In this document: positions 1 through 37,875 of the stretch, piece by piece | Numbering within the stretch: position 1 is the stretch's first letter | How the letters are laid out: each line of letters begins with the position of its first letter | Virus record (IMG/VR): IMGVR_UViG_3300010412_000050 | Location: 1 to 37,875 of that record | DNA: 37,875 nucleotides | Source: a virus | Reading direction: 5' to 3' (one strand) | Translations under genes and position numbers: made by a program | Notes under the pieces: model-generated | Told to the model about the DNA's origin: nothing | The model's database searches: none | The model's input: the letters and a program-made list of their open reading frames with translations, nothing else

Positions 1-5
1 ATGAG

Positions 6-55
6 CCTACTACTAAGGGTATCCTACTACTAAGGGTAACCTACTACTAAGGGTA
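6..55. repeat. Three tandem 16-bp repeats, 17-bp period
   Basis: The core CCTACTACTAAGGGTA occurs perfectly at 6-21, 23-38 and 40-55, with one variable base between copies. The array is non-coding and directly abuts an A/T-rich palindromic stretch. Direct repeats of this size next to A/T-rich DNA are typical of replication-origin iterons or of multi-site operators; which applies here is inference. The array lies at the extreme left end of the window, so more copies could lie outside it. Confidence 0.9.
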
Positions 56-109
56 CTACGTATATATGTATATAGGTATACATGTACATATGTACGTAGG
101 GGTACCCCT
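56..109. other. A/T-rich nested palindromes at the left end
   Basis: Directly after the tandem repeats is a TA-rich stretch containing GTATAC (76-81), TACATGTA (79-86), the 12-bp perfect palindrome GTACATATGTAC (84-95) and the 12-bp palindrome AGGGGTACCCCT (98-109). Such A/T content stands out in an otherwise G+C-rich genome. A DNA-unwinding element, promoter region or operator cluster is plausible. No coding frame is convincing here on either strand. Confidence 0.7.
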
Positions 110-137
110 GGGGGGTAGCCTATGCCCTGGACGATCG

Positions 138-295
138 GCCCCCTCCGGGGGCTTGTGGGGGGTCTCAGTACCACGCACTCTCCACATATTCCTCATGTCC
201 TACATTTTATGGGGGGTACCCCCTTTCCAGGAGGTAGGGGTATTTTTCTGGGGGGTGCATTTCTGAGGAGGTCCCTTTTTTGTGGGGGTATCCCC
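138..295. other. Non-coding G/C hairpins and GGGGTACCCC-like palindromes
   Basis: A hairpin with 6-bp arms (138-143 with 147-152) is followed by the perfect palindrome GGGGGTACCCCC at 212-223 and a near-palindrome of the same type, GGGGGTATCCCC, at 284-295, preceded by a T-run at about 275-281. With AGGGGTACCCCT at 98-109, this gives three related sites in 200 bp, suggesting repeated binding sites or transcript hairpins. Reading frames exist here on both strands but lack good starts and codon bias, so I treat 1-496 as intergenic. Confidence 0.55.
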
Positions 296-312
296 TTGGT
301 GAAGATTTCCAC

Positions 313-342
313 TTGACGGATCCAGAATCCGTGATCTACTTC
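313..342 (+). promoter_or_regulatory. Candidate late promoter with overlapping operator
   Basis: TTGACG at 313-318 resembles a sigma70-type -35 box; 17 bp further is CTACTT, only a weak -10 match. The -35 element is embedded in an inverted repeat, ACGGAT (316-321) and ATCCGT (327-332), separated by 5 bp. It lies about 155 bp upstream of the first rightward gene and is the best rightward promoter candidate I can see for the late operon. The weak -10 box keeps confidence low. Confidence 0.3.
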
Positions 343-347
343 CACGC

Positions 348-425
348 CGTGGGATGGGCCCCTGGTGCGTAGGGACCTTCGGGGGGCGTGGGATGGGCCC
401 CTGGTGCGTAGGGACCTTCGGGGGG
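348..425. repeat. Perfect 39-bp tandem duplication
   Basis: The 39 bp at 348-386 are repeated exactly at 387-425. The unit starts CGTGGGATGGGCCCC and ends ACCTTCGGGGGG. It sits between the promoter candidate and the first late gene, inside the presumed 5' leader of the late transcript. A recent duplication, a double protein-binding site or a repeated RNA element could explain it. Confidence 0.9.
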
Positions 426-496
426 ACGGTCAGGGTGACGGGGATCCCGGGGCCGGGGGCCCACCCGAAGAGACTGACGGAAAGGGTAGGTGCCAC

Positions 497-595
497 ATGA
501 AGAAGCTCGAGTCGATTCTCGCGGGAGTGGTTGCAGGCGGCGTCGGCCTCTTCGCCGCGTTGGCGTTCCTGGATTTCTTCTGGTGGATGCGATGA
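497..595 (+). CDS. Small single-pass membrane protein (32 aa)
   Basis: The ATG at 497 follows a purine-rich site (AAAGGGTAGG) at good spacing, and the stop TGA overlaps the next ATG. The product begins with the charged MKKLES, continues as a hydrophobic alanine/glycine/valine helix (about residues 8-27) and ends WWMR, so it should be a single-span inner-membrane peptide. It is the first gene of the rightward operon. Function is unknown; holin-like or virion-associated membrane peptides are possible, but no family is recognisable at this length. A longer frame starting at 365 runs through the tandem duplication and is less likely. Confidence 0.6.
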   Translation: MKKLESILAGVVAGGVGLFAALAFLDFFWWMR

Positions 596-999
596 GCCGC
601 CCCTGGCGATTCCACCTCTACCACGCGGACATGGGCACCATTGGCCAGACTCCCATCGCGGGCCCTACGAACTCGGCAGCTCCTCCTGGAGCGAACGGGT
701 ACTCCTACTTCGGCGGCTTCAGCATCTCGGGACGCGGCGTCATCGGATCCGACAGCGTCTACGCCATCACACTCCTCGGGATGAGCCCCGCCGTCATCTG
801 CATCACCCCCTCCCTCGATGCAGGAGACCCAAAACCCTTCTGCTGGACCCTTCCCGACGGCGTGACCATCAAGGGCGCAACTCCCGGGGGGGCTCTCACC
901 ACCTCGGTGTGGCTCCCGGACTTCTCGGGAGGGGCATCCCCTCCATCCCAGGCGAACTGCGACGCCCACATCCTCATCGCGAATGGGGGTATCTCGTGA
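592..999 (+). CDS. Hypothetical protein, probable virion component (135 aa)
   Basis: It starts at an ATG overlapping the previous stop (ATGA) and ends in a GTGA overlap with the next gene, so it is translationally coupled on both sides. The product is rich in glycine, serine, proline and aromatic residues (for example GYSYFGGF) with alternating hydrophobic residues, as expected for an all-beta virion or decoration protein. I recognise no catalytic motif and no family. Position upstream of the terminase and beta-rich composition are the only grounds for the structural guess. Confidence 0.6.
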   Translation: MSRPWRFHLYHADMGTIGQTPIAGPTNSAAPPGANGYSYFGGFSISGRGVIGSDSVYAITLLGMSPAVICITPSLDAGDPKPFCWTLPDGVTIKGATPGGALTTSVWLPDFSGGASPPSQANCDAHILIANGGIS

Positions 1000-1406
1000 G
1001 AGCCCTCGACCGCCCCTTCGTCTGCAGTGTCGGGAATGCCTACGCTGGTATCTTTGCCGCCCCGGCATGGACCACCGTGGGCAGTCCCTACAACCTCGTC
1101 ACCGTCACTCCCTCTTCCACCCAGACCGTGCGCGTCCACTACGTGCTCTTCCACATCGGGGCCACGGCGGGAGCCAGCGCAACCGCCACCCTCGAGTTCC
1201 AGTGGGGCGGGGCCACGAAGTTCACCATGGAGAACCGCGCCCAGGCCACCGGGATCAACTTCGCTCCTACGGAGCTGAGGTTCCCCCTCGGGGGCTACTA
1301 CGAAGGAGCCCTGGGGGAAGCGTTCAACCTCAAGTTGACGGTCACGATCGCTGACATCAATGTCGGATCCGTTCTCGTCCTCTACACCTACGGAGACGGC
1401 AAGTGA
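996..1406 (+). CDS. Hypothetical beta-rich protein, probable virion component (136 aa)
   Basis: The GTG at 996 is chosen because it forms a GTGA overlap with the upstream stop and high third-position G/C starts there. The product has no signal peptide or membrane segment and is full of beta-strand-like alternation (VRVHYVLFHIG, ATLEFQWGG, FNLKLTVTI), ending GSVLVLYTYGDGK. This suggests a small jelly-roll or sandwich structural protein, perhaps a head fibre or appendage. It sits with the 135-aa protein upstream of the packaging genes. The assignment is inference from composition and context. Confidence 0.6.
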   Translation: MRALDRPFVCSVGNAYAGIFAAPAWTTVGSPYNLVTVTPSSTQTVRVHYVLFHIGATAGASATATLEFQWGGATKFTMENRAQATGINFAPTELRFPLGGYYEGALGEAFNLKLTVTIADINVGSVLVLYTYGDGK

Positions 1407-1942
1407 GCATCCTCTCCATGAGGGGGGACTACCTCCCCGAAGTGAAGAAGAACTCCGAGACCGGCAAGCACGAGAAGCACCGCCCCGTCTACAAGGACGG
1501 GGAGACGCCGGGACAGGAGTGGACCTCCCGGGAGATCCTCGCGATCCGGGCGCTTGCGAATCCCATGACGGCGAGTCCTGCGAAGGCGGCGAAGATCTCC
1601 CGCCTGACGATGAAGAAGGTCCGTCGTCTCATGCGGAATCCTTTCTTCCTGAACGCGATCTACGAACTCACCACCTACAACCTGAACCAGTACCGCTCCC
1701 GTGTGTACGGGGCTCTCGTGAAGTCGGCCCTGGGTCGCTCCTTCCAGGATCGCCAGCTCTTCTTCCGGCTCACCGGGGAGCTGAAGGCCGACGGCATGAA
1801 GAAGGTTCATCACTACAACCACATGATCGAGGACGACGGCTCCCACCTCGACGATGTCATCCGCCGGGATGCGTCGGATCTCTCCGAGCGGGACGCCCAG
1901 AACCTCGAGAACTTCTCCAGGCGCGAGGAGGATGAGGACTGA
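1403..1942 (+). CDS. Probable small terminase subunit (179 aa)
   Basis: The GTG start overlaps the previous stop (GTGA). The product is charged and helical. Around residues 40-85 it has a helix-turn-helix-like segment (REILAIRALANP ... AAKISRLTMKKVRRLM), followed by a helical middle and an acidic C-terminus ending REEDED. DNA-binding N-terminus, helical oligomerisation core and acidic tail are the usual plan of small terminases, which recognise phage DNA and load the large subunit. It lies about 640 bp upstream of the large terminase. The family is not confirmed by a signature motif; a different DNA-binding protein is possible. Confidence 0.55.
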   Translation: MSILSMRGDYLPEVKKNSETGKHEKHRPVYKDGETPGQEWTSREILAIRALANPMTASPAKAAKISRLTMKKVRRLMRNPFFLNAIYELTTYNLNQYRSRVYGALVKSALGRSFQDRQLFFRLTGELKADGMKKVHHYNHMIEDDGSHLDDVIRRDASDLSERDAQNLENFSRREEDED

Positions 1943-2097
1943 TGGACGGCAAGAAGACCTACATCGCGGCGGCCCTCATGGGCGTGACTGCGATCTTCAT
2001 GTTCTTCACCCAGCAGATCGGCACCGACGCGTTCATCCAGCAGCTCCTGGCCGCCATCGCGGTGGCCGGACTTCGCCACGCCATCGCCACGAAGTAG
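1942..2097 (+). CDS. Small membrane protein, holin-like (51 aa)
   Basis: The ATG overlaps the previous stop (TGATG). The product starts MDGKKTY, has a hydrophobic helix at about residues 8-23 and a second weakly hydrophobic helix at about 33-44, and ends in a basic LRHAIATK. This layout, a short lysine-rich start, two helices and a basic tail, is common among small phage membrane proteins annotated as holins or putative holins. Here it lies between the small and large terminase genes, not beside the endolysin, so a lysis role is only a possibility. Confidence 0.55.
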   Translation: MDGKKTYIAAALMGVTAIFMFFTQQIGTDAFIQQLLAAIAVAGLRHAIATK

Positions 2098-2099
2098 CC

Positions 2100-2606
2100 A
2101 TGGGGTTCTTCCGGGTGGTCGGCAAGGTCGTGAAGGTCGTGAAGAGGCCGGTCTTCCGGATCCTGTGGGTACTTCTGAAACCTGAAATCGAGGAACGGAT
2201 CCAAGAGGAGAACCGCATGGAGCCCTCGACCGACCTGTCACTCTCGGCGCAGGACCCCTTCATGTGGGCCACGGGGCTCACGAAGACGCTCTACTTCGAT
2301 CACCAGCTCCGCGTCGGGCGCTGGATGATGGGATTCATCGAGCAGTCCGGGAACCCCGACGGTCCGTTCGTCGACATCTCCTCGGGCCCGTGGTTCTCCG
2401 GGGAGAGTCCCTTCCAGTTCGACATCAACCAGTACCACTACGACCTTCCCGTCACCGTCGGGAACGCCCCGGCGGGGACGCACTACTTCCGGGTCCGTCT
2501 CTACGACGGATCCACCGGCATCGTCTCTCCGCCCTTCGCCGTGAAGGTCCGGAGCCTCGAGGCGGGAACCCCTGGAGGGCGGAGTGCCTCGAGCGGCGAG
2601 ATCTGA
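2100..2606 (+). CDS. Hypothetical protein (168 aa, or 129 aa from an internal start)
   Basis: The ATG at 2100 follows the preceding stop by two bases but lacks a clear ribosome binding site. An internal ATG at 2217 has an excellent one (AAGAGGAG) and would give 129 residues. The first 39 residues are basic and amphipathic (GKVVKVVKRP). The main part is beta-rich (THYFRVRLYDGS, VSPPFAVKV) and resembles a small immunoglobulin-like or sandwich domain of a virion protein. The two starts could yield two proteins or a short leader fused to a domain. The 3' end overlaps the terminase start by 23 bp. Confidence 0.55.
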   Translation: MGFFRVVGKVVKVVKRPVFRILWVLLKPEIEERIQEENRMEPSTDLSLSAQDPFMWATGLTKTLYFDHQLRVGRWMMGFIEQSGNPDGPFVDISSGPWFSGESPFQFDINQYHYDLPVTVGNAPAGTHYFRVRLYDGSTGIVSPPFAVKVRSLEAGTPGGRSASSGEI

Positions 2607-4296
2607 ACTCGACTCCAAGTCGAGGAAGAACCTGACGAAGTACGCGTCCCAGCTCGATCGGATGCGTGCGGCCCGTCGTGACCTTGCCTCGAAGGGAGCC
2701 ATGGATCCCCGCCGTCTCTCCCAGGACGAGAAGCTCGAACTCTACGAGGCGTTGAAGGACCAGAAGAAGGAGCGGGCGCTCTCCGACTTCTACTTCTTCG
2801 CCAAGTACGTCCTGAACTACCGTGACATGGCGGAGATGCACAGGGAGTTGTGCGACTTCGTCACCGCCCGGGACGAGGAGGGACAGTTCTACGAGCGGTC
2901 CCTCATCCTCGAGCCCCGTGGAACCTTCAAGTCCTCGGTAGTCACGATCGGACTCCCTCTGTGGCTCCTATGCCACAATCCGAATCTCCGGATCCTGATC
3001 GACTCCGAGGAGTACATGAAGTCCAGGGCCTTCCTCGCGGAGGCGAAGGCCCACATGACCTCGAACGAGGAGTTCCGACGCCTCTTCGGGGAATGGGACA
3101 AGCGTCGCTTCAAGGGGGATGTCTGGACCCAGACCCAGATCAACATCGCCCCGCGCCGGTCGTCCGAGAAGGAGACCACGATCTCCACGGCGGGCGTGGA
3201 TGTCTCGAAGGTCGGCATGCACTACGACGTGATCATCTGCGACGACCTCGTCTCCGACAAGAACTCCGCGACCCGCGCCCAGCGCGAGAAGGTCATCGAC
3301 CACTACAAGAAGATGCTTTCGATCCTCGAGCCCAACGGGATGTTGATCTTCATCGGCACCCGGTGGGACTTCGGGGACCTCTACGGGCACATCCTCGAGA
3401 TGGACCGTGACCTCGAGGAGAAGGGGAAGAAGCCCGTCTGGAGGAAGCTGATCCGCTCCGCCGTCCTCCCGGACGGGAGGCTCCTCTTCCCGGAGAGGCT
3501 CTCCCAGGGGTTCCTCGACGCGCAGCGCCACGAGCAGGGCCCGTACATCTACAGTTGCCAGTACCTCAACGACCCCTCGGGATCGGAGGACGCGCTGTTC
3601 AAGGTGCGGGACTGGATCCAGTGGTGCGCGGAGCTTCCTCCCGTCGAGATGAAGTGCGCGATCCTCGTGGATCCCTCGGTGGGGCGTACCGACGACTCCG
3701 ACATGACCGCGATCGTCACCAACCTCGTGGATCCCCTCAACAACTGGTACGTGTGGGATGTCCAGCGAGGCCGGTGGAATCCGAAGGAGATCATCGACAA
3801 CCTCGTGCGGGCCCGGAGGAAGGTCGTGGAGGAACTCGGGATCCAGCCCCACGTCGGGATGGAGTCCGTCGCCTTCCAGCGCACGCTCTCGTTCTACGCC
3901 CGGGACCTGATGCTCCGGCGCGAGATCGAGAGGTTCTCGATCATCGAGCTGAAGACGGATACCCGCACGACGAAGGAGATGCGGATCAAGGGCATCATCC
4001 CGCTCGCGGCCCAGAAGAAGATCCATTTCGTGGCTCCGCGTCTCGAGGTCGCGCCCTTGGGAATGAAGGTGCTCTACGAGGAGATGGAGCAGTTCCCCAA
4101 GGGCGTGACTGTTGACTGCCTGGATGCTCTGGCGTACACGCCGAGCCTCGTGACTGCGCCGAAGGCGAATCTTCCGAAGCCCAAGGGGCAGGGATTCTGG
4201 GACAGGATCATCGCGGACCGCAACTTCCGTGGGAAGTACGGGAAGAAGACTACGACGGTCGGATCGCGGATCCGGAGAGGACGTTATGCCGCGTAA
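2584..4296 (+). CDS. terL: Terminase large subunit (570 aa)
   Basis: This is the ATP-driven DNA packaging motor and headful or site-specific nuclease. The N-terminal ATPase shows a Walker A-like LEPRGTFKSS at residues 109-118, Walker B VIICDD at 216-221 and a coupling motif FIGTRW at 256-261. The C-terminal RNase H-like nuclease begins with ILVDPSVG at 360-367, where the aspartate is the expected metal ligand, followed by DDSDMTAIV. Length fits the family. The GTG at 2584 is preceded by GGAGGG and overlaps the upstream gene. The gene overlaps the portal start by 11 bp, the usual terminase-portal order. Confidence 0.95.
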   Translation: MPRAARSELDSKSRKNLTKYASQLDRMRAARRDLASKGAMDPRRLSQDEKLELYEALKDQKKERALSDFYFFAKYVLNYRDMAEMHRELCDFVTARDEEGQFYERSLILEPRGTFKSSVVTIGLPLWLLCHNPNLRILIDSEEYMKSRAFLAEAKAHMTSNEEFRRLFGEWDKRRFKGDVWTQTQINIAPRRSSEKETTISTAGVDVSKVGMHYDVIICDDLVSDKNSATRAQREKVIDHYKKMLSILEPNGMLIFIGTRWDFGDLYGHILEMDRDLEEKGKKPVWRKLIRSAVLPDGRLLFPERLSQGFLDAQRHEQGPYIYSCQYLNDPSGSEDALFKVRDWIQWCAELPPVEMKCAILVDPSVGRTDDSDMTAIVTNLVDPLNNWYVWDVQRGRWNPKEIIDNLVRARRKVVEELGIQPHVGMESVAFQRTLSFYARDLMLRREIERFSIIELKTDTRTTKEMRIKGIIPLAAQKKIHFVAPRLEVAPLGMKVLYEEMEQFPKGVTVDCLDALAYTPSLVTAPKANLPKPKGQGFWDRIIADRNFRGKYGKKTTTVGSRIRRGRYAA

Positions 4297-6169
4297 GCTG
4301 ACGGATTCCGAGATCAAGAACTGGACCAGCCGGATCACGGTTTCCAAGGCCGTGCTCGAGCGGAAGGTGAAGAGGTGGAAGAACGTCGTGAACCTCTACG
4401 CCAACCGTGCCATCCCTCCCGTCGAGGGAATGGGATCCGAGGCTGATGCGGACATGGTGACCGTGAACATGATCTTCTCGAACGTCCGGATCAAGGCACC
4501 CTCGCTCTACTACGCCAACCCGGACTTCATGGTGCTTCCCGAGAAGCCCTACCCTGCCGAGAAGATCCAGGCGGTGGACTCCGTCCTGCGCTGGGCGATG
4601 CGGTACGCGAAGATGAAGGACCGGATGAACCGTTGCGTGCTGGATTCCCTGCTGATGTCGATGGGGATCTGCAAGCAGGGCTACTCGGCCCGTCTCATCC
4701 GGAACATGGAAACCCCTCCACGTGATGAGGCGACCGGGCTGCTGGAGAAGATCAAGGGTGTCCTCCCAAAGAGGAAGTCTCCTGAGCGAGAAACTTCGGT
4801 CTTGACGCCGCCCCCGCGCATCGCCGTGGAGGGGCCCACGCTCATGCGGGTCTCCCCCATGTCCTTCATGACGCACCCGGATGCACGCTTCCCTCTGAAC
4901 GAGGGGGCCCGCTGGTGCGCCCAGATCGCCATCAAGACCCTGGGGGAGATCCGTCACGACGAGCGGTACGACGCGAACTGGCGCAAGAAGCTCCAGGCGA
5001 CCCACTTCCTGGACAAGACGAAGATCGATCTCCAGACCGAGGCCGGTGGGCAGGTCGACGATCCCGACATGGCGTTCGTGATCCTCTACGAGATCTGGGA
5101 CATGATGCACCGGGAGGTGCTCGTCTTCGCGGAGGGGAACTGGGACGAGGGTCCGGGCAGGCTGGTGGATTGGCCGTTCGACCGGATGGAGGGTTACCCC
5201 TACACGATGCTCGTCCCCTACGAGATCCCTGACGAGTGGGAGGCCTTGACCGAGGAGGATCCCATCGCCCACCAGCTCGAGGAGCTGAACAAGATCCGGT
5301 CGTACCAGATCCAGCACCTCAAGCGTGCGAACCGGAAGTACATCTCGAGCCCGGATCTCTCCGAGGAGGATCTGCGTGCGCTCGAGATCGGGGCGGACGG
5401 ACTGGTGGTGCGGGCCACGGAGCGTGGGGATGTCCGCTCGATGCTCGCTCCGATCCAGGACGCGCAGGTCAGCCCCGACGTGTACAACACGCAGGAGATC
5501 ATCAAGAACGACATCAACACGATCTCCGCCGTCGCGCAGTTCGATCGCGGATCCGTGGCGGGTGCGGGGACGGCGACCGAGGCGTCCATCATCGAGTCGG
5601 GGAACCGCCAGCGTGCGGACTTCTCCCAGCTCCAGGTGGCGGACTTCGCGGTGGAAACGCTCCACAACCTCCTCGCGATCTGTCAGCAGTGGCTCCCGGA
5701 GGATCTCGTCCTCCAGGCCACGGGCGATGCGGCCCAGCCGTGGATGGAGATCACTCCCGAGGAGATCGACGGGAGGTTCGCGCTCGAGATCATCCCGGGA
5801 TCGCTCTCGCCCCCGAACAAGGACCTCATGCGGGTCCAGGCGCTCCGCTTGCTCGAACTCTGGGTGAACAATCCGGGGGTCGATCAGTACGAGCTGAACC
5901 TGATGGTCGCCCGCCAGTTCCCGGAGGTCCTGGGGCACGGGACGTGGGACAAGATGCTGAAGAACCCGAACATCCAGGTCCCGGATCTTCCCCCGTCCGC
6001 TGAGGAGGCCCTCGCAGGGGCGGCACCCCCCATGGGGCCTCCCGGCGGACCCCCGATGATGATGCCCCCGGCGGGTCCTCCGGGGGTCGGGATTCCCGTG
6101 GCTCCCCTTCCGGGTCCTGGTGGACCCCAGCCCGCCGCCATCCCTGGTGGTAACGGAGGTCCGTTCTGA
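4286..6169 (+). CDS. Portal protein (627 aa)
   Basis: The portal forms the dodecameric DNA entry channel at the head vertex and docks terminase and, later, the adaptor. The ATG at 4286 is preferred over the earlier in-frame start at 4229 because it has a ribosome binding site (GGAGAGGACG) and overlaps terminase only slightly. Typical features are the immediate position after terminase, a size within the 500-700 residue range, a segment rich in asparagine, arginine and tyrosine (IQHLKRANRKYISS) leading to a long helical region, and a flexible C-terminal tail of Pro/Gly/Met from about residue 580. The identification rests on context and overall pattern. Confidence 0.85.
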   Translation: MPRKLTDSEIKNWTSRITVSKAVLERKVKRWKNVVNLYANRAIPPVEGMGSEADADMVTVNMIFSNVRIKAPSLYYANPDFMVLPEKPYPAEKIQAVDSVLRWAMRYAKMKDRMNRCVLDSLLMSMGICKQGYSARLIRNMETPPRDEATGLLEKIKGVLPKRKSPERETSVLTPPPRIAVEGPTLMRVSPMSFMTHPDARFPLNEGARWCAQIAIKTLGEIRHDERYDANWRKKLQATHFLDKTKIDLQTEAGGQVDDPDMAFVILYEIWDMMHREVLVFAEGNWDEGPGRLVDWPFDRMEGYPYTMLVPYEIPDEWEALTEEDPIAHQLEELNKIRSYQIQHLKRANRKYISSPDLSEEDLRALEIGADGLVVRATERGDVRSMLAPIQDAQVSPDVYNTQEIIKNDINTISAVAQFDRGSVAGAGTATEASIIESGNRQRADFSQLQVADFAVETLHNLLAICQQWLPEDLVLQATGDAAQPWMEITPEEIDGRFALEIIPGSLSPPNKDLMRVQALRLLELWVNNPGVDQYELNLMVARQFPEVLGHGTWDKMLKNPNIQVPDLPPSAEEALAGAAPPMGPPGGPPMMMPPAGPPGVGIPVAPLPGPGGPQPAAIPGGNGGPF

Positions 6170-6552
6170 TGGCCACCTTCTTCCGGGGAGTCGGTGAGGG
6201 AACCGGGCAGACCGGGACGTACGTCTTCGACAAGAAGCTGAGGAAGTTCGTCCTGATCTCGGATCGGGCTCCCAACGTGGCGGGGATCACGTCCATCCAC
6301 GGGGAGACCGTGAGCTGCAAGCCGGGAGGGGAGACGATCGACCTCGGTGTGGGGAAGGTCTACCGGGTGAACGACGCTTCCGAGAAGCGGCGCGTCCTGA
6401 AGGAGAACGGGGTCATGCCCGCTCCGACCGGGATGAAGCACACCCGCAAGGAGATCAAGTTGCCGAGCTTCGGGGAGTACTTCCACAAGAAGCACGGGAT
6501 GCCTCTCAAGGAGGCGACCGGGCTCGTCCACAAGGCGGGGGAGGATTCCTGA
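6169..6552 (+). CDS. Hypothetical protein (127 aa)
   Basis: It starts with ATG overlapping the portal stop (TGATG) and ends in the same type of overlap with the next gene. The N-terminal half is a beta-rich glycine-containing domain (GQTGTYVFDKKLRKFVLIS) and the C-terminal half is basic and probably helical. There are no cysteine clusters, membrane segments or catalytic motifs I recognise. Its location between portal and scaffold suggests a small head-assembly or minor capsid protein, but that is context only. Confidence 0.6.
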   Translation: MATFFRGVGEGTGQTGTYVFDKKLRKFVLISDRAPNVAGITSIHGETVSCKPGGETIDLGVGKVYRVNDASEKRRVLKENGVMPAPTGMKHTRKEIKLPSFGEYFHKKHGMPLKEATGLVHKAGEDS

Positions 6553-6695
6553 TGCCGTTCAAGAGCATCGAGCAGTTCTTCTACCTGAAGAACCAGGAGC
6601 CCTCGGCGTTCAAGCGGTTCATGTCCCACGAGCGTGGGAGGACGGAGAAGGAGATCATCAAGCGTCTCCGGAAGAAGGGGGGCAAGAAGAAGTGA
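6552..6695 (+). CDS. Small basic protein (47 aa)
   Basis: The ATG overlaps the preceding stop (TGATG) and the stop overlaps the next GTG start. The product, MPFKSIEQFF to a KKGGKKK tail, is strongly basic in its second half, with a predicted helix EKEIIKRLRKK. A role in binding DNA or the acidic portal/scaffold is plausible. No family is recognised. Tight coupling on both sides and G/C-rich third positions support it as a real gene despite its size. Confidence 0.55.
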   Translation: MPFKSIEQFFYLKNQEPSAFKRFMSHERGRTEKEIIKRLRKKGGKKK

Positions 6696-7021
6696 GCGAG
6701 TACGAAGGCTACGGAGCCCCACGTCCCTCCTCCATCCCGGAGCAGGAGCTGTGCGTGTCTCCTGAACAGATCTCGGGACTCACGGTGTCGTCCCGGGTGA
6801 GGGTGGTCTTGACCGGACGGGTGACGGGGATCGAGGAAGAGGAAGACGCGGCCCCGCCGAATTCCGTTACCGAGCTTGGCCGCCGCAGGTACAAGATCAC
6901 CGTGGAGTCCGAAGACGTTCAGGTGGAGCCCATGTCGGTGAGTCAGTTGGCTGAACGGCTGATGCAACCGCACCTCCTCCCGACGAATCCTGGGGGTCCT
7001 GTGACCCCTTACCCTGGATAG
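6692..7021 (+). CDS. Hypothetical protein (109 aa)
   Basis: A GTG start overlaps the preceding stop (GTGA). The product has a proline-rich start, a central beta segment (VSSRVRVVLTGRVTGI) and an acidic stretch IEEEEDA, then another strand-rich segment (RRYKITVESEDVQVE) and a helix. The pattern of alternating strands suggests a small OB- or SH3-like barrel. It lies just before the scaffold gene and may take part in head assembly. No specific function can be given. Confidence 0.55.
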   Translation: MSEYEGYGAPRPSSIPEQELCVSPEQISGLTVSSRVRVVLTGRVTGIEEEEDAAPPNSVTELGRRRYKITVESEDVQVEPMSVSQLAERLMQPHLLPTNPGGPVTPYPG

Positions 7022-7031
7022 CGAGGTCCTG

Positions 7032-7997
7032 ATGTACAACGAGAAGAATCCCCACCTACTCCCTCCCGCAGAAGGCGGCTCTGGGAACGTGGGAGATATT
7101 CCACCCGTGATGCCCGCTGACCGGGTCCCTTCCATCAGCAGGCCCGTGGGTAGCGAGGTCAAGGTGACCTCTCCCCACGACGCCGTGCTCCCGATGGACG
7201 GCCTCCCGGGGCGGTCCGGAAGCGAGCCCCAGGAAGGTGGGGAAGAGGCTCCCGCTCCCAAGGCGGCGGCCAAGGCCCCGGCTTCCAAGCCGGACGGGGA
7301 AGCGCCGGAGGTGGAGCTGCGCTACTTCGCGAGAGAGTTCGACGAGTCGTCTCTCCCCGAGGCTGCGCGTCCGGTATTTCACGAGATGAGGCAGGAGCTG
7401 GATCGGGTTCTCGAGCAGATCCCGTCCATGGACGTGCTGAACGAGCTGGCCGCGAGGGCGCAGGCGTACGACAAGATCGCGTCGGACCCGGCGTTCGAAC
7501 GGTATCTCAACTCCCTTGCAGGGGATGTCGGGAAGTCCGCGACTCCGGATGGTTCGGATGTCGAGGACGACGAGATCCTTTCCAACCTCGATGTCGACAC
7601 GAAGTCCGCCGTACAGCGGCTGATCGACAAGGCGATCGAGTCCAGGGTCGGACCCCTCATGCAGGACGTGTGGGGACAGAAGGCCCGGGCCGAGATCTCC
7701 TCGCTGGAAGCCAAGTACGGGAAGGCCTTCACGACGGCGCTCGAGAACGGAGGGATCTCGAAGACGATGCAGTCCAAGAACCTCTCCGCCGAGGACGCGT
7801 TCCTGTATCTGCGCGGACAGGACGCTCTCCGTCGGCAGGATGCGGATCGGGCTGCTACCGCTGCGAGGAAGGCTGCTGCGACCATGGAAGGGCCCGGCTC
7901 GACCCGATCGAACGTGGCTCCCATGCCTCGTAAGGTGAACACCGTCCAGGATGCGTACCGTCTGGCCGAGGAGATGATGGGCAGGCGGGAGATCTAG
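7032..7997 (+). CDS. Probable scaffolding protein (321 aa)
   Basis: Scaffold proteins guide assembly of the procapsid and are removed before maturation. This one lies directly upstream of the major capsid gene, the classic place. It has a proline/glycine/alanine-rich disordered N-terminal third, then an acidic helical middle (residues about 95-230, for example EMRQELDRVLEQI and DDEILSNLDVDTKSAVQRL) and a basic helical C-terminus (MPRKVNTVQDAYRLAEEMM). A disordered front with helical coiled coils and a basic capsid-binding tail is the usual scaffold plan. No protease triad is visible. Confidence 0.75.
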   Translation: MYNEKNPHLLPPAEGGSGNVGDIPPVMPADRVPSISRPVGSEVKVTSPHDAVLPMDGLPGRSGSEPQEGGEEAPAPKAAAKAPASKPDGEAPEVELRYFAREFDESSLPEAARPVFHEMRQELDRVLEQIPSMDVLNELAARAQAYDKIASDPAFERYLNSLAGDVGKSATPDGSDVEDDEILSNLDVDTKSAVQRLIDKAIESRVGPLMQDVWGQKARAEISSLEAKYGKAFTTALENGGISKTMQSKNLSAEDAFLYLRGQDALRRQDADRAATAARKAAATMEGPGSTRSNVAPMPRKVNTVQDAYRLAEEMMGRREI

Positions 7998-8024
7998 GAC
8001 ACCACACTCACGAGGGTTTGACAC

Positions 8025-9062
8025 ATGCCTACCCCGGCACAGTGGCAGTCGAGTCTGGTCCTTGACCAGATCCTGACGACCACGGTCCAGAACTACATGC
8101 AGACGTTGTTCGAGCAGGTCCTGACGAACAACTTCCTGTACTACTGGCTGTTCTCCCGCAACCGCATCAAGACCATGGACGGCGGCGAGGCCATCGTCGT
8201 TCCGCTCATGTACGGCTTGAACGAGACGGTGCGGTCCTACTCCGGGTTCGATCCTCTGGATGTGACCCCGCAGGACGGACTCACTCCGGCTCGTTACGAG
8301 TGGAAGCAGATCTCCGGATCGCTTTCCATCTCGCGGAAGATGGAGCGCCAGAATTCCGGTAAGGCCCGGATGCTGTCCCTGCTCGAGGCCAAGATGGAGC
8401 AGCTCCGCATGAGCTTCAACGAGGTCCTGGGCGCGATGGCCTTCGGTCGCGGACTCGGCAACGGCGGAAAGGACTTCCTGGGGCTCCGTGCCCTGGTGGA
8501 GCCCGGTTCCTACGGAACCGTGGGCGGGATCGACGGCAACACGTACACGTGGTGGCGGAATCAGGCGGTTGCTGCCTCCGGGTATCCGGGTGGTGGGAAC
8601 TTCGACGCTGGCGGTACGGCGGACACGATCGAGGGACAGACGATGGTGCGTGACCTGTACATGAAGTGCGTGCGGGGAACGCAGCAGCCGGATCTCGCGA
8701 TCACCCACCTGACGACCTACTCGGAGTACGAGGCCGCTCTCGCGCAGAACGAGCGGTTCACGGACTCGACGACGGCGATGCACGGCTTCATGAACCTCAA
8801 GGTCAAGAACGCCACGATGGCCTGGGAGGAGTCGTACATCTGGGGCGGGGCTTCCCCGTTCACGACCGTCGGTTCCGTGGGGCAGTTCTACCTGCTCAAC
8901 TCGCAGTTCCTGCAGGTCGTCGTCGACTCGGAGACGAACTTCGTCTCCACGCCCTTCGTCCGGCCCCACGACCAGGACGCCCGCACGAGCCAGATCCTGC
9001 TCATGGGCAACCTCGTCGCGTCGAACCGGAAGCGCCAGGGCGTGATCTACGCCATCACGTAG
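8025..9062 (+). CDS. Major capsid protein (345 aa)
   Basis: The product forms the icosahedral shell. The size, position after the scaffold and an N-terminus typical of HK97-fold capsid proteins (helical start, then VVPLMYGLNETVRSYSGFD and EWKQISGSLSISRKM, which resemble the N-arm and E-loop region) support the call. A long helix follows (LLEAKMEQLRMSFNEVLGAMAF), the expected spine helix. The ATG is preceded by a modest site (GAGGG). It is followed by a strong G/C hairpin at 9091-9108. Confidence 0.85.
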   Translation: MPTPAQWQSSLVLDQILTTTVQNYMQTLFEQVLTNNFLYYWLFSRNRIKTMDGGEAIVVPLMYGLNETVRSYSGFDPLDVTPQDGLTPARYEWKQISGSLSISRKMERQNSGKARMLSLLEAKMEQLRMSFNEVLGAMAFGRGLGNGGKDFLGLRALVEPGSYGTVGGIDGNTYTWWRNQAVAASGYPGGGNFDAGGTADTIEGQTMVRDLYMKCVRGTQQPDLAITHLTTYSEYEAALAQNERFTDSTTAMHGFMNLKVKNATMAWEESYIWGGASPFTTVGSVGQFYLLNSQFLQVVVDSETNFVSTPFVRPHDQDARTSQILLMGNLVASNRKRQGVIYAIT

Positions 9063-9090
9063 GTAGGCTTCTTCCGAACTCGGGAGAGGA

Positions 9091-9108
9091 TCCCCCCGGG
9101 AGGGGGGA
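9091..9108 (+). promoter_or_regulatory. G/C hairpin with GNRA-type loop after the capsid gene
   Basis: The 7-bp arms TCCCCCC (9091-9097) and GGGGGGA (9102-9108) flank a GGGA tetraloop in the 69-bp gap after the major capsid gene. There is no T-run, so it is unlikely to be a full intrinsic terminator. It could be a partial terminator, a processing site or a 3'-stabilising hairpin that raises capsid mRNA over downstream genes. Confidence 0.5.
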
Positions 9109-9131
9109 CATAGAAGAAGGAGCACAAGAAC

Positions 9132-9713
9132 ATGAGGATCCAGGCCATCAACGCCAGCACGCTCGACCGGGAGCTTCCCAACGCTTCCGAGCGGTCGTAT
9201 CTGGTGATGAAGAACAAGAACGCGTACACGGCGTACAAGGGAACCCCTGCCTTCCTGATGATCGTCGGGAACGAGACGTACACGGGGACGAAGGGTTCCG
9301 GGAACGCCACGGTCACCACGGCCTTGGCTGGGCGTGGAGCCCAGGGGACCACCACGCGGAAGATCTACAACGCCGCGAGGGGGTACAGCGCCACGGACGC
9401 CCCCATGTGGCTCGGGTTCTGGGATGACGAGCCTGCCGCCGGGAAGTTCGGGCGTGTCCAGATCAGCGGCGTGTGCGACAACGCCGTCGTGAAGGACCAC
9501 TCGACGACCTCGATCACGGCCAATGCCGGGATCGCGGGGACGCCCGCGACCACGAGCAGCATCGATCACCTGCTGTTGACGGCTACCATCACGTTCCCGG
9601 CTGCGTACGGGGTGGTGGTGGACACGGCGGGTGTGACGGCGACGAACAGCCATTTCTACTTCGACGTGGGTGTCCTGATCGGCCCTGGCTGGTCTTCGAC
9701 TCACGGGTGGTAG
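9132..9713 (+). CDS. Probable capsid decoration or minor head protein (193 aa)
   Basis: The ATG at 9132 has a good purine-rich site (AGAAGAAGGAGC). The protein is small, soluble and beta-rich, with many Gly, Thr, Ala and Ser residues and strand-like segments (HLLLTATITFPAAYGVVVD and SHFYFDVGVLIGPGW). A small beta-rich protein encoded immediately downstream of the major capsid gene is commonly a decoration or cement protein on the outer capsid. No signature motif confirms this; a head-completion role is the alternative. Confidence 0.55.
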   Translation: MRIQAINASTLDRELPNASERSYLVMKNKNAYTAYKGTPAFLMIVGNETYTGTKGSGNATVTTALAGRGAQGTTTRKIYNAARGYSATDAPMWLGFWDDEPAAGKFGRVQISGVCDNAVVKDHSTTSITANAGIAGTPATTSSIDHLLLTATITFPAAYGVVVDTAGVTATNSHFYFDVGVLIGPGWSSTHGW

Positions 9714-9723
9714 GAGGAAGCTG

Positions 9724-10263
9724 ATGCCACAGGTCCCCGAGGGTGCGGATCTCCAGGCAGCGGTCAGGTCCATGGAGCGCTTCAACCGGAACATGGACCA
9801 GAGATTCCATGTCACTCTTGAGGACCAGTTGTCCCCGGAGCGGTTGCAGGACGGTGAAGAGATCATCCTGAATTTCCAGGAGATGAGCCGATGCACGGTA
9901 TGCGGTCGTCTCGTCACTCTTCGCCGCCTGCTCCGCGAAGGGATGTGCAAGTGCTTGAACCGGAAAGTGGTCACCGCCGGATTCCTCCGCGAGGAAGACA
10001 TCCTCGAGATCGAAGAGGAGTACGGTTGGGACCACGTAACCATCACAGGGTTGACCCATGACCAGATTTCCCCCCGACTACATCCCCCCGGGTGCGACAG
10101 ACGCGGAGAAGCCGATTTCGGGCTTCACGAGGAGCGACTACATTCCTCCGCCCTCCGAGGGCATCACCGAGAGCGAAATCGAAGGCTTGAACAACTTGCC
10201 GATCGAAGGTGGCTCGCCGGACACGCCGGAGAGTTCCTCCGGAAGCTCGTCGGAAAGTCCTGA
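9724..10263 (+). CDS. Zinc-finger-like protein with run-on C-terminus (179 aa)
   Basis: The ATG follows GGAGGAAGCTG. Residues 1-110 look native: a helical start, an acidic segment and a four-cysteine cluster, CTVC (57-60) and CKC (75-77), likely to bind zinc, then GWDHVTITGL. From about residue 112 the frame continues without a stop through the next gene (start 10058). There the codon positions favour the other frame, and the product turns into an arginine/histidine-rich sequence typical of an overlapped frame. The run-on tail is therefore probably either non-functional or the result of a lost stop. A C-run at 10070-10075 could allow a frame shift into the next gene. Function unknown. Confidence 0.55.
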   Translation: MPQVPEGADLQAAVRSMERFNRNMDQRFHVTLEDQLSPERLQDGEEIILNFQEMSRCTVCGRLVTLRRLLREGMCKCLNRKVVTAGFLREEDILEIEEEYGWDHVTITGLTHDQISPRLHPPGCDRRGEADFGLHEERLHSSALRGHHRERNRRLEQLADRRWLAGHAGEFLRKLVGKS

Positions 10264-10402
10264 TGATCCGACGGTCGGGATGTCGCTGAAGGAGCTGGGC
10301 AAGTTCCTGGTGGACTCCGGGATGGACGTGGAGTCCGTCCGGAAGCTGAACAAGATGCAGCGTCGGAAGAAGGCCCTGGAGGTCCTGGCTTCGGAGGGTT
10401 AG
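10058..10402 (+). CDS. Hypothetical proline/serine-rich protein (114 aa)
   Basis: The ATG at 10058 lies inside the upstream frame; G/C-rich third positions from here on mark this as the true coding frame. The N-terminus has a repeated DYIPP motif (residues about 7-11 and 27-31) in a proline-rich disordered stretch, then an acidic Ser/Glu/Pro linker, and a C-terminal helical domain (SLKELGKFLVDSGM and VRKLNKMQRRKKALEVL). Disordered linkers with short repeats suggest a virion assembly or scaffold-like adapter role. The ribosome binding site is weak (CAGGG), which fits translational coupling or frame-shifting from upstream. Confidence 0.6.
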   Translation: MTRFPPDYIPPGATDAEKPISGFTRSDYIPPPSEGITESEIEGLNNLPIEGGSPDTPESSSGSSSESPDDPTVGMSLKELGKFLVDSGMDVESVRKLNKMQRRKKALEVLASEG

Positions 10403-10711
10403 GTGGGAGGCACTGGAAAAGGTGGGTCGAAGACCCAGCCGACGTTGAACCGGGAGTCGGTGACGTACACCGGTGAGACGGCGATCACTCTTCCGGATCA
10501 CACCCGAGCCATCCTCGTGAGGGCTCTCTCCGCCACGGATCTTCGGGTGGCGTGGGCGACGGGACAGGTGAACTCTGCCTCGGGGGACTGGTTCCTCTTG
10601 AGGGAGGGGGAAACCTACTGGGAAGACGACATGTGGACGGGGAAGACGTTGTACATGCGGGCCGATGTGGCTGCAGCCAACGTCGATGTGGCGGTTCTCA
10701 CGTGGGAGTAG
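10403..10711 (+). CDS. Small virion-associated protein (102 aa)
   Basis: The GTG start is immediately after the previous stop and has a good site (GGAGGGTTAG). The product begins with a glycine-rich MGGTGKGG segment. It then forms a beta-rich domain with strands RAILVRAL, DLRVAWATGQV, DWFLLREGETYWED and KTLYMRADV, ending VDVAVLTWE. This looks like a compact jelly-roll of the kind found in small head-fibre or appendage subunits. Context (virion operon between capsid and adaptor) agrees. No enzymatic motif seen. Confidence 0.6.
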   Translation: MGGTGKGGSKTQPTLNRESVTYTGETAITLPDHTRAILVRALSATDLRVAWATGQVNSASGDWFLLREGETYWEDDMWTGKTLYMRADVAAANVDVAVLTWE

Positions 10712-10714
10712 GTA

Positions 10715-11185
10715 GTGCCGATCCGGGGGCAGCTTCTTCACGCGAAGGGTGACACGGTCCAGGGTCTCCAGCCCATCCAGGGAGGAGTCGGCCACTCCTC
10801 GAATTTCTACCTGTCCCCCTATGAATTCTCACTCCAGTACGGTATCTCGGGAGCTGCCGGGACCGGTGGGGTACTCCGTACTGTCAACGGAACCTCCACG
10901 AACCGGGGCTTTACGATGCCCTGGGATTGCACCCTCGTGTGGAATTCCTGCACGAACCAGGATTCTCCCGTGAACGTCTCGGGGGATCTCGTGATCTGGG
11001 TGAACGGGTTCTCCACCTATACGATCCCTGGAGCTTTTGGAACTCCTCTTCCGGTTCCCTACGCCAACATCACGTTGGGCTGGGATTTTTCTGCGGGGGA
11101 TGCGGTCAGCTTCCGGCTGGGAACGGTGGTCGGAGGAACTATCTCGAACCTGAACGCCACGGCTGGTTTCCGGAGGCGGTTCTGA
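10715..11185 (+). CDS. Small beta-rich virion protein, paralogue A (156 aa)
   Basis: The GTG at 10715 is preceded by GGGAGTAGG. The product shares a layout with the next protein: a start MPIRG versus MPIQD, a core LRTVNGTSTN versus LRTINGVTPN, then a tryptophan after a cysteine (DCTLVW versus NCKIVW), and an ending RRRF versus RWRF. The two adjacent genes therefore probably arose by tandem duplication. The strand-rich sequence (GDLVIWVNGFSTYTI) suggests a head or tail appendage subunit. I do not recognise a named family. Confidence 0.65.
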   Translation: MPIRGQLLHAKGDTVQGLQPIQGGVGHSSNFYLSPYEFSLQYGISGAAGTGGVLRTVNGTSTNRGFTMPWDCTLVWNSCTNQDSPVNVSGDLVIWVNGFSTYTIPGAFGTPLPVPYANITLGWDFSAGDAVSFRLGTVVGGTISNLNATAGFRRRF

Positions 11186-11646
11186 TGCCCATCCAGGACG
11201 TGGGGTTCCAGCCTCGGACGGTGTCCATCGCGGGAACGGATGTCCGGATCTGGACCTTCCGGGATTCCACGGGGGACCGGGTCTCGATCAACGAAGACAC
11301 CCTGGTGTACGCCAGGAACGCATCCCCTACAGGAACGGAGTTCCTCCGCACGATCAACGGGGTCACTCCCAACTCCACGTTCGGTCCGGTGGTTCCCTAC
11401 AACTGCAAGATCGTGTGGCTCACGGCGAGCGCTGCCAACACCCCGAACGTTCCCCTGAAGATCTGGTCCGGGGGAGCTACCTTGAGTACGCTCACCTGGA
11501 ACTCCCAGAATCAGGCGTGGGCCTTGGATGTCGATGTTTCCCAGATGGCGAACATCTCTATCGAGCACGCCTATAATCCCATGGACCTTACGCAGGTCCA
11601 GGCCCAGTACCCGATCGTGGTGATCGGCTACAGGTGGAGGTTCTGA
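11185..11646 (+). CDS. Small beta-rich virion protein, paralogue B (153 aa)
   Basis: The ATG overlaps the stop of paralogue A (TGATG) and is preceded by GGAGG. The product is beta-rich with many Thr, Asn, Ser and Val residues (VPYNCKIVWLTASAAN, PLKIWSGGATLSTLTW) and ends GYRWRF. Its LRTINGVTPN and CKIVW segments match the upstream protein. A structural role, perhaps as two forms of the same appendage, is inferred from duplication and position. Confidence 0.65.
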   Translation: MPIQDVGFQPRTVSIAGTDVRIWTFRDSTGDRVSINEDTLVYARNASPTGTEFLRTINGVTPNSTFGPVVPYNCKIVWLTASAANTPNVPLKIWSGGATLSTLTWNSQNQAWALDVDVSQMANISIEHAYNPMDLTQVQAQYPIVVIGYRWRF

Positions 11647-12386
11647 TGTCGACCTTCGTCTTCTCGCTCCACCACCTGACTCTCTCGGACCTGCGGTCGA
11701 GGGTGGTCCGCAAGATCCGGAACGACCAGATCGACGACGATGTGGACGGGTGGATCAACGACGTGGTCCAGTGGCTCACCGCCGAATTCCCGCAGGAATC
11801 CCTCCTCTCGGACGGGGAGGATCTCCTCACGGGAACCGGGGCCACGCGGTTCTTCGATCTCCCGGACGACTTCCAGCACATGCTGGTGGTCTACGACGAG
11901 ACGGACAACTCCCCCCTGGACGGGGTCAGCCCCCAGGCGATGATCGAGGAGTGGGAGACCTACCCTCTCGTCACCGAGGACCCCCAGTGCTACACGATCG
12001 TCGGTCGGAAGAACGCCGTCGGTTCCACGAACCCCACCGGGATCGTCCAGCCGAAGAGGATCAAGTTCGACACGATCGTCCCGTCCGCGAAGGTTCTCCG
12101 GTACACGTACTACAAGCTCCACCACAAGCTCGTGAACGACGACGACCCCGTGTTCCTGGACCCCGAGATCCAGGCCATGATCGTGGATGGGGTTCTCCTC
12201 GAGGCGGACCAGTTCTCGAACCACGAGGACTATGAGCGCCACGAGAGGAAGTTCATGCGGCGGATGGACCGGGCGTTGACCCGGAGAGCCCGCCAGCCCT
12301 CCCGCCGGGTGCAGGTCGGCGGGGGGTATCGTCGCGGCAAGCCGTATCCGCCGAGGCTCCCCTCCAACTACCCTAGGGGTTGGTGA
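11646..12386 (+). CDS. Head-tail adaptor protein (246 aa)
   Basis: The ATG at 11646 overlaps the previous stop and is preferred to one 12 bp upstream. The N-terminus, with the helical pattern LSDLRSRVVRKIRN ... DGWINDVVQWLTAEFP, is typical of the T7 gp11-like adaptor family that docks on the portal ring and carries the tail. A beta-rich middle follows, then a helical C-terminal part with an Arg-rich, Tyr/Pro-rich tail (RRVQVGGGYRRGKPYPPR). The gene directly precedes the nozzle-like gene, as in T7-like tails. Confidence 0.75.
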   Translation: MSTFVFSLHHLTLSDLRSRVVRKIRNDQIDDDVDGWINDVVQWLTAEFPQESLLSDGEDLLTGTGATRFFDLPDDFQHMLVVYDETDNSPLDGVSPQAMIEEWETYPLVTEDPQCYTIVGRKNAVGSTNPTGIVQPKRIKFDTIVPSAKVLRYTYYKLHHKLVNDDDPVFLDPEIQAMIVDGVLLEADQFSNHEDYERHERKFMRRMDRALTRRARQPSRRVQVGGGYRRGKPYPPRLPSNYPRGW

Positions 12387-14230
12387 TGTCCCAGAAGGCG
12401 GTCTTCGCCCACATCCCGTTCGCCGGGTACAAGAAGACCCGGGAGAACACGGACCCGTTCTTCTCGAGCCCCGGGGATCTCACCGAGGCCCAGTTCGGGA
12501 TGTACACGTTGGAGGGAGGGTTCCTCCAGCATGGAGGAATCAAGCTCGCGGCGGCTGCCGTCTCCGGGACTCCGAAGCCCATCTGGATGTACCGGTGGTA
12601 TCGTGGGAAGAGCTACGCCACGAACCCGTTCCTCGTGCTCTACGACAACGGGTCCCTCTACATCGCCAACTCCGACCCGGCGGCTGTCTCCTTCACGATG
12701 GTCCTCGGGCAGGACTTCTCCACGGGCGTTGGCGTGAACATCACGGGCCTCTCCAGCACCTACTTCTCCGTGGAGGATACGGCGGGGTGGTTGTTCTTGG
12801 CTCCCGAGGATGCGGCGGATTCCTTCTACGCGTTCAACGGGACCCAGTTCTTCCAGGTGGGAGCGGTCCCCCCGGTGACCTCGGGAGGGTCTCCTGATTT
12901 CACTCCGGGCTTTGCTGGGAGCACCGGGGGTACTCTGACCCCGGCCACCTACTACTTCGTCTTCACGTACTACTTCGGCCCGGACAAGGAGCTTGGGGAA
13001 TCCAATCCTTCCGGGGAGCACTCGTACACCCTCGTCGGCCCGAACAACCGGATCGTGATCTCCGGCCTTCCTGCTGCCGCCCCACGGGACGACATCGGGT
13101 ACATCCGGATCTACCGGACTTTGGCGACCGGAGCCTCCGGAGGTCCGTACTACTACGTGGGCGAGGTCCAGATCGGGACCACCACCATCAACATCGATAC
13201 CGGAGACGCGGCTCTCGCCTTCGCGAACTTCGAACTCGAGACCGACCACGATCTCCCTCCTACCGGAGCCCGGTCTGTCGCTCTCCATCGGGACCGACTC
13301 TGGCTGGTGCAGGACGATCCTCCGAACCGGATCATCTGGTCCCTCGTCGGACAGCCGTACGTCTACCCCACGGAGAACTACTCCGACGAGCTGTTCCGCC
13401 AGACCCGGGAGATCACCACGATCTTCTCCCTGGGCCCCCGCCTCTACTGCTCGACGGACACGATCTGGGTCCTCGTGGGAGACCAGGAGTCCAATTTCTA
13501 CTGGGAGAATCTCCAGAACACCCAGGGGTTCATCGCGGAGCAGTCGGTCCGCCGGGCGGATGGGGTGGTCCTCGGTCTTGGAACGACTGATGTCCTGGTG
13601 TTCGATGGTACGAACACGTCTCCCCTCTTGAACGTCCGGGGGGTCGTCGAAGGGATCCTCCCCACGTTCAGGAAGAACGCCTTCGCGGTCTATCGGAAGA
13701 AGCACTACTACCTCGCCCTCCAGACCGAGGCGGCCCTGGATCCCAGCCTGATCCTTCTCATCCGCAGGGACCCTACGGCGGGAGCCGAGATGGGATTCTC
13801 GGCGTCCATCCTCAAGACGGAGTACATCCCGGATTCCGCCCACCCCGAGATCTACAAGACCTTCCGGGTCTCTGCTCTCTCCGGGTGGAGGGATGAGCTG
13901 AACCGGATCTACATCGGGAAGTCCGACGGGAAGATCTACGAGTTCGACAGGTTCTACTCGATCTCCGAGGATGGGGAGGATACCGCCGGTCTCGAGTTCA
14001 AGCTCAAGACCTCCTGGTTCTTCCCGAACGGTCCGTACGGGTGGAACATCTTCAACCGCTGGTACGTGGCGATCGAGGACGAGGGTGGGGGTGGGGACGT
14101 GGAAGTCTCCTGGGAGATCATGGACGACAACTTGAACTCCCTTCGTGAGGGATCCCATGTGGTGTCTCTTACGGATGAGTCCATCCCCGATGTGGTCGTC
14201 GGGCGCTGGAACAACACGAGGTGGTCATGA
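12386..14230 (+). CDS. Tail nozzle (tail tubular B-like) protein (614 aa)
   Basis: This protein likely forms the short tail tube (nozzle) below the adaptor and holds back DNA. It shows repeated strand-rich blades with turn motifs (FLVLYDNGSLYIANS, GRLYCSTDTIW-type segments, HRDRLWLVQDDPPNRIIWS, DVLVFDGTN), consistent with a beta-propeller. A fibronectin-like insert lies at about residues 185-280 (TYYFVFTYYFGPDKE ... IGYIRIYRTL). Length (about 600) and position match the podovirus nozzle family. The ATG overlaps the adaptor stop (TGATG). Confidence 0.8.
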   Translation: MSQKAVFAHIPFAGYKKTRENTDPFFSSPGDLTEAQFGMYTLEGGFLQHGGIKLAAAAVSGTPKPIWMYRWYRGKSYATNPFLVLYDNGSLYIANSDPAAVSFTMVLGQDFSTGVGVNITGLSSTYFSVEDTAGWLFLAPEDAADSFYAFNGTQFFQVGAVPPVTSGGSPDFTPGFAGSTGGTLTPATYYFVFTYYFGPDKELGESNPSGEHSYTLVGPNNRIVISGLPAAAPRDDIGYIRIYRTLATGASGGPYYYVGEVQIGTTTINIDTGDAALAFANFELETDHDLPPTGARSVALHRDRLWLVQDDPPNRIIWSLVGQPYVYPTENYSDELFRQTREITTIFSLGPRLYCSTDTIWVLVGDQESNFYWENLQNTQGFIAEQSVRRADGVVLGLGTTDVLVFDGTNTSPLLNVRGVVEGILPTFRKNAFAVYRKKHYYLALQTEAALDPSLILLIRRDPTAGAEMGFSASILKTEYIPDSAHPEIYKTFRVSALSGWRDELNRIYIGKSDGKIYEFDRFYSISEDGEDTAGLEFKLKTSWFFPNGPYGWNIFNRWYVAIEDEGGGGDVEVSWEIMDDNLNSLREGSHVVSLTDESIPDVVVGRWNNTRWS

Positions 14231-15444
14231 CCATCGTCTGGGATGGAGCGATTGCGGGTCCCCTCTACGCGGACAACTTCGTGTGGCCTACTCCCACGGC
14301 CTACTCCGATGGAGCCGGGAACATCGTGGTCACCCAGACCACTACCACGATGCACACGAACCGGCTCGAGATCCGGAACTGCACCTCCTTGAAGATCCCG
14401 CCGAACGGGTATCTCTCGGCCCAGACGAACTCCACGACCGAAGCTGGGGAGGTCATCATCATCGGGGACCCTGAGAATCCCTGCGTGATCGATTCGGTCT
14501 CCGGACAGTTCCAGACCCTCTCGGTGGCCCCCGCTCATACCGGAGCGATCCCGAAGCTCGAGATCTACAGCGCGGAGATCAAGAACGCCGGGCAGGCACC
14601 GGGGTTTCCTGCGGTCTCCGGGACCGCTGGAGGTTCCGGCAGGCAGTTCAAGCTGGTGGTATGGGATACCAAGATCCACCTGTGCAAGGCGGACCTGATC
14701 AACGTCGTCACGGGAATCCAAACCGTGACCGGCCCTGTGGACATCCGGAGGTGCCAGCTCATCGCCTGTGGAACGGATGGCGACAAGCTCCGTCAAGCCA
14801 TCCAGCTCGATGGGCTCGATGCCGGAGCCAAGGTCACCGTGGACCATTGCTCCTTCCTGTTCAGGTCCCTCCGTACCGCCGGGAGGCAGGACACGATCTC
14901 CATCGGGAACAACGTCGAGCTGACGTTGACGAACAACATCATCACCCAGGAGAACACGGACGGAGTCCAGGTCAGTCGGGTGGTGGACATCACGGGAACC
15001 GGAACGGTCGTGAACAACAACAACTTCATCTACACCTATGTGGAAGCCCAGGACCTGGGGTCGCTCGTCCTGGACTCCACGGATCAGGCGGCGGATCCCG
15101 GGTACTACAACTCCGCTTGTGCGACTCCCGACCTCCGACCGAACGCCGCGAACGGAACCCCGGATCTGTGGGAGGCGGACTCCATCGGGTGGCACCCGGG
15201 AGCCCTCGAGCCCCACAACCTCGTGGCCACCCTCTCCGGGACCACGGATGAGGTGATCTCCGCCGGGACGGACTGCGTGTACGCCTCGTCGAAGCAGAGG
15301 GTCTACGAGGGTTCTTTCGCCACCCCCACGTCCAAGGGGCACCGTGGCCGGGGAGTCCGGCTGCAGTTGAAGAGCACTGACCACAAGGGCCAGCGGACTT
15401 TTGCCGGGGCATGGGTCGAGTTCATCCCCGAGTCGAGAGGATAA
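14227..15444 (+). CDS. Beta-helix tail spike-like protein (405 aa)
   Basis: The ATG at 14227 overlaps the nozzle stop (ATGA); a GTG two codons earlier is possible. From about residue 40 to 290 the sequence shows short repeated rungs rich in Asn, Ile, Val and Thr (LEIRNCTSLKI, PVDIRRCQLIAC, KVTVDHCSFLF, VELTLTNNIITQ, GTVVNNNNFIYTY), the pattern of a right-handed parallel beta-helix of the pectate-lyase type. Such proteins are tail spikes or surface-binding proteins that may cleave polysaccharide. A C-terminal domain (from about 300) looks separate. No catalytic residues can be assigned. Confidence 0.7.
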   Translation: MTIVWDGAIAGPLYADNFVWPTPTAYSDGAGNIVVTQTTTTMHTNRLEIRNCTSLKIPPNGYLSAQTNSTTEAGEVIIIGDPENPCVIDSVSGQFQTLSVAPAHTGAIPKLEIYSAEIKNAGQAPGFPAVSGTAGGSGRQFKLVVWDTKIHLCKADLINVVTGIQTVTGPVDIRRCQLIACGTDGDKLRQAIQLDGLDAGAKVTVDHCSFLFRSLRTAGRQDTISIGNNVELTLTNNIITQENTDGVQVSRVVDITGTGTVVNNNNFIYTYVEAQDLGSLVLDSTDQAADPGYYNSACATPDLRPNAANGTPDLWEADSIGWHPGALEPHNLVATLSGTTDEVISAGTDCVYASSKQRVYEGSFATPTSKGHRGRGVRLQLKSTDHKGQRTFAGAWVEFIPESRG

Positions 15445-15447
15445 GCG

Positions 15448-16965
15448 ATGACGATCCCGATCAGGCCGTACAACTACATCCCTGGGAACGTGATCATCGC
15501 GGCCCAGAACAACGCGAACGAGAGTCTTCTCTACTCGGTGCTCGCCGGTGGGATCGAGGACGACAACATCGGCACCCTCACCGAGTCCGCCATCACGTGG
15601 CTCGCCTCGGGAGGGCACACCCACGACGGGACGGTGACCGGCGGGTCCAAGATCGTCCTCTCCGGATCCACGGGAGGGGATACCTACTGGGCGTCCTTCA
15701 CGGCCACGGCGAACGGTGACGCGATCACGGCGGCGAACTCCGCCGGTTCCAGCTATGCCGCTCTTCGCGGAGTCGGGAACAACGCCTCTTCCTTCGGGGT
15801 GGCTTCGGACAACACCCAGGCTTTGGGTGTGGGTCTCTCCGCCACCGCTTCGGGAGGAGGGAACGCCATCGCGGCGTCCAACTCCGCCGGGGCGTCCGAG
15901 GATGTCATCGTCGTCACGAACAACTCCTCGACGGGGACGAAGTCCGGGATTCTCGTGACGAAGGCCGGTGCCGGGTACGGCGTGTACGTGAACAACACGG
16001 CGGGAGTGAGCCCCTGCTTCCTGGCCAACCTCTCCGCGATCGCGGTCGGGCTGTCGATCACGGGGGCTTCCACGCAGCCGTCGATCAGCATCGCCTCCAC
16101 CAGCAGCGGGGATGCGATCGACATCACGTCGGCCACGACGGTTGCCCGGACCTGCATCGACATCAACATGACGGGAGCCACGGGGAACCACGTGGGGATC
16201 GCTTCGAGGATCGACTCCTCGGGATCCGTGACCGGGGTCAACAGCTACGTCGTCGCTGGAGGGGCTGCCTCCTACGCGGGAGTCTTCAAGAACGACGGAG
16301 CGGGACTGGGTCTCGAGGTGACCTCCCAGACCGGGTACGCCATCTGGGCTCAGGGGTCTCCGACCACGGTCGGGTACGCGAGCAGGTTCGCCTCTACTAC
16401 CACAGGAGGGGCTCTGGACGTATCCGCTACGTCCGTCACGGCTTCTGGAGGAACGACGGCTGCCGTACAGTGGGGATGCCGGGTTATCACGACCGACAAC
16501 AGCAACGTGAACGCCTTGTACGTCGGAGGCAGGACTTACCTGCATGGAACCTTCGACGTGTCCGGTGGTGGAAAGGGGTTCTTGAATCCTCACCCGAAGG
16601 ACTCCACGAAATCCATCCGGTTCGTGACCTTGGAGGGTCCGGAGAACGGGGTGTACTGGAGAACGAGGGTCCGTCTCGACAGGTTCGGTCACGCCCGGAT
16701 CCAGGTCCCCGAGCATGTGTGGATGTGCATCCCCGAGGACTACGAGATGGATGTCTTCTGCAACGGGAAGGCCGAGGGATTCCACCAGACGGCGGATCAG
16801 GTCATCCAGGTGGACGGCCCACCCCACATGAGCGTGTCGGTCTTCTGTCTTGGGACCCGTAGGTACTACGAGGACTTCCAGGTGTACCATCCCCATGACT
16901 GGTCGGAAGACAGAGAGAAGCCGGGAACGGACGCCTACAAGGCCTACGGGCCGCTGGAGAACTGA
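15448..16965 (+). CDS. Tail fibre protein with EGPE-type C-terminal domain (505 aa)
   Basis: The ATG follows GAGAGGATAAG. The long middle is a low-complexity fibrous region of Gly, Ser, Ala, Thr and Asn with short repeats (such as AAxNSAGxS at two places). The C-terminal domain from about residue 370 contains KGFLNPHPKD, SIRFVTLEGPENGVYWR and a following strand-rich tail. The HP-x-D and LEGPE-GVY combination is a recurring C-terminal module of phage and bacterial fibre-like proteins. The protein is likely a trimeric receptor-binding fibre acting with the upstream spike. Confidence 0.75.
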   Translation: MTIPIRPYNYIPGNVIIAAQNNANESLLYSVLAGGIEDDNIGTLTESAITWLASGGHTHDGTVTGGSKIVLSGSTGGDTYWASFTATANGDAITAANSAGSSYAALRGVGNNASSFGVASDNTQALGVGLSATASGGGNAIAASNSAGASEDVIVVTNNSSTGTKSGILVTKAGAGYGVYVNNTAGVSPCFLANLSAIAVGLSITGASTQPSISIASTSSGDAIDITSATTVARTCIDINMTGATGNHVGIASRIDSSGSVTGVNSYVVAGGAASYAGVFKNDGAGLGLEVTSQTGYAIWAQGSPTTVGYASRFASTTTGGALDVSATSVTASGGTTAAVQWGCRVITTDNSNVNALYVGGRTYLHGTFDVSGGGKGFLNPHPKDSTKSIRFVTLEGPENGVYWRTRVRLDRFGHARIQVPEHVWMCIPEDYEMDVFCNGKAEGFHQTADQVIQVDGPPHMSVSVFCLGTRRYYEDFQVYHPHDWSEDREKPGTDAYKAYGPLEN

Positions 16966-17246
16966 TGCGTCGGACCGAGCTGAAAGGGACTTCGGATCAT
17001 TCGGAAGTCCGGGAGCTGAACCGGATGCTCCGGGAACTCGAGGATGAGCTGCGTCAGTTGAAGAACCAGTCGGTGAAGCCCCGGGGTTCCGAGAAGGTGG
17101 TCCCGGGGGGAACGCTCCAGGTGGGGAAGCCGGACGGATCCACCTTGCAGCTCCGGTTCGTGGAGAAGGACGGGTTCACGGAGAACGGCGAGTACACGCT
17201 GCAGGCTTTCAACGGCAAGCAGTGGAAGACGGTGACGCTCACGTAG
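16965..17246 (+). CDS. Coiled-coil protein with beta domain (93 aa)
   Basis: The ATG overlaps the fibre stop (TGATG), with GGAGAACTG upstream. Residues 10-38 form a charged coiled coil (EVRELNRMLRELEDELRQL), followed by a flexible linker and a small beta domain (GSTLQLRFVEKDGFTENGEY, QWKTVTLT). A trimerising coil attached to a small beta tip fits a fibre accessory or tail tip protein encoded directly after the fibre. No known family was recognised. Confidence 0.6.
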   Translation: MRRTELKGTSDHSEVRELNRMLRELEDELRQLKNQSVKPRGSEKVVPGGTLQVGKPDGSTLQLRFVEKDGFTENGEYTLQAFNGKQWKTVTLT

Positions 17247-17260
17247 GGAGGTGGTTTCAG

Positions 17261-17974
17261 ATGTCGGCCAACAGCATCGTCGGAGTTCCGAATCCGCAGG
17301 CGCTGGCTCGGCGGTACGCGGACACGGCGTACGAGCTGACCCGTCGGCGGTACGCCTCCCAGTTCGGGGCGGAGAAGCAGAACCTGCTCTCGCAGTTCGC
17401 CGGACGGGGAGGATTCCTTTCGAGCGCGGCCCGCTCCGCCGAGAGGGGCCTGCGAGCGGAACAGCTCCGGGCTCTCGGGGAGACGAGCCTCGCGTCCCAG
17501 CTCCAGGGTCAGCGAGCCGGGCTCGAGGAGGCCGGGTTCCTGGAGGGGGCCCGCCAGTTCAACCAGGGCCTGGACTGGCAGAAGACCTCCTTCGCGGAGC
17601 AGCAGCGGTTCCAGGCTGCGGAGGCCGAGAAGGAGCGTCAGTTCCGGGCGGCCCAGGCGGCCATCGAGCGTGCAGAGGCCGCCAAGGCCCGTAAGGGAGG
17701 ACTTTTCGGGAAGATCCTGGGTGGGGTAGGGGGGATCCTGGGATCGGCTGTCCTGGGGCCTGTGGGGGGCATGCTGGGGGGTAAGCTCGCGGGCCTCTTC
17801 GGAGGAGGGGGCTACCAGGGTCCCACCTCCGGGTACGCCCCCGGGGTGATGGCCCCGAACTACTCCATGGGTCCCTACTCCATGCCGAACACGGGGGGCT
17901 ACTACGGCCCGAGTCCGTATCCGATGCAGTACCCACCGCCGAACTACTGGCAGTACTTCCAGCCGGGGAGGTAG
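17261..17974 (+). CDS. Probable internal virion (ejection) protein (237 aa)
   Basis: The ATG at 17261 has a strong site (GGGAGG) and is preferred over an in-frame start at 17222, which lies inside the previous gene. Residues 1-145 are a long charged alpha-helical region rich in Gln, Ala, Glu and Arg. Residues about 148-178 are a glycine-rich hydrophobic stretch (FGKILGGVGGILGSAVLGP) that could insert into membrane. The tail is Pro/Tyr/Gly-rich. A helical body with a glycine-rich membrane-active segment is typical of the small internal core or ejection proteins of podoviruses. It is the first of three such genes. Confidence 0.65.
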   Translation: MSANSIVGVPNPQALARRYADTAYELTRRRYASQFGAEKQNLLSQFAGRGGFLSSAARSAERGLRAEQLRALGETSLASQLQGQRAGLEEAGFLEGARQFNQGLDWQKTSFAEQQRFQAAEAEKERQFRAAQAAIERAEAAKARKGGLFGKILGGVGGILGSAVLGPVGGMLGGKLAGLFGGGGYQGPTSGYAPGVMAPNYSMGPYSMPNTGGYYGPSPYPMQYPPPNYWQYFQPGR

Positions 17975-17980
17975 AGGTCG

Positions 17981-18910
17981 ATGGCAAGCGAGAAGACCCT
18001 GGCCGGGTGGGCTGGACTGGTCGAGGGACTCCGGGAAGGGGTTCAGGAGTACCAGGGGAAGAAGGAGCGCACCAAGGCGGTCGAGGAAGAGAAGGCCCGG
18101 TACAAGCAGCAGTTCGAGTACCAGCAGATGAAGGATGCGCAGCAGGCGCAGCGGGACATGCAGATCATGGCCATGCAGATGGAGGAGCAGGCCAGATCCG
18201 CTGCACGGTTCGAGAGGGAGATGGGGAAGTTCGATCTCGAGATGGATCAGCTTCGTCGCAACTCGACGACCCGTCCCTACAAGCTCTACGACCCGACGAC
18301 CGGGGAGACTGTCGAGCGGGAGCTGACCCAGGCTCAGATCGACCAGCTCACGGTCAACGAACTCGCCAACGTCCAGGAGCGTGGGAACAGGGTTCCGGTG
18401 GAGGTCAATGGGACCCGGCTCTTCCTCGAGCCTACCGATGCGGCGAGGGTCCTCGGGAAGGGTGACGAGGAGTTCCAGAAGGACGCGGACCGGGCGACGG
18501 ACATGATCAACACCCTGATCCGTCTTGCCGCCGAGCCTCCCATGACGATGAACGACATGAACATGGCTGTTCCGATCGTCGATCCCACGACGGGGTTCCC
18601 TCCGACTCCGACGGAGCTGGTGAAGATGCAGTGGCCGCAGATCCTCGACACCGCTCGGGCGGCGTTCCCCCGTCTGGCGAATGCCGGGTACTTCGACAAG
18701 CTGGCCATGCCGGGAGAGGGATACCAGCAGGGAGTCACCCGTCTGTGGGACCGCCCTGATTCCCTTCCCGGGGTTCTTCCGGGTCCCGGATCGTATCGGG
18801 ATGAGGTGACGAACCTCCTCATCCGTAACGCCATGGCGGACAGCCTCCGTGGTTCGTCTCGTCCCGAGAGCACGGCTCCCGCCGAGAGCACCGGACCCAA
18901 GAGGAGATAG
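17981..18910 (+). CDS. Probable internal virion protein (309 aa)
   Basis: The ATG follows GGGAGGTAGAGG. The N-terminal 110 residues are a highly charged, glutamine-rich helix (REGVQEYQGKKERTKAVEEEK, then Q/M-rich heptads), followed by a mixed domain and a Ser/Pro-rich C-terminus. The helical Gln-rich character and its position between two other ejection-like genes suggest a core protein that leaves the virion with the DNA. No catalytic signature (for example a transglycosylase) is visible. Confidence 0.6.
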   Translation: MASEKTLAGWAGLVEGLREGVQEYQGKKERTKAVEEEKARYKQQFEYQQMKDAQQAQRDMQIMAMQMEEQARSAARFEREMGKFDLEMDQLRRNSTTRPYKLYDPTTGETVERELTQAQIDQLTVNELANVQERGNRVPVEVNGTRLFLEPTDAARVLGKGDEEFQKDADRATDMINTLIRLAAEPPMTMNDMNMAVPIVDPTTGFPPTPTELVKMQWPQILDTARAAFPRLANAGYFDKLAMPGEGYQQGVTRLWDRPDSLPGVLPGPGSYRDEVTNLLIRNAMADSLRGSSRPESTAPAESTGPKRR

Positions 18911-18913
18911 CGG

Positions 18914-21900
18914 ATGTCCACGGGAACGGGGATCGACTACATCCAGCAGCTCCGGGAGAGGGCCGAGGAAGAGCGCCGGAAGAATCCCCAGCAGTACGCC
19001 CAGCACCAGGGGAAGTGGGCTACCTTCTTCGACATCATCACTCGGGACACGCAGGGGTCGGCGTCCTTCTTCGACGAGCTGCTCTTCGACACGACGGATC
19101 GAAATCCGTTCGAGGCCTTCTGGCAGGGTGCGTGGCACGGGAAGGGTACGGCCAAGAGCTTCTCGGATGTCCTCACGAAGGCCGGATGGAATCCGGAGAG
19201 CAAGAAGGGGAGGCTCGCGAAGACCCTTACTTCCTTCGTTCTCGACGTTGGCCTTTCTCCGACCACGTATCTCGTTCCTGGGGCGAGCCCGTTCGCGAAG
19301 GCCGGGAAGGTACTCCCTCGTGCAGGGAAGGCTCTGTCGAAGTACGGATCGGCGGAGGCTGTCGCCGCGAAGTTCCCGGAGCTGAAGAAGGCCTCCGAGT
19401 TTCTCGAGAAGGCTCGTCGGGCGAACACGAAGCTCCCCACGTGGAAGAGGATCACGGATGTCCAGAAGGGCGAGGATGTCCTGAACGTCCTGGCGAAGCT
19501 CGAGAAGGGCCAGCCGATCACGTTGGCCGAACAGGCTCGCATCGGTGCCAGGAACCTCGTGGGCCTCCAGGGAGTCCTCGGAGGGAAGGTCTTTGCTGCT
19601 CCCCCGAAGGGGGTAAGTGCTGCGGTTCTCCAGGGGGGAGCCGAGTTCTTCGACATGATGGGGAAGACGAAGTTCCTCAACCCCATGGTGTCGGGGTTCG
19701 TGAAGTACGCGGATCAGGTCCGTGGGATCAAGCAGAAGTATCCGTCTCTCTTCAAGCTCATGGATCGCACCCGCCACAACATCGCGGCGGCTACGAACCA
19801 GGGCATCCTCCGGATGCTTCGTACGATGGCCCTCCTCGGAAACCAGGAAGAGGCCCGGCTGATCACCGACATCCTCGAGAGGGGGGATGTCCAGTACAAG
19901 TGGATCGACCTCACGAAGATCATCGATCAGTCGAACGCCCACCGGATCATCATGCAGGATGCTCCCGGGAAGAACGCTGTCTCCTCCAAGGAGGCGGCCA
20001 GGATCGTCTACGAGTTCTCGAGGACCAACATGGAGGCGGCGAGGCTCCATGGGGTGGACGCCCTCTTCGACACCGCGAATCTCTTCCGCCAGAAGAAGAA
20101 GCTGGAGAAGGAGCTGGCGCGGCAGACCACCGTCCCGGCCAGACAGACGGTCCAGGGAGCGATCGATGCGATCGATCAGCAGCTCGCGTTGGTCCAGGAT
20201 CCGGACCTCCTTGCTCGTAGCAAGGAACTCAACGAGAAGTACCTCGGTCAGGGGCATTTCGGTACGGCGGTCGGACCGTATGAAGTCCCGGTCTACGGGG
20301 ATGTGGACAACCTCCTCCAGTTCTCGACGCAGGAGATGGAGTCCGCTAACCGGTTCGACAAGCTGGTCCGGGAACTCGAGGCGAAGAACGCGTCGATGCT
20401 CGAGACCCGCACTGCTCTCGCCAAGTTCGCGGAGGAAGAGCGGACCCGGATGCTCCCGGGGAGAACCCCCAACTACCCGGTGGTCCGGTACAAGAACAAG
20501 GTCATCAAGTTCGCGAACAGGCTCGGGGAGATGACGCAGGCCACCCGGGAGAACCAGGGCCTCATGGCGGAGGCGAGGAACTACGATCTCCTCCAGGGAA
20601 TCCCGGGAGTCGGTCGTTCCGATCTGGTGTGGATCGATGTTCCTATCACCACGCTCCGCCCGAACCGGCGTGGTTGGGAGAGGTCTGCAGGTGGGCTGTT
20701 CCCTATCGGAACCAAGACCCATTGGCAGGACCAGCTTGGGGAGTCCAACGTCCACTCCGGGTCCCCCCTTCCCGCATTCGTCGGGTCCCGGAGCCTCACC
20801 CAGGAGGTCCGGACGTACGGCCTCCCCACGGTCACTTCCTCTTCCGGGAACACGCGTGTCCTTGTTCCCGCCCTCGTGAAGGATGCGATCGAGGAGAACC
20901 CCGAACTCCTTGCCAAGTACAACAACAACCCCAGGTTCTGGCTCACTCCAGAGGGCAAGAAGCTCCATGCCTCGATGGATGAACTCCTCGGGAAAGCGTT
21001 CCGTCGAGGGGTGATCTTCTCGGGGGACGCCAATCTGGTCCCTTCTGGCAGTTTCCACAACCTCGTGTTCACCAAGGAGGGGAAGGTCCATCTCGTGGAT
21101 GTCGGGGATGCGGATCGTTTCCTCGATCACTGGAACGCCTCCCAGAATCTCTGGGACGTTCCGATGAGCGAAAGGCGGAGGCGTCTCGCGGACCACTGGC
21201 TGGAAGTCCTGGACTCCTACATCAACTTCACGGTGGGAGCTAGGAACCAGCTCGGGGTCGGGTCGACCGGACTGCGGAACAAGTGGCACGAGATGAACAC
21301 GGCTGCCATGGCCGAGGATTGGACAGCGTTCCGGATGCACCACAAAGAGATCGACGCGGTCCTGAAGAGCTGGGGTCTTCGGTCCCGGTACATGTCGTTC
21401 GATGCGTTCGATGACATGGCGAAGAAGCTCGAGTCTGCTCCCCGGATGTCGGACATCTACGATCCCGCGATCCGCAAGAAGCTCGATGCGGTCGGGAACC
21501 GCTTCTCGAAGAAGCTCTATGGGAAAGACTACAGCAGCCTCTCGCCTGCTCGGCAGGACAACGTCGATCGCCTCGTGAAGGACTGGGAGAAGCGCCAGAA
21601 CCGGACCATTTTCACGGAGGACGTGATCGTCCCTCGGAAGGACCCTGACGAGTACGCCAAGCTCCAGCAGTTGGAGTCCTCGATGAGTCTCCGGGAGACC
21701 ACCCTGAGCGGGGAGTTGACTGCCGCTCGTGCTCTCCACGAGGCCACGGCTTCGAGCGTGTCGAACGCGTATCCCTGGTCCGGATTCTCCCCGACGCTTC
21801 CTCATTCCCAGCAGCAGCTCATCAACAGTCGGGCTCTCAGTTGGGAGAACGCGGCGAACAACCCGCAGAACTACGTCACCGGATTCGGTCCTTCGGGTCA

Positions 21901-24442
21901 GCGCCTCAACCTCCGGGACCTCAACCCGTACGGCCCCACTGTTGACTACATGACCGTCATGACGGATCCCCACTACCAGCAGAACTTCCTGTTCGACCCG
22001 GAGGAGTTCCGTCAGTCGGGAGTGGCCGAGTTCATCTGGAAGGATGCGGTCCAGCACGACCCCACCGGGACCCTCCAGGGGAGGACTCTCCTCCCCGCTT
22101 TCGAGAATGGTGTCCCGGTCTTCCAGGCCCTGGAGAATGACCTCTCCCGTCTCTTTGGGGACCGGGCTGCTGTGACCTCTCATGCACAGAACCTGGGGAC
22201 CGTTCGGTCGAGGCTGGCCTCTACCCGTCGGCACATGGCGGAGATGGATCTTCCCTCGACGTACACCGAGGTCCGGAAGAACTGGGTGCGGGCCAAGGAC
22301 TTCTTCAAGTCCGAGAAGCTCTCCCCCATGGCGAAGGAAGCCTTGATCCTCATCGACACCTGGAACAAGGAGCTGTCCAAACTCCTCGTGGACACTGGGT
22401 TCCTGTCGAACGACTTCCTTGAGGAGTTCTCGAAGCGCCACGGGATCAACTACGTCCGTCACTACAAGACCATGGACTCCCCGATGGCTCTGGCGAGAAC
22501 CTTCAACGAGATGGTTGCCGAACTGGTGAACCCCACCACCTTCAAGCCCCGGAAGCTCGAGGGTGCGATTCACGACATCCTCGATCGCGGAGGCCAGCAG
22601 TTCTTCGAGTCCGACATCGGGAAGATCATGGCGGCTCGCCACGTCGAGGTGATGACCGCCGTCGAGAACTGGAAGATGCTGAAGGGTATCGCGGAGAATC
22701 CGGAGTGGGCGAAGGAGATCGCCCCCTCGGGGTACAAGACGGTGAAGGGTGCCCATGGGGCCAACGTGCCCATCCCGTTGTTCACTCCGGATGAAGGCTA
22801 CACGTTGATCGACCACCCCCTCTTCAAGGGTAGTGGGATCCAGATCAAGTCGGAAGTGGCTCGGGAGGTGAACAAGATCATCTCCCGCTATCGGGATGTC
22901 CGTGGGTTCCAGAAGAGCCTCCAGTACTGGGACCAGATGAACGACTGGTGGAAGCAGTGGGTGCTGTTCGTCGCTCCCTCCACGATTCACCGGAACCTCG
23001 TCGGCGGGATCCACAACAACTTCCTCGGGGAGGTTCCTCCCCACGTGATGCTGGAGACCCAGAGCTGGCTCGTGGGGAGGGACATCTTCTCCCCGGCTGT
23101 CCACTTCCTCACGGGGAAGAGGAACGTGAACCTCCAGTCCATCGGGGCAGTCGCTCGAGGGGGGCACAAGAAGGTCCGTGGGCTGAACATGACCCGCCAG
23201 CAGCTCCTCGACGAGATGAACTCGATGAACATCTTCAACCGTGGGATGTACGGGATCGAGGGGGAGATCGAGAGGCAAGCGGTCTCGAAGCTCGTCGAGG
23301 ACCCCAATGTGGTGAAGAGCTTCAAGGCCATGCTGCAGGCGCGTGGGGTGAGGGGGAAGGCCCTGAAGGGGCTCGAGCTTGCTCTCCTCGGTGGTCCGAA
23401 TCCCCAGAAGAACTGGATCGTCTCCTTCTTCAGGAAGCAGATGGAGATGGCCGAGGTCGTCATGCGGAGCGCGGCCTATGTCCACTCCCGGAGGCGTGGG
23501 CTCTCGGCGGAGGAAGCGGCTGCCGTCGTCAAGGAGCTGCACTTCGACTACTCCGACATGAAGCCGTTCGAGAAGAACGTGCTTCGCCGGTTCCTCTTCC
23601 CGTTCTGGTCCTGGACCAGGAACAACGTCCCTCTCCAGGCGAAGTTCATGATCACCCGTCCGGGGAGAACCAGGATCCCATATCTGGCGAAGCAGGAGAT
23701 CGAGAAGGAATTCGGGGGCCCTACTCCGGACGAGCGCATCATGCCCGAGTTCCTCAAGGACAACCTGGGAATGCGGTACAACTACAACAAGGAGACCGGG
23801 ACCTTCGAGTACTTCCTCCTCCGGTCCTGGCTGCCGTCGGGGGATGTCGCGGGGTTCCTCGATCTCGGGGATACCCTCACGTCGATGCTGAACCCCTGGA
23901 TCCGGGCGGTTGGCGACATCTGGATCTACAACAAGAACCCGGCGTTCGATCGCGAGGTGGAGTCGTTCCCCGGAGAGATGCGGGACTTCATCTCCCCCGA
24001 GGCCGGGAAGGAGTACGCCAAGATCCCGGGAGCCAAGCCGATCGCGGAGAGTCTCGCGAAGCTCGGAAGCGGTGTGGGGCTCACGGTGGGATCCCCCCTC
24101 GAGGAAGGTGTCCAGGTGAGGGGGAAGCTCCTGCAGGCCCTGTCGATGTTCCGTGTGATCAACGAGCTTCGCAGGACCGGAGAGGTTTCCGCCCGTCAGG
24201 GAGGGAAGGCTGCCGCCGTGGTGACCATGCTCGGGAAGTCCTTCGGGTACGACCCTCCCAGGACGAAGAGGTCGGAAGTCAAGAAGATCACGAACGAGAT
24301 GGCGGAAGTGAAGTGGGCGTGGAAGAACGCTCTTCGTGATGGGAAGAAGTCGGCGGCCAAGTACTACATGGAGAAGTACAAGAAGCTCGCCAAGAAGCGT
24401 GCAGAGATTTCGGCGGTTCCACTGCCAGAAGAGGAGGAGTAG
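18914..24442 (+). CDS. Giant internal virion / ejection protein (1842 aa)
   Basis: At 5.5 kb this is the largest gene. The ATG follows AGGAGATAGCGG. Features recur in very large phage internal virion proteins: an N-terminal region with FVLDVGLSPTTYL (about residues 107-119), a WKQWVLFVAPSTIHRNLVGG segment near 1345-1365 (compare P-x-x-x-RN motifs in this class) and, at about 1545-1578, FDYSDMKPFEKNVLRR followed by FPFWSWTRNNVPLQ. It is expected to travel into the cell with the DNA and perhaps form the trans-envelope channel. No peptidoglycan hydrolase motif was found. A stretch near residues 700-735 resembles a kinase catalytic core (see findings). Confidence 0.75.
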   Translation: MSTGTGIDYIQQLRERAEEERRKNPQQYAQHQGKWATFFDIITRDTQGSASFFDELLFDTTDRNPFEAFWQGAWHGKGTAKSFSDVLTKAGWNPESKKGRLAKTLTSFVLDVGLSPTTYLVPGASPFAKAGKVLPRAGKALSKYGSAEAVAAKFPELKKASEFLEKARRANTKLPTWKRITDVQKGEDVLNVLAKLEKGQPITLAEQARIGARNLVGLQGVLGGKVFAAPPKGVSAAVLQGGAEFFDMMGKTKFLNPMVSGFVKYADQVRGIKQKYPSLFKLMDRTRHNIAAATNQGILRMLRTMALLGNQEEARLITDILERGDVQYKWIDLTKIIDQSNAHRIIMQDAPGKNAVSSKEAARIVYEFSRTNMEAARLHGVDALFDTANLFRQKKKLEKELARQTTVPARQTVQGAIDAIDQQLALVQDPDLLARSKELNEKYLGQGHFGTAVGPYEVPVYGDVDNLLQFSTQEMESANRFDKLVRELEAKNASMLETRTALAKFAEEERTRMLPGRTPNYPVVRYKNKVIKFANRLGEMTQATRENQGLMAEARNYDLLQGIPGVGRSDLVWIDVPITTLRPNRRGWERSAGGLFPIGTKTHWQDQLGESNVHSGSPLPAFVGSRSLTQEVRTYGLPTVTSSSGNTRVLVPALVKDAIEENPELLAKYNNNPRFWLTPEGKKLHASMDELLGKAFRRGVIFSGDANLVPSGSFHNLVFTKEGKVHLVDVGDADRFLDHWNASQNLWDVPMSERRRRLADHWLEVLDSYINFTVGARNQLGVGSTGLRNKWHEMNTAAMAEDWTAFRMHHKEIDAVLKSWGLRSRYMSFDAFDDMAKKLESAPRMSDIYDPAIRKKLDAVGNRFSKKLYGKDYSSLSPARQDNVDRLVKDWEKRQNRTIFTEDVIVPRKDPDEYAKLQQLESSMSLRETTLSGELTAARALHEATASSVSNAYPWSGFSPTLPHSQQQLINSRALSWENAANNPQNYVTGFGPSGQRLNLRDLNPYGPTVDYMTVMTDPHYQQNFLFDPEEFRQSGVAEFIWKDAVQHDPTGTLQGRTLLPAFENGVPVFQALENDLSRLFGDRAAVTSHAQNLGTVRSRLASTRRHMAEMDLPSTYTEVRKNWVRAKDFFKSEKLSPMAKEALILIDTWNKELSKLLVDTGFLSNDFLEEFSKRHGINYVRHYKTMDSPMALARTFNEMVAELVNPTTFKPRKLEGAIHDILDRGGQQFFESDIGKIMAARHVEVMTAVENWKMLKGIAENPEWAKEIAPSGYKTVKGAHGANVPIPLFTPDEGYTLIDHPLFKGSGIQIKSEVAREVNKIISRYRDVRGFQKSLQYWDQMNDWWKQWVLFVAPSTIHRNLVGGIHNNFLGEVPPHVMLETQSWLVGRDIFSPAVHFLTGKRNVNLQSIGAVARGGHKKVRGLNMTRQQLLDEMNSMNIFNRGMYGIEGEIERQAVSKLVEDPNVVKSFKAMLQARGVRGKALKGLELALLGGPNPQKNWIVSFFRKQMEMAEVVMRSAAYVHSRRRGLSAEEAAAVVKELHFDYSDMKPFEKNVLRRFLFPFWSWTRNNVPLQAKFMITRPGRTRIPYLAKQEIEKEFGGPTPDERIMPEFLKDNLGMRYNYNKETGTFEYFLLRSWLPSGDVAGFLDLGDTLTSMLNPWIRAVGDIWIYNKNPAFDREVESFPGEMRDFISPEAGKEYAKIPGAKPIAESLAKLGSGVGLTVGSPLEEGVQVRGKLLQALSMFRVINELRRTGEVSARQGGKAAAVVTMLGKSFGYDPPRTKRSEVKKITNEMAEVKWAWKNALRDGKKSAAKYYMEKYKKLAKKRAEISAVPLPEEEE

Positions 24443-24768
24443 TGGTGGCCGTCGACCGGGTCAAGCAGGGGTTCAACCTCCAGGTCGCGTTGTTCGTCCT
24501 GCAGGTGGTCCTTGCGGCCTTCGGGTGGTGGATCCGTACTGAGCTTACGGAGATCCGTACGCACGAGACGAAGGTCCACGAGGACCAGGAAAATCGCATC
24601 CGGGTCCTGGAGACGTTCGCGGCTGCGGGGAACCGCTGGACCCAAGAGGACCAGTACATCTATGAGTCCAGGGTTTCCCGGGATCTCGAAGCGATCCGCC
24701 TCGACCTCGCCCTCATCAAGAGGGAGCTGGGGATTCCTATTCCTTCCAACAACGGGAAGCCCCGCTAG
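24442..24768 (+). CDS. Membrane-anchored coiled-coil protein, holin- or spanin-like (108 aa)
   Basis: A GTG start overlaps the previous stop (TAGTG). The N-terminus has one hydrophobic helix (about residues 12-31, VALFVLQVVLAAFGWWI) followed by a charged coiled coil (TEIRTHETKVHEDQENRIRVLE and a second helix to residue 97) and a short tail. One N-terminal membrane span plus a periplasmic coiled coil is seen in phage inner-membrane spanins and some holin-like proteins. The last late gene, it converges with the endolysin gene on the other strand, which supports a lysis role. The exact type cannot be decided. Confidence 0.6.
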   Translation: MVAVDRVKQGFNLQVALFVLQVVLAAFGWWIRTELTEIRTHETKVHEDQENRIRVLETFAAAGNRWTQEDQYIYESRVSRDLEAIRLDLALIKRELGIPIPSNNGKPR

Positions 24769-25199
24769 GCTCCGCCCATCTTCACACGAACCCGTGAAGT
24801 CCAGTTCGTGGGACCGATGTCGATGTGCATGAACTTCCTGCCCGGGTAGAGGATCACGTTCCCCTGCCCGGTCTGGAGATGCCGGGTGACGACGTTCTCC
24901 ACGTCGAGGGGAAGGACCCTCATCGGGAGGAAGTTCCGGATCTTCACGGACGTGACATCCGCAGCGAGACCGTACATGTGGTGGCTCGTGGGGAAGCCTC
25001 CCACGCGCTCGTTGTGGACCTGACAGCGGAAGGCGGAGTTCACGATCACCGGCTCGTTCAGGAAGTTCCGCAGGTCCTGGAGAAGCTCGACCAGCTTCAT
25101 GTCCACGAGCACGGCCCCGTGACAGGCACACTCGATCCCGTGGCACATGAACTCCTGCATGGAGAAATCCTGGGACAGCTTCATCAGCCTGAAGTTCAC
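24765..25199 (-). CDS. Endolysin, M15-type peptidase (144 aa)
   Basis: The product is predicted to cleave peptidoglycan peptide bonds. Residues 72-81, SHHMYGLAAD, match the SxHxxGxAxD zinc motif of the M15/VanY-like peptidases (H74, D81), and H125/D127 in MHIDIG supply the third ligand and a catalytic partner. The domain fills the protein; there is no signal peptide or wall-binding domain. The GTG at 25199 has a strong site (AAGGAGG) and forms a GTGA overlap with the upstream gene; an ATG 15 bp downstream is possible. The stop overlaps that of the convergent membrane-protein gene. Unusually, it is the last gene of the leftward replication operon. Confidence 0.85.
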   Translation of the reverse strand: MNFRLMKLSQDFSMQEFMCHGIECACHGAVLVDMKLVELLQDLRNFLNEPVIVNSAFRCQVHNERVGGFPTSHHMYGLAADVTSVKIRNFLPMRVLPLDVENVVTRHLQTGQGNVILYPGRKFMHIDIGPTNWTSRVRVKMGGA

Positions 25200-25597
25200 C
25201 TCGCCTCCTTCCCGGCCCAGTCCGCATAGGCCGCGATTCCGGCGGCTGCGATGATCGGTGGAACGATGGCCACCCACCCGTACTTGGGGTCCTTCACGAA
25301 TCCGATGGGAGTCAGCCCCCGGTTCTTCTCCCTCGCCTCGGCATAGGCCTTCCGCATGTAGTACCCGGGCTTGGCCGAGCAGTTCTTCACCTGGATCGCG
25401 ACCGGGATCCTCCCGAAGGCATCGCTGCACTCGACATCCATCGAGCCTTCCCGGGATTCGGTGAGCACCCGGGCGGCGCGGAAGGACCACCTCCCCAGGA
25501 TCCCCCAGGCGTCCTCCAGGAGCTTCACCACCTCCCGCTCCCCGCGCTTCCCCTTCTCCCGGCTGAACTTCCCCTTACTCCTGGGCTGCGTCGGCAT
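25196..25597 (-). CDS. PD-(D/E)XK nuclease, resolvase-like (133 aa)
   Basis: The pattern GKRGEREVVKLLE (E20), GSMDVE (D54) and AIQVKN (Q69-x-K71) matches the catalytic core of small PD-(D/E)XK nucleases such as Holliday-junction resolvase-like enzymes, where the acidic residues bind metal. A basic N-terminus could bind DNA. A hydrophobic C-terminal segment (AIVPPIIAAAGIAAYA) is odd for a soluble nuclease and may be a buried helix. The ATG follows GGAGGGGAACGGG inside the upstream gene. A role in resolving replication or packaging intermediates is inferred. Confidence 0.7.
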   Translation of the reverse strand: MPTQPRSKGKFSREKGKRGEREVVKLLEDAWGILGRWSFRAARVLTESREGSMDVECSDAFGRIPVAIQVKNCSAKPGYYMRKAYAEAREKNRGLTPIGFVKDPKYGWVAIVPPIIAAAGIAAYADWAGKEAR

Positions 25598-25898
25598 TCC
25601 CGTTCCCCTCCACTCCCTGGTTAGGCTCCGTCTCCGCGAGGCCGAGCTGGTGCTTCAGCGCCTCAGCGGACTTCTTCAGCTCCACGATCGGGTTGTCGTT
25701 CCGGCTGTAGGTGGAGAGGATCACCTGGATCCCGTCGAGCAGCGTGGCGAGGTGCATGAAGTCGGACGCGAGCTTGTGGGCCTCGAGCGGCCCCTTCTCG
25801 TACGCCTTCTCCATCCCCCCGATCACCATCACCACCTGATCGTACAGGGGCTTCACCACGCTCTTGAACTCCTTGATCTTCGACTCTACCTCGGACAT
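25575..25898 (-). CDS. Hypothetical helical protein (107 aa)
   Basis: The ATG at 25898 has a strong site (GGGAGGATCG), and the codon third positions show this is the real frame in a region also spanned by the run-on of the helicase frame. The protein is helical, with a leucine/valine-rich first half (EFKSVVKPLYDQVVMVIGGMEKAYE), a middle with HKLASDFMHLATLLDGIQVIL and a Glu/Asn/Gly-rich tail. No motif or family is recognised. It lies between helicase and nuclease and may be a replication accessory factor. Confidence 0.6.
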   Translation of the reverse strand: MSEVESKIKEFKSVVKPLYDQVVMVIGGMEKAYEKGPLEAHKLASDFMHLATLLDGIQVILSTYSRNDNPIVELKKSAEALKHQLGLAETEPNQGVEGNGNADAAQE

Positions 25899-27153
25899 CC
25901 CACGATCCTCCCTTCCCGGTCAGCCGGAAATTGGTCTTGTCCACACCGATCACGATCTTCGAGAGGTCCCCGTCCATCCGGGTCTTCAGCTCGTTCAGCA
26001 CGAAGTACCCCTCGTCCTTCATCTCCTGGGTCTGGCACATGCCAGCTACCCAGTCCGCCGTCTGCACCTTGGCGATGGGCCCCGCGATGTGGGCGAGGTT
26101 CACCTCCTCCACGTCCAGGGACTGGCGGTTGCCCTGGCTCGCGGTCCAGATCGGGAAGCGTGCCTCACGCCCGAGGCGGCGCATCCCGGCGATCGACTCC
26201 CGGAAGATCCCCTGGGGATCCTGGGTCTTCGTGTACCCCACGAGGGGATCCAGGAAGTCCACGACCAGGAGGTCCACGCGCTTCTTCTCCTCCTTCAGCG
26301 TCTCCACGCAGGCCCGGAGATCCAGGTAGGAGGCGGGCTGATCGGTGAAGTCCCGGATGAACAGCTCCCCACACCTGCTCCGGAAACGGCGGAGCCTCTT
26401 CTTGAAGGTCTCCGGCTTCCGCAGGATCCTCTTCTCGGTCCACCCCAGGAGGATCTGGTCGATCCGTCGGGCCACCTTCACGGCGGGGAGATCCTGCAGC
26501 GTCACGTAGAGGACGTTCTTCCCCTGGAGGATGGCGTCCGCCGTGACGTTGCACAACCACTGGCTCTTCCCGCGACCGGTGGGCCCGATCAGGATGCAGA
26601 CCTCCCCGTTCGCGGGACCGCCCTTCATCGATCTCGTGAGCGTGGGAGCGAACCTCACCGGCAGGCACCCGGGGCGGATGTCCTGGGACCTCTCCTCGGT
26701 CGTGTCGAAGTACCGGTAGAACTTCCTCGGCTCATGCCCCACGCGAGCCGCAGCGTCGATCATGTCCCGGATGATCCCGATCTGCTCGATGCCGTCGTGC
26801 TTCGCGAGGAGGTCGATCCCCCGGTTGAGGGCGGCCTCCACGAGACGACGCTTGATGAAGATCTCCAGGGGAACCGGGTCGTCCACGGCCTTCCCCATCT
26901 GGGCGAGCACCGTGTCCACACGGGCCAGCTTCTTCGGGGAGTTCGTCTCGACCCAGTTGCGGAGCCACTCGATGGGGATCTCCTTCTTCTTGGAGGATCC
27001 CTGAAGCTCCGAGAGCGCATGGAAGAGGAGCTTCGTCTCGGTGGAGGCGAAGAACTCCTCTTCCACGTACTTCTTGAACTGGTTCCATCGCTTCCGGTTC
27101 CGGATGGAGTCCAGGAAGCGGACCTCGATTCCGGTAAGTCTCACTCCAGCCAT
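25663..27153 (-). CDS. DnaB-like replicative helicase with run-on tail (496 aa)
   Basis: Residues 190-197, GPTGRGKS, form the Walker A loop; LLVVDF (295-300) is Walker B; WTASQGNR (336-343) matches the conserved glutamine motif of the SF4 (DnaB/RecA-fold) helicases. The N-terminal 140 residues are a helical domain shorter than typical in DnaB. The functional part ends near residue 412 (VDKTNFRLTG). From about 418 the frame runs on without a stop through the 107-aa gene in another frame, giving an Arg/Gly-rich tail unlike the rest. The ATG follows GGAGGAGCTG. It would unwind DNA together with the primase and polymerase encoded in the same operon. Confidence 0.85.
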   Translation of the reverse strand: MAGVRLTGIEVRFLDSIRNRKRWNQFKKYVEEEFFASTETKLLFHALSELQGSSKKKEIPIEWLRNWVETNSPKKLARVDTVLAQMGKAVDDPVPLEIFIKRRLVEAALNRGIDLLAKHDGIEQIGIIRDMIDAAARVGHEPRKFYRYFDTTEERSQDIRPGCLPVRFAPTLTRSMKGGPANGEVCILIGPTGRGKSQWLCNVTADAILQGKNVLYVTLQDLPAVKVARRIDQILLGWTEKRILRKPETFKKRLRRFRSRCGELFIRDFTDQPASYLDLRACVETLKEEKKRVDLLVVDFLDPLVGYTKTQDPQGIFRESIAGMRRLGREARFPIWTASQGNRQSLDVEEVNLAHIAGPIAKVQTADWVAGMCQTQEMKDEGYFVLNELKTRMDGDLSKIVIGVDKTNFRLTGKGGSWDVRGRVEDQGVQERGEAPVRSGGDGDRGDGEGVREGAARGPQARVRLHAPRHAARRDPGDPLHLQPERQPDRGAEEVR

Positions 27154-27281
27154 GGTGGTTCAGCTCCTCCTCCTCCGCCACCGCCACCGCAGTCCCCGAA
27201 CCAGCACGACATCATGACGAGCAGGGCGTATCCCAGGAACATGAGGATGATGTCCCGATCCCGGGGCTCGTGGCCCTCCAT
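27141..27281 (-). CDS. Small membrane protein with polyglycine stretch (46 aa)
   Basis: The ATG overlaps the upstream stop (TGATG) and the 3' end overlaps the helicase start by 13 bp. The product has a charged MEGHEPRDRD start, a hydrophobic helix (IILMFLGYALLVMMS) and then CWFGDC followed by eight glycines and EPPWLE. It would be a single-span membrane peptide. Its place in the replication operon is odd. Coupling on both sides supports it; function unknown. Confidence 0.5.
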   Translation of the reverse strand: MEGHEPRDRDIILMFLGYALLVMMSCWFGDCGGGGGGGGAEPPWLE

Positions 27282-27490
27282 CACTCCAGCCCCGACATCC
27301 GGTAGCGCCGATCCCTGTCCTTCTTCGCTCGCTCCACCGTGATCCCGTGCTCGTACTCCTTGTACTTCGAGCACTTCCTCGAGTGGAAGTCCCCCACGAT
27401 GTGGAAGCACTCGAGGCACCTCCGGGGACCTCCCTGGTCAGGCGTCAGCGGATCGGTCGCCAGCACCCGTGGATCCAACCGGTTCTCCAT
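27281..27490 (-). CDS. Small zinc-ribbon-like protein (69 aa)
   Basis: The ATG at 27490 follows a purine-rich region. The product contains a CLEC pair (residues 25-28), then FHIVGDFHSRKC, giving three cysteines and two histidines that could coordinate zinc. The rest is charged and basic (ERAKKDRDRRYR). Small zinc-binding proteins are common in phage early operons, where they bind nucleic acid or host polymerase, but no family can be assigned. The 5' end overlaps the upstream gene by 53 bp. Confidence 0.55.
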   Translation of the reverse strand: MENRLDPRVLATDPLTPDQGGPRRCLECFHIVGDFHSRKCSKYKEYEHGITVERAKKDRDRRYRMSGLE

Positions 27491-27677
27491 CCCCTTCCTC
27501 CTTCTTCTTTTCGGGCAGCTCCAACTGCAGCAGCGTGATCGAGATCATCCCCACGAGTTCCTCCCTCTCCCTCTCCGGGAGGACGAGGGCGGAAAGAACC
27601 ATGCTCAACATCACCTTGGCATGGTGGCGCTCCTCCCCCTCCAAGGTCAGGATCTGGTCCACAAAGTCCTTCTTCAT
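27438..27677 (-). CDS. Hypothetical helical protein (79 aa)
   Basis: The ATG at 27677 overlaps the stop of the nuclease gene (ATGA). The N-terminal 60 residues are helical and amphipathic (KVMLSMVLSALVLPEREREELVGM), and the C-terminal tail is Gly/Asp/Ser-rich and probably disordered; it is encoded in the region overlapped by the next gene. No known motif. It is translationally coupled to the Cas4-like nuclease. Confidence 0.55.
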   Translation of the reverse strand: MKKDFVDQILTLEGEERHHAKVMLSMVLSALVLPEREREELVGMISITLLQLELPEKKKEEGDGEPVGSTGAGDRSADA

Positions 27678-28429
27678 CGTGCGGCCTCCCCCCAGCACTC
27701 GTGCTTGTACCGGCACCACTTGCACCACAAGGTCTCCGGGTCCTGGTAGTCCCGAAGCGGGGGCTCCCCGGATACGGCGTGCTTGACGATCATCCGCCAC
27801 CGGTCCCGGATCCTCTCCCATGCCGCCTGACTGAACGACATCTTCCAGAACGAGACCTGACTCGTGTTCTTGTTCTTGATCGCGAACAGCGTCTCGTGGA
27901 TCTTCGAGAGGTGCATGTAGACCGTGGCCTGGGCCCGGTAGCCTGGGTGGATCACGTCCAGCGGGTTCTTCTCCAGCCGCCTCCACGACCAGTCCGCGAG
28001 CCCCTTCACCTCCAGGATCATCGGCACTTCGGGTGCCGAACTCAACTGGATAATGCCGTCGATCCGGGTACGGATCCGGTAGAAAGGCTTCCCCTTCTTC
28101 CGGACCGTGACCCGGAACGACTTCTCCTCCGAGTGGACGACGTGATCCATCTCCTTCAGCCAATGGACCACGCTGGCCTGATGGGCCTCGCCGTCGTACA
28201 TCCGCATGATCCCCTCGACGGAGTCCGGGACGGACTTCTCCCGGAGCACCAGCTCGTACCACTCCTGACGGGGGCAGCTCCCGGCGGAGGAGGCGTAGAA
28301 GATCGGGACCTTGACCCCCTCGATCTCCTCCCACCTGGGGAACTCGGTCATGTCGGAGACCTTCTTGGCGGCCAGCTTGTTCTCGAGCGTGGCCTTGGCG
28401 AAGACCCGATCAGTCCAGTTGTCCAGCAC
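27674..28429 (-). CDS. Cas4/RecB-like PD-(D/E)XK exonuclease with Fe-S cysteines (251 aa)
   Basis: The catalytic residues are visible: D124 in RIDGI, E140-x-K142 in ILEVKGL and Q167 in YRAQATVYM, the RecB-type nuclease pattern. One cysteine near the N-terminus (C52 in SCPRQEWYE) and three at the C-terminus (C236, C239, C245 in WCKWCRYKHEC) match the four-cysteine iron-sulfur arrangement of Cas4/AddB-type nucleases. It would degrade or process DNA ends, for recombination or host DNA breakdown. There is no CRISPR array. The GTG at 28429 starts 1 bp after the previous stop. Confidence 0.8.
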   Translation of the reverse strand: MLDNWTDRVFAKATLENKLAAKKVSDMTEFPRWEEIEGVKVPIFYASSAGSCPRQEWYELVLREKSVPDSVEGIMRMYDGEAHQASVVHWLKEMDHVVHSEEKSFRVTVRKKGKPFYRIRTRIDGIIQLSSAPEVPMILEVKGLADWSWRRLEKNPLDVIHPGYRAQATVYMHLSKIHETLFAIKNKNTSQVSFWKMSFSQAAWERIRDRWRMIVKHAVSGEPPLRDYQDPETLWCKWCRYKHECWGEAAR

Positions 28430-28430
28430 G

Positions 28431-28646
28431 TCAGTCCCCCTTCTTGTCGAACATGTCGATCGTGTCAGGATCCTTCTGCTGGACGATCTTCGGGGCCTTC
28501 CCCCACTCGACCACGTCCTCGAAGATGAACACCACGTGCCCGGTCGGGAACCGCACATGCGGCATCCCGGCCTGCACGTTGCTCTCCACGTCGTTGATGC
28601 TCATCCCCAACGCGTTCGAGAGCTGTCCTGGCGTCATGACCAGCAT
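28431..28646 (-). CDS. Small HTH protein, MerR/excisionase-like (71 aa)
   Basis: The ATG at 28646 overlaps the upstream stop (TGATG); a GTG one codon earlier is possible. The layout MTPGQLSNALGMSINDVE, then AGMPHVRFPTGHVVFIFEDVVEW, is the helix-turn-helix plus wing of MerR-like or excisionase-like DNA-binding domains, which typically read T-x-x-x-A-x-x-LG, then GMP, then a beta wing and a tryptophan. A short acidic tail follows. It could regulate the operon or bind a nucleoprotein complex. With no integrase in view, excision is unlikely. Confidence 0.55.
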   Translation of the reverse strand: MLVMTPGQLSNALGMSINDVESNVQAGMPHVRFPTGHVVFIFEDVVEWGKAPKIVQQKDPDTIDMFDKKGD

Positions 28647-29362
28647 CACTCGTCCCCTTCCTCATCCGCCTCCCGGCGGTGCTTCTTCCCCTTCTTGCCG
28701 CTCTTCTTCATGAGGAGCGACTGCCCGAGGCCTTCGTACGCGTCCTCGTACTTGTCGACCAGGATGTTCCGGATCTCCTTCGCGGAGAGCAGGTCACCAC
28801 CCTTCGTGAGATCGTGCGCCTGCTCCTCCCAGTCCTCGGGGAGCTTCATCGTGGTGCGGGAGGCGGTGATCTTGTAGCGGGTCTGGAGCTTCTCGCCGCG
28901 CTTCGTGACGGTCAGGCAGTACCCGTCGTTCTCGTCGGTGAAGTCGCCCCACTCGTCGTCCTCGAGAAGCTCGATCATGTCCTCGATGCGGGCCGCCGAC
29001 GGGCTCCACACCTTGACCTGCCCCTCGTCGTCGGTGATCACGTTCACGTTGTAGCGGATCTTCGCCCGGAGATCCCGGGCCGCATCCTGGAGAGCGGAAC
29101 TCTCAGACGTGGAGAACAACGTGGCACACGTGCAGGCCGGGCACGGGTCCGCCGTGTTCGCGAGGCAGCGGAAGAACTTCGCCCCGCCGTGGTCCGTCCC
29201 CACGCGGTGCTCGTAGAACGAGCCGAAGAACGCGTCGGGATCGCTCTTGCCATTCACTCCGGGGAGGACCCGGATCTTGTTCTTGCCCTGGGAAGGCTTC
29301 CAGAAGATCCCTCCCCGACTCTCCTGCGCCCGCTTCCTCATCGCATCGACATCGTACGGCAT
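28646..29362 (-). CDS. Single-stranded DNA-binding protein, gp32-like (238 aa)
   Basis: The ATG follows GAAGGAGGACTGAG, 1 bp after the polymerase stop. The N-terminal part (KNKIRVLPG ... FYEHRV) and a zinc-ligand set H52, C66, C74, C77 (in RCLANTADPCPAC) match the zinc-binding core of T4 gp32-type ssDNA-binding proteins. The C-terminal tail, lysine-rich then acidic (RREADEEGDE), is the usual protein-interaction tail. It would coat ssDNA during replication and recruit the polymerase and helicase. Confidence 0.8.
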   Translation of the reverse strand: MPYDVDAMRKRAQESRGGIFWKPSQGKNKIRVLPGVNGKSDPDAFFGSFYEHRVGTDHGGAKFFRCLANTADPCPACTCATLFSTSESSALQDAARDLRAKIRYNVNVITDDEGQVKVWSPSAARIEDMIELLEDDEWGDFTDENDGYCLTVTKRGEKLQTRYKITASRTTMKLPEDWEEQAHDLTKGGDLLSAKEIRNILVDKYEDAYEGLGQSLLMKKSGKKGKKHRREADEEGDE

Positions 29363-29363
29363 C

Positions 29364-31775
29364 TCAGTCCTCCTTCTTCCACTCGGTCAGCTCACCCCAG
29401 TTCGGTCCGTACCCGATATCAACCTTCATAGGCACCGTGATTTTCACGCCAAACCTCGAGGTCCTGGGATTCTCGCACAGCTCTTGCACCGCTGTCAACA
29501 CCTCAGAAAACTCCTCCGGATGGACATCCAGGACGATGGAGTCGTGGACGGTGGCGATGATCCGGCTCTCCATCTTCCCTTCCCGGAGCCAGTTCCAGAG
29601 GTCGTTCATGCAAACCAGGGTCACCGCCGCCGCGTCGGACTGGATCGGGAAGTTCACGGCCTGCCGGAGCGCATGGGACCCCTCCTCGCTCTGGGGGTCG
29701 GTGACCTCCAGGTGCCGCACCCTCCCGAAGAGGGACCGGGTCCTGCCCGTGAGGAGGACCTCCTGCCGGATCTTCCGGGTCCAGGCACGGACCTTCGGGT
29801 ACTGGGACCAGTAGGCGGAGAGGAACTCCCTGGCCGTCTCGAACTCCATCCCCGTCTCCCCAGAGAGCCTCCCGGCGGACATCCCGTAGAGGATCCCGAA
29901 GTTGATGGTCTTCGCGAGATACCGCTGCTCCTTCTCGACGTTCTCCTCGGGGATGTTGAAGATGGCGGCAGCCGTGGTCCGGTGGATGTCCCCGTCCTTC
30001 TCGAAGACCTCCAGCATCCTCTCCTCGCCCGAGGTCATGGCCAGGATCCTCAGCTCCATCTGCGAGAAGTCAGCCTGCACGATCTTCCCGCTCGGGAACC
30101 TGGAGACGAAGACGCTCTTCACGTTCTTCGGCACCTGTTGGAGGTTCGGGTTCCGGCACGAGAGCCTCCCCGTGACCGTGCCCGTCAGGCTGTAGATCGG
30201 GTGGACCCTCCCGTCCCAGCCGATGTGCTTCTCCCGGAGCGGGGTCAGGAAGGCCGTCTCCAGCTTGTGGAGCGCACGGTACTTCAGGTAGTTCTCGATG
30301 AACTCCTTGCGGTCCCCGTCCACCTTCTTCTGCCGGAGGATCTTCTCGAGCGCCGGGGTGGAGACGGACGGCTGCTTCTGCGGAGTGAACGTGTGGCACT
30401 TGATCCCCATGTTCTCGTAGAGGACGGTAGCCACCTGCCGGGAACTGGCGAGGTTGATCTCCCCGGCCACCTCGTAGAGCTTCGCCGTGATGGCCCGCCG
30501 TTCCTTCTTGAACCTGCGGGAGAGGATGTCGACCTCGTCCCGGTCCACGAGAATCCCGTCAAGCTCCACGTCCACGAGGGTACGGAGCGTCTCCATCATC
30601 AGCTTGAACGGGCGCTCGAGCCTCTGCGCCTTGAGCTGGAACCGGAACAGCTTCCGCAACCGGTACGTGGCGTCGGCATCCATCGCGTTGTACTGGAGCA
30701 GTTCCTTCGTCACCTCGGTGAACGTCCCACGCTTCTGCTTCATCCCGTCGGCGTAGTGCCCCATGGGCGTGAAGCGTGCGGCAAGATGCTCGAGGCTCTT
30801 GTCGGGGTAGTCCTCGGAGATCAGGTGCCATGCCACGAGAGTGTCCCACACCGGGCCCCGGACCTTCCACCCCTCCTTCGCCAGCCACAGGAGGTCGAAC
30901 TTCAGGTTGTGTCCGATCTTCGTGTGGCGCTCGCTCGAGACTTTCGACACCGCACGGCGACAAGCACGCCCGTTCCCGAACTCGTAGGCTGCCGCCTGGA
31001 GCGGCGTGGACGACACGGCGACCGAAAGGATCCGGGCGTCCTTCGCCCACGGGTTGAACGTCGTGGTCTCCAGATCGATCGAGAACCGCTTCCCCACCTT
31101 GTAGGGCTCGGCCTCTTCCCCCTCCGCCTGGAGCACGTACTTCCTCGTCTTCGGGTCCTCGATCCCCTCATCCCCTTTCCCGAGGTAGATCTTCTGGATC
31201 CAGCGGAGGTCATCGATCACGACCTGCCTCAACGCAGGCATGCGGAAGATGGCCGCCGGATGGTAGGTGCCGGTGACCACCACTTCCCTCCGGCGCTTCC
31301 GCCACGAACTGCGCTTCTCCCGGAACTGCCGCTCGATGGTGAACGTCTTCCGGCGGAAGTCCTTGACCGACACTCCCGAGAACTGGTCCTTCATCGTGGA
31401 GAACGCCGTGTTGCCGAGGCACACGATCATCCTCGGGCGCACCTGCTCGATCGCGGGCCACATGTGCCTCGCGGAGCAGGCGAGGATCTCCCGCTTCGTC
31501 GGCTTGCGGTTCGAGGGTGGCCTGCACCACGTCGTGTTCGTGATCGCGTAGGGGAGTTCCCACTCGGCCTCCTCCAGGAGATCGAGCAGCAGCTTCCCGG
31601 CAGCCCCCACGAAGGGGCGTCCTCTCCGCTCCTCCTCCGCTCCCGGGGCCTCGCCCAGGAACAGGATGTTGCATCGCGCCGGACCCGTTCCCGTGCAGTA
31701 CCCGACCCTCCCCGCCGTCTGATGGAGGGCGCAGTCCCGACACTTCGGGTCACGTGCATCGTCCCAGTAGCCCAC
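29364..31775 (-). CDS. polA: Fused uracil-DNA glycosylase / 3'-5' exonuclease / DNA polymerase I (803 aa)
   Basis: Domain 1 (1-195) is a family-4-type uracil-DNA glycosylase: GEAPGAEEE and GRPFVGAAG (41-60), HPAA (172-175) and four Fe-S cysteines (C12, C15, C84, C100). Domain 2 (about 225-385) is a DnaQ-like exonuclease with intact D234/E236 (SIDLETT), D294 (GHNLKFD) and YNAMD (362-366). Domain 3 is family-A polymerase: motif A QADFSQMELRILA with D569, motif B R618-K622-F626-Y630, motif C VHDS with D745. The GTG start follows AAAGGGG and lies in a small hairpin. It replicates the phage genome; the glycosylase may handle uracil in template or product. Fused UDG-like domains are known in some phage polymerases, so the layout is rare but not unique. 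Confidence 0.92.
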   Translation of the reverse strand: MGYWDDARDPKCRDCALHQTAGRVGYCTGTGPARCNILFLGEAPGAEEERRGRPFVGAAGKLLLDLLEEAEWELPYAITNTTWCRPPSNRKPTKREILACSARHMWPAIEQVRPRMIVCLGNTAFSTMKDQFSGVSVKDFRRKTFTIERQFREKRSSWRKRRREVVVTGTYHPAAIFRMPALRQVVIDDLRWIQKIYLGKGDEGIEDPKTRKYVLQAEGEEAEPYKVGKRFSIDLETTTFNPWAKDARILSVAVSSTPLQAAAYEFGNGRACRRAVSKVSSERHTKIGHNLKFDLLWLAKEGWKVRGPVWDTLVAWHLISEDYPDKSLEHLAARFTPMGHYADGMKQKRGTFTEVTKELLQYNAMDADATYRLRKLFRFQLKAQRLERPFKLMMETLRTLVDVELDGILVDRDEVDILSRRFKKERRAITAKLYEVAGEINLASSRQVATVLYENMGIKCHTFTPQKQPSVSTPALEKILRQKKVDGDRKEFIENYLKYRALHKLETAFLTPLREKHIGWDGRVHPIYSLTGTVTGRLSCRNPNLQQVPKNVKSVFVSRFPSGKIVQADFSQMELRILAMTSGEERMLEVFEKDGDIHRTTAAAIFNIPEENVEKEQRYLAKTINFGILYGMSAGRLSGETGMEFETAREFLSAYWSQYPKVRAWTRKIRQEVLLTGRTRSLFGRVRHLEVTDPQSEEGSHALRQAVNFPIQSDAAAVTLVCMNDLWNWLREGKMESRIIATVHDSIVLDVHPEEFSEVLTAVQELCENPRTSRFGVKITVPMKVDIGYGPNWGELTEWKKED

Positions 31776-31781
31776 GGTGTT

Positions 31782-31795
31782 CCCCTTTCAAGGGG
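31782..31795 (-). promoter_or_regulatory. Hairpin covering the polymerase ribosome binding site
   Basis: In the leftward mRNA the sequence CCCCT-TGAA-AGGGG folds into a 5-bp stem with a UGAA loop. The 3' arm contains the AAGGGG Shine-Dalgarno sequence, 6 nt from the GTG start of the polymerase gene. The hairpin could limit polymerase translation, and an RNA-binding protein could modulate it, as with T4 regA/gp43-type control. This is a structural reading only. Confidence 0.5.
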
Positions 31796-31922
31796 CTCGG
31801 GGACTCGCGGGTGAAAGGAGGAAAGCCCACGAGAAAGGAGAGGCTGGAGTTCTCCTGGATCGCCCGAGCAGTTCCGGCCTATCGATCCCTTGGCCCAACT
31901 GCAGGTTTTCTACTTCCAGTAC

Positions 31923-32639
31923 TTACCCTACGATCACCTTCCCGTCAAGCAGCCAGTCCCGGGAGGTGAACCCGTTCGCTCCCCAGATGATGTGCGAGCC
32001 GTTCCCACCGGTGGTCCTGGCGAGCGTCAGCACGCCGTCTCCCAGGGACCTCCCCGCGCTGACCTCGTAGCACAGGTAGGTCGGGTACACCGCCGTCCTC
32101 CAGTCCACCGGGGGATCCCCGGCGCAGTTGATCACGACGGGGCAGCGGTTGTTGACCATCGTGACCAGCGTGCTGGTGTACGCCCTCCACCGGAGGAGGA
32201 TCTGCTCCTCGGCCTCGGCGTCGGTACGACCGGAGTGCCAGTGGGGCTTCACGAGGTTGGTCGCCCAGGTGGGCATGGTCTTCCAGCACTGGTCGAAGTA
32301 GATCCCGTCGAAGGCCCCGAGGTTCCCGGTGACGAAGTTGGCGTAGTCCTCCGCCGCGTTCGGCGTGGGCTTCAGCCACGGGTGCGCCGGGTACTTCGGA
32401 TCGTGGACCTCGGGGTCGTACAGGTACTTCCCGAGAGCGACCTTCTGCGACTGGTAGATCGGGGCCGGGTAGTTGGAGATGGCCACCGCGTTCCAGTACG
32501 CGAAGATCATCGCATCTCCCGGGATGCGGTCGAGCACGGGGCCCATCGTCGGAGTGGCGATGATGATGTCCGATTCCGCGATGTCCTGCGCGTGGGTCGT
32601 GAGCTGCTGCACGGAGTTCAGGGGGAACAGTGCCTTCAT
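31923..32639 (-). CDS. Glycoside-hydrolase-like TIM-barrel protein (238 aa)
   Basis: The ATG overlaps the primase stop (TGATG) with GGAAGGAACTC upstream. Strand-end motifs of an alpha/beta barrel sugar hydrolase are visible: FAYWNAVAIS early, DGIYFDQCW at about residues 110-118 (a DGIxFD motif as in GH114 and related hydrolase-like families), VVINCAGDPPV near 168-178 and YLCYEVS near 188-194. The last would supply the acidic catalytic residue. No signal peptide. Why a carbohydrate-active enzyme lies between primase and polymerase is unclear; moron status or a role on modified DNA or host wall are possibilities. Confidence 0.6.
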   Translation of the reverse strand: MKALFPLNSVQQLTTHAQDIAESDIIIATPTMGPVLDRIPGDAMIFAYWNAVAISNYPAPIYQSQKVALGKYLYDPEVHDPKYPAHPWLKPTPNAAEDYANFVTGNLGAFDGIYFDQCWKTMPTWATNLVKPHWHSGRTDAEAEEQILLRWRAYTSTLVTMVNNRCPVVINCAGDPPVDWRTAVYPTYLCYEVSAGRSLGDGVLTLARTTGGNGSHIIWGANGFTSRDWLLDGKVIVG

Positions 32640-33607
32640 CAGAGTTCCTTCCAGTTCCAGTTACTGGGTTTCGTGGACTTCGACTTGCGTGGCTTCTTCT
32701 TGGTCGAGGATGCACGTCGCGACGAGGACCCACCCCGCGATCCCCCAGATGACGAGCGCGAGGATGAGCGTCGGGAGGAGCCACCACCCAGGAGCGAGTC
32801 GCGAGCCTTGCACCATACGTCGAGGAGTTCCGGTCCGGTCACTTGACACGGGTCTTTCCCTTCGGGCAGGCGAGCGATGGTGGCCTCGTGACCAGCCGCC
32901 TGCAACTGGTCGACGATCCGGAGGGCGTTTCGGGCCTCGTTCAGCCCCCCGTCTAGCATGACGATGAACCGGTCTCCTTCGTGCTCGAGTTTCTCGAGGA
33001 TGGAGTCCGTCAGGTTCTGCCCCCAGAGGGCGGCGGCCCGGCTGTGCGTGACGTACGCGGTGCGGAGAGCATCCGCTCCCCCCTCCACGAGGATGATCGG
33101 CTCGTGCTTGGACGAGAACTGCTGGAAGTACATGATGCTGATCGCGGCACGCCCGTCCACGATCCAGGGCTTCGGGGCCCCGTAGTGGAAAGTCTTCGGC
33201 CAGATCCAGGGGACACAGGCGTGCGCCGTGGCGAACGTCATGACCCCATCCTTGAAGACACGGAAGACGATGCGCCCGCTCAGTCCGTTGGTGCCGCTCC
33301 TGACGCCATGCTTCAGCGCGAACGACACCGGGATCTGGTGGTCCCGCAGGTACTGGGCAGCGGACCCCCGCAGGTCGTAGGACGTGGTGAGGTCCGGCAG
33401 CCTCGCGACCCGGCTCTCCTGGTCCATCACGAGGACGGGCATCGTCACGCCCGTGAGGTTCTGGAGGATCTTGGTCGGACCCCCCTGCTGGCACCGGAAG
33501 CAGAAGAACTTCCCCTTCTTCCAGTTGACGTAGAGCTTGCCCTTCGTCTCGCCGCAGAAGATGCAGCAGTACCGGTGCTCCCCTCCGCTGATCCCCTTCA
33601 GCTTCAT
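32639..33607 (-). CDS. dnaG: DnaG-type DNA primase (322 aa)
   Basis: The N-terminal zinc ribbon is C15-x2-C18 (CIFC) and C36-x2-C39 (CFRC), reading DNA for priming. The TOPRIM core shows ILVEGGADALRT with E175, MLDGG with D219, and the following LPEGKDP (247-253) typical of DnaG TOPRIMs. It would synthesise RNA primers with the DnaB-like helicase of the same operon. The C-terminal about 45 residues are an unusual Ser/Arg/Lys low-complexity tail, LLGGGSSRR and then KKKPRKSK, in place of the normal helicase-binding domain. The ATG overlaps the tiny upstream frame (ATGA). Confidence 0.88.
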   Translation of the reverse strand: MKLKGISGGEHRYCCIFCGETKGKLYVNWKKGKFFCFRCQQGGPTKILQNLTGVTMPVLVMDQESRVARLPDLTTSYDLRGSAAQYLRDHQIPVSFALKHGVRSGTNGLSGRIVFRVFKDGVMTFATAHACVPWIWPKTFHYGAPKPWIVDGRAAISIMYFQQFSSKHEPIILVEGGADALRTAYVTHSRAAALWGQNLTDSILEKLEHEGDRFIVMLDGGLNEARNALRIVDQLQAAGHEATIARLPEGKDPCQVTGPELLDVWCKARDSLLGGGSSRRSSSRSSSGGSRGGSSSRRASSTKKKPRKSKSTKPSNWNWKEL

Positions 33608-33654
33608 GGCTTCTCCTCCAGCATGGCGTCCAACGCCTTCTCGGCTTCGCTCAT
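33604..33654 (-). CDS. Possible 16-aa micro-ORF before the primase
   Basis: MSEAEKALDAMLEEKP has its ATG overlapping the upstream 42-aa stop (ATGA) and its stop overlapping the primase start (ATGA). High third-position G/C and perfect coupling on both sides make it look translated, perhaps as a relay or leader. It is in the same frame as the run-on coiled-coil gene. Evidence is weak because of its size. Confidence 0.3.
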   Translation of the reverse strand: MSEAEKALDAMLEEKP

Positions 33655-34029
33655 GGCGTCACCTTGTGGTCGCGGACGAGGGTGGCGAAATAGTAGCTCC
33701 ACCGTCTCGCCTCGTAGTGGAGGTCGAGTTCCTCCAGCATCTTCGCCGCGCTCTCCAGGGCTTCGCGGTGGGTCGGCATGGCAGCGTTGGAGTTCTTGGT
33801 AGCATTCATCCAGTTCCCGGATCTTGCGGTTGGCGGCGGGGACGACATCGAGAATGTTGTGCCTACACCCGCCATCCCCGAGCATCCGGGTGCAGTCGCT
33901 ACCACAGACCGGGCAGGTGTAGTCGTCGCTGCCTTGCGTACGGGGGCTTGTGGCCTCCTTGTTCAAGGCAGCCTCCAGTTCCGCCACCCTGCGCTCCAGG
34001 GCAATGATGCGGTTGAGGGTATCATTCAT
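33604..34029 (-). CDS. Coiled-coil zinc-finger protein with run-on tail (141 aa)
   Basis: The ATG at 34029 has the site AAAGGAG (an ATG 6 bp upstream is too close to it). Residues 1-25 form a coiled coil (NRIIALERRVAELEAAL), and C39, C42, C46 and C55 (CPVCGSDC ... GGC) suggest a zinc site. Native-looking sequence ends near residue 83 (YQELQRC). The frame then continues with no stop through the 42-aa gene at 33651-33779, as in two other places in this genome, and finishes in the micro-ORF. Function unknown. Confidence 0.45.
   Translation of the reverse strand: MNDTLNRIIALERRVAELEAALNKEATSPRTQGSDDYTCPVCGSDCTRMLGDGGCRHNILDVVPAANRKIRELDECYQELQRCHADPPRSPGERGEDAGGTRPPLRGETVELLFRHPRPRPQGDAMSEAEKALDAMLEEKP
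33651..33779 (-). CDS. Small helical protein (42 aa), nested in the run-on frame
   Basis: MPTHREALESAAKMLEELDL onward, ending RDHKVTP. The third codon positions are nearly all G or C in this frame, unlike the overlapping run-on frame, so this is the likely coding frame over 33651-33779. Predicted helix, charged. The ATG lies within the end of the upstream zinc protein, and its stop overlaps the micro-ORF start (ATGA). No function assigned. Confidence 0.5.
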   Translation of the reverse strand: MPTHREALESAAKMLEELDLHYEARRWSYYFATLVRDHKVTP

Positions 34030-34049
34030 TGTCATCTCCTTTCAGGGTT

Positions 34050-34094
34050 GCGGGGAGTCCCGGGTCCTACCCCGGGATCACTCTGGCTCCCCGC
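34050..34094 (-). promoter_or_regulatory. Nested double hairpin in a 91-bp gene gap
   Basis: The outer arms GCGGGGAG (34050-34057) and CTCCCCGC (34087-34094) are perfect. Inside, TCCCGGG (34058-34064) and CCCGGGA (34071-34077) pair with a 6-nt loop. The structure lies between the acidic AT-hook gene and the coiled-coil gene, directly upstream of that gene's AAAGGAG site. With no T-run it is more likely a structured leader, processing site or stabilising element than a terminator. Confidence 0.55.
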
Positions 34095-34120
34095 CTCCAG
34101 AGGCCTTCACCCCTCCCGTG

Positions 34121-34600
34121 CTAGGGGATCGGGCGCATCGTCATGTCGATGAAGCGGAGCGCGAGTTCCTTGCACTCCTTCTTCGCCTTCGACATCTCCT
34201 TCTTGTCCCCCTCGATCCGGGCCGCAGCGTACTGCGCGTAGCACACCGCGATCTCGGTCCAGATCTGGTTGGCGGTCACGCGGGCCGTCGCCGGAGCAGC
34301 CTCGACGGTCTTGCGAGGACGACCAGGACCCCTCTTCGGAGGAGCGGGCTCGTCTTCCTCCTCCTCCTCCTCCTCGTCCTCGTCCTCCTCCTCGTCGTCG
34401 TCTTCGTCTTCGTCCTCGTCGTCCTCGTCTTCGTCCTCGTCCTCGTCCTCGTCCTCGTCGTCCTCGTCCTCGTCGTCCTCGTCGATGTCTTCCTCTTCCT
34501 CGTCGTCCTCGTCCTCGTCGTCCACGACGGGGGCCGCCTTCTTGGCCTTCTCGTCAGCGGCCTTGGCCTTGCTCGCCTTCTTCCTGCTCTTGAGACTCAC
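34121..34600 (-). CDS. Hyper-acidic AT-hook protein (159 aa)
   Basis: The GTG at 34600 overlaps the upstream stop (GTGA) with AGGAGGAGCT. Residues 1-23 are basic (KSRKKASKAKAA), 27-84 are an almost pure run of Asp/Glu, 89-97 (KRGPGRPRK) is an AT-hook that binds the minor groove of A/T-rich DNA, and 105-150 form a helical domain (QIWTEIAVCYAQYAAARI). The acidic run is encoded by a GAC/GAG microsatellite. A DNA-mimic or histone-like decoy that also binds A/T-rich DNA, for example the control regions at the two ends, is possible. No known family. Confidence 0.6.
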   Translation of the reverse strand: MSLKSRKKASKAKAADEKAKKAAPVVDDEDEDDEEEEDIDEDDEDEDDEDEDEDEDEDEDDEDEDEDDDEEEDEDEEEEEEEDEPAPPKRGPGRPRKTVEAAPATARVTANQIWTEIAVCYAQYAAARIEGDKKEMSKAKKECKELALRFIDMTMRPIP

Positions 34601-34776
34601 AGCTCCTCCTTGTCGAGAACCTCCAGGACCGTTCGGAACCGGGGGTAGGGGAGGTTCCGTCCCATCACCCAGTTCTTCACCGTGCGGACATCGACGCCCA
34701 GCCGGTACGCCAACCGGCTCATCGGCCACCGCCGATCATCGAGGATCCGACGGACCATCGTGCGGTACTTGTGCAT
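34597..34776 (-). CDS. Small HTH DNA-binding protein, Cro-like (59 aa)
   Basis: Residues 17-42 (RWPMSRLAYRLGVDVRTVKNWVMGR) give a classical helix-turn-helix: an LAYRLGV turn and a recognition helix RTVKNWV. With 59 residues it is the size of phage Cro-type repressors. A frame reaching farther upstream exists, but the coding bias starts at this ATG. It lies next to a second HTH regulator and downstream of a region of palindromes that could be the operator. Confidence 0.6.
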   Translation of the reverse strand: MHKYRTMVRRILDDRRWPMSRLAYRLGVDVRTVKNWVMGRNLPYPRFRTVLEVLDKEEL

Positions 34777-34783
34777 CAGCTCC

Positions 34784-35038
34784 CTACGAGACGAGCCGGG
34801 CGACCTTCGTGCGGTACGTGCGGGCCATCTTCTCGAGAACCGCGAGCGTCGGGGCAACCGTGTTCTCCTTGGACTCGAGCTGGTAGAGGAAGGAGAGCGT
34901 CACCCCCATCTGCGAGGACGCCTCCTGCACCGAGAGCTGGGAGGCTTCACGGGCATCGACGATGTTCGCCTTGACCTTCTTCCGGAGCTTCGGGCTGATG
35001 AGGTACTTCACTCCGGCCTTCGTCTTCTTCGCTTTCAC
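34784..35038 (-). CDS. XRE-family transcriptional regulator, antitoxin candidate (84 aa)
   Basis: The GTG at 35038 overlaps the upstream stop (GTGA) with AGGAGGGGGAA upstream. Residues 35-75 (LSVQEASSQMGVTLSFLYQLE and then LAVLEKMARTY) match the XRE helix-turn-helix, including the conserved A-x-x-x-G-V/S turn and the LxxLExxENxP-like helix. A basic N-terminal extension precedes it. It lies directly behind a HicA-like gene with coupled translation, like a toxin-antitoxin pair, but could simply be the phage repressor. Confidence 0.65.
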   Translation of the reverse strand: MKAKKTKAGVKYLISPKLRKKVKANIVDAREASQLSVQEASSQMGVTLSFLYQLESKENTVAPTLAVLEKMARTYRTKVARLVS

Positions 35039-35262
35039 TTCCCCCTCCTGAACGGGCTCGAAGGGCAGCGGTTGATCGAGCGTACCGCGTTCCGCGCAGC
35101 CCGTAGATTGCTGCTCTTGGACGCACTCCCGGAGTTCGGGAGGGTCACGACGTGCTTCCCGCACGGGCAGTAGTAGAGCAGGTGGCTGCCCTTCGCGGGA
35201 CGTTTCTCCCACCCTTCCGCGTCAAGGATCCTCGCGACATCCACGAAGCTGGTGGGCTTCAT
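35035..35262 (-). CDS. HicA-like small protein (75 aa)
   Basis: The ATG overlaps the upstream stop (ATGA). Residues 5-60 follow the HicA/dsRBD-like alpha-beta-beta-beta-alpha plan: helix VARILDAEGWEK, then KGSHLLYYC with the G-S/D-H motif (25-27; the histidine is the presumed catalytic residue), strand HVVTLPN and helix LRAARNAV. HicA proteins are mRNA-cleaving toxins whose partner is HicB or an XRE protein. Here the coupled downstream gene is XRE-type. C32 and C34 are unusual for the family. The toxin role is inferred from motif and neighbourhood. Confidence 0.55.
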   Translation of the reverse strand: MKPTSFVDVARILDAEGWEKRPAKGSHLLYYCPCGKHVVTLPNSGSASKSSNLRAARNAVRSINRCPSSPFRRGK

Positions 35263-35855
35263 CCCATCACCCCCCGGTCGTCATCCTCGGGTTTCACCTT
35301 GAGCCTGTCAAGCAGTTTTCTGAGACGGCCCGAATACTCCCCGACCTCGACCATCCCGGGGTGGAAGTCGATCCCCGCCCAGTACGCGACCGCTTCCCGG
35401 GCCTGCTCGACCTCCCCGGCCCACGCCCACCGCAGGAACCTCCAGTCCCGGATCATCATGAGAACCGGCGGCTGCAGTCCCCGGGCCCGGAAGGAATCCA
35501 TCTTCAGGAGGTAGCGCTTCCCGACCGGCTTGATCGCGATCGGGATCACGACCGTCTGCTCCCCGTGGAACTCCATCGGCCAGGACAGGTCCGGGAACCC
35601 CAGCCTCACCGAGGTCTCTGCCTCGTCCGGGAACGCCACCCCGTAGACCGTGCTCCCCTCCCACACCTCGGGCACCTGACCGTAGAGCTGGGTCAGTGGA
35701 GTCACCTCGCTGTAGAGCTTCCACTCGAGCTGGCCGTACATGGAGCCGTCCCACCGATCCCGATCGTCTGCCGGTGAAAGCAGAGGTACAACAAGCCGGT
35801 CCCCCTTCTTGAGCGTTCCCTTCAAGAAGGGAATTGCGTACTCGATCTTCTTCAT
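35259..35855 (-). CDS. Hypothetical protein, first gene of the leftward operon (198 aa)
   Basis: The ATG at 35855 follows AAGGAGACCAATTT, a strong site, just downstream of the palindromic control region. The protein is beta-rich and tryptophan-containing (WDGSMYGQLEWKLY, KPVGKRYLLKMDSF, MMIRDWRFLRWAWAG) and ends in a charged helical tail (SGRLRKLLDRLKVKPEDDDR). No motif or family is recognised. As the first early gene it may be among the earliest expressed, so a host-takeover role is possible, without direct support. Confidence 0.6.
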   Translation of the reverse strand: MKKIEYAIPFLKGTLKKGDRLVVPLLSPADDRDRWDGSMYGQLEWKLYSEVTPLTQLYGQVPEVWEGSTVYGVAFPDEAETSVRLGFPDLSWPMEFHGEQTVVIPIAIKPVGKRYLLKMDSFRARGLQPPVLMMIRDWRFLRWAWAGEVEQAREAVAYWAGIDFHPGMVEVGEYSGRLRKLLDRLKVKPEDDDRGVMG

Positions 35856-35888
35856 AAATTGGTCTCCTTCATAAATGCGTCTTTATAT

Positions 35889-35908
35889 GTACCTATGTCT
35901 ATAGGTAC
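35889..35908. promoter_or_regulatory. Perfect 20-bp palindrome, operator candidate
   Basis: The arms GTACCTAT (35889-35896) and ATAGGTAC (35901-35908) are perfect inverted copies around GTCT. It lies 34 bp upstream of the first gene of the leftward operon, the typical place for a repressor operator. The XRE or Cro-like proteins of the same operon are candidate ligands. TATATGT and TACGTA motifs surround it. Confidence 0.65.
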
Positions 35909-35956
35909 TACGTAATACGTATCCTTTACGTACTACGTCTACTCCACCCTCTCTGA

Positions 35957-36000
35957 CGGAGGTAGTGCCGAGGAGCGAAGCGACGAAGGTACTACCTCCG
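35957..36000. repeat. Inverted repeat, 13-bp arms with one mismatch
   Basis: CGGAGGTAGTGCC (35957-35969) and GGTACTACCTCCG (35988-36000) pair except at one position, around an 18-nt loop. It could be a second operator or an RNA stem in the 5' leader. The arms share GGTACTAC with the 35904-35914 motif. Confidence 0.6.
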
Positions 36001-36007
36001 GTGTAGT

Positions 36008-36040
36008 CAATATCCACAAAGAGCGTACTTGAGGATATTG
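36008..36040. repeat. Inverted repeat, 8-bp arms, 17-bp spacer
   Basis: CAATATCC (36008-36015) and GGATATTG (36033-36040) are perfect inverted copies. The spacing of 17 bp between arms, and the TTGACT on the minus strand overlapping the left arm, suggest a binding site that overlaps a promoter. Confidence 0.5.
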
Positions 36041-36052
36041 TCTTATCCTTCT

Positions 36053-36114
36053 AACGGGAGGATCCCCCTACGTCGTCGTCGCTGCGCTCCTCCTCCTCCG
36101 GGGGCCCTCCCGTT
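36053..36114. repeat. Long G/C inverted repeat around a codon-like loop
   Basis: AACGGGAGG (36053-36061) pairs with CCTCCCGTT (36106-36114), and after two mismatches CCCCC (36064-36068) pairs with GGGGG (36100-36104). This gives a long imperfect hairpin with a G/C-rich loop. It may be a terminator, an RNA element or a protein-binding cruciform. Confidence 0.5.
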
Positions 36115-36210
36115 CATGAGGTCTAGGTGGTTATGTCTTCTCGGTAGACCACAGGTACTATGAGCTGCACTCCAGCTCACTCGGAATCCTCCAGGATCGT
36201 CGATCTCGGA

Positions 36211-36239
36211 GGGGGGTGCTATGGTGGTAGCCACCCCCC
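36211..36239. terminator. Terminator-like hairpin after the right-end operon
   Basis: The arms GGGGGGTG-CTA (36211-36221) and TAG-C-CACCCCCC (36228-36239) form a stem with one bulged base and a 6-nt loop. It lies about 50 bp downstream of the last right-end gene (leftward), where a transcript end is expected. No T-run follows on either strand, so it may be a Rho-assisted end or a stabiliser and not a classic intrinsic terminator. Confidence 0.4.
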
Positions 36240-36287
36240 ATAGATCTCTTCACCACGGGCCTCGCAGGGGCCTTCCCGGCGAAGCTG

Positions 36288-36791
36288 TCAGTCCATCCGG
36301 GACTGTGCGTAGAACTTCATCCCGGGAAGCTCTGCCTCCAGGGTCTCGGCCATGGCACGGGCGCAGGCCTCTTTCCGCTCCAGGGACTGGCCGAAGGAGT
36401 GGATCCAGTACTGCACACCGCCGTTCCATTTATGAGACCACCCGGCGTTCTTGCGGGCCCACTGCGAGAAGGAGTCGTTCCCTGGACGGTGCATCACCCA
36501 GGCGAATCCGCAGCAGCCGTCCTTCACGACATCCACGATGGAGCCCGCAGGCTCCGGGAAGCCACAGCCCACCACCGTCATCGGGTGGGGCACGCAGGCC
36601 TTCCCCGCGAGGTAGCCCGCCTCCTTGGCCTTGGTCCAGGCGGCCTCGAACGAGGCGTAGCGGTCCATCCGCTCCTGCTTGTCGGCCTGGATCTGCTCCT
36701 TCCAGCGGGCCCTTGCCTCCCGCTTGTGGAACGTGCAGTACTTGCTCTTGCCGGAACGGGGATCCTCACAGGTCTCGATCACGCACTTCAT
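36288..36791 (-). CDS. Conserved phage hypothetical protein with N-terminal zinc motif (167 aa)
   Basis: The ATG at 36791 has GGAGGACTG upstream. The N-terminus CVIETCEDPRSGKSKYCTFH contains three cysteines and a histidine in a zinc-finger-like layout. The C-terminal domain carries GFAWVMHRPGND, NGGVQYWIHSFGQSLERKEA and an ending FYAQSRMD. I recall this GFAWV, GQSxxRKEA, SRMD pattern from uncharacterised proteins in many phages. Function unknown; it is the last of the five right-end genes. Confidence 0.6.
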   Translation of the reverse strand: MKCVIETCEDPRSGKSKYCTFHKREARARWKEQIQADKQERMDRYASFEAAWTKAKEAGYLAGKACVPHPMTVVGCGFPEPAGSIVDVVKDGCCGFAWVMHRPGNDSFSQWARKNAGWSHKWNGGVQYWIHSFGQSLERKEACARAMAETLEAELPGMKFYAQSRMD

Positions 36792-36793
36792 GG

Positions 36794-37054
36794 TCAGTCC
36801 TCCTTCACGTTGCGGACCTCGAAGGTCCAGGTGGGTTCGCCGGACAGGAACTCGAGAACGGGGCGCATGTCCTCATGGTTGACCAGGAGGTCCCCGACAT
36901 GCAGGGACGTGACCGACTCCAGGTATGGAGGCTGCAGCTCGGGGTTCCTTGGCGAGTAGATCCTCCCGGTCACCGGGATCTCACCTGCGTTGAGCAGCTT
37001 CGCGAGGATGGTGATGCCTCGCCGGACCTCGAACACCGCGTGCTTGGTCTTCAT
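36794..37054 (-). CDS. Hypothetical protein (86 aa)
   Basis: The ATG overlaps the upstream stop (ATGA) with GGAGGAGTC upstream. Mixed alpha/beta, with MKTKHAVFEVRRGITILAKLL at the start, a strand-rich middle (VTGRIYSPRNPEL) and an ending WTFEVRNVKED. No motif recognised. The tight cluster of five small leftward genes suggests early host-interaction proteins. Confidence 0.55.
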   Translation of the reverse strand: MKTKHAVFEVRRGITILAKLLNAGEIPVTGRIYSPRNPELQPPYLESVTSLHVGDLLVNHEDMRPVLEFLSGEPTWTFEVRNVKED

Positions 37055-37353
37055 GACTCCTCCTTCATCGGGCGCAGGAAGCGCCAGTTGTGGAACTCGA
37101 TCAGGATGTCCCACGGCTCTCGTGTGACCATCCGGAATCCATGGGCTCTGGGGCTCTCGATCCCGTCGGCCCAGTCGATCACGAGCCTGCCGTTCTTGCG
37201 GACGCGGACCACTGTTGCGACCAGCCGCCCGCGCTGGGAAAGGACGAGGTCGCCCTTCTTCGGCTTCCACATCCGGTTCTTGTCCAGGACGAGGCCGGTT
37301 CCGAAGAACCGGCACGTCGTCAGGATCTTCTGCAGTTCGGGGAGGCTCTTCAT
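37051..37353 (-). CDS. Hypothetical protein with SH3/KOW-like segment (100 aa)
   Basis: The ATG at 37353 overlaps the upstream stop (ATGA); GGTGGGACGAGG precedes it. Residues 30-65 (KKGDLVLSQRGRLVATVVRV then GRLVIDWADG) resemble a small beta-barrel of the SH3/KOW kind found in nucleic-acid or ribosome-associated proteins. The remainder has a helical start and an aromatic end (FHNWRFLRP). Function unknown. Confidence 0.55.
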   Translation of the reverse strand: MKSLPELQKILTTCRFFGTGLVLDKNRMWKPKKGDLVLSQRGRLVATVVRVRKNGRLVIDWADGIESPRAHGFRMVTREPWDILIEFHNWRFLRPMKEES

Positions 37354-37622
37354 CCTCGTCCCACCTCGGAGAGCATCGAGGACCTCCCGGCCAGGAACCC
37401 CCGGACGTAGGTCTGCATGTACTCCAGCACGTCCTTCGGGACGGGACGGGCACGGTCGACCCGCTCGGTGATCAGCTCCCACCAGGGATGCGTGTGCCCT
37501 TCGTGGGCGGCGATCTCGAAGACGTAGTAGCCTTCGTCGTACACGTTCTGGAGAGCCTTGGTCAGCGCCGCTGCCTCGGCCAGCGACAGGTACTTCGCGA
37601 TGGTCATCCGCTTCTTGTTCAT
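37350..37622 (-). CDS. Hypothetical protein (90 aa)
   Basis: The ATG at 37622 overlaps the upstream stop (ATGA) and is preceded by GGGGGCAGGG. The product is mostly helical (LSLAEAAALTKALQNVYDEG) with a YYVFEIAAHEGHTHPWW segment that includes a cluster of histidines and tryptophans. No family recognised. Confidence 0.55.
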   Translation of the reverse strand: MNKKRMTIAKYLSLAEAAALTKALQNVYDEGYYVFEIAAHEGHTHPWWELITERVDRARPVPKDVLEYMQTYVRGFLAGRSSMLSEVGRG

Positions 37623-37867
37623 CCCTGCCCCCTCTCGGCCTGCTCGGCCAGCGCCATCTTCTCCATCAGGGACAGCCGGACCATCCGGAATCCCTCCTCC
37701 ATCCTCTGGAGGTCGTCGCAGATCTCTTCGTGGTTGAAGTAGATCGCGCCCTTGTCGTCGTCATGGTCCTTCAGCTCCAGGTTGATGCGGTTCATGATCC
37801 GCTGGGCTCCTCGCAGCGCGAGGTCGAGCTGCCCCTCGGGATCGATGTAGGGTCCCAGCGTTCCCAT
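37619..37867 (-). CDS. Hypothetical helical protein at the right end (82 aa)
   Basis: The ATG at 37867 lies 8 bp from the window end, so its promoter and ribosome binding site are outside the window or on the joined left end. The protein is acidic and helical (ALRGAQRIMNRINLELKDHDDD and QRMEEGFRMVRLSLMEKMALAEQ). It is the first gene of the right-end operon. Function unknown; an earlier start outside the window cannot be excluded. Confidence 0.5.
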   Translation of the reverse strand: MGTLGPYIDPEGQLDLALRGAQRIMNRINLELKDHDDDKGAIYFNHEEICDDLQRMEEGFRMVRLSLMEKMALAEQAERGQG

Positions 37868-37875
37868 GAGACCCA

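What the first reader, a model, noticed from the sequence alone, without database searches (positions are those of the whole stretch)
34597..35262. HicA-like / XRE / small HTH cassette: possible phage toxin-antitoxin or switch
Three coupled genes encode a HicA-like protein with a G-S-H motif, an XRE regulator and a Cro-sized HTH protein, followed by the acidic AT-hook protein. A HicA-type toxin paired with XRE (instead of HicB) plus a second HTH would be a non-standard toxin-antitoxin or superinfection-exclusion module under a palindromic operator. Alternatively the HTH pair is a lytic/lysogenic switch without integrase.
Basis: partly seen in the sequence, partly recalled or inferred. Interest (0 to 1): 0.6.

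Follow-up and report, generated by a model that had tools for sequence, protein, structure and literature searches.

The report
HicB-less HicA in phage early operon
An apparently virulent short-tailed phage carries, inside its replication operon, a toxin-type RNA-cutting protein (HicA) next to a small DNA-binding regulator instead of its usual antitoxin; the pairing is unusual, but it is seen only once and its function is untested.

Summary
Window 34597-35262 (- strand) encodes three tightly packed small genes: a HicA-fold protein with an intact G-x-H active-site motif, an XRE regulator and a 59-aa HTH protein. They are followed by an acidic protein with an AT-hook. HicA identity is supported by Pfam, PHROG, PDB sequence and structure matches. 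The record has no recognisable HicB and no tyrosine or large serine integrase.

In a survey of actinobacterial HicA loci, 117 of 126 had a HicB next door, and none of the eight inspected exceptions had a stand-alone XRE partner. Two published surveys do not list HicA with a stand-alone XRE. So 'HicA next to XRE instead of HicB' is genuinely atypical.

The toxin-antitoxin reading is not established. Overlapping genes are general in this operon, no relative with the same pair was found, and both proteins are strongly basic. I favour an orphan HicA RNase used early in infection, with XRE and HTH regulating the early operon, whose promoter region carries the 8-4-8 palindrome at 35889-35908. A true HicA-XRE toxin-antitoxin pair is the main rival. 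A classical lysogeny switch is unlikely. Novelty: new variant of a known kind, from one instance.

The parts
35035..35262 (-). HicA-like protein, 75 aa, with G25-S-H27 motif and CPCGKH segment
   Evidence: phrog_353 4.8e-8, PF07927 4e-5 below cut-off, 1whz 6.6e-4, fold matches to HicA, invariant G25/H27
34784..35038 (-). XRE-family HTH protein, 84 aa, basic N-terminal extension, GTG start overlapping the hicA stop
   Evidence: HTH_3 26 bits, cut-off 23; net charge +11
34597..34776 (-). small Cro-sized HTH protein, 59 aa
   Evidence: phrog_4779 transcriptional regulator 5e-4; HTH_3 E 0.01; weak
34121..34600 (-). acidic D/E-rich protein with an AT-hook-like GRPRK motif, 159 aa, net charge -43
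   Evidence: read from sequence; charge
35259..35855 (-). 198-aa protein of unknown family, first gene of the operon, overlaps the hicA start by 4 nt
   Evidence: no Pfam, PHROG, PADLOC or NCBIfam match; model unusable
35889..35908 (.). perfect 8-4-8 palindrome GTACCTATgtctATAGGTAC, candidate operator 33 bp upstream of the operon's first ATG
   Evidence: 0.8% of local shuffles have a palindrome as long

Best explanation
The cassette is part of the early (replication) operon of a virulent podovirus-like phage. It encodes an orphan HicA-type mRNA interferase and two small HTH regulators. Early in infection the operon would be read leftwards from the promoter region near 35.88 kb. HicA would act for a short time as an RNase on host or early phage mRNA, comparable in role to T4 RegB (comparison from general knowledge). 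XRE and/or the small HTH protein would bind the palindrome at 35889-35908 and turn the operon, and with it HicA, down again. Shown: the genes, their families, gene order, intact active-site residues, no recognisable HicB, no tyrosine or large serine integrase. Inferred: RNase activity, toxicity, timing, operator binding, regulation.
For: HicA homology and intact G25/H27. No HicB profile match in the record. The genes lie between a promoter-like AT-rich region and primase, polymerase, SSB and helicase genes on the same strand. No integrase. The only two HTH_3-type matches of the record are in this cassette, and a non-coding palindrome precedes the operon. In the surveyed HicA loci HicB is nearly always adjacent, so its absence here is real and not a search failure.
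Against: No experiment. An RNase without a cognate antitoxin could be self-damaging. A toxin gene followed at once by an XRE gene is also the classical order of HigBA-type pairs. HicA scores below Pfam's curated cut-off and its C-terminal half diverges, so activity is not assured. The contig may lack a few kb.
Confidence: 0.45

Rival explanations
1. A true hybrid type II toxin-antitoxin pair: HicA toxin first, XRE antitoxin second (HigBA-like order). XRE binds HicA and autorepresses the operon at the palindrome; the pair serves competition with other phages or superinfection exclusion.
For: Toxin-then-XRE order, 4-nt overlap and strong ribosome-binding site of xre; no HicB; palindrome upstream. 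Xre is a major antitoxin hub in known toxin-antitoxin networks (PMC2701414).
Against: Overlaps are general in this operon. HicA-HicB is reported as a strict pair and none of the inspected exceptions in the survey had an XRE partner. Known HicB neutralises through an RNase-H-like domain over the active site (PMC11594946), which XRE lacks. HicA +10 and XRE +11 are both basic. A 198-aa gene separates hicA from the putative operator.
Confidence: 0.27
2. The HicA-like protein is not a toxin: a degenerate or repurposed HicA fold that binds RNA or titrates a host HicB antitoxin (decoy), with XRE and HTH as unrelated regulators.
For: Score below the Pfam cut-off, divergent C-terminal half, low-margin codon usage.
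Against: Gly25 and His27 are both retained.
Confidence: 0.18
3. The XRE/HTH pair is a lytic-lysogenic switch without integrase (for example a plasmid-like prophage).
For: Two HTH proteins and a palindromic site.
Against: No tyrosine or large serine integrase. Both genes have the same direction, deep in the replication operon, with no divergent repressor promoter. No partition gene was seen among the main ORFs scanned.
Confidence: 0.06

Closest known systems
HicAB type II toxin-antitoxin system (phage versions: Adephagia gp91/gp90, Phrann 34/33, Babsiella 31/30, Ayotoya 35/34)
   Same: HicA protein with conserved Gly and His, phage-borne, small gene followed closely by a gene for a DNA-binding protein in Phrann- and Babsiella-type loci
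   Different: No HicB; the neighbour is a stand-alone XRE without an RNase-H-like domain; the phage has no detectable integrase, whereas those phages are temperate or carry an integrase next to the locus
HigBA-type pairs (RelE-family toxin with XRE antitoxin)
   Same: Gene order toxin then XRE, overlapping genes
   Different: The toxin here is HicA-fold, not RelE-fold; antitoxin activity untested
T4 RegB (early phage endoribonuclease)
   Same: Proposed role only: a phage RNase made early without an antitoxin
   Different: No homology tested or claimed; comparison of role from general knowledge

Membership tests
HicA toxin family (PF07927) | Sequence match above the curated cut-off | tested here: not met
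   24.1 bits against 27; but phrog_353 4.8e-8 and 1whz 6.6e-4
HicA toxin family (PF07927) | dsRBD-like fold, helix-strand-strand-strand-helix | tested here: met
   model order of elements; five best PDB matches are HicA-family chains, scores modest
HicA toxin family (PF07927) | Catalytic His with the Gly two residues before it | tested here: met
   G25 and H27 invariant; functional residues per PMC11594946
HicA toxin family (PF07927) | RNA cleavage and toxicity | not testable with these tools
   needs expression and RNase assays
HicAB toxin-antitoxin system | HicB antitoxin (partial RNase H fold) encoded next to hicA | tested here: not met
   PF15919 and PF05534 give no match in the record at E up to 10; the 198-aa neighbour could not be modelled
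HicA-XRE hybrid toxin-antitoxin pair | The same gene pair recurs in other genomes | tested here: not met
   no relative of hicA or xre found; none of the inspected HicB-less survey loci has an XRE neighbour; the search reached close relatives only
HicA-XRE hybrid toxin-antitoxin pair | XRE binds and neutralises HicA | not testable with these tools
   needs kill/rescue and binding assays
XRE family regulator (HTH_3) | HTH_3 domain above cut-off | tested here: met
   26 bits against 23
Temperate-phage immunity switch | Integrase and divergent repressor/Cro genes | tested here: not met
   no PF00589 or PF07508 match; both HTH genes on one strand

The most novel reading that the evidence does not exclude
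A phage-borne HicA whose antitoxin is a stand-alone XRE protein with no HicB domain: a new toxin-antitoxin combination that breaks the reported strict HicA-HicB exclusivity, built into the replication operon of a virulent phage.
Probability: 0.22. Interest if true: 0.6.

Novelty: new variant of a known kind. Interest (0 to 1): 0.36.

Why it matters
HicA-HicB has been described as an exclusive pairing. A HicA that lives without HicB in an apparently virulent phage would either reveal a new antitoxin mechanism or show that phages use HicA as an offensive or regulatory RNase. Either can be tested with a simple kill/rescue assay.

Tried and rejected
Single-protein scans of viral contigs with HicA, XRE, HTH, primase and polymerase found no relatives. 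A Phrann HicA query gave four near relatives and an Acinetobacter HicA query gave 80 loci at 98% identity to it; these were not analysed further.

A motif scan for G-x-H....C-x-C-G-x-H-x-V in viral contigs gave 29 stretches, of which only two are real HicA (L016, L031); the rest look like chance. A similar scan of genomes gave five, all actinobacterial with a HicB-type gene downstream.

The 198-aa protein as a disguised HicB: no family match and an unusable model, so undecided.

AGGTACTAC repeats as operators: 20 sites with up to one mismatch against 1.9 expected, but most lie inside genes on the + strand, so codon usage is a likely cause; not used as evidence.

Rfam in the promoter region: nothing credible. 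No sigma-70 consensus promoter found.

The Era103 and MT839638 tblastn matches are on the opposite strand of, or in another frame from, the genes there; MT835480 has an ordinary HicA with a HicB-like gene downstream.

Full report
What is there. On the - strand the right third of the window is a run of tightly packed genes: a 198-aa protein (35855-35259), HicA-like (35262-35035), XRE (35038-34784), small HTH (34776-34597), acidic AT-hook protein (34600-34121), then a small-gene region, primase (33607-32639), a 238-aa protein, DNA polymerase A with an N-terminal UDG domain, a gp32-like single-strand-binding protein, a PD-(D/E)XK-like protein (weak match) and a DnaB-like helicase. The + strand carries terminase, portal and a head protein whose relatives lie in Mx8- and BUCT555-type phages. 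The record is a 'linear' IMG/VR virus contig and may be slightly incomplete.

HicA. The 75-aa protein matches phrog_353 'toxin' (4.8e-8), PF07927 (4e-5, below the curated cut-off) and the Thermus HicA structure 1whz (6.6e-4). An AlphaFold model from eight sequences has mean pLDDT 72 and the order helix-strand-strand-strand-helix. Its five best PDB matches are 1whz, HicA from Burkholderia (6g26 E and F, 4c26) and the HicA3/HicB3 complex (4p78), with modest TM-scores of 0.43-0.57. Gly25 and His27 are invariant in both alignments. They have the spacing and position of Gly22/His24 of BpsHicA and Gly26/His28 of YpHicA3, which are needed for toxicity or activity (PMC11594946). The CPCGKH segment is shared with actinobacterial HicA proteins. 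The C-terminal half diverges.

Partner. No HicB profile matches anywhere in the record. The next gene codes for a stand-alone XRE protein (HTH_3 26 bits, cut-off 23) with a basic N-terminal extension. As a control I took 130 regions around HicA matches in 199 genomes of the phylum of an Amycolatopsis genome (regions). Of 126 HicA frames, 117 had a HicB-type gene within 600 bp on the same strand. Eight of the nine exceptions were inspected; the ninth, L132, looked like a wrong frame and was not. Two of the eight had a HicB-like gene that my model missed, one ended at a contig edge, and none had an XRE-type neighbour. The sample leans to strong HicA matches. Published surveys agree: HicA-HicB is reported to occur strictly as a unique pair (PMC2701414), and the 14 HicA contexts of PMC10865869 do not include a stand-alone XRE.

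Why the toxin-antitoxin reading is not proven. Four-base start/stop overlaps run through much of this operon, so the hicA/xre overlap is not special. Neither gene has a detectable relative in viral contigs by the searches possible here, and five phages related by capsid or polymerase carry no HicA, so co-conservation cannot be tested. HicA (+10) and XRE (+11) are both basic; this is a weak argument against direct binding, because a HicB with its DNA-binding domain (L016) is also +10. HicB blocks the HicA active site with a domain that XRE does not have.

Regulation. The palindrome GTACCTATgtctATAGGTAC at 35889-35908 lies 33 bp upstream of the first ATG of the operon, in a stretch of 40% GC; a palindrome as long appears in 0.8% of local shuffles. 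Two further TACGTA-type palindromic stretches follow it. The two HTH genes are the only HTH_3-type matches in the record. XRE and/or HTH as operon regulators is the plainest reading, and it is inferred. No sigma-70 consensus promoter was found.

Lysogeny. No tyrosine or large serine recombinase is present, and both HTH genes run with the replication genes. A classical switch is unlikely.

Conclusion. The mechanism it put first, XRE as antitoxin, remains possible (0.27), but an orphan early HicA RNase with operon regulators is somewhat more likely (0.45). A kill/rescue assay would settle it.

Noticed in passing
window 33604-34035 (-): The 143-aa frame loses its coding signal half-way (score -0.29 per codon), while a second frame (33651-33905) takes over with 'MPTHREALESAAKMLEELDLHYEARRW...'. 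Either overlapping small genes, a frameshift or a sequence error.
   Followed up: partly
window 29364-31775 (-): DNA polymerase A carries an N-terminal uracil-DNA-glycosylase domain (PF03167, 1.1e-26) in front of the exonuclease and polymerase domains; SPO1-type polymerases are among its matches. It may point to unusual DNA bases.
   Followed up: no
window 34121-34600 (-): Acidic protein with a run of about 60 D/E residues, a GRPRK AT-hook-like motif and a short C-terminal domain; net charge -43. Possible DNA mimic or histone-like protein.
   Followed up: no
window 35950-36290: About 340 bp upstream of the operon with several inverted repeats, for example 35970-35986 / 36076-36092 (17 nt, 94%) and 35957-35969 / 35988-36000 (13 nt, 92%). 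No credible Rfam match.
   Followed up: partly
window, whole: AGGTACTAC with up to one mismatch occurs 20 times against 1.9 expected, mostly on the + strand inside genes.
   Followed up: no
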